Origin: Rhizophlyctis rosea
Taxonomy: Eukaryota > Chytridiomycota > Chytridiomycetes > Rhizophlyctidales > Rhizophlyctidaceae
Length of the DNA: 64,000 nucleotides
NCBI GenBank assembly: GCA_027596075.1
Contig: JADGJC010000066.1
Span: 95,447 to 159,446, forward strand
Direction: 5' to 3'
Shown here: positions 1 to 64,000 of the stretch, piece by piece
Position numbering within the stretch: the stretch's first letter is position 1
Layout: every line of letters starts with the position of its first letter
Position numbers and translations under genes: made by a program
The notes under the pieces: model-generated
Told to the model about the DNA's origin: nothing
Databases searched by the model: none
Seen by the model: the letters and a program-made list of their open reading frames with translations, nothing else

Positions 1-3000
1 TTTCTAATAGGTCACGAGTGATACCCGGTGAGAATATTCACATGTATGCATGTGCTCTTCTGCCTGTGTAGAGCCTATTTTCGAAACGTAAATGCAGACT
101 ACCCAAACCCCCTAAGGCCCTATGAGGTCGAAAACGGCTGCGTCAATCTCTGCCATTATGTGATTGCTTGTTGTTATCGTACAACAGGGCGATGAGCTCA
201 TTGCTTGTCGGTTTGGGAAGTTCATATCAGATCAGCGGCCAAAATTACAGACTTTCAGTCACTTGAACGCACGAGTATGGAGTATGGACCTGTCAAGATT
301 GACACACTAATATCAGCTGTACTGAGAAGATGAGAAAAACAAAAAAGTACGTTCACACTATCATACATTATAAGACTCACGTCATGTTTCTATAACATAG
401 TCAGTTGAAGGATGCCAGCGGCCAACACCTCATGTCGTGTTGTCAATGAAGCATTTCAGCCAACCAATGCCGCAGACCAGTCTGGATCATTTCACATATA
501 TGCATCAAGTGTTACAAAGCTAATAAGGGCCAGACCAACAGTCGTCTCACTCTCAAACTTCTTTGACGGCCAAGCTGATCTCTTCACAAAGTTGGCGCCA
601 CGTAATAATGGTCTCAGCTTGGTAGAGTGCTCCCAGGGAGTGTTTTTTCTGCTACTTTACACTCGGGACCGCTTTGTGAATTCTTCACCAAATGGAACAA
701 CAAAAGCAGAACTTCGACCATCTGGAGAGTCTGGGTCAGCTGGTGCAAGGAGCTAGCAGTCCATTAAGATGGGTGTAAGATTCTTGATTTTGTCTGAGCA
801 TAGCAATGGTGTGTGCTACGACATCTTCCACCAAAATCTGCTACTTCGCAAAAAAGTGAATTGACACTTATCGCTTACATTACTGGCTTCACCATCGTCA
901 CATGATAAGCCTGATGGCAATGGCCAGCTTTTCGAGTCCATGACTTCCCGCATCGTTCAACACTGGAGCATCGTTGCTTCGGTCTGAGCCCACACTATTT
1001 GCTTTTCATATCTGTCAACCTCAATGACTGCAGCACCTTCAATCTTCGCTACACGACATGACCAGATTTGACTATACCCGTGAGTTACATTCGTCGCAGC
1101 ATAACTCCTAACTGGCATTGACAAACTGGCATCTAGCGGTCACATCAGGCTCACTACAAACTCAGCCGTCGCGGCCCTCAAACGGACCTAAAAGCCCCGT
1201 TATGAGGGATCGGAATCGATGACGACTAATCCAAATCCAAACACCCAAAGTCCTCAATCGCCAACCCGCCAAAATTTAGTCTGCATCCGATGAGGTCCTA
1301 TCTCCTGCAGCAGTGAACTCTTCTATGCGGCGGTTCTCCTATATGTTCGTGGGATTCAACCGTTCAACTTTGAAGGAATTTGACTGACCACCACAACACG
1401 ATGCCATGCACTTTATCAATGATCCGATCAGCGCAGCACTCGAAGAATCCCTTGACGGCAAGCACCAACACTTCTATTGGACAAGAGGTGGATGGGTTTT
1501 CTTACGATAATGTCTACTATCTTTGCATACTAACCAGTTGCAACATGCCGATGAATGTGCTGGGAGTGGAAGGACAGAACCTTGAATCTTTCGGAGACCT
1601 TCCCTTGTCGGCAGAACGATCTTGCCTTCGAAAGTGGAAATACGCTATCACGATCATCGAGTTTGTTTTTTCCCATCCGCACTTCCGCCGAACCCTGGGC
1701 ACCACATCCCGTCAAACCCGCCTTCAACCGCATTATTGGAAACAAGAAATAAGTGAACTTCGCGGGGTCCTTAGAAAACATGCCAGCCGCGCAACTTCAC
1801 CTCTTTAACTATCACTCTTCCATTTTGGATACGACCAAGCTTTGGATGGAGAACTTGAGGAGGGATTGCGATCATGCAATCTCGTAAGTGATTCGATCCG
1901 GTCACTTGGGCAATTATGTTTCTGCATGCGGCAGGAGGCCGCACTTCTGATACTTCCAAAGCGCAGGAACGTGTTTGGTTGGGAGGGTGGGGAGCATTAG
2001 GTGCCACTGTAGCCTACCGGCAAGATGCGGTGCTGAGAACGTCCGAAAACAGCGTCTTCTTCAGGCAAGTCACGAAGCATGCGGCGACGCCGATCTCTGA
2101 TAATTTGCATTTGCAATCTTGATCTGGAATGCCCACTTGGCGGAGCTCTTCTGATGACGAAGACCATGCCGCTGCGAAAGTCTGGGATGCCCCTCTTTCT
2201 GTTCCTTCCCTCGCTCGACATGTGGGGTCCTCACATCCGCCCAAAAAGGAGCTGCTCAGTAGAGAAGCTACAACAGGCTCAGTCACTGGGAAACCAATCT
2301 ATCCTGATGTCGAAAGATTCCAATCGGCACACACATACTGGATGCCAAATTTGCTAACCGGCGCGCAGGAAAGTGTTGACATAGCACACCAGTCCCCAAA
2401 GTGGTGTCTACCAACCGATACGTGCGATATCGATGTACCTCCATGCATTCGCACGAAATGTCGAGTTTACACCTCCCAAGTTCGCCCCCCATCTTCGATT
2501 TGCTTTCATGCTTGGGACCCGCCCACCACTTTTCCAGACGAGCAAACCTTGAATTGCCTGATAAGTCATACAAAAGATGCGATCAAATGAACTTCAAAAG
2601 GATTGTTGTGTCGGCCTGAGGGCACAAAGGGATGTGCCTTAGTGGTGGATGGCGCCAATTGCACCACCACGTCATTTCTTTGAGTATTCTTGATGCAAAT
2701 GGTCCAAAAATCTGCGGGAATGAGGTAATTCCAAGCAGTGGCATTGATCATCTATGAAGGTGGCAGCTATATTCCGTCTATCGGTGTCAAAAATAATGGA
2801 GACTTCGCCTAAATGGGAAATAAAGCTCGAGGTCAAGAGCGTGAATGCTGGAAGGTTCATGTCAGTCACCAAAATGTCCATCGTCCGGCCTTTGCAATCC
2901 AGTCTTTCCCAGGGCGTGGTACCGGCCATTTCATTGTTGTGATGTTTAGCTCACCATTCTCGGCAACGCTATAGCGAAAAAATGACATCGACAGGATGAG

Positions 3001-3883
3001 ACGATGACCACTGGCAAGCCTCGCTTTGTGATTAGAGGTCACCGAAGCATATGATACGGCTAATGCATGTTTTTCAACGAGAGAGTATTCCCAAGCCGGT
3101 AGGAGGAAAAGGGGGTGTGCGGCCCAATTGCAGGACGGATTGCACTGTGATTCGGCTTAAGCACATCATTCACTTCAAAAAAGGAAGATCAGCGCACTAG
3201 GGAGCCGCTGCCCGATCAGTTATTTTTCCCACTAGCTTGCAAGCCTTGCTCTCTGCGATATCCACATGTAGAAAGATGTGCGATCGTCATCAATAGGTGA
3301 ACATGACCCTCCTTGAATCCGTAAACAAACAGACCAAGCCGACTTCCCCAGCAGCCAAAATGAAGAGGCACCATGAGCCGAACCAATAAAAGAAGTTTTG
3401 CCCCATTTGTGACATATGTGATCCTATCCGCAGAACTCCACTAAACTATCCTAAGGTGTTTCCTGTTGCGTGCTAACCGGACCATCATAGCAAAACTTGC
3501 GGGAAACTGTTCCGGACGTTCGACATTTGAACAGACTGCTGGTATGCGACTGCGCCTTCAACGTGTACGTCAGCAAACAATGTTGGGCCCGCCCCAGTGG
3601 TTGCTCAGTCCTCCACACCTCTTCAATGTACTCCTTTTACCGGCAATAGTACAAGCTCCTTACATGTCCATGTCCTCCAGCAGAGGACCATGTACAGATC
3701 GGATCGACGAGTAACTGATGATGAACCGGACCGCATCGTACCTGTCATCTTCATGCTTCTTGGCCCCATATGGGTGTAGAGGATAATTGTAGCATTGGAA
3801 GACGGATATTACGACCTTCCATTAGCACATATGCGCGACAGACATCCTCATCTGCGGCCAATAATACTATGCAAGTGTTCTTT
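1..3883. other. No supportable gene
   Basis: Open frames on both strands here are short (at most about 150 codons), overlap one another in several frames and show no domain, motif or plausible exon chain that I recognise. I see no tRNA cloverleaf and no clear repeat. Confidence 0.5.
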
Positions 3884-4320
3884 CAATGATACAGTCTGTA
3901 CCATCAATCCACAACATATCAAGATACCCCCGCACCACTGAACCTCAACCCTGTATGTAGTTCCACAGGTGCTTCGCTACGAAAGATGTGATATCGGTAT
4001 GCTATCTGAAGACGGCACCCCTTCTTCGTCAGACAAGGACATATTGGTTGGCTGCGTATCCGTCTTATCTGCCCTTGCCAGCAGTTTCTGAATAATGGGG
4101 AAGCCCAAGTTCTTCATCTTTCCTACTCTGCCGGTCATGAATAGGTTGTTTGTTCATGAATTCTTACCAAGGAAGGACTGGCGAGACAATGACTGGAAAG
4201 CGCTGGCAATGGGTATGACTTGACTTTCCAGTGGTATGGAACTCATACCGGATTTGTGCACCATGGACTCATCATTGAGCGTAGTCCCATCCTAGTCAAG
4301 TTGATGAAACATGTTCCCCC
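3884..4320. repeat. Diverged tandem duplication, unit 1
   Basis: This stretch aligns to 4321-4750 at a constant offset of about 425-435 bp. Matching landmarks are AATGATAC at the unit start, GTGCTTCGC about 85 bp in, CCATGAAT/TCATGAAT, GCTGGCAATG, and GGACTCATCATTGAGC against GGACTCATGATTGAGC. Identity is patchy, so the duplication is old. No coding frame is conserved between the units. Confidence 0.6.
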
Positions 4321-4750
4321 AAATGATACCAGCTCATCATCTCACAGCCGCACCATCGAGGAGCACAGTATCTCACTCGAGCATGGAGCTCTGCGTGTGC
4401 TTCGCGGCTGGGGATGTGGTATCGGCAAATTATTTGAGGATGGATTCCTATCTTTTACGAGAAGGACATGCTGGTCCGCTCAGTCTCCATCTTGTATGTC
4501 CCTGCCAACTGGCTTCAAATGCTGTAGACTTCTGAGTTCTTCATTTCTTCATACCGCTGGCCATGAATGATAAGTTTACAAACTTCTGTCGACGGACTGT
4601 TGGGACAATATTGGGACGACGCTGGCAATGCGAGTGACTTGATTTTCCGCCCGGCATGGGCATCTACCGCAGCTGTGCTGTATGGACTCATGATTGAGCA
4701 TAATCCCATTATACCATGTTGACAAAACAATTCCTCAAGGTAAACGGAAA
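4321..4750. repeat. Diverged tandem duplication, unit 2
   Basis: Second, direct copy of the unit at 3884-4320, with the same order of landmarks. Its end is judged only from where the similarity fades, around AACAATTCCTCAAGG. Confidence 0.6.
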
Positions 4751-5693
4751 GCACTACCCGCATTAAAAGTCGACATTTTGTAAATGGTTGGAAGCACAGA
4801 ACCGACTGCTGCCACGAAACGACGCGTGAAGTAAATCTACGGCCCGCGCCGCTCCCAGAAACCACCGCTTTGGGCATTCCCCCGACTTTTCGCAGACATC
4901 CCGATAACAACCAAACTCGGCTATTAGATATGGATTTACACAATCTGTGAAGCCGAATGATAATCCAGAAAAACATGTGTATCACGACAACCTATTTTCG
5001 AAATGCCGGCGTGATCAAGTGGTGGGGTGATTTTGAGCCGGCGGCGCGAGTGCTTTTCTCAAACTTCTGGACTTGGAGAAAAAGGTTTTGTAGAGTGAGG
5101 CTGGTGGGAATGTTTTACGTGCTGATAAAAAAAGCATCTGTTTATGTGTTGGTGATGCCGTCAAGAGGTGATGGAACAGGTGTGGTGTGGGTCTCTCAGA
5201 AATGGCGAACTCCCAAACCTCTGGCTGGGCCCTTCAAGCAGCGTGGCTTGGACAAGTAAACAAAGCAACCAAGAAACTGCATCTCGACCCCATATCTACA
5301 GCTCTATCATAGCAGAGCCTTGACAAAACACTTTTGCCCCAGCCGAGACATACGAAACCCCCTCGGGCGCATTCATCGCAATCAATAAATGGTGGTTTTG
5401 ATTGCAGGGAAAGTGGACCACTGTAGCAAAAAAATGCGAGCTCTACCAAAATCCAAGTCATGAAACTCAACTGCGAAAAGCATTCGGAGATACGAAGAAT
5501 ATTTATTCAAAACCCTCAAACTAATATAATCCACCTTATGAAAGTCTCAAAAGCCGCGTGACGGAATATAAAAGAAGCAGCAAAGCATCGCAAAATCATA
5601 CTTACAGTCCAAAGTAAAAACCCACCAGCGAACGTAGGTGCACACTGCGCAACATGCAGAACACAAACCTTGAACGGGGAAGTAAGCAAACCT
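4751..5693. other. No supportable gene
   Basis: Only short overlapping frames without recognisable motifs. The stretch ends at the palindrome that opens the dispersed repeat at 5694. Confidence 0.45.
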
Positions 5694-6660
5694 GCTTACG
5701 TAAGCACCATCAGGGCAAAAATCGTCCTTCGGATTGTTTTCCTCCTCCTATTTCCTCCAATCCCGACGAATTCTACGCATCCAAAATCCACCGCAACAGA
5801 TTTAATGCATGATACGGCGTCGTAGTTCGCTTGATCAATAAAACGGCCGGATCTGTCCGCGGGTGTCGAAGAAATCTTAATATGTGGATGCTGCTCGTTA
5901 TGTATGCATGTGTGGTGATGACAGGGCGAGTTCGCCGCTGTTGGTCTGTTCCAAGGAGTCAGAATCATTAGTACTGCCCCTGGGGTGGATGAGAGGCCCT
6001 TACCGACATTCCCGACAGCATACGGGCGTCGTACGGCATTGAAATAGGGTTACGATATTACAGCGGTGCTATGACTGTTTACATCGGTCGTATTTCTGGA
6101 GATAGAGTAACGTAGTAAGCGAATTTGATGATAAGAGTGCTCAGAGATGGATTTTATCGACAAGCGCCGCCAATCCCGATAGTAGGTATCGCCGATCTTG
6201 GCACAAATCTGTTGAATATAACACCAAACTTCCAGTAAGTGCCAACGCCAGTGCCGTGATCCATTTGTTGCGCAAACGGAGATTCTAACAGAACAACCGA
6301 CGCTTGTGTGCCGTGCGTGGTCCCACCACCTCTCTCTGCTGATGTCGTTCCGGTACGGCATCGCGAAGTGGCCGGTCACCTTCAAACTTTCCAACGCACG
6401 CAGAGGTCGCAAATGGCGACTTTCCAGACGGTGCTTCTACCTAAAGACAGTGCACTCCTAGCTACACAGATACTGCGTATCGGCGTCAGCATCGTACATG
6501 GCTCACCGGCATCGAATTTGGAATTTCATTTGGACAAACCGAGCGGGAACGGAGGCCGTTGTTGTCGCATGCGGATAGATAAAGTGAAGCGGATTCAGGA
6601 GAATATAAAACTGCGGCACAACTAGAATCAGAAAAGAGCTGCTATATGGGACGCTGGTTT
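5694..6660. repeat. Dispersed repeat, copy 1 (palindrome-headed, ~1 kb)
   Basis: The copy opens with the perfect 12-bp palindrome GCTTACGTAAGC (5694-5705). The same palindrome opens copy 2 at 11792. A shared 16-mer, TACGGCATCGCGAAGT, lies 660 bp downstream here and 661 bp downstream in copy 2, and several weaker matches (TATTTCCTCC, GCCGCTGTTG, ACAAGCGCCG) keep the same order between them. Similarity fades near GGGACGCTGG. No transposase or reverse-transcriptase reading is visible, so this could be a non-autonomous or dead element. The boundaries are approximate. Confidence 0.6.
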
Positions 6661-7034
6661 GTGGGAATTTGCAAGCAGGACGATGCTTTCGGGTGATTGT
6701 CCGGAGTGGGAAGGAAAATAGGAAGCGAGCGCATCGGGTCATTGTTCTCAAGAGAAATAGCTCGCTTAGCTGATGGGTTGGTCTTTGACCGTTTTGAAAT
6801 CGACCAGTCAACCGTTCAGTCTTCAGAAACCGATTGGACTTAGTGTGGTCCGGTTTCCCTGCAAGTTAAAAATACATAGAACCCTAGAAGAACATATGCT
6901 CTATCGAGACATGTGAATCCGGCGTGGGGCAAAAGTGTATCACATAAATCAAATTCATTTGAAAGGCCCAAAGTTTTCAAGCTCATCAGAACCCATAAGT
7001 AAACACCAACGATCTATTTCAATCACATATAAAT
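6661..7034. other. Intergenic, 3' flank of the ARM-like gene
   Basis: AT-rich spacer between the repeat copy and the stop codon of the minus-strand gene at 7035. It probably holds that gene's 3' UTR and polyadenylation signals; I see no coding signal. Confidence 0.4.
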
Positions 7035-9735
7035 CTACTTTTCCCCATCCAATCCGTGATGCTTCCCCACCTTTGTAATAACCTCCTCACACTTGACCAA
7101 CCTCTCCGTCAAATTATCTACACTGTCAGCCGTCTGGTTCACCGCTTTCCCACACCCCAGAACAACCTCGCTCAAACTCTCCACCTTCTCCGCCATCCCC
7201 ACAACACCGTTCACACATTCCCCAACCCTCTCCTCCACCGACTTCGACAGCACACGAATTGCTTCTTCACACCGCCCGACTCTCCCACCCAACACCTCCA
7301 AACGCTTCTCCGTCCTCTCATTACCACTCTCGACAGAAACCTTGATGCTAGTCAACATACCCATCACCTCCCGCAACGACGGTTCTGGCCCAACCGTCGG
7401 ACTTGTCGCATTGATCGCCGTAGCATTCGTCACGCCAGGGGTCATGCTAGTCCCACCCTCCCCAACTGGCAGCACCGCCTTCCCCTGCCTCTTCATCAAC
7501 CCAATCTCGACACCACTCAAATCAGAGGGTGTCGTTTCCCCCTCATTCCTCGTTTCCTTCGCCTGCGCATCCATCTTCGATCCAAAAGCTGCTGCTGACA
7601 GCATCGATTCGACGGTGGGTGTGAGGGTTTGCGAGGTGAGTTGCAGCGGATGAGGACGGTGTGCGGGTGCGTCGAATGCTGGTGCAGAGGGTTGATTTGT
7701 CAGCGATGACGGCACACTCGCGCTAGCGTTCAAATCAGCACCGGCGGAGGCAGCCATCGGTGGAGGCTCGAGCTGCTGCTGTGAAGCCGGCGACAGGTTA
7801 TCCGATGGCAAAGAGCGGTGTGATCCGTGCACATCATGTATCGACAAACCCGGCTCAGATTTTGACCGGTCGCCAGAGCCCGAACATTGGAGATGTTCAG
7901 GGATGTTGGGCATGATTCGGTTTTCGAGCTGTTGTTGCAACGCCGGCGATAGCTGATTAGATTGCAAAGAGCGGTGTGATCCGTGCGCGTCGTGTGGCGA
8001 CAAATCCACCTCAGTTGTTGACCGGTCTCCAGAGCCCGAGAATTGGAGGTGATCTTCGGCGAAGTTGGGCATGATCGGGTTTTCGGTTGGGGAAAGTCTT
8101 GGGCTGGGAAGGTTTGGTGACTCTAAGAACTTGACACCCAGCTTATTTGCCCATGTCGTCCCCCTCCGCCCGCAAGGGCATTCCAATTCCTCACTATCTT
8201 CATCGATCACATCCTCTACATCACTACCAGCTTGCTCACCCCAACTTCCATGTCCATCACCAAACTCATCGACGTCATGACTACCACTCCCATTAGGATC
8301 TTCATCTGATTTTCCAACAGCCAATCGCGACGTCTTCGGGGTATGAGGACGATGGAGAGCAGGTGACGATGATGGTGCGTCTGAGTCAGTTGTCGACTCA
8401 GGAAACATCCGGGAGGGAGAGTGCGAGGAGGAGGATTTTGTTGCTGATGGCATGCGAGCAGATTCGAGGATGGTTTTGCGTTTCGGGTTTGCGAGGGAGG
8501 AGTCGGATGATGTATTTGTTGGTGATGGAGCGGTGGTCGTCAATTTTGGATTTGATGTTGCATTGATGGAGGTGACCTTGCGAGGAAAAGATTCACTTCT
8601 TGTTGGTGTCAGGTTCTTTCGCACCGTCTCCATCTCCCCCCACCTCTCAACATCCCTAAACTCACTAACAACCCGCATCGAACTTCCTCCCGCCCTGGAC
8701 TCGCTGCGCCCCCTCCTAGTTTCGTCTTCTGATCCATCGTCGTTCATCACCATCGAAAACACCTTCCTTCCGACATCCTGTGCCTCCCCCTTCTCCATTA
8801 GCCCACTTAAGAATCGGTCACACATCTCTTTCCACTCGCTGGTATCCTTAACCTGCGCCGTGAACAAGCCAGTAAGCACTGTCCCAAGATATTGAATGAC
8901 AGATCTCGGAACATCCAGAACCGTCCCAACTGCCTCCGCCAAAGCATTCTGCAACACAACAACATTCCCGCTCAGATTCTTCACAAATACGTTCACCTCA
9001 CCCCTTCCGCTCCCTCCACCGTATACAGATTCAAGCAAAATCTTCGTCTCCTGTGCTATCTGTTGTAGTTGAGGCCGACGGTCTGCTAAACCGATTTTGG
9101 TTATTGCTTCCAGGTCCGCGTAGAAGTGATGTAGGTCAGTAGGCTGAGATGCGAGCGACTTTTGGGTGAGAGTGTATGCAGCGTGCATTAGCTGCTGGGC
9201 AGGTGAGCCTTCGAAGATGCGGACGATGATGGGTATGGTGTAGAAAGGGGATATGCAGGCAAAGGCTGTGAATGTAGACAGGGCTGTTTCACGGAGAGTT
9301 TTATCTTTCTTTGTGCTGCACAGCTCAACTACGCCAGGGAGTGTGGATGCGAGATATGTTTCGACGGCGTGATCTTGTAGTTTGAGAAGTGATGCAAGGA
9401 TAAGACATGCGCCGAGGTTGACTTGAGTATGGTCATGCCGCAATGCTGCGTGAAGTTCCTCCAAGATGTTTGAGTTTGTGAAAACATCATGTGCTCTCGC
9501 TTTCCGGAATGTCGCGATAACAGCAGACGTAGAACGTTGGAGCGAGTGGAAAGACGTCGACTGTTTAGCGGTCAAGATGGCTGTGAGGGCTTTTGACAAG
9601 TCTGAACCCAAGCTGGACGCCTGCAGTACATAATTGAGTTAAGGGGGCATGCCAACTGATGGCGGAGGTCGCGTGTAATAGGGTGTTGACTCAAGATGCC
9701 CAACAAAAACTGACCGGCTTTTCTTTTTCTGACAT
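7035..9735 (-). CDS. ARM-like helical N-terminus / coiled-coil C-terminus protein, function unknown
   Basis: I do not recognise this family. The large exon (9620-7035) has no ATG near its 5' end. A splice acceptor CTGCAG ends at 9621, and an upstream ATG at 9735 gives a 7-codon first exon (MSEKEKP) joined in frame across a 94-bp intron (9714-9621). The inferred product is about 868 residues. Residues about 10-290 are leucine/alanine-rich paired helices resembling ARM/HEAT repeats. About 290-700 is Ser/Thr/Pro-rich and probably disordered, including a tandem 52-residue repeat. The last ~110 residues have heptad-like spacing (segments such as RTEKRLEVLGGRVGRCEEAI) and probably form a coiled coil. 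The frame is intact and the gene stands alone. A scaffold or cytoskeletal adaptor would fit, but that is inference. The donor GTCAGT is slightly unusual. Confidence 0.75.
7765..8076 (-). repeat. In-frame tandem repeat within the ARM-like gene, 2 x 156 bp
   Basis: Two adjacent 156-bp units encode 52 residues each, with the shared cores SGSGDRS, GSHRSL and QQQLE. Both stay in frame and have accumulated substitutions without stops, which suggests a selected duplication. Confidence 0.8.
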
Positions 9736-11791
9736 CCTGTCAGGATCTCTGTGTTGGACAGAGAAGGTCTCGTGGTCATATATTGATATTCAGCCAAAGT
9801 ATCGAATGTCCTAATCCTAGACGAATATGGCTCAAAAGCCTGAAAAGCGGATGACAGGGTTCAAAGTTGCAAGAGTTAGGGTAGTTGAGGATTGTGCAAG
9901 CGAGGGCAGTGGCGGGGCAGAGGGGCCTGGGGCCGCAGAGGGCTGGTGTATGCGACGGGAATAGAGGGAGCATAGTGTGCATAGCGGGAATATTCAAACG
10001 CGCGTGTCAGCCCGTGTCAGTGGGTGAGTGGGTGCAAGTGAGTGCGAGTGAGTGGGTGCAGTTGTAACAACTATTGATAACAACAGGGGAGACGGCCCCG
10101 GGGTCCAGGGGGTATGCGGGCGCAGCAAAGGTGGTGAGGTGAACGCGATATGGTACCCTGTAAAAGTGCTCTCATATTGGGCAGCAGTAAGTATGTAGTC
10201 AGTGTACGTTGTATGTTGCAAAAAGGAGTGGAAGCTTCAAGTGTATATCTCATATGTCATATGTCAGGATTGTTGCACTCAATGCACTGATTTCACGAGG
10301 CTTCAAGCTTTACCGGTGACTCACCAGCTGTCATTGTTTCACCAATCGGGCTTGTGTGGCTAGCTGGTGCCGGCGCCACATCCTCAAACATTGATGTAAA
10401 CCAACCCCACGCATTTCAAACTCATTTTCATTCTCACCCTCTTCCACTTCTTCCTTTCACTCCATTCTCCCAGATCCACATTCCCGCCCCATGCTCCACT
10501 TCCAACTCTCACCCCTTCTTCATCGACACCATCCATATCCCTCTTCATACGAAACCATCAACACCAACGACCCAATGCGCTTGTCGACTTCTTATTGAAA
10601 CGGTGTGTATTTGGACTGGCTGGTGGACTGATGGTGTTGCTGAGCATTGTGGTTGACGTGGTGCGGTCGCATGTTGAGATACCCTTTTTGGGTTTATCAT
10701 ATCCGCCCTATGCTTGCTTCGGCAACCATGGGTATACGTTGCGATTGTTTGCTCCAAGCGCAAATGGTACGCCAACATAAGTCGTCTTGGACGGGCCTTC
10801 ATGTTGCACTAGTCATCGGTCGTACGCATGCTCCCCACCATTTGTTTCACCTCGTTACTTGCGTTTTGTATTTGTTTGCGTTTACCTCCCTTTCTTCCTC
10901 TAATACAGTCATCTTCAAGTAGAAATAGAATGGACTTGGTACTATAAACATTGTATAGCTAGATATTTCTATTCAACATCGGCTTACTTTGCAAGACATT
11001 ATACCTTTGTATATTACTTTTCTTAATATATTCGAGCCTCCTTTGCTTTGGATACCATTTCATCGTGCAGTTAGTGCGAAGCCTATACAACTCAATGATG
11101 CCTCATCTGCTTGTAATATGATTATGATAACACATCCATCCATCCATCCATCCATCCATCTCACTCATCCCCTACATTACAGCAACTTTTCCTCGAGTTT
11201 CATCGCCATCCATCCTCAATCCCATCAATCCATCCCCAAATGATCGACAGATTTCTTTAAGGATGTTCTCCACACACGCTGTAGACCGAAATGTTGCCAT
11301 CCTTAAGACCCGCGCGTGATGGGATGCGTCCCCCCTTGACCTTGGAACGGGGATATGCGTGCCCACCGGGATGTCTCCTTCAAATTACATATATGCTTAC
11401 ATGTGAACAGAAATCTGTCCCCCCCTATGTTTCTTGTGTTTCAGTACGGGAGCGATTGTCGACAAATATGTTCTCCCATTGAAAGAAGAGAAGAACGAAT
11501 GTGTGGGCCATGTGATGTACAAGACTGGATGGGATGCCTTCGATGATATGTAGTCATACGAAAAGGAAGGGCACCATGTCAGACCAAATTCACCATCCCC
11601 TCTCGAAGTCTTCTCCATCTTTTGGTCGTGCACGCTTCAAAAGCGGTGACAAAGTGAGTTTATTAAAGTTGGTGTCCTCAAAGATGTCCACTTCTCAAAA
11701 ATCCCAACTATGGAACATCCGCCTTATGCTTCCACTGCCTCATTTAACGCAAGGGAATGTAACCTTCTAATGTGAACAACCAGCAATGCCT
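9736..11791. other. Long intergenic region with simple repeats
   Basis: No gene is supported. There is a GTGAGTGGGT-like degenerate repeat around 10015-10062, a (CATC)7 microsatellite at 11133-11160 and a homopolymer C run at 11821. The 5' part probably contains the promoter of the minus-strand gene that starts at 9735. Confidence 0.5.
11133..11160. repeat. (CATC)7 microsatellite
   Basis: Seven perfect CATC units in a non-coding stretch. Confidence 0.95.
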
Positions 11792-12710
11792 GCTTACGTA
11801 AGCAACAAATACACAAAAATCCCCCCCCACTGCCCTATTAATTAGTAACGTATTTCCTCCGTTTCCAACGAGACCCACGCATTCGAATGTCCTCAAAACT
11901 TTGGTTCCGGTTGAGGTAGTATAGAGGTCTGTTTTTTGAAAACTGCAAGATGATAGGAGCTCGGGTGTGCGAGAAAACGATAATCATGAAATGGGTTATA
12001 TATGTGGCTAGTCCTGATAATGGGAGTGTCAGTTAGCCGCTGTTGATATGCGCAAAGGCGTCGAAATCATTCCTACGGTTCCCGTAATGGACATGGAGCG
12101 CTTACATACAGGAGAAAATGGCATTACGCTGCTGTATTTACAGCTTCATGTTACGATATGTCGTCGGGCTCCAAATCAGAAGTTTGCGGGCATGATGCTG
12201 CGAATGGAATGGAAAGACGACAAAGTATGATTAGAAGAGGGGTTTTTAGAGACAAGCGCCGGTCCGGTACATATTATGTTTAGGATGATATGTGCACAAG
12301 AGGTGGTGCATTGGACACCGGCTCCCAAGGGATTCTACGCCCGGTGCCATAATCCACCCATTTCTGAAACGTGGATTTCCAATATAGCCTAAAAACCAAT
12401 GCTGATGGGTTCGGAGCGAACGCTGTCAGCATTCCTGCTCACGTCGCTCTAATACGGCATCGCGAAGTCCAACAGTCTCCTTCCACGCTCCAATGGCCAC
12501 AGAGGTGACAAACGACGGTTTCTCAGCCGACGCTTCAGTCCCAGAGCAGTTCCATCGTAGCTACGCACCGCTTGAGCATCCGCGACACTATGGTACTCTG
12601 TTCCTTACCTGCTGTTGTCGATTTCTATCTGAGGCAGACGGTAGGTTCAAAGACAATTTGCTTCCTGCGGCGCTTATGAAGAGGTGAGGTGGTGACGGGA
12701 CGCTAGCGTT
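11792..12710. repeat. Dispersed repeat, copy 2 (palindrome-headed, ~1 kb)
   Basis: Same orientation as copy 1 at 5694. It opens with GCTTACGTAAGC (11792-11803) and carries the shared 16-mer TACGGCATCGCGAAGT starting at 12453. A gap of about 50 bp relative to copy 1 appears after 12500. It has no coding frame in common with copy 1. Confidence 0.6.
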
Positions 12711-14636
12711 CGCGCGTTGAGGAGTCGGAATACGTGTGCAGAGGGTACAGATGTCAACTTAAAATGTCGCACTGGACGATGCCATTGGTGCACGGTGAAA
12801 ATGAGAAGTGTGGAAGAGCACCAACCGCACCCTGTGGTTTGGAGGCCCGCCACCCTCACCCTCTCAAATTTCTCTCAGTCGTTTGCGCCAACAATACATC
12901 CATAGGCTTCGCAATGTTTGTTGTTGCTATGGTTAACAATCAAGAAGAGCAACTCGTCACATACGGCTACGCAGTGCATCCAGTCGATTTCTAATTCTCA
13001 TGAAGACACGCGTTTCAGGGTCTAACATGAAACCTTCCTCCAAGCTTCCTCCCCGCCAGAGTTGCAATGTCCCTGCGTAAGGTGATTGGCTTCAATCGAG
13101 CTCTTTGGCTGCAGGTTCCGCGTCACAGTCGTAAATTGTGCAGAATGCCATCAAGAAATGGGAGGAGGGAACAGAAGGGCAAGGGGTCTGACCGATTGGA
13201 AAGACTATGGGCAGTGTATGTGAAGAACTTGCAGTGATGGACATTCACTGATGTGGTATCAATGTCAAACAACATGAACAGATGCACAAGGTTATTTAGT
13301 CAGCGTCGTCGAGCAACATGGCACATCATGCGTACTGACCGTCTGAAAGGTGACCGCTGCTACTGTCAGGCAGTCGCGCATGTAGAATAGTTCGGAGAAG
13401 AAGTCTCGGCGTCCTGATACTCTTCACATGCTTGTGGGACAGCAACATTACTTGAGCCATAATCCAGCAACAACAATTTCACGAGGCACGCCCCAGTCTC
13501 TTTGACGGGGGCTTCCGCCTCAGGGCTTCCTTCAACAACCAGAGTGGGTTTGTTAGGGGCAGGAGTTTCCACAGTGATGGGGGCAGCAGGTTCATCAACC
13601 ATGGCAGGGATGGCGACTTCCTTGGGAGCGGGAACTGAGTTCTCGAGCAACTTTGGCGTAGACAGGTGCAGGAGCAGAGATTTTGTCAGCAGGGAGGTCG
13701 CGGGCGGTTACCTCAGCTGTGTAGGAGGATGTAATGCTGGCGCCAACCAATAGGTTCCCAACCACTTTGAGCAAAAACGGCATTGCACTTCAGGTCATAG
13801 AGGGTCTGGCAACTCTGCGATCCATCCTTTGAGCAATCCAGACTGCCTGATGGAGCCCCATGATCATTCGACATACGGTATTGCAAGCTTCTACAGGGCT
13901 CTCCAGCTCCTCTCACTCGAAGGTTCATTGGTGCACTGATGGGTTCAGAATCCTGCGGCAGAATTTAGCAACGTCATGCCTTGATCGCACTGGCGAGGAT
14001 GTCAGTTTGGATGACATTTTGCCTGGCTAGAGCTCGCAACATTGCAAATGCTTGGTAAGGAGGGTTGAAAGATAAAGAAGAGGAAGAAGAGTGGACCATC
14101 TGCCATGACCATCATCGACCCAGATGATTGGCTGAAGTTGACAGCGGACTCCAAATTTCAATGCAAGCACTTCAAGAGTTCCAGTCGAATGCCCTTCAAC
14201 ATGGCGGTGAGCGCAATATGTGGGCACCGCATCTTATCATCATGTCCGACCCCTCTCCAATTTGAACATAAGCATTTGAGAAAGCGACCTCAATACTGAT
14301 GCTTTGTTGGCTTGTCAGTAATCGGCTTCATGGCTGGAATGAAGGCATGATATCGAATTATAGAATCTCATCAAACAGGATACTTCGTTGGTGATGTATT
14401 CGCAATTGGGCGTTACGCGAATTGGTATGGCGATGTCATTCTTCAGACTAGCCGCTGGAGCTGATCCAAAATTGGAAATTCTCTTGTGCAGGATGATTAT
14501 TCAAATCAGGCAGAGATTGATAACCGCCACAATCTCTCATAACTCCAAAATCGTATCGATAGTTCAACAATCAAACCAGAGCAAGTACTATTTCCCCCCA
14601 ATATAAACTAACATCTCTAGAGCCCTAGATCAATTA
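12711..14636. other. Mostly non-coding, with one possible small secreted-protein remnant
   Basis: Apart from the minus-strand remnant at 13366-13783 I see no gene. The stretch next to 14637 would hold the 3' UTR of the F-box gene. Confidence 0.4.
13366..13783 (-). pseudogene. Possible small secreted Ala/Pro/Val-rich protein, frameshifted
   Basis: An ATG at 13783 starts a hydrophobic, signal-peptide-like stretch (MPFLLKVVGNLLVGASITSS). The reading then becomes Pro/Ala/Glu/Val-rich. Near 13645 the low-complexity character continues only in another frame (VPAPKEVAIPAMVDEPAAPI), so a 1-nt frameshift is likely. The consistent composition on both sides of the shift is the only evidence that this was coding. 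No domain is recognised. An unseen short intron is an alternative. Confidence 0.3.
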
Positions 14637-15989
14637 TCAATTACCACTTGCCATCTCATCAACCCACGACCGCCTATAGCACTTCAGCACCCCGCGCGCT
14701 CCCGTCCGCTTCCCTTCACTATCTGTAGGATACTCCATCACAGTGAATGAATATCCCTGCTTCATCTCACAAACCTCCCCCTCCCCACCTTCCAACTCGC
14801 CCATCCCGCCTCCCAACAAATGCAACGTTTTAGTCCCTTCAATTGGATCAAAGACAGTAAATGACTCCCCCTTTTTGGCCAACATAACAAGCTCACGGTC
14901 CCAATCCGTTCCGTCCGCATCCCACAGACAACTCGACTTGATCTGATAGTTATGTCGGGTGCGAATATCGTAAAGATGGTTTCCGTGGAAGTCAAGAACC
15001 TCGATCCATTCCTTGAGGTATCTTGGTGCTGTGCAGGCAAGAAATAGGTTGAAACGGCTCATTCGGATGTAGTGGATAGTGCAGGTTGTGCCATGCCTCC
15101 ATTTAGGAGCATTGTAGGTGAAGATGCGGGTCTGATTGGCTAAACGTACGAGATGGATGGAGAGAGTGCAGTCGGGATTGTTCGACTTGATGGCGTAGGC
15201 TAGAATGGTTTCGTTGAAGGCGACGGCTTGGCAGTCCTTGTATTTGAAGCGAATCGATGAATTGCGAAGAGAGGTAACGAATACGGATGATGGGACACCG
15301 AATGACACATCCACCATGAAGTTTCCGCATACGGTTGGACATCTCAGGTGAAACACTCGTACATTCGCAAGTACGTGTCCAGTTTGGAAGTGACACATGT
15401 TTGTCTTACTGCCGTTAGACCAGCAGGCTACAAAGTCGGTTCGTACATGTTGGGGTGAATAGTGACCATGACCATGAACCCAGTGGCCCATATGCGCAGG
15501 TCGGAACGTCTGATTGGTTTGCGAATCGTTGAAGACTCCGTCGACTTTCACTTTTCGGTTTCCGTCCCGCGGCGATTCAATACACAGAACTTCTCCACTT
15601 ATGAAGGAGCCGAGGAGAGCGGGGCCACCCTTGCCGCTTTCGAATGCGTTGGTGAGATCCCTAACGACATTCGCCTCCTTCCTCCGGAGCGATTCGCCCC
15701 GACCTACTTCTCCCAACACTGTGGGTTCCTCCCACTCTGGCTTCCAAGGATTCCACCACGCAAACCACACTAGCGCTACATCCCTCCAATTCTCGTTCCC
15801 ACGCATGACCGGCACGCAGTCTTCCGGGTATGCCTGGACGAACTTTGGCTTCCAGACCTGCTCGACGAAGCCGCTGCGGATAATGATGCTCCACTGTTTG
15901 CAGACGCGTTCGCAGGTCAGGACCGTGGGAACGGATGCGGAAGCGAAGATTGGGACTAGGAGTTCTGGGAGGGTTGCTAGGTTAGGCAT
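14637..15989 (-). CDS. F-box protein, probable beta-propeller-like C-terminus
   Basis: Single-exon gene of 450 residues. I chose the ATG at 15989 because the F-box follows directly (LPELLVPIFASASVPTVL then CERVCKQW). The in-frame ATG 44 codons upstream adds only low-complexity residues. Residues ~5-50 match the F-box pattern of a Leu-Pro start, a hydrophobic helix and a Cys-x-x-Val-Cys-Lys-x-Trp end, which binds Skp1 in SCF ubiquitin ligases. The remaining ~400 residues are rich in short beta-like segments with Trp/Phe/His, as in substrate-binding propellers, but I see no clear WD or Kelch signature. The frame is intact. The target is unknown. Confidence 0.7.
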   Translation of the reverse strand: MPNLATLPELLVPIFASASVPTVLTCERVCKQWSIIIRSGFVEQVWKPKFVQAYPEDCVPVMRGNENWRDVALVWFAWWNPWKPEWEEPTVLGEVGRGESLRRKEANVVRDLTNAFESGKGGPALLGSFISGEVLCIESPRDGNRKVKVDGVFNDSQTNQTFRPAHMGHWVHGHGHYSPQHVRTDFVACWSNGSKTNMCHFQTGHVLANVRVFHLRCPTVCGNFMVDVSFGVPSSVFVTSLRNSSIRFKYKDCQAVAFNETILAYAIKSNNPDCTLSIHLVRLANQTRIFTYNAPKWRHGTTCTIHYIRMSRFNLFLACTAPRYLKEWIEVLDFHGNHLYDIRTRHNYQIKSSCLWDADGTDWDRELVMLAKKGESFTVFDPIEGTKTLHLLGGGMGELEGGEGEVCEMKQGYSFTVMEYPTDSEGKRTGARGVLKCYRRSWVDEMASGN

Positions 15990-18900
15990 GGTGTGGCGTG
16001 GTTGTGGGTGGGTGTAGGTGTTGGGATGTTGATTTTGTTTGATGTTTACGGCGGCTAGCTCTGGAGACTGTGATCGCCAATGGGTGTTTGTTAGGCTGTT
16101 TGTGTACGTTGTGGGCAGCAAGATTGCGAGTCCAACCGCGCAATATGACGTGCAACATGTCTACGAAAGCCCACCTTTTCACGAAATTCCTGCTGTGGCA
16201 AATTAAAGTGGGTCCTATGTGTCCTTGGTCGATCCGCAGTTCGCGTAAAAGCAAAGTAAGATTGGGTAGTGGCAGCAGGAAAGCATCGGTTGGGAAGGTC
16301 GATGGTGGGTCGATGGCGAACTGAATGTAAATAATGGCTCGAGTGCTACTGAATCGCAATTTTGCTGCGCCACAATATTTCCGCAGGAGGCACCGGGCCG
16401 GCACGCGCCTTGAATCTTCCCTGAACTTACGCGTGATAGCATCGCTTCATCGCACACTAGTATTTCACTTATTTCCTTGTTTTTGCTCCTATGATAGTGT
16501 GGCAGCGCATACGAAGGTGGGTAGACGGTTGGTGGGTTTGGTTTGAAGGGCTGGGTTGGTGACTTTTGTGGAGATTTTGAGAAGAACTTCGGCAAGCATC
16601 TGGCAGGTGCGCCGAGCTGGTTGGTGGGTTTGAAGTGAGCAACATGACCGCAGAAGATCTTCTGGGGGTTGTTAGGGTCGAAATCTTGATTGGAGGTTTT
16701 ACAAGAGCGTAGACAGTTCCTAGGTGGCTGCTTTTCGTGCGGTCGAATTTCCTTGGAAGTGCCTGTACCATTCTCACTCCACTTGCGAAGTTGATAACCT
16801 TGTTGCTTTTCGACATTTCAGGCGTTGCCGGGACATTTGGGATGCGTCTTGATATGGGCAGACCTTCGTAAACGACCAAAGCGTTGCCAAATTCGCCGCA
16901 AATATCACAAAAGATACCACACAACTTGATCAGGTTTGTTGCAATCTTTTCAGCAATACGCGGCCATAACTCATTCATTAGGATCTCTCACAGAACCTCA
17001 AAGGTCTCTCGAATCTGCTGAAAAGAGATGAATACCTCATCGATCAACTTCGCATCTAAGTTCAAGCGCGAACGACGGAATTGTGATTATGCTGGTCGCT
17101 TCGTGGAGAGGATAAAGACTGCGGGCAATGAAAAGCGGACGAGCAACTATGATGCCAATGCTACGTGAGTGCGCTACTGCGACACTTGTTCAGTGATAGA
17201 TGACGGCTTACTGATATCTTGTTGATTTAGATACTTTGAGTAAGTTGCATCAGATTTGGGAAGGGGAATGCAAACGTATCGGGAAAACATCGAGGTTTGT
17301 TTACTTTTGTCCAGGTGATGGGATGGGACTTGAAATAACAGCTTACTCGCTCGAATCAAATAGGAATTGGAAATGACCATTCCAAACATGTTCATGCAAC
17401 ATCACTACTCGCCGGAAGGTATGGGTCCGAAGGCAGCATCTCGATTGCTTTGACGCGTGGATGCTAATCTATGCACAAATGTCACAGTCCTTCAAGAAGT
17501 CATGAAACACTAGAACCGGCCATTCCTCGCCATAGCAGGCAGGATCGCGGGGGTACATGACGCCATCGAAGAGCAAGGGAAGCTGTTCGCGGACTACAAG
17601 CGGAAAGTTTTGAGTGATGATTATGATGATGGTCAGGGGGTTTTGGGGCGAGGCAGGTGAGTTAGCTCAAGGCTCGCGAGTCCCACGGATTGTGGAACAT
17701 GTTGATGGAGATGGTCGATCTATGTGCTGGTGGCTCATCGCATTGAGTCGCATGAGGGGGCATCGTCGGGGGCGTATGCTGGGATGGTGGAACTCGTGAT
17801 CGAGCCACGGAACTTTCCAACACAAACAGTGCGCGGTCTTTCACATTCGTCGCACATTTCCACCCTGATCGTAAATTGGCAACTCATCATACGATTTTCG
17901 TCCTTGTTTCGCAGGTCCTTGTGCGGGCGGAGTGAGTAGATGTTGGTGGTTGTAAGTATCGGCAAGCGGTCGAACGGTCATGCGCTGCGATTTATGGAGA
18001 CAGAAACACTGACTGTGGCACGCAGTTAAACAGGTGAACTGAGGAAAGAGGTTTGTTAAGAAGGACAGTAAGGGTCGCTAGAAGCGGCGAAGAGGAGGCA
18101 AGGTAATGGGGAGCTGTAAATATAGAATTATGGGGGAAGCGGAGGCGCTCCAATTGGTAGCATCGTCGATTATTCCAACCCATCCCCAAATCTGCTCCGC
18201 AGTCTTTTCCATGAAACGCCTTGGATAGGGACACTGAATCCTCTGAAAATCAGAAGTGCAAGCCAGCACTGGTATATCGCCAACACCATATCATCCCGTA
18301 ACAAAACGTTGAACTTCAGTATTACAAACTGCTACCACAAAGCAAACGCAAAAGCGAGTCCCATATGACTGAACTTGTTCCACCATAAACCATTCTATGT
18401 ATGCAAGTCCATCTCCATATTATCAATAAGAGCATCACATCACACAATATTACATGAAAAATGCTATTCTAGGGTCTTGAAAAAACGGGAACCTATGGAT
18501 ATCTGCTAAACAATCGAGCTCAGTGCATTAAGGCGGGGAGGGTGCAGTCCAAAAGTCGTATGCACTTTGCATCAAACGCGAGTATCAGGTGATGTCCACA
18601 GCCACCCGTAACGGTGGCAAGTACAAAACAGGAGGCAACCCGTCTTAGGGGCATTAGCGGCCTGCAACCTTGCGACACAAAAAGGTCGCAGTGCGTGTAT
18701 ACCCCAAACTGTTGTCGTCGGCATCACATAGACTGAACTGGCCTCCCCAAGTTTCGACAATAGCACAGGTGTTACCTACCTCATAAGAACCGGGAACGTC
18801 AACGGTCAGGAGGAGACCGGAGTTCGACCGGTCGCCTTGATTGCTAGGAGCCGGACCGTGGCTCGACCAGCCGTCCTTGGAAGGCCGCAGAATTGAGGCG

Positions 18901-19922
18901 AGTGAACTCGGTGAATGTGGACGGGATTACTAGAGTTGGAAAGAAGAAAGGAGTCAGTCTCTATTTTGGACAAAGTAACCACTGGTACTGACTTACCAGG
19001 TGAGAAAACAGTATTTGGATATGGAGTGTTGATGTGGGCATGTCGTTCTCGACTGTGCGCTTTCCAAGTTTGTGTGGACAGGGGCCCAGGGGATTGTGGG
19101 ACTTTGTGGGATGCAATGACTGTCCTGGGATCTGCAGTCTTTGATTGGTCTGTGATGAGCAGAAGTTTACATAACCGTGCCCCCAAAAGCCACGTGAATG
19201 TTTGTTAAATAAACCACGCCACCCAACATCGCCAGTTTGTCCGCAGCATGGCACCTTCAAGGTTCAAGGGAAGTTCGCTCCTCGGGTTCTCCTTTGTGAG
19301 ATCTCTCATTCCCACGCTTATGCTCGCGATCGCATCCCCGCGTTAAGAACGCAACAAGAACGCTCGTGCAGAAAAGTTGCTACAGATACGTTGTGCAGAA
19401 CCTCTCACTCGGTATGCTCTCCTAGTTACGTTTGTGTGGGTGGTGGTGGGCGGGTCAGCACAGGTTGATGAAATTGCTTGTGTCGCACGCGTTGATGAAG
19501 TGAGGAAAGTAGATAACGAAACCAACCTTGCACGGATCTGGCTGCGATTCCTACAGTCTCACGCGTGCAGTTGGTCATATGGGCCAAGATACTTGGTCAA
19601 CCTGCATGCTTGTGCACCGCAACTGGCCTCTACTAACCTCTCTACTAACCTCATGGCAATCCAGCTACAAAGACAATGATTGAAACCGTACAGGGAGAGC
19701 TACATCCGAAGCGGACGGTATGCAGCGCCACTCATTAGTGCAACGACTCATACCCAGCAAACTTGTTGCTAACTTGATGTGAGCAGTATCTCAGCGAGAC
19801 CAATGATCCCGTTTCAAACTGGACGTGTACAGTGAGTGTGGATAGGCTCCTAACGTCGAATTGTTTTTGGCCAACTCATTGCAAATATTTGCTGGCAGTC
19901 TCTGTACACATTCTTCTTCCCC
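15990..19922. other. Long region without a supported gene
   Basis: Only short frames of up to ~170 codons occur, none with a recognisable domain, conserved splice chain or compositional consistency. The stretch just right of 15990 should contain the F-box gene's promoter. Confidence 0.45.
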
Positions 19923-21560
19923 ATGGTGGAAGATTCAACTACCCGCTTGTGTACCGTTCTCACGACCAACGGTCTGTCGATACTGGAAACCCCAATTCAT
20001 CATGTGACCAACAAATGCAGCAACATCACTGTTTTACTCAATGGCAAACCATCGGCGGTATATGCCTGCAAGCGAGCAGCCAGAGCGACCGATATTCGAC
20101 GCTTTGACATCGCAGGTATTTTGGATCGCGGAAGGTCGGAAACACCATGTTCAGCGGAGCTCTATGACATGACTATGCCAGAACCCCAACACACCGACTC
20201 AACAAAGAAACCAAATGCGACGCCCGCAGTCCCTGCACGTTTTCCTGACGCCAAAGAAGCTCCCACAACTGCACCGACGGACGGGCAAGGGGAAGAAGAA
20301 CCGGATTTGCTGGAAGATTTCATGAAGGACGTGAACTCGAAGGTGCAACGTGTGAACGACACTGTCCCGCAGTCACCAACCAATTGGATCACCAATACTC
20401 AACCAATGGGTGACGACGACGAGGCGGATGATGATGATGGGGTGGGAAGCGACTCGGAGGATATCATCGCCGCCACCGCCAAGAAGCTCGCCGCAAAACG
20501 TACGGATCTCGCACAAGTGGATCATTCTGCCCAGCGCTACGAGCCATTCAGGGAGAACTTTTACGTGGAACCTCAGGAGCTTCAGAATTTGACGGAGGAG
20601 CAGGTGGATGAAAAACGGGCTGCATTGGTTGGGATCAAAGTGCGTGGGGTGGATTGTCCTGAAGCGATTGAGGAGTGGACGTCTGATGAGGAGGAAGATG
20701 AGATGTCGACGTCGGTATCGTCCTCAGAAACCCGCGAACCTGCGTCGTCCCTGTCGCCGTCTTCCCGCATCTCTTCCGACGCTGGATCATCGCCCGGTCA
20801 GCGCAGCTCCAAGGGTTCCATCGTACACTCTCTTTCATCCAATGATTCGTCGGTTGGGTGGGATGGACAACCAAAGTATCATGATTGGGACCCGGAGTGG
20901 GACAAGGATCATGTTACGCCGCCGAAATCAACGGGTCAGCAGACCCTCCAACGAGCTGCATCCCCGTACATCGACCCGCCGTTCTTCCCTTCCCATTCTG
21001 ACTCTCACATGCAAAAGGAGTCGACACGTGACCCCCGCCTTGGCAAGTCTCTGGCCTCGCCGTCGGCGGAGGCGTGGGAGCGCGCGAGGGAGGAGATTGA
21101 TGCTTTGGAGCGGGCGAAGTTTGGTGCGGAGGGAGATGAGGATGGGATGGATGAGGGGATTGCGGTTGAGGATGTTGGTGAGTAGTCTGTAGATTGATGA
21201 GTGATTCGAGAAGGTTTGGGCGGGACCTGGGATATGCGCTTGGTTCGTTGGTCATTCATATGGTACATTATCTGATTGATCCCCTTTTCTTCAATTGATC
21301 CAGAGGCGATGTTCAATGAGATGCCGACGAAGATGACGGGTTTGACGCTTGTTGAGGGGGGTGGAGGGAGTATGATGGAGGACGGGCCGGTGTTGGGTTT
21401 GATGGTGGATGACTTGGAGGTTGGTGGGAGTGGTGGGGCGGTGGTGGATGAGAGTGGTGGGGAGACGGAAACTGTGGATGGGAAGGAGGGGACGGCTGTT
21501 GAGAGTGTGGATGAGGTTGCTTTGAATGCGTTGTTTCAGGATTTGATTGGGAATGTTTGA
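19923..21560 (+). CDS. Prp5/DDX46 N-terminal-region paralogue without the DEAD-box helicase core
   Basis: Two exons, 19923-21177 and 21304-21560, joined across a 126-bp GTGAGT...CAG intron, give 503 residues. From about residue 127 the sequence matches the region before the helicase core of Prp5/DDX46: an acidic stretch with DLLEDFMKDVNSKVQRVN, then AKRTDLAQVDHSAQRYEPF and ENFYVEPQELQNLTEEQV, then VDCPEAIEEW. In the family this is followed at once by the Q-motif and the helicase domains, which position U2 snRNP at the branch site. Here the homology stops and a Ser/Glu/Asp-rich, probably disordered tail takes over. No Walker A, DEAD or SAT motif is present in any frame up to 22.7 kb. The first ~80 residues may not be real; ATGs at 20169 and 20175 are good alternative starts. 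The gene could be a regulator that binds the same partners, or a truncated duplicate that kept a frame. Confidence 0.7.
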
Positions 21561-22752
21561 TATGGGTTGCGGGTTCTGTTGTGGAGTTTGAGCAATGCAA
21601 ATGCATGGGCGGACGGTTGGGAGTCAATACCTTGTGATGTGAAGATACCGTAAAAATATATCATGACAGTATTTCGTTTGCACAAGTAAATGTTGTAGCT
21701 TTGTCTGCGTGTGTTGTGGTGGAATGATTTTGGCATCAACCCAGCTTTTTTGGGTTTGAGGGGGCAGAAATGTTGCTTCTTTATAATCTGCATGTTCAAC
21801 TTGCTTCAGATTGGAGGCCGAAACCATTGAGAACAGGCGTCGACTATTGAACCCTGACAAAGTCGGATGTGACGGCGCTGTTATAAATATAAACAGCTGC
21901 CCGCCTCAACCTTGAGACTTAAGAAGGTCTCACCAATCTCGAACCCCTTTGTGCAAACTTCTTACCAAATGCTCCTTTCACGTGTCTCTACAACAACCAT
22001 GAAGATCTTCTAGGCCTGGTAGCAGTACATTGATGGAATAGATTCTCAAATGGGATAGTGACTGACACATGCCAATCGGATCATATGGCGCCTTCCTTGC
22101 ATCGACTGATAATCGTACCTCCTGTTCTCCGCCCATTTCTCGAAACCAAAACCAACCCAGATGCTCAATCAGGGCTTCACACCCACCCACGCCCCCAACC
22201 TCCACACTCTGCTAAAGCAGAGCCTCCTCCTCCTCCAACCCCTCCAACACCCCCCAAAACCCCCGCTCCCACACTTCCGCAACCTCGTCATAGAGCCAGA
22301 CCTAACACAAACCCTTCCCCCAAACACAGCCTTCCTCCACATGCCCCACATCTGTCCCTCAACCCGCTTCCTCATTGGCACCATCGCTGGGCCCATCATC
22401 GTCAGGCGTAATTCGGCGTTATTGACCAAGCGCCTTGCTGCGCATCGCCACATCAGCGTCACCTGTCGCCAAAATCAACCTCGTCACATCCTCAAACCCC
22501 TTCCCTGCCGCCACACTAAGCATAAAGCCCAACGTATTCCTCTCCACCTCCGTCTCCCCAACATACATCTCGAGAACCCGTGTTTCCGTATCAGGGTCAA
22601 AAGAAGATCGTATGCCCTTATGGAACAATAGTCAAACCCAGTGTCTTCTCCATACGTATACCACAATTGTACCATGGCAGGCACAACTTTTAAAATGGCA
22701 GTTGCTCCTCAGCATTGCATCACGGGAAGAGCCTATATGTATTGAACGTCTT
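21561..22752. other. Intergenic, with a possible ankyrin-like remnant
   Basis: This is the 3' flank of the Prp5-like gene. On the minus strand at 22628-22419 a short frame reads helical sequence (GFMLSVAAGKGFEDVTRLIL) resembling one ankyrin repeat, but it breaks on both sides. Nothing else is supported. Confidence 0.35.
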
Positions 22753-23742
22753 TCAACCTAACAAAACATTTCGAAACCTAATCAAATTCCCTTCCCCTCT
22801 CGTGTCCAGAATGGCAAAATCAACATGATCAAACCACCCTGCGAATTCCTCCTCTCCCAACACTTGTTTGAACAACATTGCCACCTCCGGTGCCGGATTC
22901 CCATATGCCCCACAGCCGAAAGCTCCCAGCAAGAGATCCCGATGTCCCGTAATAATCCCAATCCGCAACATCGCACGTATCTTCTCGGCCATGATCTGTC
23001 TATCCCTATCACAATACCGAGCATATTGATCAAGCTTGGGACCCTTCAACGCCGCCACAGCTACGAAATCCAAAAACACCCGATTGTGAGGATCCATCAC
23101 TCTAAACCCCGTCCCCTCATTATGTCGAATCACCAGCACGTTAGGGGTATATATCCCTCCAGCAACAGGCATAGGATACCTCCACCTACGGGTGGTGTCA
23201 AGCTTGAAGGGGTCAGAAAGAGCGAGGTCGTAGGTGGTTCGATAGAATAGTTGCTCCTCTTGGGCTGCACTGCCATTTTGCCAGCCGCCGCCGGGTTTGA
23301 ATTGGGAGGCCATGTTGAGGATGAGGGGGTTGAGACCTTCCTTTCGTTTGAGATGGATGGCGATGTCGAGGGTGTCGCCGGCAAAGATGCGGGGGCTTAT
23401 TGGGGGTGGTGGTGGGGATAGAGTTGGAATAGATGGAGTTTGGGAAGTGGATGTGGTGAGGTCGGGTGAAGTGGAGATGGAGCTGGAGGCATCTTGTATC
23501 GAAGGAGAAGTAGCTGCTTCAGTTGGAATAGCGGAAGCCGATGGTGGCGGTGCTGCATCGGGACGGGCTATAGGTTCCAAAGTTCGGAACATCTGCGTTT
23601 GACGAGCAGAAGCGATTAGCGCGTCGGTGTATTGTGGATCCTCCAATAGTGACTTGAAGCGGGAGCGAGTGTTTTGACAGATGGCTGCTCGTTGCTCCCG
23701 GCTCATTCGGGCTGGGCGAGCATTTGGTCCCTTTGGTGGCAT
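22753..23742 (-). CDS. Microbial-type poly(ADP-ribose) glycohydrolase (DUF2263/TIGR02452 family)
   Basis: Intact single-exon gene of 329 residues with its ATG at 23742. The PARG signature GGG-x(6-8)-QEE is seen as GGGWQNGSAAQEE. The macrodomain elements follow: an N-terminal segment NARPARMSREQRAAICQNTR, a strand region GDTLDIAIHLKRKEG, YRTTYDLALSD, YTPNVLVIRHNEG, and GAFGCGAYGNP near the end. In the family the second Glu of QEE is the catalytic acid that cleaves ribose-ribose bonds in poly(ADP-ribose). A Ser/Thr/Pro-rich insert (residues ~55-110) separates the N-terminal helix from the macrodomain. The protein probably acts in the nucleus or cytosol, since there is no signal peptide or membrane segment. 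The compact bacterial-type PARG is known in filamentous fungi, so recent transfer need not be invoked. Confidence 0.9.
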   Translation of the reverse strand: MPPKGPNARPARMSREQRAAICQNTRSRFKSLLEDPQYTDALIASARQTQMFRTLEPIARPDAAPPPSASAIPTEAATSPSIQDASSSISTSPDLTTSTSQTPSIPTLSPPPPPISPRIFAGDTLDIAIHLKRKEGLNPLILNMASQFKPGGGWQNGSAAQEEQLFYRTTYDLALSDPFKLDTTRRWRYPMPVAGGIYTPNVLVIRHNEGTGFRVMDPHNRVFLDFVAVAALKGPKLDQYARYCDRDRQIMAEKIRAMLRIGIITGHRDLLLGAFGCGAYGNPAPEVAMLFKQVLGEEEFAGWFDHVDFAILDTRGEGNLIRFRNVLLG

Positions 23743-25400
23743 GGTGGTTGTATTATCGGCTGTTAGAAAAATTGAAGTGCAGAGTGTGCTAGTTACGCGC
23801 TAGATGATTTCCTTGTTGACCAGCTTTGACTCTGTTCCTGCAGAAGCTTGCAGATTGTCGAGTCTCGTTTTATTTGGGCAATTGATGGTGGTGGCGAAGT
23901 GACGGAACCCAACGCGACTGCGCAATGTCAGTATGTCAATGTCGCAGATGAATGTATACAACAGACCTCCGACAATCTCCGAACCTTCAAAGTCCATGAC
24001 ATCAAATCTTGCTGACAGCCAACCTTGCCGGCTTGGAATCCTGACCAGAAATCACTTGAGTGAGCCATAGAGTGGTGGCTTAGTTCGAGTGGCAATAGCA
24101 CCTTCCGGATCCGGAATGTGTTAATCTCCCTAAGGTTTGATGTCACGGACTTCGAACCAACACGACGGGCCTCAATTCTGTCCAACCTTGCTCATTGTCA
24201 CCTCGCTTTCTCACGCTCAACAATCTTACAATCTTTGAACTTCTTGAGTGCAGCATCGACAAAGTAGTCAAAGTCTACGCCGTTCCCGGCAAACAGTCAA
24301 TAGCCAGCATCCTCCTCTCTATAGCCGTGAAGTACGCGGAAACTGGACCCAAACGTTATTCGCGGCTGGCGATTCTAAAATTCTAAACGATGCTCATTGC
24401 GGAAATTTATCAGTCGACGTTGCATCATAATATCGCTACCGACTGTATACTTGACAGCGGGATAAGGTACTTAGTCTCCCTTAGGGCGGGCGGTCTGCTT
24501 GCTGGTGGATGAGTGCAAGCGGGGGCTTAAAGATGTGGGATCAGTTGGCGCACTGGCCTCGGTGAAGTCCCACTCCACCGGCGGAAGTCTTCTACAGGGT
24601 GTCATCACATCCAATCCTGAATCTCCCGAAGGAGCTGCCTCACTCCACTCCTCTGTCATCAAGTGAAGTAGCTCCGATTGACTTGCTTGAGGCAGGTCTC
24701 GTCGCAAAGTCCCAATTCCGACACAATTTCTGATTGGCCAGTACTTGAAACTATGTGAGAATTGTAGCCAACCCTTTTTCTTATCTAGGGACTTCCGGAA
24801 CGCGTCATAAGCAAAGTGTTGGGAGTGTTTCCTAGTTCCGAGTTTGACGACGATGGAACGTCGATAGATGAATTATGGTTCTGGGCGTTGCAGAAGACGC
24901 CGCTCGCAGATATGCGATCGGACAAGCTCTACCCACCTGGGACTGTGTAAGTATCGATGAAGTTCACACTTGTTTTCCAAATCTATCCGCAAATGGCGTC
25001 ACTCAAGCAACTCTTTTGATGCAGGTACTGGATCGATGCAATGTCTCCAATAGCCTTATCCTCAGTCTGGGAACTCAGCGCCATCATACTACCTATTGGT
25101 CAGGTGCCCACGGCAGCCCACCCCCGTCACGCTTCACATGGTGGAGGACGTTGAGGCGATTTCATCTTTTCAAAATCTATGTTCATGGATCAGTAAGTGC
25201 TATTCTGTTGTCAGTCAGTGCCGATTTGGTAGGCTGATTCATGTGCCGTGCAGTGCTCCCAACCGATACGAAATCAGCCTCCAAAACTTCGTTGCCGCCA
25301 TGAGCTCATAGGTGTTATGCACTCCATCTCCAAAGCGACGCGTATTCATCCGTTTCTTGCAAATGATTGCGATTGATGCATTTTGTTCTGGCGGATTTTT
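23743..25400. other. Region without a supported gene
   Basis: Promoter side of the PARG gene, followed by short frames only. Some exon-like pieces around 24875-25090 (plus) may belong with the fragment at 25401, but I cannot join them in frame. Confidence 0.35.
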
Positions 25401-25816
25401 ATGGGTTGGGAAGGGGGTATGATTTTGAAGGTTGCGAGTCGGTATTATGAGCCGCCGCGGATTTTGGTGGGGTTCAGGTGGCATGATTATGGCTTTAATG
25501 AGTGGAATTTTGGGTGTCGGATTGCTGGGATGGTAAGCCTTGATCGCATTACAAGATGGATACTCGATTTCGAGCTCAACCGTTCATATTTCTTCCTTAG
25601 ATCTTCCACATGGCAGTTCTCTTCCGCGACGCTTTGGACGTCGACCCAGTCCACAAAATTATTGCAGACCTGATACCCCGTTCAGAATTCATCAACGGCA
25701 TTCGCTCCCTCTGGTTAAAGCGGTGTAACATCGATGGACGACGGCGACTGGTGGTGGTAAAGGTGGAAACGGAGTTGCCGGGACTTAGTGGTGCCGAATC
25801 GGGGATGGGAAAGTAG
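25401..25816 (+). CDS. Exon pair of an unknown gene (partial)
   Basis: Two open segments, 25401-25532 and 25601-25816, join in frame across a 68-bp intron with good borders (ATG|GTAAGC ... CTTCCTTAG|ATC). The reading (for example WHDYGFNEWNFGCRIAG, then MAVLFRDALDVDPVHKIIAD, then SLWLKRCNIDGRRRLVVV) looks like globular protein. I do not recognise a domain. Position and strand suggest it may be part of the same decayed F-box/LRR locus that continues at 26.6 kb. The true start is unknown. Confidence 0.35.
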
Positions 25817-26589
25817 TGGTCGGATTGGGATAGGCATTTCGCCGCATGTGTTGCATGTTGCGGTTGAGAAGTCGAGGCCTGGTGAGTTTTGCGTGAATGT
25901 TCGTATAGTAGAAAGATTGATCCTGATGGAGTTGGTGTGCTTGTCCTACTGCAGAATTGGCCGAGGGTACGAACTGGTTGATCAGCAAACGTATATGCAA
26001 GCCGCCACATCCGGCGTCACGAGGGACATGATGCATAGGCTGCAACTTCCTAGTGCGACGACGATACTGATGACCGAGAAGGTACTTAAAAAGACGCGCA
26101 ACTCTTCAGATATAAGGCACTCAATGACCTTCACATCATTTCAAAGAAATGAAAGACTGGGAACAGAATGCACGCTTATTGATCATCAACAGGCGCTCAT
26201 ATGTCAAGATCGTCCCGCTATCAGCCTCGACCGTCGTTTCCAATTTCGACGCCCGTTCACCATACAACGCGGGCTACCATTACATCATCAAGTCCGTGTC
26301 CCGACAGCACCCTCTGTGCGAAAAGCCTGCGTTCGCTGAATGATGATGACGAGAAGTACAAACCACCGATGTACGAGTACCCGAAAGCCGTGATGGCCGT
26401 GCCAGACACGGTGACGGTGATTGAGGTCAAATTGCGAGTCGCGAAACGCAGGAGGAATACAATTGGGGATTTGCCGTCAGACATTGACGTGAGGAGTTTC
26501 AGCTGGTTGGATGTGAAGACCTTACTCACAGCTGCCAAAGTAAGAGATAGTTCAAGGACAGAGGAATTGGCGAGTCGAACTAAATGAGT

Positions 26590-27260
26590 ATCCAGGTGTC
26601 AAAACGATGGAAGCGCCATGCATTCGATGCAATTATGGACCAGAATTAATGTCACGAGGTATGCCGGAGGATGTGATCGCTTTTCCGCTGTCTTTCACGA
26701 CCGGTTGATTCGCACTTCCGTAGATTTTTCAGCAGCATCAGCCCCAAGCGGTTGCAAGATCTTGCCGTATATGCCGGTGGATTTCCGAAAGTGGCAGCCT
26801 TCCGGTACAGCATTGGTCATACATGGATGCGTCAAGGAACTCGGATCCTGAACTTGACTTATACAGAGGATGTACACCATCTTTTACAGTAACACAGTGG
26901 CAGTTTTTGCCGAAAACTGCCCCAACATGGAAACCGCGCGATTTGCCGGCTGTCGAACGATATCCGGTGGGGTCCTAAGCCGAACCAACGAGCGCCTCAA
27001 GAACTTGGACATTTCCGGCTTGAAGATCATCAACAGGAAAACGATGATCACCATCGCCCAATACAATCAACGATTGGAGGCGCTGAACATCAGTCGTTGT
27101 AGCGATCTTACTGGTCGCGGAATCAGTCTCGTCATGCGTTGGTGTGTGCGTCTTCGTGAGCTTCATATGGCTCAGTGCATCAGGGTGGATAAGAACGCTA
27201 TGAAGTGGAATGGTGCCACTCTCAGTCGGCCAGTCTGTGTAAGTTGTCGTGGAGGTTATT
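26590..27260 (+). pseudogene. F-box/leucine-rich-repeat (AMN1/FBXL-like) remnant
   Basis: The segment opens with an F-box-end-like reading (VSKRWKRHAFDAIMDQ). Cysteine-containing LRRs follow: ENCPNMETARFAGC, LKNLDISGLKIINRKTM, LEALNISRCSDLTGRGI, LRELHMAQCIRVDKNAM. This spacing is typical of the LRR-CC type found in Grr1/FBXL F-box proteins, which recruit substrates to SCF ubiquitin ligases. Several in-frame stops and frame changes lie between the F-box part and the LRR part (around 26645-26890) without matching splice sites, so I read it as decayed. Missed introns could rescue part of it. Confidence 0.5.
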
Positions 27261-27973
27261 CATTATAAGCACCATGCCCGCGGCTGACCATAATCGAATC
27301 AAATAGGTGGTCGACGTGGCGGCTGCACTCGGTCGATTGATGCACGATGAGCAGGTGTTGAGGAAGAAAAACATTTGCGTTTGTCGGGTATGATATCATG
27401 CAACATTTCAATTATCGGCAAGTGCTAATCTTTCCCAAGTCCGAAGGAATACTATTCGCGGTCACTGATTGACTTCTTCTTGGACGTTATGGGTCACAAG
27501 CTGAGAATCATGGACTTTTCATAGCCTATTGCAAGGCCCAATGGACATAGACATGCGTCGCGTCGTCGGGTTTGATGAGTAAATGTTGTGGAAATAATAA
27601 TGCGCATCTGGCGATGCGGGACTGTTGGATCTAGTGGAGGGGTTGCTGAGATAGATCATATGGAGAGGTGGAGTGTTTAGAAGTGCTTGGGGTTTGTGGG
27701 TTCTTTTTCCTTCTCCTTGTTTCCCTCGCAGCGTTAGGGGTTCTCGTGATTAAATCAAGCATTTCGCCGCACCGACCACATTTCTAGCCTTTCCATATCA
27801 CCCAACATATGATTCTTCATCATCCCACATTCCCTTCAATCAGCAAATGAATTCCTGTAATCCCTTTCGTGAAGTCCGATCGCACTACATCTCGTGTCTT
27901 AGCCATATCGAAACCACACTTTACAGAACGCGTCTGGTCTCTGCTGTCAAAAAAGGACTGTTTTGAGGAACAT
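27261..27973. other. Intergenic
   Basis: 3' remnants of the F-box/LRR locus and the 3' flank of the PBN1-like gene. No further gene is visible. Confidence 0.4.
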
Positions 27974-29047
27974 CTATTCTAATTTTACATCCCGTCCCTT
28001 CCGTTCCTTCTCCTCCCCTCTACCCCAACTCCAACCCCACTTCCCACTCACAACCCCAACAACCAAGTACAGAACTCCAATCCAAACAACTAATCCCGTA
28101 ACCCACGTCACAATGTCTTTATCCCCACTGTGCCCAATCGGCACCTCCATCACAAAACGTCCTTCTGTTGTCAAATACTGATGCACGGCATCGGATGTTG
28201 GTGGTGTGAACTGTGATGATAATTTTGTGTAGTGTTGTGGAGTGGGGTGGGAGACGAAGTCAGATAGGGAGGGGTAGAGGTTTATTGGTGGTTGGTGTGT
28301 GTGGTATATTGTTGGGAGGGGGAGGGTTATGTTTTCGTGAGTTTGATGAGGGTGGGAGGAGGGACGGTGGTAGCGGATGTGGAAGGGGAGTTCGATGGGG
28401 AGGGGCGGCAGACTGTGGTTGCTGGAAAGGAAATGATGAGGGTAAGATATGCGGAATGCACTTTGTGAAGTGTAGCAGGGAATGGAATGCCCCATCTCCA
28501 CACGAATCACAGAAACCTTCCCAGCCTCCCGTTCGGCAAAAGCGACTGGCAAGTCTAACTTCGCTCGAGCAAACGCGGCGAAGGGTTCCCTCCACATCGT
28601 CGAGGTTGAGCAAGACGAGAGTGTCACATACCTTATTCCCATCGCCCTCCACGCCCTCTCCCTCACAAATATCACCACTAACCCCCTTTCATCCCTCCTC
28701 TCTCCAGGCCGCATAGGAAACTTCCAAATAGGTGCTTCCAAATCCGTATCATCCTCCCACACCTCACCCGCCATCACTACACGGGTCAAAACCTCCACTC
28801 CCTCTCCATAACTCCGCCGTGCAATCTCATAGCGATCAGCGAATATACTATGCGGGAGCTGTATTATGACTGTGTAGAGCGATTCGAGGACGGGGGTTTG
28901 GGTGCAGTCGTAGGGTTCTTGGGAAGATGCGGAGGTGCAGTTTAGGTTGGGGATGTGTGGGAGGTGGATTGCGAGTTTTGGGTGGAAGCCTATTGGTTGG
29001 GCGAGGGAGATGGGGATTGTGAGTGTGGAGGGGGAGGTGGTGCGCAT
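27974..29047 (-). CDS. PBN1: PBN1/PIG-X family subunit of GPI mannosyltransferase I
   Basis: Intact single-exon gene of 357 residues. PBN1/PIG-X stabilises the GPI alpha-1,4-mannosyltransferase I catalytic subunit (Gpi14/PIG-M) in the ER membrane. The C-terminal part shows the family pattern: a strand pair ending in the hallmark LPFHIRYHRPS, a Pro/Tyr-rich segment, then an E-V-P-I-G-H motif before a single C-terminal membrane segment (TWVTGLVVWIGVLYLVVGVV) and a short basic cytosolic tail (EEKERKGRDVK). The rest is predicted luminal. There is no strong cleavable signal peptide at the chosen ATG (29047), so a more upstream start is possible. Length fits the fungal family. Confidence 0.8.
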   Translation of the reverse strand: MRTTSPSTLTIPISLAQPIGFHPKLAIHLPHIPNLNCTSASSQEPYDCTQTPVLESLYTVIIQLPHSIFADRYEIARRSYGEGVEVLTRVVMAGEVWEDDTDLEAPIWKFPMRPGERRDERGLVVIFVRERAWRAMGIRYVTLSSCSTSTMWREPFAAFARAKLDLPVAFAEREAGKVSVIRVEMGHSIPCYTSQSAFRISYPHHFLSSNHSLPPLPIELPFHIRYHRPSSHPHQTHENITLPLPTIYHTHQPPINLYPSLSDFVSHPTPQHYTKLSSQFTPPTSDAVHQYLTTEGRFVMEVPIGHSGDKDIVTWVTGLVVWIGVLYLVVGVVSGKWGWSWGRGEEKERKGRDVKLE

Positions 29048-29710
29048 TGTGGAGGGTGGATGTGTGAGGTGTGGTGGTGTTTACTGGTGGAGTATGTAGT
29101 AGGGAGAAGGGCGTGGTGCTGCGAAGTCAGGGAAAGACAGGCCATTGATAAGTACGAACTGTCATCAGAACGTGGGTCTCCACGGATCTCTGAAGACATC
29201 CTTCTCAGACTGGATTCTTGACGTTCCGTAATAGATACGTACAATACACAGAGTGGAGGGAGGTGCTTTTTGACGTCGGGTCGACGGAAGGGCGGGGCGG
29301 GTTAGCGATTTCGAAATCCAACCGCAGGCAGGGAGCACAGAGCCGTAACTTACGGTATTGACAATATGACGTGCGTGTGGGAAGTTGGGTCTGTAGTATA
29401 CAGAACTGTATATGTAGCGCAGTCAATCCTCCTTTGCTTACAGTCGACGTTTATGATTCCTGGTTGTGAGGTGATATGATGAGACGTGAAAGCGCTGGGT
29501 CAAGTTGTTTCAGCTTGTTTGCATCTTTGACAGGTTGGCTACTATTAGCCTCACTGTGCCACCAGCAATAAGTGGCAAAGTCATGCTAATCGAGCTAACT
29601 GTCCGAAATCGGGACTTTCCTCCATCAAGCACCACACACCCAACGCGCAAATTTTGCACGGGCACTTTGCTAAACACACTTTCTTGAAGAAGCAGCAATA
29701 GGAAGCAACA
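29048..29710. other. Divergent promoter region
   Basis: Spacer between the minus-strand PBN1-like gene and the plus-strand SIM-protein remnant. No coding signal is recognised. Confidence 0.4.
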
Positions 29711-30180
29711 ATGAAAAGGTTCCGTTGCAAGACACGCATGGCCATACAATCTGGTGAGTTTACAACACCTTCCACTTGATTCTTCCAACGTTCACACCAA
29801 CACTCGCAACGGCAGGGTCATACCACCACCCAACCCCATCACCCAGTCCACCTCTACACCAACCCCCACCCCACAACCCTACCCACCCCACAACCCTACC
29901 CACCTCAACCACCGACGATGTGATCATAACAGGAATAAGGCCTGGAAGACCTCGTGCACCAGTACTGTGATTGACCTGACTGGTGATTCGGAAGAGGACA
30001 ATGAGAGTGATGCAACACTCGACGGTTGACGAGGACGATGATGGAGACCCAGGTTTGGGGAACCTGGGGAAGCGGAAGAGGCAGGACAAGTATGTAGTTG
30101 TTGGGAAACGACGTAAAAGTCAAGAGGGTGCGCTGTCATCAGACATTGCGAGTGGCAATGTAAATGCGCGAGAAGAATGA
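29711..30180 (+). pseudogene. Decayed small protein with two SUMO-interacting-like motifs
   Basis: An ATG at 29711 begins a short basic exon that joins across a 62-bp GTGAGT...GGCAG intron (29754-29815) to a Pro/Thr/His-rich stretch. This is followed by DDVIITGIRPGRPRAP and, only after a 1-nt frame change, TVIDLTGDSEEDNESDA. The second motif is a classical SIM: a hydrophobic V-I-D-L core followed by acidic residues. A further frame change is needed to reach a basic nuclear-signal-like tail (LGKRKRQDKYVVVGKRRK). SIM pairs like this occur in SUMO-targeted ubiquitin ligases, but no RING finger is visible here. Two frameshifts make it a probable pseudogene; unrecognised introns are the alternative. 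Confidence 0.4.
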
Positions 30181-31070
30181 CGGTCTCGATTATGATTGCT
30201 GGATAGAACCCTTGAGTGCATTCTTTTTCGTAGAACCACTTGCCTGTATATAAAATCCCAATTTTGGCGATTGCTGTTAGTAGACCTTTCCTTTGTAATT
30301 CGTAACATAGTTTAGACCCTGCGAATCGATTGTCTTTTGGCATGGGGAAGGGGGACATACATATAGGTAAACCTGCATCCTACATACCATATCTATGCTA
30401 AAGGAGTTGCCACATGTGATAGGGGACTTCCAGTTCGTTGAGGCCTAATACAACCATGCATGTCAACAAATGTCTGTCTAGAGTGATTGGTGGGAGTGGA
30501 GGAAACTTGGCTGCTGGAAGATGGGAGAGAGAGGGAAAGAACACTTTCATGGTCGCTTGGGATATCGTCTCCTCAAATGCCCTCTCATCAACAGCTCCAA
30601 ATCAATCCAGACCACAAAACCCACCAATACCTCATCAAAGGACCCCATCCATCAGTGTCCAACCCCTCATACCGGAACAAAGCTGAGACCAGAGATGGAC
30701 TCCTCCAAATGCGCCAATCGAGCCATCTTCAAAAATGAGAAGGCGAGCTCCCTCTTAACCGACGGCTCGCGAATCCTCTCCCACGCCATCTGGAGGGAGC
30801 ACTGGAAGCGGACAAGATCCTCATACGTGTTCGCAACGGTAATGACATCTTGATCGTTCATTTCCCTACAATCTCCGGAACCTTTGGTAGTTGTGTCAAG
30901 GTCAACATGGTAATCGCGAAAGAAAAAATCAAACAATCCCACACCCATGAAACATCAAATGAAGTACTTGAAGTTCCCATTCTTCAATAACCATCACGAC
31001 TCTGTATGAACAGCCATAAAAGGAGGTCACGGAACCTCTAACTCCGATTGCGCCAAAAACGCCAAAAAAG
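30181..31070. other. Intergenic
   Basis: No supported gene. It borders the 3' end of the subtilase pseudogene. Confidence 0.4.
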
Positions 31071-33500
31071 TCATACATACAATGAAAACAAAGAAAACGG
31101 ACTAGACCGCAACAACTGGTTGCTAAGAGCCCCACTAGGAACAAATAAGCACTGCAGGAACGGACACTCCCCATTCCCCGGCTCATTCGGCTCGTCCTCC
31201 CCCAACTTAAGCTCAACAGGGTCGTCATTCGGCCTCTTGCCCCCCATCACATTCTTATACGACAACGAGTTCGGAGTCTTCCCAAAAGAGCCTTCAACGC
31301 GGTCCTTAAATGCCATAGCCCTAACGTAATCGTGAATTTCTTCAACAGAGGTGAAATTCCCCTCCGCGATGGCAAGAGCGACGACACCCGCGATATGAGG
31401 TGATGCCATGGAGATTCCGGAGATAGTATTGTTTTAGAGTCGTTCCATCGCACACACATATCTACAATTGTACCACACCAGCAACACGTCTCACACCATC
31501 AAAGCACGCAAAAGAAAGAAACCCGCATTGGTTATACAACAAAGAAGCAAAAGAAAAATAGCAGATAATACTACTATTTACAGATCCTGATATGTCGAGA
31601 ATAAGAGGCTAGGACGGGGGCGAGTCGATATGGAAATGGGCGGAATGGTGACAATTTCTGATTGAGACGCATTTAGAGCAATCTGCACTTCTCCTTGCGC
31701 TTGCGTGGTTGCGCGCGGACGGTGAGAGCGGCATGGGTGGCGTACTCGAAACTTCCCGCACGCCCTCGTTGGTGCGGGCGGAGCATTCAAAGTACTTGTA
31801 GGCGTTGATCTTCCGGGCGACGGCAAGACCCTATACGTAGAGATAGAAGCTATCTCAGCTCCGAAATTGTGCAATTCGATTTCGGTTATCTGTCCTACCT
31901 CCCTCGGGCGTCACGGGTTGTTGGTGGGTTTTGCGGAGTTCCACAATCGTCTTAGGGTCATGGCGGAAATCCTTTTTGCAACCGACGAGGATGATGGGAA
32001 GACCGGCGCAGAAGTGGAGGGCTTCGGAAATCCACTGCAGATTGCATGTGTGGTTTGTCAGCAATCAAATGTCATGAACAGAGGGCGAATAAAGCTGACG
32101 GGAAATCGACATTGTATTAAGTGAGTCAAAATGTACATACCTTTTCTTGGACGTTGTCGAGGGAGTCGGGAGTGTCAAAGGCAAAGCAAATCAGAATGAC
32201 ATGGGAATCGGGATATGGGATAGGGCGAAGACGGTCCTTCCATGTCGAGGTGATATCGACACTGGGGACGATGACGTCGACACATTCACCCTTCTCCGAG
32301 AAACTCGTAATGCGGTCGTTCTTGTCACTCGCCGCCACGGGACGCGCTTCTTTCATACCCGCAGGAAAAAGCTTCAATGCGTCCCGACCAGACTTACCCC
32401 CGGCATCGGTAAACACTACACCGGCTTTGATGCCACCCTGCACCGCACGATCGAGGGCTTTAAAAGCCGGCCCGGCCAATGACATGTTCGCAACGGCTTT
32501 CTTGCACCCCATTAGCAGTCTTCGGCCCTCCGTTAGCTACGAATTCAATCCCCTCAATAACGCCCGACGTATCATCATATCCCCTAGAATCAAGCACCTG
32601 AACAGCAATAAGCGTAGCCTTCTTTGCAACACCATAACTCCGACTCCCAATCGTCCCCGCAACGTGCGTGCCGTGCCCGTTGCCGTCTTCATCGCTATCC
32701 TTCATGACCGTTTTGCCGATCTTGGCGCGTCCTTCGAATTCTGAGTGGGCGATGTGGATGCCGGCCCGATGACGTAGACGTTGACGCCTTCGCCGGCTGA
32801 GGCGGGGTAGGTGTAGGTTTTGGAGAGAGGGATGTCGCGGGTGGAGATGCGTTAGAGGCCCCAAGATGGTGGGGGATTTTGTTCGTTGTTGAGGGTGGGG
32901 TGGGATTTGTCGAGGATGGAGACGATGCGGTCTTCTTCGATTAGTCGACAATGGGTTGGTCCTGGGGGCGTCACTAGGAGTTAATGCATTTGCCGTGTGA
33001 TGTCATACATTCTAACAAAGTGCAAATCCATCCACAGGCTATCCTCCATGCACACGTTTTCCAAGCGCGTCCAGGCCATGCACACGCTATCCTTCTGACC
33101 AGATCCCAATCTATCCGCTTCGCCGATACCCTGACCAACTTTGCTGGCTATGTGCGCTTCGCGAATCCGCTGGCTACCTGTGCTGCGCGCAAAGCCATCC
33201 GCTTCGCTGATACCTTACTTGCCTGCGGTCCGCCAATTTCTTCCTTCTACGAAGCCCAAGCCCAACCCTCAACCCAACCAAACATACCAACAAAAGAACA
33301 CCCACCTTCACCTCACTGCTAGCCTCCTTGGGTAATTTGGCGGCGAAACCCTTGAAATCAGCGAAAGCGTATACCTTGTGAACGTCGTAAATGTCAGCGC
33401 CGGCCATTTGAGTGCGGAAAGCGGGTTCCCCCGTCATCGTCACGGTGCCCTGGATGCGGAATTGCGGGACGCTGGTGGAGAGGAGGGACGTGGAGAGAAG
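31071..33500 (-). pseudogene. Subtilisin-like serine protease (S8A, proteinase K type), interrupted and decayed
   Basis: On the minus strand the parts of a secreted subtilase appear in order. First comes an I9-type propeptide (MAGADIYDVHKVYAFADFKG near 33400-33320), then the mature start (SWGL-stop-RISTRDIPL, ~32860), the His-site segment (DEDGNGHGTHVAGTIGS, ~32690), [33 protein letters not shown] (~32245), and after a 0.8-kb interruption GISMASPHIAGVVALAI (~31420) with the nucleophile Ser. Lesions are a TAA replacing the residue after SWGL (~32850), a frameshift that removes the catalytic Asp of the VID-T-G motif (~32775), another frameshift near 32500, and insertion of a Rho GTPase gene fragment between STW and the Ser-site block. 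The usual GTSMASP has become GISMASP. The propeptide and mature part are separated by a ~370-bp stretch (probable intron) with hairpin repeats. Confidence 0.85.
31673..32239 (-). pseudogene. 3' part of a Rho1-type GTPase gene inserted into the subtilase
   Basis: Three exon pieces read as the C-terminal two thirds of a Rho1/RhoA protein. They are 32239-32141 ([20 protein letters not shown], then [12 protein letters not shown]), 32034-31899 (WISEALHFCAGLPIILVGCK, then KDFRHDPKTIVELRKTHQQP) and 31830-31673 (KINAYKYFECSARTNEGVRE, then a basic tail and CRLL). The two introns (106 bp GTATGT...CTGCAG and 68 bp GTAGGA...ATAG) are retained, so this is a DNA-level copy and not a retrocopy. The G4-like GCKKD and G5 CSAR motifs remain. 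The P-loop, switch I and most of switch II are absent because the piece starts after the DTAGQE region. One T is missing after GVREV (~31758), which puts the CAAX box (CRLL, geranylgeranylation type) out of frame. About 230 bp of probable Rho 3' UTR follow before the subtilase resumes. Confidence 0.85.
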
Positions 33501-33745
33501 TTTTGGTGGGATGCGACTGGTGATTATGAGTTCTGAATGTGAAAGTCATTAGTACTGGTTGTCTTGAAGTGCGAGTGTTGGATAGGCTAATAGCGTGCCG
33601 ACACACGCATACTGATCTGCTTCGCAGATCCGCAGATCCAATCAGTTCGCTACGCTCACATAGGCGGTCCGCGCCAAAATCCATCCGCTTCGCGGATGTA
33701 AATAGCCAGCTTCGCTGACCACCAAGCAATCTGTCCGCTGACGCT
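33105..33745. repeat. Cluster of small TTC-loop hairpin palindromes
   Basis: Perfect inverted repeats with a TTC loop occur at 33614-33630 (GATCTGC-TTC-GCAGATC), 33682-33698 (CATCCGC-TTC-GCGGATG) and 33707-33717 (CAGC-TTC-GCTG). Imperfect relatives sharing CCGCTTCGC or GCTTCGC lie near 33117, 33157 and 33198, with related TTCGCTACGCTCAC at 33646. They sit in the probable subtilase intron and upstream of its propeptide exon. They look like proliferating mini-hairpins. Confidence 0.75.
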
Positions 33746-35980
33746 CACGCCCAAAATCCACTCAATGACGCCCTTACATAATCCTGCGTCAACGAAGCTG
33801 CTCACCAAAATCAAATACGTCTTGTATCGGAATCGGTCAAGATTAAACATTCGATGGGCCAGTTCGCTGAGCTCAACAAACTTTTCTCGCAGATACAGGA
33901 TATTGGAAAATCTATCCATGCGGTCCACTCGATACGGATTCTTCTGGTGTAGTTTTTTTCGAGGTATGGAAGCGCCTTGGGGAACTCTAGGTGGTTGCGG
34001 ATAGATTTAGGTTTGAGCCAGCCTGAGGATAACTCGTATCAGATTTCCTTACCTCTGACCCTATAAAATGAGAGTCAACAAAGCCGTATGCCGCTAGAAC
34101 CATACTGAACCACTGTATTCGGTCGGTCGCCTTTTCTGCGATCTTTCCGCGGCTGGCGCATATTCGTACTATCATAACGGACTAGAGTATATAATGTCAA
34201 TCATCGATGAAGATATGAACGAACATGGAAGTCAAAAACGACATACCTCCTTTCCCCTCAAATACTCCAATGCATCGGGGCCCATAGCGTCGTTCATCAA
34301 TCGAAAGGCCTCCGCGGATCTTGACTTTGTCCATTCCTTGGAACAACGGCGAGGATTGCATCAGAACATTTCGCGGACATGGTTTGTAAACAAACATGTA
34401 AACAAACAAGTAAACAAACATACCCGCTCCGCTCGATGTGACGGCAGAATGGATGACAATACCACACGCTCTGCAGGATTAACGTCCGGGAGATTGTTTC
34501 GATTTTTTTTGCAGCTATTGGGGCAAGTCAGTTGGATGTCATGAACGAGTTTTGACTGCTGCCATACTTTTTGACCTTTATTATTATGTGAAGTTCTCGG
34601 CGCTTCCAATCCATGCCTTCCCAACTTTTATGGACAGGCTCATCAACCTCCTACTCGCTGTAGTTTGCTACGTTAGCATCCGTATCATCAATACCATTAA
34701 AAAACGATACTTGATCACGCACTTCGTGCATCGTCGATACCTTGCGCGGCTCGCCCCAAGAGTACATATGCAACTTCCCTCACTGGTACCAACACCTCAC
34801 ATTCAGTTCACGCGTTGACATCCATATGCAACTGCCAACAGTCACAAGCCGCAACAGCACCCTTCCACGCGCACTCCACAACTTGCCCAGTAAGCCGTTG
34901 AACCGACTCGTTCCATAACTTGACACAAGTCCACTACTATGCGGACTAATCGTGTTGGGATATGTTAATCTGTAGGTGGTAAACAAGAATCAGTAACGTC
35001 CCCCTTCGTTGACGCATCGCGCTCCTTGCAGCTCAGTCCAGAACTGCCCTGCAGTGCAAAAGATTCGACCAGCTACTACCTCTCATGCAGCAACCCGCGC
35101 AGCCCGTGAGCAGCTGCCGTACATCAATACCTACACTACTTGAATAAGGATGCGTAGGGTCTCTAATGGTGTCTCCGACATTCGGTTTGCTTGTGGTCCT
35201 ATGGTTGGCTGGTCGTTAGGTTGGTCATTCAGATGGTTCAGGCTCGCAGTTATTCCCGTTTGCTTACAGTGACCGCCGAATAGCGTGTTAGGCACTCATA
35301 CTTGAGTTGTGAGGTGGGTGATGTGGTTCGCTATGTTCATTTACAGCGACGGAGGTGGTGGGCAATCAACACGATGAGATGGTTGACGTTAGCTGTGTGA
35401 AGGGAATTGTTGAGAAATGAGATCCAGTCCAACCTGCAAGGGAACTCGGAGGCGCGGAGCTGGGCTCCGAGCGCCACAAAGGGTCCTACTGACGTCACAG
35501 GGTCTTAACACTTTAGTCCAGGATTTCTGTATTCGAAAGCTCAGCTACTACTTATAAAGAGTAACATCAAGAAAAGGCGAAGAATCGTTCACAATAAATG
35601 TCTCCAAGATGACCATGCTCCACTGCCACTGTTTATAATCCTCCCCATCCATACGTCCATCTACTACATCACTAACACGGGTCTTCCCATCCCCCTCACT
35701 CGTCTAAAAAGGGGCAACACCCTTGCAGAAGGGACAGGAATGCGCGGCAAGATGGTGCCAAGCCATTTGGGTTGGAAAGCAGATCGGGGCAAAGTTTGCC
35801 AACGCTAATAGGGTCGATTGGTCAATCTTTAGTCAAAAAAAGCAACATTAATACCACAATATCGATATAAACAAAAGGACCACAAGAAGAAGTTGCCTAC
35901 CAAATATAACAGACTTACGTAGGTATACACTCAAATACCCAACAGTGTCAATGCCACCATCCGATACCAAACCCCAACTC
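33746..35980. other. Region without a supported gene
   Basis: Short frames only. It contains the 12-bp tandem array at 34386-34421. No domain is recognised. Confidence 0.4.
34386..34421. repeat. 3 x 12-bp tandem repeat with forkhead-like sites
   Basis: Three tandem units of GTAAACAAACA(T/A). Each contains GTAAACA, which fits the forkhead-factor consensus RYAAAYA. There is no nearby gene it clearly serves, so this may be simple sequence. Confidence 0.6.
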
Positions 35981-37700
35981 TCAACCAACAACGAACTTCC
36001 CCTTCGCCACCTTATCCACCCCATTCCAAACCCCTTGAACTCCTTCTTCGCCTCGACCAAACAACTCCCGAACCTCAAAATCCTTCTGCAGTCGCCAAAG
36101 CCGCATCAATCGACGCCTCATCAAACACCGCGGATCCCGGCAAACCTTGACAATCTCCGTTTGGCCCTTCTCCATCGCATACTTATGGCTTATCGTCCCG
36201 CATGTGCACGTTCGCACCCTCTTCCAAAGAACTTCAACCAACCACCCAAGGCCAAGAACCGCCGCCATCGTCAACGGCCGTCCATTCTCGGCATTGACAT
36301 CGATGTCATGGTCGTTGAGCAAACTCTTCACCACCGGCATATGCTCGGCCACAACGCTTTGATTAACGCTTGACCTTCTTCCCCATACCCAATCTGCACC
36401 CTCTTCCAAATCAACGCTTGAACCACCGGAATGAAACCCTTCACTGCCGCAATGTTGATCCCCGTCTCTGTCTAACCCTGTCGCCGGACGAAGGTCCACC
36501 AGCCGGCGCCCCTCCCTCTTGTCCTCCAGATTGACATCAATCGCCCGACAGAGCAGCCTCCCAGCAAGCTGCAGATGACCCGCCCGAACCGCGTCAATCA
36601 AAGCTAGGCCGCCTTCCATGAATCTGATCAATGCGCCAGCGGCCAGCAGAATGTAGACGACTGCGACGTTATGCTTGATCGCTGCATTGTTGACCGCACT
36701 CGACATGGTCTCCAATGTGCTATTGGGCAGAGCCTTTTTCACCAAGTCGAGGAACCCGTTCCACGCTGCGTAGAGGATGACGGCGTTTGCGTGTGAAGGA
36801 TTGGGGCCAATTTATTCAAGAAGCAGGTTCGCAATTTCGATGTGACCACGACCTGTTGCCATTCTCGTACTCGAGATCATTGATGGCCCCACCGTTGTTC
36901 AAAGCCGATTGGACAAAGTTGCAGAAGCCGAATGCTGCAGCTGTGTAGAGTACGAGGTTTGTGTGGTTGGGTACGAGATGCATCGGATCCAGCAGAAGAT
37001 TTGCAATTTCTTCGTGATAGTTCTTTGTCGCCTTCCGAAATGCTGAGTAATACAGAGAGCCGACAGTCGGGCTGTTTGCAAGAGCTGATCTCACAAGTCC
37101 GATCAAGCTGGTTTCGGCCGCGTATCGGGTGACGAAGTGTTGAGTCGCCAGGGTCTTGCAAGAGGACTGCCGAGAAGGTTTCTTGGATGTCCGTGTTGCC
37201 TTCTTTCGCAGCTATCTCAACCACGTTTTTCCACAGGGAGTCGAGGCCCGGCGCATTGTAGAAACCCGAATTCTCGGTAGTTTCTTGAGAAAGTTCGCAA
37301 TTTTGAAGCTGCCGACTTCTGTTGCTAGTTCTAATGCAGTCGCATCTACATATGCACCAGCCCGCACGAACTCCTTCAGGGTGTCCAGATTCAATTTCCT
37401 CCCTGCTTGCTGAACCGAGTCACACAATTTCGGCATCGTAACTTCGGAGGCGTACTAGCAGAGGATGGGTGTGTGCCAGTGGCGTGTCGCACAATCCCAG
37501 CAGTTGCTGATGCCACGAACGAAGTGCCGCCAGCCCGCTTTCCGCCCAGACCACGTCGCTTTCGGTGATCAGGACAAGAGTGCGTTTGCATGCGTTGCGG
37601 AGTCGACGGCAGGGTGCTGGTTCCGCCAGCCTGGCGATGTGCCGGATGATATCAGGAGGCAGAAGTCTCAACGGCTCCAAAGCCGGAATCATCCAGGTCT
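35981..37700 (-). pseudogene. F-box/ankyrin-repeat protein pseudogene
   Basis: From ~37700 the minus strand reads an F-box-like helix (LRLLPPDIIRHIARLAEPAP) and a helical spacer. A series of ankyrin-like repeats in changing frames follows: NLDTLKEFVRAGAYVDATAL, EIAAKEGNTDIQETFSAVLL, TKNYHEEIANLLLDPMHLVP, AAFGFCNFVQSALNNGGAI, LALIDAVRAGHLQLAGRLL, HMPVVKSLLNDHDIDVNAEN. At least four frame changes (near 37440, 37240, 37130 and 36850) and further ones past 36500 have no splice signals. Such proteins usually act as SCF adaptors, but this copy is not translatable as one chain. Its 5' end is fused to the glgX fragment, so the native start is missing. Confidence 0.75.
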
Positions 37701-38650
37701 TGAGGGCCGAAGCCTGCGCCCGCCCATCAAACAGGATCCCCACACCCCGCGAGTTCGGACCCGTCCACGCACTCTCCGGCATATCCCATCACAGGGCCCA
37801 GCCAAGTCACATCCAACTCCGGATTCCATCGCCCCATGAAGAACCGGTTCCTCCGCAAAACAGGGAACTTAAGACGAAGCAGGATCAACCGCCAAACAGA
37901 ACTCCGCCTGCGGTTTCCCCTCCTCCCATATCCCCTCCCAATCCAACCAGTTGATCTCGTTGTTCTGGCAGTAGGTGTTGTTGTTGCCGCCCTGTGTCCG
38001 CCCAAACTCATCGCCGGCAAGGAGCATAGTGGTGCCCTGTGAGAACAGTAGCGTCGCCAGGAGATTGCGTTTGGTGCGTTCACGGAGTTAAACGACGCCC
38101 TCATCTTCCGTTACACCTTCGCACCCGTAGTTCCAGCTGGCGTTGTCGTTAGACCCATCCCGATTGTCTTCCCGTTTGCCCTGTTTTGCTTCTCGCTGTG
38201 GGAGACCAGGTCGTGAAAGGTGAAACCATCGTGGGTGGTGACAAAGTTGACGGAAGCTCAAGGCCGGCGGCCGGATTTGTTGAACAAAGTCGCCGGAAGC
38301 AGTCATACGTGAGGCGAGTTCGGATAACTCTCCAGAGTCTTCCTTCCAGAACTCACGAACCGTGTCACGGAACCGATCGTGTCATTCCGTCCAAACCGGG
38401 ACTGAAGTGACCGACCTGGTACCCACCCAACCCGATATCCCATGGATCCGCAAAAAGATTGACACGCGCCAAAACAGGGTGCAGCCGACAGAATTCAAGA
38501 ACCACCATTCTCGTTGAAGCCCCAACCCTCCCGAGCCAAAATGGTTGCCAAATCAAACCGAATTCCATCAACGTGCGTCTCTTCCACCCACTAACAAAGA
38601 CTGTCACCATCTTGCCGAAACTTTCCATTCCAACAGCAACACGCAACCCT
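37700..38650 (-). pseudogene. Bacterial-type glycogen debranching enzyme (GlgX, GH13) fragment, decayed
   Basis: Recognisable GlgX blocks run in order on the minus strand: [20 protein letters not shown] (the Asp of RFD is the GH13 nucleophile), [20 protein letters not shown] (altered from the usual AEPWDIG), [70 protein letters not shown] then NEINWLDW, and PESAWTGPNSRGVGILFDGR. Lesions are a TAG just before WVEETH (~38598), frame changes near 38500, 38250, 38090, 37900 and 37780, and the Glu-to-Asp change in the acid/base motif. Only about 300 of the ~660-700 residues usual for GlgX are covered; both ends are missing and the 3' end runs straight into the F-box/ankyrin reading. GlgX removes limit-dextrin branches in bacteria and algae, so its presence here suggests horizontal acquisition or capture. 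Confidence 0.8.
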
Positions 38651-38819
38651 CCAGTAGCTTCTGATTCCTTTCGTAAGTACTCCAGCTTCTTCTCTATCGA
38701 TATATAATCAGCAAGACTATCTTCCGCATATGTATGCCAAACCTCGCTTACGATTTTCAGCCGATTGAGCCTCTTCCTTCAAAGCATCCTCGTCCTCCCG
38801 GAAAATATGATCGGCACGC

Positions 38820-39640
38820 TTATTTGTTGAGAACGATAGCGTCGAACTGGCGAGGACATTCATATGAGATTAGTGAAGTTTCGGGAAGGGGGATGGGCGA
38901 GAGATTCACACATACCTTCTTCTTGAACCACGCAATGGTGTCGTCCTTGGCAACACGGTGGGGAGAACCGACACGGCCACCCTGGTGCTTCTTACGGGTC
39001 ATGCGGTAGCCGGGACGGCCCTTGACGACGTAGAAGTCCATACCTACATCGTGTCGTTGGTGAGGAGCATAGCTTTTCATCTGAACTCCCGTCCAATCCA
39101 GGCCCTCCACACTGTCTGTTGCTACACGCAGACGCTTCGCACTACACCGGGCACTGCGCGCACTGAGTTAACGTATCCCTTCGCTCTCCGCACTAGGCCA
39201 GCTACACTGCCCCATTATTTCGCTACTCACGCATCCACCCAGCCATCCACAACCACCCCAACCGCACCCCGATCAAACACCACAGCTAAAAGCAAGAAAG
39301 TCAACAGCTAACACCAATACATACCGTAGATACCAAAGGAAAGGGTTGTCCTTGATACCCAAGTCGATGTGCTCGGTGATACCGAAACCAAAGTAACCCG
39401 TCTCGGAGAAGTTGGATTTCTTCAACCCATACTTCTTTGACCTTCAAGCCACGCTCCAAGATTTCCTTGGCCTTGGGCCCACGAACGGTGCAGTGGACGG
39501 CGATCTTTTCGTTACGACGGATGGAGAATTGACGGACGGTGTAGCGGGCTTTGGATTAGACGGGCTGTTGACGAGTGAGCTGTTCGAGCACCTTGGCGGC
39601 ACGGGTGAGCCTGTCACCCAAAGAGTTTGCTAATGAGTGT
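38820..39640 (-). pseudogene. Ribosomal protein uL5 (RPL11) pseudogene, introns retained
   Basis: Minus-strand exons read [42 protein letters not shown], then [20 protein letters not shown], then [14 protein letters not shown] (39640-~39327). An intron is followed by [20 protein letters not shown] and [20 protein letters not shown] (to ~38910), and a second intron (GTATGT...CGCCAG) by [12 protein letters not shown] (38820). uL5 sits at the central protuberance of the 60S subunit. Lesions are a TAA at the Tyr/Phe position after QQPV (~39558), a 1-nt insertion after GLKVKE (~39432) and another in the IKDNPS region (~39340). The N-terminal exon (the MRELRI...VGESG part) is not found upstream. 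Retained introns rule out a processed copy, and the functional gene must lie elsewhere. Confidence 0.85.
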
Positions 39641-40924
39641 TACATCAGCGATGCCAATCATGAGAGGATGTGTATGCGGTCTTACCAGAATAGATAGTTC
39701 TTCGTCCAGACCATGCAGTGCATTGGTGCAGTTGGCGTGCTACGAACTGTGCAACTTGCAGGCGCTGCTTCTGCTGATTTCGGTTTTCATTGGAAGCACT
39801 GGCTTACTCCCTGAAAGCAGCATGAGCTTCATGAAGAATCGATAAAACTTCGCATGCCACCCACTGCTTATGAAGTGCTACTTGTCCATGAAATCGTCTC
39901 GTTCCAGATTCAATCAGAGGAACCCCGGCGTGCAAGCATCTCTGGTTGACGTAGTTACGAGCCGCTATAGGGGCCCAACACATTGGGTCAGCACGAGCGT
40001 CAGTGGACCGCCGCAAAGAACGCGAATTTTTGAACACAGACCTGAGTAGTTGACGTGGGGAGTTGAACTAGCGTCTGGAGAAGATGGAAGGAGATTGAGT
40101 TGTGGGAAGAGTTTCGTGGTGTGAAATCTGGGGAAAAGGAGAAATGCCACAAGTACTTACCTAGCGAATTAGGGCCAAAAGATACAACTCTCCGTCGCTA
40201 TTGGTTGTGCGAGGGTACCAGCTTTTGCCATGGGGGTGACGTGCTAATTGTCGACAGAGGATGAGGAACCGCAGATGATCTTGGAGGAAAGCTGACGCCA
40301 CGCGACGCGAGGTTTGGAAATTGGAAGTGCTAAAAATAGCGCACGTGTCAAGTTGTCGACCTTTGACTTTAACAACTTATCACGAGATTGATAGTACGAG
40401 TCACGCGATGAAATGGTTCCTTCTGGCGTCTCGCCGTTCTTGGGTTCTCGCTTCCAGTTTTCAACTGTTCGATCACCAGCTGAAAACCACGAAGTCAACC
40501 GACCCAGCCGACCCAGCATCCTTCGGTTGCTAAGATGACTTCTGGTGGAAACCCCGGTACACAGTGCGGCCGATGTGTCATTTGTTCACCCGTTGCTAGA
40601 CCCCGACGTCAAGACCTTCACACGAATAGATACGTTAGTACCCCTCCCTATCTCGCAGGCGCAGCACTCTGAGCGTTATCAAGACCGTCTGGTTTTGGGA
40701 AGTTCACGCTTTATCAGACCAGTTTAACCTTACAGTTCACGACGTTGTCTGTCGTTGGGATGTGCTGTCGAGTTCTAGGAAGTCAAAAACGAAGTACCTT
40801 CACGCACCACAGAGCAGGCCCAACACCATATATTTGAGAGCCTTTTCCACAAGCCGGAGGCGAATCCATATCTCTACTATTCTTCTACATTTTACAATAC
40901 TCCACCACTCTCACTCTCCACCCT
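39641..40924. other. Region without a supported gene
   Basis: No first exon for the RPL11 pseudogene could be found here. The right end is the 3' flank of APN1. Confidence 0.4.
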
Positions 40925-42742
40925 TCACCCCCCACCCCCCGTCCCACCCCCTTTCCCCTCCACCAAAGCATACAACGCCTCTATCTCCCTCCTCCACCCC
41001 TCCCCACCCTCCTTCTCCGGCGTCTCCAACACCAATGGCACCCCACTCATCCGCTTATCATTCATAATACATCTAAACGCCTCCCACCCAATCTCCCCCT
41101 TCCCCAAATTCTCATGCCGGTCCTTCTTGCTCCCCAGTGCCGCCTTAGAATCATTTAGATGCATGCCCCGAAGGTATTCAAATCCTACTATAGAGGAAAA
41201 TTGCTCCATGGAGGCGTTGTAGGCTTCGGGTGTACGAATATCGTAGCCTGTTTGATTTTGCAATATGTTACTTTTCCTGTAGAGTGCCGCTGCAAGACCC
41301 CACATAAATGCACAAACCACAAAACTACCCACCAGCAGCAAACATATGACACGTATCCAAACAAACCCCAACCCTCGTCTTATCCTCCACCCCATCAATC
41401 ATACACCTCAACTCCTCAAATGTTGCACCCAACACCGTCCCCGCGCCCGCCATGATCTCTATTACAGCGACGATACGTTTCGTCTCCTTATGTGCACGGT
41501 TAATGGCGGAGGAGACGAGGGAGAGCGCGGCGTTACGGTCCGTGTGGCCTACTGCGGAACCTGGACTTAGGGTAGGACTTGCATTAGACAAGATGGTCAT
41601 CGAAGCTAGGGCCGATTCGTGCACCCCGTGCTTATGCGAATTTCAAGGTGCACCCGCAAATACATACTGGAAATTGTATAACTCCAACCCTAAATCCTCA
41701 CACCTCTTCAAATCATCCAAAAACACCTGGTATCCCATTTCGCGTTTTTCCGGGTCCGCGTTCGCAACATTGATAAGATATGATCCGTGTGGGAGGATGT
41801 AAGATGGGGCGAAATTGGCTTTTTGGGTGGCGGTTTTGAATGCTTCTATGCGGGGTGCGGGTGTGGGAGGGGAGAGGAGACGGCGTTGGTTTTTGACGAA
41901 GAGGGCGAAGGCGGTGCCGCTGGAAGGAAAGGAAGATGTTTGAGATTCGGATGAGTCGTTAATATGTGATCAGGATATCGAAATCGAAGGGTGGGAAGGT
42001 TCGCACGAAATGAACGAAGGATACTTTACCCTATTCGCACACTATTCAAAACAGCATTATGCACCCCCTTCGCACCTGAAACATGTGCACCAACATATTT
42101 CTTCGTTGTGTGTGCCCGTTCCCACATGGCTGTTGTATCAAGGTCTGGTATTTCAATTGGCTTCTCGTCTTCTTCCGCCTCTTCTTCGTCGTTGACCGGG
42201 GCATCGTCTGGTAGGGCAACTTCCGTGCCGGTCGGAAGTAGACATGGAGCTTTAGCTTTAGCTTTTGGTCGTTTTGTTTTTGGTGGGGCATCGGGTTTGG
42301 GTTGTGTGGATTTAGGTTTGGATCGTTTTTTGGTGGAGGTTGAGGTTTCGCCTTCGGTGTCTAGTGACTCGACTATGGCGGTTGTCCGTCGAGGTTTTTT
42401 AGTGGAGGTTGACTTTTCTTCTTCTATGTCTACGTGCTCTACTTTAGTGGTCGTTCGTCGGCGTTTGACGATTTTAGGGCCATCAGTTTGCACCGGAATG
42501 CTATTGAACGGGTCTGCTTTCGAGCTTTTTTGCGGGTTGATGTCTGTTTCGTCTTTGTTAGCTGTAGCGGTGCGGACCTGCAGTGTGGTGATGCGGACGG
42601 AACGGCGTACGGATTGTACGTAGTCGCCCATTGCGTGCGTTTGTTTCAATATAGAACGATTCTGAAGGTTATATGGTAGGTGCGATTTGACGGTGAGTTG
42701 CGACAGGATGAGCAAGCGTGATGGGAGTATTGGCATCAGCAT
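40925..42742 (-). CDS. APN1: APN1-type AP endonuclease (endonuclease IV family)
   Basis: Four exons (42742-42030, 41919-41668, 41565-41333, 41247-40925) with introns of 110, 102 and 85 bp join in frame to 506 residues. The C-terminal ~290 residues are an endonuclease IV TIM barrel: KKYVGAHVSGAKGVHNAV, FALFVKNQRRL, PSYILPHGSYLINVANADPE, LELYNFHPGSAVGH, AVIEIMAGAGTVLG, VGVCLDTCHMFAAGYDIR, YLRGMHLNDSKAALGSKKDR, HENLGKGEIG. The His/Asp/Glu ligands for the three Zn ions are present. The enzyme cleaves DNA 5' of abasic sites in base excision repair. The first ~190 residues are an extra Lys/Thr/Pro-rich, charged region with several possible nuclear signals. The first ~35 residues are hydrophobic and basic and could be a mitochondrial presequence. 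An internal ATG at 42631 (MGDYVQ) would omit it. Confidence 0.92.
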
Positions 42743-44465
42743 ACAGGAGAAGCAAGAACTGGTAAAGTAAAGAGGAGATTGGGAAGTTTTGAGGTTGTCA
42801 GCAAAGCTTGGTGTGATGGTGGAATGACCCTGGCTATTTTTAATTTTCCGCAGCAGCTTACATAATCCACGCTCCTTTGCCTCCTTTCCTCAGAACCTCA
42901 AACAATTGATGAAGAGTAGATATCATCATATAGATGATAGGTAACAATAACCGAATATTGAAACACCTCGAATTTGACTTCCCAGCAGTCGATCCACAAG
43001 CATCGTATTCTTATTGATCCCACCACATCGGCACCAAGGTCCGCAACGGGGACGCATCCTTGCCAACATTCCCCGAGGTTGGAGTGAGGGAAGGATTGAA
43101 CAGTCCGCGGCGGTGACATCAACAAAACTTCAACCGAATGGTAGATTGCCTTCAAGACCAGCGCCTATCGGATGATGGAGTTGATGAAGTCGCGTATGTT
43201 CTGAGAGGCCTCTCAGAGAGCTTGACCATCTTGAATGAGGCCCCCTCCTTGAACTCCAAAAGGCAGGCGAGATGTCCAAAAGAGATTCCACGAACCAAGC
43301 CCGAGAATGGATGGACATTAAGATTCTTTATGCAGACCGCAGGAATTGCGTTGTCCACCCAATGCATAGCATCTGCTACACTATCAGATTGCTCTGCCGA
43401 TTGCCCAACATCATCTTACTTGCTGTCATCCCACATTCTTGATGCATGATGGTGATTCGGTAAGGTTTCTGAAACACGTGGAATCAAAGTGCGCATCGAG
43501 ATTGTCTTGGTGCGGAGTGTGCGGGATTATGCGAGTATGCTAACGGAGGACAAGAGTGGGTTCTGGTCTTCTGAAGCCTTCGCTTTTGACAGGATCATAT
43601 GAACTTCATACCAGAGGAATTTGTTATAATTTTGCAGAGAAGGTTTTTGTCGAAGATTTGGGAAGTCGTTGGGAAGGTGGGCGCGAAATTTTGGGAGATT
43701 GAAGCTTGTGCCACATAAACCCGCACTCAAAAAGCATTTTAGTAAAATGATTTCACCAATTCGAGCAAAAATGTTCACTCTGCTTGTGGCACCTCGGAAC
43801 CCAATGTGGCAATTCGGAGCCAAACCGCGAAGACGGAGCCACTCAAAACGGAAGGACTTGCGCCTCTCAAGTCACGCACGTTCTCATTATGGCAAAATCC
43901 GCTTTAAAAAGCCTATCAGCATGTGAGCAAGAAGGGGAAGGCCCAGAAGCGGCTTGAAAATTCGTATCGAGCAATGACCGCAGAGTGCCTACCGGGAGTG
44001 AGACCGGTCTCCTCAAAATCCAATACAAGGCAGTAACAACCATTTTAGGATACTCCGAAGTGCCGAAAGCTTTCGCTAAAGTTGGTCACCAACCGGTTGG
44101 ATGCCGAAAGGGGTTGCCACTGGACGCATTCGGTTGCTGTATCCACAATTTTGCACTTCCTGTCGAGCACTTTCGAACGCAATCGACTCGCTCACACAAC
44201 CGAAGTGAAGCGACCTATTGTGGGGTCTCGCGTGATAGCGACCCACAATAGCACACTTGCAAAGATGGTTGCGGAAGAAAACGTGCTCGGGAAAGTTTGT
44301 CGGGTGGGGCCACCCGAACCACCGGGAACCAACATATGCATAAACGCTAACATTCATCAAGAAATTTAAAACCGCGAAAGTTCTTTGACTTCCCTGGCAC
44401 CTTCTGTTTGTTGAGCCGTCCGCTACCGAGAACTTCAACCTACTCACATCCCGCCAACCGCCAAA
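42743..44465. other. Intergenic between APN1 and xylanase (divergent promoters)
   Basis: Both flanking genes point away from this spacer, so it holds both promoters. A few short frames occur (for example 43138-43449, plus) with no recognisable domain. AATTTAAAA at about 44364, ~100 bp before the xylanase ATG, is a possible TATA-like element. Confidence 0.4.
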
Positions 44466-45933
<1,468 letters not shown>

Positions 45934-46600
45934 AAGCGCTTTGAGTTCCTCCCTTTAGCCATATTCCCGTACTCTTTTGATGCTGCGCGACAACAAGCTG
46001 TTGTGCTGCCTTCTATAGCATCATAGTACTAATCTTCATCCTTCGCGTATTGTTTCCATGTTGTAATATTCAATTTATGTTTCGTAGATCCGGAAGGCAG
46101 GATCCTTCCATTATTTCCCTGGCTGTCAGCGCTCTTGAAGGAGTTTTGGTTTTCTATTTGGGAGGAAGTTAGGAACAGCCCTCTTGTGAGCATTCCGTGC
46201 GGACTAAGATGGGTTGGGTGACATACGATGACACTCGCGCTGGTGGCTCGTAGCTGTTAAAGAAGCCGCGCAGGGACCGATCCCGAACCATAGTGGGCTT
46301 TCAACCTATCCCTATGAGTCAGTTGAGTTAGCATGCATGCCGCGCAGGAGATATCACGGGCACTGTTAGCAACGTCTGCACTGACTGCCCAGGTGGCGGT
46401 ACCATCACCACTCATTTCCATCTGGCAAGCTCGACGGTAGCAAAGTATGTATTATAGCAAAGAACGCGTCTCGCAATTGTTTCACAATCAAATATGCAGG
46501 AGGGATGAAAGGCCGGAGTTGCGGGGTTGTTCCAAATGCAGATAGTATCCTCCTCCAAGGTTCTGGAGACAATCCCTCAGTGCGTAGCGTCATCATATTC
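45934..46600. other. Xylanase 3' flank
   Basis: Probable 3' UTR and terminator region with several AT-rich stretches (for example TTGTAATATTCAATTTATG near 46062). No further gene. Confidence 0.4.
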
Positions 46601-48812
46601 AACCGTTCAAACCACCCACCGCAAACCCCGCTTCACTTGTAGTTGTGTGCGATCGAAATCAAATCCGAGACTGCATAGTAAACACAAACAGGTACCACCT
46701 ACCAGGACTAACATATATCCATTTTCGCTAAGACAATGTGTGGAGTCTATCATACATGTCTCGACCATCCTAAGTTTGATGACTTCCTTGCGCAGAAATT
46801 TCCTCCCTTGATCTCCAGATGTTGTAGGGCTGCAATTGCTACCCTTCCACAACTTGTTGATTCCCGCTAAATCCTTAACCGCAACATCTAACCCGGTGCC
46901 CCGTTCCGTTTGACCGCGCATAGCTTCCAAATAGAGCGCAACAGGTTTCGAGCGCCACTGTCCGTCGGAGAGAAAGATGCGTTTCACTAGCTGTGTGCAT
47001 TTGGCATGGCGAGGAGGAGGATAAGGAATTTGACACGAATGGCGTTTTTGGCTCCTGATACTTTCAGAGTGCAGGTGTGCGTTTCACCTTTGGGGTCACG
47101 TAATTGGAGTGCGGCGACTCCCAGTTGGGCGTCTTCGGAATTGTCGTTTTGCATGGGGCGGAGAAGGTATCGGCTTCGGTGTCGTTGTCTGAGAGCAAAC
47201 CTACTTCTCGCGGGAAACCGAGCCCGATTGCTTAGGATGTTCCGAATAGGTACGACCGCAGAGGACGCATGTCTCTCTCGCGAGACGATGATCGATTCCC
47301 CAGACAAAATGTTGCTCGACCCAGAGTGTTTTCCCCACCATGGTTGAATTTTGTAATACTCTCCGGAACGTATGCATCGTAGACTACTAATGTCCCATCT
47401 GGGGCGCGACCGAAAAGGACCGCATGAACGTGCCAACCAATCCACTCAATCCTGTTTCTCACTTTACTCCCCAAACCCACGTCCAGTCCCCCTCAGGTGT
47501 CTAAGCACCCCACTATACGCCCGCAAGATCGGCGTCCCAAAAGCATGCTCCACCTCATCTTCAAGACCCGCCAAGCTGAGTCTAGCCACTTTCGACTTAC
47601 TCACAACCGCCATATCATCCTCCGGGGCATGACAAACCACCCTCCACTCCGGAAATATACGGAAGAGTGTTAAAGCATGAAAACCCCTGAGCGTTGACCA
47701 TGTTGACCAGACCGCCGCTAATGACAAAATGGCGGTCAGAGCCCTTTTGGACCATCGGCCCTACAGTAACGTTCGTGAGGGCTTGAAGAGCTGACCTGTA
47801 ATCGCGCATTCGGAGCGCATACACATTGGTGAGTTGGTAGGCGTCGGCTGCTGGTATGATGGGCTGCGGCACGATGGCTATGACTCGCGCGATGCTGACA
47901 CCATGTCCAATTCATTCCCATTGAACAAAAGATGGGTGTGCATGACAGTAAGGAAACAGTGGGGCAAGGGTTCGGTTGTTGGAGAGGATTTTAGATGGGT
48001 TGATGGGTTTACAGACGGCCATGACGGAGGAAGGGTCGAGGTCAATGATGGTCATGACATCCAATTCATAAGAGATTTCTAAAGACGTTTTGTCGTCGGC
48101 GTAGCCCTTTGATATGATGGGATCGCCGTCATTGACGTTTCCGGTGAAGGTGTTGAATGCTTGGACGATGTAGTTGTCTTTTAAGCCCCCGAAAGCGGAA
48201 GCATTTCAATAAGGACTGACCGCACACATTTTGGTCGAGATGACAAATGGGATGAGCAGCTGTGACAGTAGTGTCAAGATTGCACCGAGGGCTGAGACAC
48301 CGAACAGGAGCTGCCCTGCGTTACTCTCTCTGGTACACGTCCTTGAGCCAGGAGGTAGGGACGATTTTGACGTGGTGAGTTGCGTATTGCAAAGCACGGT
48401 CAAGCAGACCATCCCCTGTGTCGAGGGCGAGATTGGCAATGGTGACGGGGCCGTGGTGTTTGCGTGCCTGATGGTTCACAGACCAGATGATCCGTGCCGC
48501 GGCGAAGGCTATTACAGCTAGAGCACTTGCAGAGAAGGTAGATGCTGTGCCTGCCGTCCAGGTCCTTACCAATACAATGAGATTTTCCATGTTCAGCTCG
48601 CTGGTTATTGCCGAACAGAGTTGTTGAAGATGGGACCGAGCCTTCATTTCAATGCATCCAAGAATGTGAAAGTCGAACCTGAAGTCGTTGTCTCCACCAT
48701 CACATATACTTTTCGAATGCTCCAGCTTGCCGTCCTTTTTTGTCGCTCTTACACCTCCACCTGTGGTGGGCGGCAGATTGGAAGAAAAGGCAACCGAATC
48801 TGTACCCCTCAC
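46600..48812 (-). pseudogene. Decayed multi-segment membrane protein gene, family unknown
   Basis: A plausible start is MENLIVLVRTWTAG at 48590, leading into a first membrane helix (ASTFSASALAVIAFAAARII). A conserved-looking loop (DTGDGLLDRALQYATHHVKI) and a second helix (LLFGVSALGAILTLLSQLLI, then PFVIST) follow. After that comes an ectodomain-like stretch (NTFTGNVNDGDPII, TSLEISYELDVMTIIDLDPS, ISGGLVNMVNAQGFSCFNTL, WIGWHVHAVLFGRAPDGTLV). The order and strand are consistent, but frame changes or stops occur near 48330 (LKDVYQRE/SNAGQ), at 48206 (TGA), near 47910 and near 47610. No intron signals resolve all of them. I do not recognise the family. Confidence 0.5.
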
Positions 48813-49884
48813 TTCCTTTGCTCCATCATTGCTATGCTGTGACGCAATACCTCACAGAAAAGCCTGGCTCCGAGGTCTCCGAAACATCCTGCAACGTTAT
48901 GGCGTTTTTGGTTACAAGCTTTCTAAGTTCTTGGTATGCAGCTTCAAGTTCCCGGACCTTTGGGCACTCAGATCACACCTTTACAACTCCACCCCGTCTA
49001 AAGTTCTCTGAACCTTTAGAGTGCTAGCTGCAGCAGTCCACAAATTGTCACCAAGTGACCAACCCGCTATGGAAGGACTGGAATTGACTACATACTGATC
49101 ATGTAATTCCAAAGAAAAAAGAGATGAGGCGTGAAACTGTGACTGTAACAGGTCACTCAACGAGTTGACATTCTCATCGCAACGCCAGTTCTCATCGCAA
49201 CGCCAGTTCTCATCGCAACGCCAAGGGTTCATAATGCCAGACTTCGCCGTACAGGGACTCAACAACCAGCAGTAGTCCTCCTATTTGACTTTTCGCACGT
49301 CGCAAAGAGACCGCTTGCGTTGAACAATATCAGAGAGGATAACTCCAAAAGCTGCAAACGGTATATTCAGGGATTGTTGACATCGCGGTATTGAAAAGCC
49401 CTCATGGTACACAGAATAATCTGCAGTGAGTTGGTAAAGGCGCAGTACAATGATGTGTGCTACCTGGAGATAAGACAATTCACAAAGCGTATGGATATTA
49501 TGGAGGAAGATTGTCTTGGGGTTTGAGCGTGCGTTTGGGAATTGATAAGGATGATGAGAATGATCATTTCGCTGCAATGAAGTAAAGGAAATACAAGAGC
49601 GCTGATTTGAAGGTAGTGTTGTGGCTTAGCTCTGGGATGTGACTGTCAAACGTTTTGCGTGCACCACCACCAGTCACGTGTCGGGACTCGGAACTGGTGG
49701 TTCGCGTCCAACTTGTCACAGCATCACAAGTACAGTGGATGGCAGGGAAGCGCTGTGAGATGTGGCAATGATTGGTTCCAGGCAGAGGTCGAAGAAACAC
49801 GACGGACGATGGATATGAAAAGAAAGACGTACGATTCATTATTATGTTACCGAATACAAACGGGTTAAATACATGACATAATGA
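48813..49884. other. Intergenic with a short tandem repeat
   Basis: No gene is supported. The 3 x 18-bp repeat at 49171-49224 lies inside. Confidence 0.4.
49171..49224. repeat. 3 x 18-bp tandem repeat
   Basis: Three adjacent units of TTCTCATCGCAACGCCAG; the third ends in CAA. There are no spacers, so this is a plain tandem repeat. Confidence 0.95.
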
Positions 49885-50440
49885 CCGCTCCTCGCCAAGT
49901 AGCCAAACCAGCTACCTGCCCAGGCTCCGCCACGAGGAGGCGGCGGTCGTCGGAGCCCAATTAGTAAGAAGAATGGCGCTAAAGGACGGGTTACCTGCCA
50001 TGACCTGTTGGAAAAACCCACCCTGCATCGACAAAAGATTAACCAAAACGAGTACATATATATGAAAAGCAAGTGGACGTGTAGCTGCTGGACTGCTTGG
50101 GGTGGATATCACGGTGAGGGAAGCGTGCCTCCCACCGAAGTGGAAGTGGTTTCTCAGTCGGGGTTAGCCGGGGGCTGATGGATCTCAAGGCACAAAAAGG
50201 CCATGGTCGTACCGGCGCGAATCCGCCTTACACAGTCTGGCAAAACGGGCACTTGCACGCCCACTTGTTACCGGAAGCCCTCGTCCCAAGTCGTCTCCCC
50301 TCTCTACGCAGGCTGCTTGAGTGGGCGGGAGCAGCTATTTGATGTAAAAAAGTTTGTCAGTAAAGCGCTTGGATGTGAAGAGCGGTCGGAAGCGGAAACT
50401 CACGACTACGTGTCCTAAAATCCGCCGACGAAAAGGAAGC
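49880..50440. repeat. Structure-rich dispersed repeat, copy 1
   Basis: About 560 bp are clearly related (roughly 75-85% in the best parts) to 58230-58890, in the same orientation. Shared blocks are TGACCGCTCCTCGCCAAGTA, AATGGCGCTAAAGGACGGGT, CACCCTGCAT and GGGCACTTGCACGCCCACTT (TGCAT in copy 2). The first 75 bp fold back on themselves: GACCGC with GCGGTC, CTCCTCG with CGAGGAG, and an inner CAAGTAGC/GCTACCTG hairpin. No frame is conserved between copies. It ends about 0.5 kb before the decayed GTPase/W2/FHA gene. Confidence 0.8.
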
Positions 50441-50963
50441 CGCGCAGGAACTAACGAACGACGTCTGTTTGAAAGAAAAGCGTGAGTGGATGATGTTGAA
50501 GGCTGCGAGTGGAAGGCCGATAAGAAGACAGAGAAGTCCTCACCCCATGATAAGGGCCGCCCGACCGCCCAGTCCTCCGTGATAAATCGGATACCAGAAG
50601 ACAGAAAAGGACCTTGAATTATGAGAAAAGGAGTATTAGACGAGATTCTTGGTGGTCACTGACGAAAGTATCCACTTTCGAAAAATGCGTGCCTGTCAGC
50701 GACAGTTTGACCAAAGTCGACACGCACCCAATATAGTAGACAGTCGCAAAGAGTGGCTCAACCTTTCTTCAAATACGTGTGATGGTGTTGTGTTTTAGTG
50801 TTTGTGGAAGGAAGTCTGGGTTGGTCAAGGGTCAGTCTTCCTGGAGTTCCGTCCCATCGGCATTATCCTTTGGACAGGAGCTTACCAGAATTCTTGGGAC
50901 GAAGTGTTCTTCCTTGCGCATCTGCTACACCGTTGTTCCCCGCGAAGGCGCGGATACTGAGCA
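50441..50963. other. 5' flank of the decayed GTPase/W2/FHA paralogue
   Basis: The counterpart of the first ~25 codons of the downstream paralogue should lie at the right end of this stretch, but I find no in-frame ATG. Confidence 0.4.
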
Positions 50964-53900
50964 GTGCTGGCAGTGCGGCGACTATCGGCAACTATCGATA
51001 TAACAAGCCCTGAACAAGTATTCAGTTTCCTCGACTTCCGTTACGCGGATGAGGATGTTGTTTATCCCGATGACACCACCGTAAGATTCACAAGCATATG
51101 CTCTGCCTCCCGGAGTCCCCTGCCGCTTGCTGACTCGATGTGTTGTTGCAAGTGCGTTTATGTGGTCTCGTACCCGGGTCAAAAAGACCGTAGCAAGGAC
51201 ATCCGCACCAGAGCCGCCAAGCTAGGCGCCATCAATGATATCCATCGGCAGATCTTGGGTGCTACGTCGGTTCTTTTGATTGAAAGTTCAATTCCAGTTC
51301 GCTTTTTCCGACCCTGTCTACGAGCAAAATAAAGGACATTCACCATGCAACGAGTAGTAGCTGGTGTATCCTGTATGTTTGTCCCTGGTTATCTGATAGA
51401 GTACTTTTCAAAAACTGACTTTGGGATTTCACAGTTGCCGAATGTGTCTCTGGGCTCGTTGAAAGAGTCTTGTCGACCATTGTGACAAAGCCGATTAAGA
51501 TCTTGTTGCTTGGATCATCAAAAGTTGGAAAGTTTTCTCTGGTACGTTCTGATCCTGAATCCCCCCAAATGAGTCTCCTACCATTTGAGACCGATGCTGT
51601 CATCAATCGTAATCTGCACCTTCACAAAAATCACACATATCTTGTCTAGATTTCCCGCTACCGTCAAGACCGGTTCGACGTCGATCATTTCGAAACAGAT
51701 GTAGATGTTTGGAGTAAGAGGATGGTTGTTGACGGGAGATCAATCTTGGTTGAAATTATTGACACGGCAGGCTTGGAGCGCGGTGAGTGTTGGTCACGTA
51801 CATCCGAAAAATCTGAAAGCATATGGTGCTGTGGACAAGTCGACTTTGGTGGGAAAATTGGCATAATGAGTACCTATGAGAGAGCATTTCAAACGTTTCC
51901 CTGCTCGATGGCTGGATTGACCCTCCATTTGGAGATGGCAATCATTGCTTCTTTTGCGGATACCAATCACTTGTCCAAATCATCAACAGGGTTCTTCAAA
52001 GCCCGTGCGCCTTCCTATGTACAAGATTGCGATGGTATACTGCGTTTACAACATCACTTCGCGCGCCACGTTGGATGCGCTCAAAGACGCGCGCATGGGT
52101 TTCATGAAAGTTGTGAGTGTGGACAAGGTAGGTCATCATTGTTGGCGAAATCTAGATCTCTCTGTTGTTTTGCAGTGTTACTCACATCAAACTGCGACTT
52201 TGCGAAATAGATTCCAATAGTTGTGGTCGGAAACAAAAGTGATTTGGGAGATATGCGACAAGTTGATATTGCCGATGCGGAGGAAATGGCGTTGGCGTGG
52301 GGTGGATGTCCGGTTTTTGAAGTTTCGGCCTGTGAGAATGTAAACATCAGTGAAGCATTCAAGAAGTTGGCGAAGGAGATTGTTGCAAGGAAGCAGACTG
52401 CTAAGGTTCGTGGGTCGCGGGGCCTAAACCGCCTTGAAGCTTTTCAATAATTGCTCACCTGGATGTCATAGGTGACAAAGACTCCTCAAGAACAAGAGAA
52501 TGAGGCCATGTATAACTTGCTTAATTCATGGTTCCGTGAGCATGACGTCAAGGTACATCTTGTGGATCTTATCACTCCAACTTCACATCCACTCATACAA
52601 TATTTTGCCCTATCTTCAGCTGTTCATCAAAGACCTCGAAACCGTCCCACAGCAGGACCACCCTCGTCTTTTGATAGACCTCATCGGCACGAGCTTTGCC
52701 ATGGGTGTCAGGGAAGTCGAGCATCTTTGCAAGTTGCTGAGTTACGGAGATGTTCACAGGCATTTCGATGAACCAATGTTTTTGGATGGGTAAGGCATGA
52801 CCGAACATCTACCAAGTCCTCAATCAGTGATTACTGACCTCTTGCATGTCCAACAGCATCTACGACCAATTCACCACACTCGACACCACTGCCATTGAAT
52901 CTCCAGAAATAGTCTCCTGCGTAGCAGATCTATCAACGTTCCTCATCCGTCGCGACTTTCTCAACATCCAAAACATCGCAACTCTCTCCGAACCCCTTGT
53001 CGCCGCAAAAAGTTTCAGCGCGTTGGCTATCGTGGCTTTGATTGTGAAGAAGATCAAATCGGTTGAAGGCGAAGATGTGGCAGTGGGGTTGTGGAGGGAG
53101 TAGAAAGTGCAGGGTGGGGTTTGGGGCTTTTTCCCGGAGGAGGTGCGGACACCTGAAGGGTTGGCAGAGTGGATGGAGAGTGAGGGGTTGGAGTTTTTGG
53201 AACGGATATGGATTATTATGTTTCGGTTGGAAGAAAAGTTTGGGACTGATAGTGTTGAGGATATTGTTGCGTGGTTGGATGTAAGTGGATTAGCAATTCC
53301 CTACGTTCTGGTTGGTTCTGTGACTCAAGGCACTGCTCTTCTCCAACTTCCGTCGCAAAAGATCAAAACCTCAGAGGCGCTACGTTCCGATCCCGCCTTC
53401 ACACATGCAGTCACCATCTGCGTCCTCAATCACGTCGCCTCCAAAAGTCTCCTTCCCAATGGGCCCAACCAACCAGAAATCCCAATCACAACCGACATTA
53501 CATCTCTATGAGATCGCTTCTATACCAATACAAACCGATCGTTGTCAAGTATGCGCCCGATGCGGACAAGCAGCATGTCTTGTTACGAGCAGTCCAAACC
53601 TTTTGTGCCAATGTGCCTGTTGACGGTATGTATTTCAATTGTATTGTGAAGAGATGATCACGTGGAAGAGACTGAAGTTTCACTGGTCTTGACAGGGTTA
53701 TTGCAACACATTTTCCGTACTCTGTTTGAGATCGAGGTTGTCCAAAGGGACGTGTTTGACGTTTGGATCGCTGGTTGTGGCAATGTTGATGTGAGGAAGC
53801 AGGTGGTTGAGTTCGCTGTATATGATGCTCTAATGGAGGAAATGTCTTCCATCTTTTTTGAGTTAAAGCGATTTGTCATCTGCCCGCACCTGATGTGTCT

Positions 53901-54449
53901 TCTGATGAATATTATCCCTCTTCCATCCTGTCTTTACAGGGTGAAGAATCTTGTTTCTACATTCGGAAGAAGGAAGTGACGATCGGCCGGACATCGGCGG
54001 AGGTCGATATTGGGTTGGGTGATAGTTTGGCTCATTCTCCGCAACATGCAAGGTATGTTTCGATGTTGGTAGTTGGTGATCGACATGCTGTACTTTTTTT
54101 GACGGGATGTAGGTGCAGAATCAAACACAATGACGAATCAGGGAAATGAGTTTTACTGGTGACCGGCAAGAATGGTGTGCGTGTTGGTTGGGCGCAAGTC
54201 TCAATGGGGGAGAAAGTAGAACTGCAAAATGGGTGAGTTTTTCCTCTTATTGTTCTTATTGTACAAGATCATTGGCATTATTCATATAGTTTGCCAACTT
54301 GACGGTTATCGTCTGACATGGTGCTCCATCTATTAGGACGCGATTACAGTTTGAAAATGACATATTCAACTTCTACCTGCCTCACCGGCAACACCAACAA
54401 CCACCACAAGCTGCAGACGTCCCGCCGGAACAGCAGGAAGAGGAGGAAG

Positions 54450-54489
<40 letters not shown>

Positions 54490-54825
54490 CCACAACAACA
54501 ACAACAACAACAATGCCCTCCTTGTACCTTGGGTTCCAAAGGAACTTGTGCCGGAAGTTGTGGCAGCAGTGAAGGTGTAGGAGAAGAGTGGGGAGTATAA
54601 GCAGGCTGTTGAGGAGGAGGAGAGGAAGAAGAGGGGTGCGGCCAGTGGTGGGAGGGGGGAACGGCAGGCTGTTGATAGGGCGGCGAGAGCGGCTGCGCGG
54701 GAGGCAGCGAGGAGGAGGGAGGGGGAAAGGGGTGATTGAGGGGTTTTTGAGGGGGTTGTGGGGAGGGGGAGGATGGCGTATAAGGAGATGTGGTTGGAGT
54801 TAGGGTTTATTTTCGGGGTATGAGT
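50964..54825 (+). pseudogene. Upstream paralogue A: GTPase - MA3/W2 - FHA protein, decayed
   Basis: Exon by exon this copy parallels the gene at 59968. The N-terminal module (SPEQVFSFLDF, KCVYVVSYPGQKDRSKDI) lies at 50964-51080 and 51153-51372. The GTPase follows (ILLLGSSKVGKFSL, EIIDTAGLER, IPIVVVGNKSDLGD, FEVSACEN), then an MA3-like/W2 region (VEHLCKLLSYGDVHRHF, ALAIVALIVKKIKSVEG, QHVLLRAVQTFCANV, LLQHIFRTLFEIEVVQRDVF), an FHA domain (YIRKKEVTIGRTSAEVDIGL, TGKNGVRVGW) and an acidic/poly-Asn tail. Lesions are no in-frame ATG, TAA at 51330, a 2-nt deletion near 52040, TAG at 53101, a frame change near 53510, TGA at 54147 (Trp to stop) and TAG at 54578. The P-loop Ser/Thr is Phe (GKFS). Intron positions match the intact copy. 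This is a DNA-level duplicate that has died. Confidence 0.8.
54450..54513 (+). repeat. (AAC)n microsatellite in the tail of paralogue A
   Basis: About 20 AAC units with one CAC interruption encode poly-Asn in the reading frame. It lies at the position where the downstream copy has a CAG/CAA (poly-Gln) run. Confidence 0.95.
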
Positions 54826-57800
54826 GTGTAATCTGCTATTCGGGAGATGCAGTGAGAGGTTGGGGTTTGATAAGGGGCTGTTGTTTGCATGCTGTTTTTC
54901 TTTCTAGTATGGCGTCTATCTCCTTTTTTCTTCTTTTGCTGTTTTGATCTTCTTCATTGTGTTTATAGTTTGTTTTGTTTTTTGCTATAGTTGAGGTACA
55001 CGCGAAATCATGATGTGAAGAAGTGCGTGTGCCTGCAGTTATGTTCTTTGGGTTTGTTCTGTGTGATTGTGGAGATTGGTTCGAACCTTATTCTTGCGAT
55101 TCGGTTTTGTACTGGCCCGTGGCTGGCAACACCGCTGATGGTACGAATGGTGAAAACCCAATCCACTCCACAAATGTATTCGACCATTGAATGTCGTTCC
55201 ATATTTTAACAAGATGGTGCCAGCATGCAATCCTTCGTGAGGAGTGCACATGCGACAACCCATGTCGTGTTGTACCCCATTGTGCAGTGATCAGCCTTGT
55301 TGAAACGTTCCTGAAGTTGAACATCTGGCACTCTGTGAACATCCTTGGACGACGTTTCGTAGCAGATTTTGAGCTGCTCTTGCAGGCCCATGCCCAATTT
55401 CCGCCGACACCTCAACACTCATACATATTCCCGTGACGTCCACGTCCTCCCCTGTTTCACGCACAGCTTGGACATTTGTCTGTCGATTCGTTGCGGAGAT
55501 GCCGTAGGTGAGGATATCGCGAGAGTTTTTCGGTGGTTGATGGCGGATGGAGGTAAGGGCGACTCGTATTTATTTCATACAAGATGGCGATAGCCTATCT
55601 TGAACTATTCTTTGTTCCGTGTTCAACTTTGAAGCAATGAGTGTGTTTCACTCATTTAGAGAATGAAATCCAACTAGCCCCTTCCGAGCTCGGCCAACCG
55701 AGACCCGCAGGGGTGCAGTCGAAATCCAGGTCGTTTTTGCAAGCATCGATTTAGATTCATATTTCACAGTGTCTCAATCACTTCTTGGGAACTGTGTCGA
55801 GGAAAATCAACCTGATGGCTCGCAAAACACACTATGTGAAACAATGGAACATCTACGGATGGTTCCTGACCGTGAGAGGTGCTATGAACGGAATGTTTCA
55901 ACAGGCTTCACATCAGGAGTCGCAAACCGCATTGATGACGCTCTCAGACCAAAATATGAAGCGAGACGAATCTTGAACATCCAAAATCCTCTCCGTGTCT
56001 GTCAAGCGACTTGGCTATCTCATGCCCAAATCAGGAGGTAAAGGAAGAAAATCTATGAATTCGCATTCCAAGTCAATCGTGAAACATGTTTGTGAAAAGA
56101 TTTGCACAAAGATCTGAACCACCGAATCTCAGTTCGTTCGCCAAACCCTCTCTAGTGAGTATCTCCATCGGTGTTATACGAGTAACGCCAAGTCACTCAA
56201 CAACTTTTTGCAGAACTTTCACACCATGGCCGCCCTCCAATTCGAACGTATCACCACCGACACCGTCCCAGGCGCCCTATCTTGGAGCTCATCCCTTTTT
56301 GACTTTAATGGCCCCCCAATATGTCCGTGACCTTTCCTGGAACCGAACTATAGCGTAGATGAAGTGGAATTATTTGGAAGAACCATCATGTAGCTTGGGT
56401 TGGATTTTTGATGGTTTTTGGGATATCTTGAATAGTAGCATATGTCGGCGCTTGGTCTCGTTCTGGCTTTTTGCTCAGTGTATCATATGTTAAAATATAA
56501 GCTTATATTTTACGCAGTTTACATAGATTCTCATTACATAGTATAGACCGTCCATCGTTTACGTTCTTGATTTAAGTGATAACGAAACCCCCTTCTTGTG
56601 CAATTCTCAATGGGCCGCTTGTTCTTCTTGTGGGTCTATTCACTTTGCGGAGTGTTTGACTTGAACTCCTACAGAGGCTTGAATCTGCACAACAAAGGAG
56701 CCAGAATACATAAGCACAAGATGGCATGTTTGCAAGACCCGAGCATGGAGCAAGCGCTAGCACATATGACCCAATGCGGACGAAGTGAACGAATTGACTT
56801 TCACTACTTTCCATCTCTCTCTGTTCGGGGCGGCCCCACCTTCGTCGGACAGTCAAAATGGTGGAGATCCTCCTTCCCACGGTTAAACTCTATGAAGATG
56901 ACTTAGAACCGTAAGTACTGTAGGTAAGTTCCGGATGCTTTCGTGCGATCGGTTCATATTCATTATCTGGCACCATGCAATAGTAGCATGCAGTCACCTT
57001 ATCAGATCAAGCGTTCCCGACAGTTGATCATCCTGAACCATCGAAAAGCAGATCTTTCCCCACCGTCCATTTGCACCCTTCACTGCCGCACCCGGCCTTG
57101 TAGCTCTTGATGCGATCGACCTCCGTGTGCCCGTCTCAATCGATCATCGTCCAACATGTTGTCCTCAACGGCTCTCCCTGTGATCGTGATGGAGATTGCG
57201 CCGTCAATGTTTCCGTGATGCCTGGGGCTGCTGTCGTCAACGGGTGTGGTGTCCAATGTGATCACATCAAAATAGGTATGTGAATCTACTTTGGTTACCT
57301 TGCTTCCGCTCTAGACTCGACACCCGAACAAACGATGTGTTTCGAACGGAGAGACGAACTGAACATTCAAGTGAAGCAATTTTGGACTTGTTTTGGAATT
57401 TGACTATCAGCATCTGAGTTCGATATGTTGATTGCCAACACTCGGCAAAATCATGCAAGGCTCCATCCGTCGCAGCAAAACTGACTATGACGTCTTAAAT
57501 GGGGGAAATCTTATTAGGGCGGGAAGTCTTATTAGGAACAGGCGGGAAGTCTTATTAGGAAGGAGGAAAAGTTCATGGAGCAGTTTGCAAGGGTTGAAGA
57601 AAAGGCGTCCGACCAATGGTGAGCGAAGTGTGCGCTGTTTTTTTATGTGCGGAGGGTTGAGGTAAGTTTTTGTTGGAACGATGATGGCATGACCTTGGAC
57701 CCCAGTGGTGAGAGTTGCGTTGTGATTAGAGAAAGCGATGTGGTGGAATGTATAGTTTCTCTGCCCTCCGCAACCAAAAGGAAACCATTTAAACACCAGT

Positions 57801-58229
57801 ACTGTGTCAGATAGAAGGACGCGTTATGATTGGCAGTTGTAGAGACCCGATTTTCAAAAGCCAGGTGGCGACGCAAGACGATCTATAGTGGATGACTATC
57901 TTAGCGCTCACAAGTTGTCGAGAATAGCCCAATGTCTGTACGTGTGGGAAGTTGGATGACTGACATGCAACGAATGATAGTGATGGCAATGGTTGGCTGG
58001 GAGCACAGAACATGACGTCGTTAACAGATATCTACAGGCGAACAGTGATCAGATTGTGAGAGATTGAAGGGACGCACGGCTCCGCAAGGTACGATCGACG
58101 AACGAATAACATTGAGATGAATGGCCCAGCACATGGATCCAACCAACGATGACATCATGATCAAGGGAGTTCGCAATGATATTACAAGACGATATGTATT
58201 ACAAAAACATACAAACGAAGTATATTACA
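54826..58229. other. Spacer between the two paralogues
   Basis: No gene is supported. A Kozak-like CACACCATGG at ~56224 starts a 33-codon frame (MAALQFERITTDTVPGALSW...) that stops at once. Three GGGAA(A/G)TCTTATTAGG units lie at 57501-57559. Nothing else is recognised. Confidence 0.4.
57501..57559. repeat. Short repeat GGGAARTCTTATTAGG x3
   Basis: Three near-identical units of about 18 bp, two adjacent and one after a 6-bp gap. Confidence 0.9.
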
Positions 58230-58890
58230 AAAGTAGTGACCGCTCCTCGCCAAGTAGCGGCAAACCCGCTACTTGCCCAGGCCCCGCCACGAGGAGACGG
58301 CGGTCGTCGGGGCCCGATTAGCAAAAGAATGGCGCTAAAGGACGGGTTACCTGACTGACCTCCACAAAACACACCCTGCATTGACAAAAGCGTTAACCTA
58401 CAGCATACAGTACATACAAGAAACGGAGTGGGACATGCAGCTGCCGGACTGCGATGGGGCATCTATCAACGGTGGGATAGCGGTCTACCACCTAAGTGGT
58501 AGCAGATCTCAGGTTCGGACCAACCCGGGGGCCCATGGACCTCGAAGCCAAAAAGGCTCCGTTCGTATCTGCGCGAATTTGCCTCGCGCAGTCTAGCAAA
58601 CGGGCACTGCATGCCCACTTCCTCACCGAAAAACCCTCGTCCCGAAATCGTCTCCCTGCGATCACACGCAAGGCTGCGTGGGCGGCGCAGCTGCTTGTCG
58701 GAGAATGGCGAATCGAAGTAGATGTATGGACGTGTAGGTATGATGGTGGAAGTGGTTCGGAGTGGGTGGATGATCGTGCAAAATAAGAAACGGCGATGAT
58801 GAGCAACCCGGTTGATATCCGAAAAAGTCTTATGATGATAGAACGTACCAGTGCGTGTCTCCAAAATCCGCGAGCGACAGAGCGCCGCAA
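58230..58890. repeat. Structure-rich dispersed repeat, copy 2
   Basis: Direct copy of the element at 49880. Its foldback is better paired: GACCGC...GCGGTC outside, CTCCTCG...CGAGGAG next, and an inner hairpin of CAAGTAGCGG and CCGCTACTTG around a short CAAA loop (58247-58274). A second hairpin, ACCACCTAAGTGGT, lies at ~58489. The right end is approximate; weak similarity continues to the CCAAAATCCGC block. It lies ~1.1 kb before the intact GTPase/W2/FHA gene. Confidence 0.8.
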
Positions 58891-59626
58891 AAAGAGACCA
58901 GCCAAACAAACCTAAAGATAACGAAGGAAGGATGAGTAAAGACGAAGGGTATGAAGAGATGCGCGCAGAATGACTTGAAACGAAGCGTTGGCACCTACCC
59001 TGTAGATAAGGGTTTCCAATCCGCAACGTTGCTCATGGTGAGACAGGAGAAGAACAGTTTATGAGAGTCTGGTTCGGGAAGGAAAAATTATAAGCGACCG
59101 AAATGGAGCGCAGCGAGTGGGGTAGAAGGAACGAAACAGCGTAGAAGCTTACCCCAAGATATGAAAAGAAAAGGTATCAACTGCGAATGTCTTGCGAAGC
59201 AACGAGCCCTAGTAGCCTGCAAGGCGGAGAGGAGATGTCAGGAGGGTGAGATATACAAGGCCGAAGTGGTGCACACATACCTTCAGGACGAGCCAAACGC
59301 TGGAGGTTCCCACACGAGTTTTGGCGTTCTCGTCCTCCGCGATGTGCGGATACTCCAGAAGCGGAGCAAAACAAGGTGGTGGGTGGGCGGGTTGACTATC
59401 AGTTGAGTGTGTTGAGTGCGATAAGTGTGATGAGAGTGCCGGATAGTTGTGAGGTTTGGTGGGTGGTGGTGGCCAGGTAGATAGGTAGATTGGGTGGAAG
59501 CGAAGTTGGCGAGAGTCCAAAGGGTGACGAGTAAATCAAGTAGGAAGGAGGAAGCGGGGGGGACTTATGCTGTTTGATTCATGGTTGCATGTTGTCAACC
59601 ACATTTTTTTTGGGGGGGAAGGGCTG
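58891..59626. other. Upstream region of the intact GTPase/W2/FHA gene
   Basis: No gene is supported. It contains a T8G7 homopolymer pair at about 59604-59618, just before the 14-bp tandem array. Confidence 0.4.
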
Positions 59627-59724
59627 ACATGACAAAAGCAACATGACGTAAGCATTATGACGTAAGCAACATGGCGTGAGCAACATGATGTAAGCAACAT
59701 AATGTAAGCAACATCATGTAAGCA
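59627..59724. promoter_or_regulatory. 7 x 14-bp tandem array with CRE/ATF-like cores
   Basis: Seven adjacent 14-bp units of the form ACATGACGTAAGCA run without gaps. Two keep TGACGTAA exactly, which resembles a bZIP (ATF/CREB) site; the others vary at the core (AAATG, GGCGTG, ATGTAA). The array ends 243 bp before the ATG at 59968. The periodicity is certain; the regulatory role is inference. Confidence 0.6.
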
Positions 59725-59967
59725 GCATGAGGATAACATTCCAAAATAGCTACATTATCCAACAGATTGCAATTGCAATTGCGCTGTTTATTTCTTTGTG
59801 TTGTTTATCCGCAGTTCTCAGACACCCATCTATACAGCACCTGCACCACCCTGACCCGACACTAAGTAGCCGCTTTCCCATCAACGTGTGCACTGGAAAC
59901 CTAATAGTTGGCTGGATTACACATAAACAGAACTGGGCCTTGTTTGTACTTCCTGCTGGCCCCAACA

Positions 59968-62900
59968 ATGGACGCAACTGCCATCCCAGCCAGCATCCCA
60001 GCTGGTCCCGTTGGCGGCGACGGCGACGCATCTGAAGTACCGCAAAGTCTAGCCACCTCGCTAAACATTCAAACACCCGCCGAATTGTTCGACTTTCTGT
60101 GCCTGCCATACTGCGCCGAAGCCACAAAGGAGTTTGATGACAAAAAGGTGAGACTCGCAAGCATACTATGTTCCTCACTGTAGCAGCCCTGTTACCGACA
60201 CTCGGTCCCAAGTGCGTATTTGTTATCGGATACGAAGGCCCGCGAAATCGAAAGAAGGACATCAACACGAGGATGATCGGTAAACTCTCCATCGAAGATT
60301 GCTACCATGAGGTACTCGGTGGAGTGTCCGCGCTTATTTTCGAAGGGCGCATCTCCACTTTTTATATGAGGAAGTATCTGGCTAATGAAGGGAGCCCATT
60401 CGAGTATAGGAGGGTCGCACCTGTGATGACATGTATGTTGATATCATTCTTAACAGACAATGAGCGTTGTGACAAACTAATGTTTGCTCTGCTGGCGCTT
60501 TGATAGTGTTCGAGTGCATGTCATCTATGATTCACAAAGTGCTCCGCGCGGCGGCTCCAGCAACGGTTTGCGTCATGATGATCGGTGCCGAGAAGGTCGG
60601 CAAAACATCATTGGTATGTCATGCATCTCCTCATGTCTCTGGTTCACCTTGCACGCGACCGTCACCGTTACCATGAACATGGCGTTTGAGTCACCAGCAA
60701 ATGTCTTGTGGACTCCATTACTCACAAAATCTTCTGAACCAACCCAGATGAAACGCTACTGCGACGGGACCTTCAACCCGATCCTGGCCCCAAGACCCAA
60801 ATACCTCGACTCAAAAGAATTGCTTGTCGATAATATGCCCATTGAACTGTCCTTGGTTGATACCCCCGAGTTCAATAATGGTGAGTATCTGCAGGCCATC
60901 ATCTGCTGGAGACTGAACAATCAAAGTATTGCGGAGACAAAGCCTGTGCGCGGATGTCAGCGCAGTGAAACAACCATCCCAGAGGGAGTTTTGTGATTGT
61001 TGTCGTCTGCTTGTGTGTCCCGATTGGCCCCCGTTTCTATGGAGTTGGCAGTCGTTGGTTTCTTTTTCCTCTCGTTTACAGCTACCAATCACTTGTTCCC
61101 TCACTTCATAGAGCGGTTCATGCCTACTGTCAACAAATACATGGAGGAAGTCGAAGGTATCGTCGCCGTGGTTGATATCACCAGGCATTCTACGTTGGAG
61201 GAATTGAAGAAAGTATGTCAAGGTGATTTCAGTACGTTGAACGTGGACGAGGTGCGTCAAGTTCCCCGCCGCGACATTTTCTGCGCATCGTCAAAACTCC
61301 GCAGCACCACCTCATCGCAATCTTGCCATGTACACAAAACAGGTTCCGGTCATGTTAGTTGCGAGCAAGATGGACATGACTGGGCGCGAAGTTACGCAGG
61401 AGGAACTAAAAGAATTTGGCGAGGAGTGGGGAGCATGGAACTTGGCTGAGACATCCGCCGCACACAACGTCAATGTCAGTGAAATGTTCTTGGACCTGGT
61501 AAAAGCGATTTTGGCGGTTCGCGAACGAAAGAAGGTTCGTGGGGATTTCATTATGACAGTGGTGGAAAGTGCGCATGGATGCTCAGCTTCAAAACATTTT
61601 AGGAGAAGAAGGATAAGCGGAAACGAGGGGAGGAGAGTGTGAGGGATTTGGTGGGACAGTGGTTTGAACCACAAAGGTAAACCATGCTTTTCGTCATCAT
61701 CACAAAAAAAAACAGCAAGCGATTGATGCATGTTTTCGGAATCTTTCCAAACCCCCATTTCCAGATGTTCATTACAAAACTCGAGTTCATCGCGCCCGAC
61801 TTTCACCTACTTCTCCTCAAAACCCTCATCAATGGTGCCTTTACGACAGGCGTTGCAGATGTCGATAAGTTGTGTGAATTGTTGAGTAAGGGTGACGTCC
61901 TGAGGCACATGAGCCCGGACATGTTCATGGAAAGGTAAGATTGTTCCACCTACATCCCGATGAGACCCATTATCCGATTCCTGACGCCCCGCTCGTGATC
62001 CACCAGTGTAACCGTACACATTGCAAGCGTCAACATCACCGCCGTTGACTCTCCCTCCATTATCCCATGCATTGGTCACTTGACGGCTTTTCTCCTCCTG
62101 GAAAAGGTCATGGGCATCCAGGATGTGCATCATATGTGTGAGCCTCTGATTAAGGCAGACAGTCAGGGTGCGGTCGCTATTTTGGCGGCTGTTTTGAAGC
62201 GGATTAGGAGTGTGGCGGGTGAGGAGGGTGCTGCGGCGGTTTGGAACGATTGGAAACAGGAGATCAGTATGATGGGGTTTTGGCCGGGGGCGATGCAAAG
62301 TGTCGAGGTTATGGTGTTGTGGATGGGGGATGAAGGATTGGAATGTGTGGATCCGGCATTGGTGGTTTCGGTGGGGTTGAAAGAGCGGTTGGGGAAGGAT
62401 GATGTGGGAGATGTTCTGAGATGGTTGGATGTAAGTTCTGCTTGATGTTCTTTCAGTTTTTTGTGGTTGATGTGCTGATGTGAAGTTTATCTCATCAGTT
62501 GACAGTTCCTGAAGCCCTAATCTCCAAACCCGCCTTCCTTGAAAACATCGTCTCATGTATAATCTATTACATGCTGTTACGAACGGTCTTCACAAATCCC
62601 GATCAACCAGCACCCGAAGTAACGCCTGAACACGCCGACACCTTCCGCACTATCCTCGCCGAAGTCAAACCTCTCCTCCACAAATACGCCACAACTGAAG
62701 AGCGGAAAGTCGCGGCGTTGCTCACCGTGCAGAAGTTCTGTGCGACGGTCAACGGTCCTCAGGGTAAGAATTCATGGATTGCGTCAAACAGGGAACTTGA
62801 TGGAAACGATTTGAGATTGAAAACCCTTTTTGATGCTTTTGCTAGAACTGCTTGGCTACATCTTCCGCGCCATGTACGAAGTCGAGGCTATGGAGCGTAA

Positions 62901-64000
62901 GATGTATGATATTTGGGCGTTGCGGTGCGGGAAACCAGGTGGAAAGATGATTGTGGCTTCTGCGTTGTACCTTGCATTGCTGAAGGTGAGTCGGTCATAT
63001 CTGTTGCTCCGCAAATGCTTTTTTTTCGTCGCTTTCGGCGTACGTTGCACAGCCTTCTGATCCAACGGATTTGATCAATATACAGGCGGAGAATACCGAA
63101 TACTACATCCGGAAGGGCGAAATCATTATCGGGCGCGGTACGGAAGGGGTCGATTTCTGGTTGGGTGATGATCAGTGGTTTGCGGTGGATCACGCACGGT
63201 GGGTTCAATGGAATTTGAAGACATCGGGAAGGATGGCTGATTCCAATGCGTTGGACTACAGGATTCGCTTTGATGCCGACGGTGGTACTTGGAAGATAAT
63301 GGTGATGGGACAGAATGGAGTGGGTGTTGGCGGGATTCAGATTCCTGCTGGCGAGACAGTCGACCTCCATCACCGGTACGTTTCTCTTCCCTTCCTTGAT
63401 TGGGCGCACTTGTTGAACTTTCGTGATCATCAGTTTCACACATTTTTTTTCTTTTCTTCAGTGACAAAGTCAGATTTCACGATACGGAGTTTGAGTTTGT
63501 ACTTCCTCACGAACGCCATCTCGAACCTCCGCCAAAACCCGTTACGTCGGCTGAGGTCGAGGAAGAAGAAGAGGAAGCGGTGGAGAAGGAGGGAGCACAG
63601 CAACAGCAGCAGCAGCAACAACACCACCAACAGCAACAACAACCACCAGGCCAAACAATCTCCCTCACAGCCAACAACCTCAAAAAGTACTCTCGAGTAA
63701 TCTCCACCCGTCGAATCCCACAATGGGAACACGACCACATCATCACTCTCATCCGCAACTTTCTCCAAACCCGTCTCGGAGCCCGCAGTCTCGAATGCGA
63801 ACGACCCTCGACAAAAGCGACAAATGCGCCGCATGTTCCGTTTGTGCCGTCGGAGTTGGAGGATGAAGTCAAGGATATTGTGGCGGCGTTCAGGGCGTCG
63901 GAGGGGTATGAGGTGATGGCGCAGGCGGACAAGCAGCGGAAGAAGGAGGAGGAAGCGGGTGGGGTGGGGGGTGTGCAGGCGAGGGAGGCTAGGGCTGCGA
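59968..64000 (+). CDS. Paralogue B: Ras-like GTPase - eIF4G-type MA3/W2 - FHA multidomain protein (runs off the window)
   Basis: Proposed exons: 59968-60147, 60213-60432, 60507-60613, 60748-60880, 61082-61251, 61343-61534, 61603-61676, 61765-61934, 62007-62430, 62499-62763, 62846-62985, 63086-63198, 63262-63375 and 63462 to the end, at least ~947 residues. Residues 1-133 are an unknown module (KCVFVIGYEGPRNRKKDI). About 134-334 is a Ras-superfamily fold with P-loop GAEKVGKTS, DTPE in place of DTAG, SKMD in place of NKxD, and TSA. About 355-690 resembles the eIF4G C-terminal HEAT region: an MA3-like half (VDKLCELLSKGDVLRHM, LAAVLKRIRSVAGEEGAAAV) and a W2 half (LHKYATTEERKVAALLTVQK, LGYIFRAMYEVEAMERKMYD). 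About 692-785 is an FHA domain (EIIIGRGTEGVDFWLGD, DHAR, GQNGVGVGG). An acidic run, poly-Gln and a helical tail follow. Exon 7 is 74 nt, which leaves a 1-nt phase conflict with exon 8; every other junction is in frame. Confidence 0.75.
63598..63651 (+). repeat. CAG/CAA/CAC run (poly-Gln) in the tail of paralogue B
   Basis: In-frame CAG/CAA codons with CAC interruptions encode about 15 Gln and 2 His after an acidic stretch, just C-terminal to the FHA domain. Confidence 0.9.

Follow-up and report, generated by a model that had tools for sequence, protein, structure and literature searches.

Near the end of contig C581 of Rhizophlyctis rosea, a chain of plus-strand exons appears to encode a Ras-type GTPase, an eIF4G-type MA3-linker-W2 block and an FHA domain in one protein. 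This arrangement raises the question of whether the chain is a single gene, where its middle part came from and what its product might do. The window analysed here is the final 64 kb (64,000 nucleotides) of this contig (genome of 44.1 Mb, 634 contigs). At the level of sequence, the locus holds a predicted chimeric gene in which an eIF4G block stands between a Ras-type GTPase and an FHA domain, in two tandem copies, gene A and copy B, the second of which is broken.

Gene A and its broken upstream copy

In gene A, 13 GT..AG introns yield 953 codons that are open as far as the contig end. This end is also the end of the window, and the stop codon falls beyond position 64000. A search for a continuation on other contigs returned, besides gene A itself, polyQ-type matches only. 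The encoded modules follow the order N-module (residues ~1-153), Ras-type GTPase (154-324), MA3-linker-W2 (325-698), FHA (699 to ~791) and polyQ tail. All motifs quoted in the preliminary description, from GAEKVGKTS through GQNGVGVGG, were located in the order and stretch that it gave. The features of gene A, in window positions, are as follows.

59968-64000, + strand: predicted gene A; 5' end at ATG 59968, 3' end cut off by the contig end
59968-60147, 60213-60432 and 60507-60613, + strand: exons 1-3 (open frame, GT..AG introns), with start codon, N-module and GTPase P-loop; exons 2 and 3 have the same lengths as in copy B
60566-61534, + strand: Ras-type GTPase domain (Pfam Ras), exons 3 (to 60613), 4 (60748-60880), 5 (61112-61251) and 6 (61343-61534)
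60584-60610, + strand: P-loop GAEKVGKTS, exon 3
60859-60873, + strand: G3 DTPEF
61364-61375, + strand: G4 SKMD
61448-61459, + strand: G5 ETSA
61603-62985, + strand: eIF4G-type MA3-linker-W2 block (homology to the organism's own eIF4G), exons 7 (61603-61676), 8 (61716 or 61765 to 61934), 9 (62007-62430), 10 (62499-62763) and 11 (62846-62985)
61651-61764, + strand: ambiguous exon 7/8 junction, splice alternatives compared
62676-62735, + strand: LHKYATTEERKVAALLTVQK motif, exon 10
62851-62910, + strand: LGYIFRAMYEVEAMERKMYD motif, exon 11
63086-63521, + strand: FHA domain (Pfam FHA in pieces), exons 12 (63086-63198), 13 (63262-63375) and 14 (start of 63462-64000)
63122-63139, + strand: IIIGRG, exon 12
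spanning exons 12/13, + strand: DHAR
63308-63334, + strand: GQNGVGVGG, exon 13
63522-64000, + strand: C-terminal tail, an acidic stretch, then polyQ/H, then a charged tail

Several splice sites were revised in reaching this model. For exon 2, acceptor 60186 produced stops, and acceptor 60212 is open and agrees with copy B. For exon 5, acceptor 61081 was dropped for 61111 because copy B and Rab12 suggest the latter, and the change came with a gain in Ras score from 74.6 to 84.8 bits. Exon 12 as a single 290-base exon was split, an intron being evident there from copy B. If exon 6 were read through, its frame would stop at the codon ending at 61642. At the exon 7/8 junction, the intron before exon 8 is in phase 0 and is common to copy B and the organism's own eIF4G gene; gene A deviates there, as the junction used by these two would shift it out of frame, with a first stop at residue 389. 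A 39-base intron (61677-61715) keeps gene A open at 953 codons, and an upstream donor at 61651 with acceptor 61764 keeps it open at 928 codons. The deviation may reflect different splicing, a fresh break or an assembly error.

Copy B is on the same strand, ~5.4 kb upstream of the start of gene A.

50961-54580, + strand: copy B, broken, with the module order of gene A
to 51080 and 51153-51372, + strand: N-module
51435-52405, + strand: GTPase, in pieces
52472 to ~53845, + strand: MA3-linker-W2
53940-54052, 54113-54232 and from 54337, + strand: FHA, followed by a polyN/Q tail
51330, 53101, 54147 and 54578: in-frame stops, in the exons matching gene A exons 2, 9, 13 and 14

By reading of the alignment, the frame of copy B is also broken in the exons matching gene A exons 5 and 10. 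The two copies are 34% identical over their alignment, and their exon lengths agree closely (A/B: 220/220, 107/107, 133/133, 192/195, 170/170, 424/424 and 113/113), with exon 7 at 74 bases in gene A and 81 in copy B. The N-modules share 36% identity over 70 residues. For this module of gene A, Pfam gave nothing trustworthy (best 0.044, 14.8 bits, cut-off 27) and neither PDB nor NCBIfam gave a match; the copy B piece has no Pfam match, and a fold prediction from the two sequences reached a pLDDT of 49.

Between the copies, differences are more frequent at third codon positions than at first and second ones in each of the four exon groups examined: 0.64 vs 0.49 in exons 2-3 (p 0.006), 0.70 vs 0.48 in exons 4 and 6 (p 7e-5), 0.59 vs 0.40 in exons 7, 8, 9 and 11 (p 3e-7) and 0.58 vs 0.42 in the FHA exons (p 0.04). 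This count excludes exon 1, FHA exon 13 and, as their frame is broken in copy B, exons 5 and 10, and it takes in 37 codons of exon 12 and 22 of the last exon. The third-position excess speaks for long coding constraint and, together with the recurrence of the module order in copy B, indicates that the layout of gene A is more than chance. Each copy is preceded by a dispersed repeat (58280-58760 before gene A and 49923-50336 before copy B, 76% identical), which has nine matches in the genome overall and may have contributed to the tandem duplication of the chimera.

Descent of the MA3-linker-W2 block

The assignment of the middle block to an eIF4G-type MA3/W2 region was the riskiest claim of the preliminary description, and it is upheld here by comparison with the organism's own eIF4G gene (contig C28, locus L025) rather than by domain profiles. 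Of the profile searches that the description called for, Ras and, in pieces, FHA responded in gene A, and the remainder did not: W2 stayed below the cut-off in gene A pieces (best 0.023, 15.2 bits, cut-off 30) and was absent from the Pfam listing for the whole 953-residue protein, and MA3 was reported neither in pieces nor in the whole protein. In a copy B piece, W2 reached 5.5e-4 and 20.4 bits, likewise under the cut-off of 30. The own eIF4G carries MIF4G in a single long exon (177.2 bits), followed by exons in which Pfam detects MA3 (62.6 bits) and W2 (42.1 bits). MIF4G is not listed by Pfam in gene A at E<=1.

In a BLASTP comparison, the gene A block is identical to the own eIF4G in 115 of 368 columns (31%), with an E value of 1e-65 that counts this pair alone. 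A whole-genome search with the block recovered eIF4G exon by exon, with matches of 2.9e-22 and 1.4e-12. The eIF4G-type MA3-W2 tandem is thus recognized in gene A through homology to its own eIF4G. By sequence (phmmer, single query), the first match of the block in the PDB is human DAP5 (3l6a, E 5.6e-5, covering residues 51-311 of the gene A piece), followed by four more eIF4G entries (E 0.0042 to 0.094), eIF2B-epsilon (1.1) and three unrelated entries. The MA3/W2 assignment of the block rests on the own eIF4G and on this DAP5 match.

The gene structure agrees with this assignment. The first of the block introns lies at the aligned sites MFME|S and VYKK|T (phase 2), the second after WLD (phase 0) and the third at the aligned sites PQ|E and PK|E (phase 1). 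All three introns inside the compared block occupy the same column and phase in gene A and the own eIF4G, an agreement expected by chance in about 1 in 1.6e8 draws if uniform placement over ~993 bases is assumed. Exon 9 has 424 bases in gene A, copy B and the own eIF4G. In a tree of 11 rows (four of its eight inner branches open, three of its end branches long), gene A groups with copy B (100/100) and both group with the own eIF4G (97/96), to the exclusion of Obelidium, Polychytrium and the remaining rows. Homology, common introns and tree together strongly support derivation of the block from the own eIF4G, copied as DNA with its introns included. The joins between the block and its neighbors sit at introns 6 and 11, and the assembly of the chimera at these places looks like exon shuffling.

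Conservation is uneven along the block. Identity to the own eIF4G is 23% in MA3, 37% in the middle, 39% in the W2 extension and 36% in W2 for gene A, and 23%, 38%, 54% and 27%, respectively, for copy B. At the W2 end, acidic residues number 4 of 36 in gene A, 9 of 38 in copy B, 8 of 42 in the own eIF4G and 9 per 38-42 in three others; the aromatic residues number 3, 4, 5 and 4-5 in the same order.

The GTPase and FHA domains

The predicted small-GTPase fold with a P-loop was borne out. Pfam Ras scores gene A at 8.7e-21 in the first splice model and 6.5e-24 (84.8 bits) in the refined whole protein, NCBIfam small_GTP gives 47.3 bits against a cut-off of 42.5, and the best PDB match, obtained with the first version of exon 5, is Rab12 (1.6e-15). 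Gene A thus belongs to Ras by fold profile and by the P-loop pattern GxxxxGK[ST]. Two pieces of copy B match Pfam Ras (1.7e-12 and 1.4e-12). The nearest genes in the same genome are ordinary small-GTPase matches (1.6e-8 with the gene A query, 2.4e-6 with that of copy B).

Ras GTPases carry a G3 motif DxxG with a catalytic glutamine and a G4 motif NKxD. In gene A, the G3 motif with its glutamine is absent and the region reads DTPEFNNERF; copy B reads DTAGLER, where the catalytic glutamine is also absent. G4 is SKMD in gene A and NKSD in copy B. From the known biochemistry of Ras, the absence of this glutamine from both copies would be expected to make GTP hydrolysis poor. Gene A thus resembles Rab, Rap and Ras GTPases in its Ras fold by Pfam, P-loop and G5, and differs from them in G3 (DTPEF) and in being internal to a long protein, with SKMD at G4. 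Of the "GTPase switch" proposed in the preliminary description, the fold stands and the switch is weakened.

The FHA domain emerged once the intron at 63199-63261, missed in the first gene A model and exposed by copy B, was removed. As first spliced, gene A gave a Pfam FHA match of 0.0066, below the cut-off, a fold model with a pLDDT of 38 and no FHA among its PDB matches (best E 0.4). With the intron removed, all four gene A pieces (105 to 438 residues) exceed the cut-off of 20.7, with 30.1, 29.0, 27.5 and 26.4 bits, as does the copy B piece with 25.7. The 105-residue piece gives the 30.1 bits, at E 6.6e-7 over profile positions 1-66 of 67. FHA is absent from the Pfam listing when the whole 953-residue protein is scanned, which may be an effect of the HMMER prefilter on a long, biased protein. 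Weak PDB matches are CEP170 (4jon, E 0.21) and 6hc0 (E 0.32).

The genome has 16 FHA places, and ten of its own FHA loci were read. Against a profile of stretches chosen by eye from seven of these ten (L037, L039 and L040 were excluded for want of a clean domain in the frame read), the hhalign score of the gene A FHA rose from 26.9 before to 32.9 after intron removal; none of 200 column shuffles reached the FHA score in either case. FHA domains share the motifs GR, SRxH (SxxH) and NG. Gene A resembles them in covering nearly the full Pfam profile and in retaining GR, H and NG, and differs in reading AVDH at the usual SRxH site (Ser to Ala); copy B reads SPQH, with the serine kept. The proposed "phospho-reader" accordingly holds as an FHA profile, and the departures from SRxH in both copies weaken the reader part.

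Relatives and possible roles

Of 7991 candidates scored in the protein database, none proved a relative of gene A at E<=0.001, and an alignment of A and B as query found none at E<=0.01 among 7997; both searches used splice models refined afterwards. As a control, a 638-residue piece of the own eIF4G found 191 relatives in the same database. The named eIF4G relatives, among the 120 of these 191 matches listed, are largely fungal and include the chytrids Polychytrium, Chytriomyces, Irineochytrium, Synchytrium and Obelidium. Because the own eIF4G is far better conserved, this control demonstrates chytrid coverage and not that a divergent chimera would surface, and divergent relatives could have been missed. 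The GTPase-eIF4G-FHA combination was not found in the literature searched, which consisted mostly of titles and the starts of abstracts, and we know of no such protein. The searches thus agree with the initial impression that no family has this domain order. The domains are all known; within the reach of these searches, what is new is their combination and its derivation from eIF4G.

Because MIF4G is missing, the chimera is an eIF4G-derived paralogue and not eIF4G proper. Its MA3-linker-W2 is homologous to that of the own eIF4G over the full length, with matching intron places and phases. In the own eIF4G, a long N-terminal part and MIF4G are present and W2 closes the protein, whereas the chimera carries the N-module and GTPase instead, with FHA following W2. 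Single eIF4G/eIF5-type HEAT modules that modulate initiation are found in PDCD4 (MA3 only) and BZW/5MP (W2), which are not known to carry a GTPase, an FHA domain or the MA3-linker-W2 tandem. DAP5/eIF4G2, the best PDB match of the block, is likewise an eIF4G relative missing a part; to our knowledge, it has neither a GTPase nor an FHA domain. PMC9726905 describes DAP5 as retaining the middle and C-terminal parts of eIF4G, with MIF4G, and working via eIF4A, eIF3 and eIF2beta; in having MIF4G it differs from the chimera. According to PMC9977666, the MA3 of DAP5 does not bind eIF4A, and aromatic/acidic boxes bind Mnk1 and, in DAP5, eIF2beta.

Without MIF4G, the C-terminal HEAT arm of eIF4G cannot serve as a complete scaffold for initiation. 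Since DAP5, PDCD4 and BZW/5MP either replace or block some part of the machinery, we tentatively favor the view that the chimera modulates initiation or acts on it as a decoy. The protein would keep the C-terminal HEAT block of eIF4G without MIF4G, and this block would draw eIF4A, or another factor that binds the MA3/linker surface, away from eIF4G by competition. The FHA domain would hold the chimera in place at a partner, and the GTPase head would be nucleotide-bound and probably slowly or non-hydrolysing, acting as a fixed or slow switch. The altered G3 and the altered FHA serine of gene A weigh against this mechanism. With only 23% identity in MA3, eIF4A binding by the block is not to be assumed, and the depletion of acids at the W2 end makes partners of the aromatic/acidic-box type doubtful. 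A more elaborate version, a covalent signalling-to-initiation link built by exon shuffling, appears rather unlikely. In it, a Ras-type head with bound GTP and a reader of phosphothreonine would steer the eIF4G-derived MA3-W2 arm, and a phosphorylated site would thereby draw initiation factors in or starve them locally.

The block might instead have been re-used as a plain HEAT scaffold in a signalling adaptor without a role in translation, which is rated nearly as likely as the decoy or modulator. The acid-poor W2 end of gene A, the low MA3 identity, the lack of MIF4G and an N-module without a family match all fit such an adaptor, but the middle and the W2 extension, which a mere spacer would not need, are the parts kept best. 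A less probable explanation is that a formerly functional chimera is now dead or dying in both copies, with gene A freshly broken at exon 7/8. Gene A may indeed be broken there: its frame fails with the splice sites of copy B and eIF4G, its exon 7 is the shorter one, and copy B has stops in four exons and frame breaks in two. However, gene A is otherwise open over 14 exons, with two splice choices available at this junction, and at the observed A/B identity prolonged neutral drift would be expected to have damaged it in more places. It is highly improbable that two or three adjacent genes were chained into one by the reading of exons, as the stop in the exon 6 read-through might suggest. Between the GTPase and MA3 of gene A lie only 68 bases, and between W2 and FHA only 100, each gap being an in-phase GT..AG intron; the splice donor GTTCGTGGG after the GTPase is identical in both copies, and copy B repeats the module order with near-equal exon lengths.

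Whichever role applies, the chimera is a traceable rebuild of a core translation factor, with donor, common introns, partners and a broken sister in one genome. If gene A is expressed, it would constitute an unusual link from signalling to protein synthesis and a natural chimera for asking if signalling can govern the C-terminal HEAT arm of eIF4G.

N-terminal module of the two copies

Gene A, which joins a Ras-type GTPase to an eIF4G-type block and an FHA domain, and its broken sister, copy B, both open with a conserved, unassigned domain, the N-module (CVFVIGYEG..KDINTR), whose matches in the genome search are confined to these two copies. A weak structural model (pLDDT 49) suggests a fold in which strands and helices alternate.

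51153-51372, N-module, copy B
60213-60432, N-module, gene A

Repeats around the two copies

Each copy has, upstream and in the same orientation, an example of a dispersed repeat with nine genome matches at 70-100% identity. In addition, a glutamine- or asparagine-rich simple repeat is found 3' of each FHA domain, polyQ/H in gene A and, as framed, polyN-type in copy B.

49923-50336, dispersed repeat, upstream of copy B
58280-58760, dispersed repeat, upstream of gene A
54450-54514, simple repeat, copy B
63598-63650, simple repeat, gene A

The organism's own eIF4G and other W2 matches

The eIF4G gene of the same genome has the domain order MIF4G-MA3-W2, an animal-type layout.

L025 (contig C28) 2209-7232, own eIF4G, MIF4G-MA3-W2

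Among its listed protein relatives (120 of 191), two others, P0023 and P0035, yield a near full-length block and can likewise be aligned through W2. Beyond the expected factors, additional W2 matches are observed in this genome on contigs C146 (57.2 bits joined), C389 (23.3 bits) and C52 (18.6 bits).
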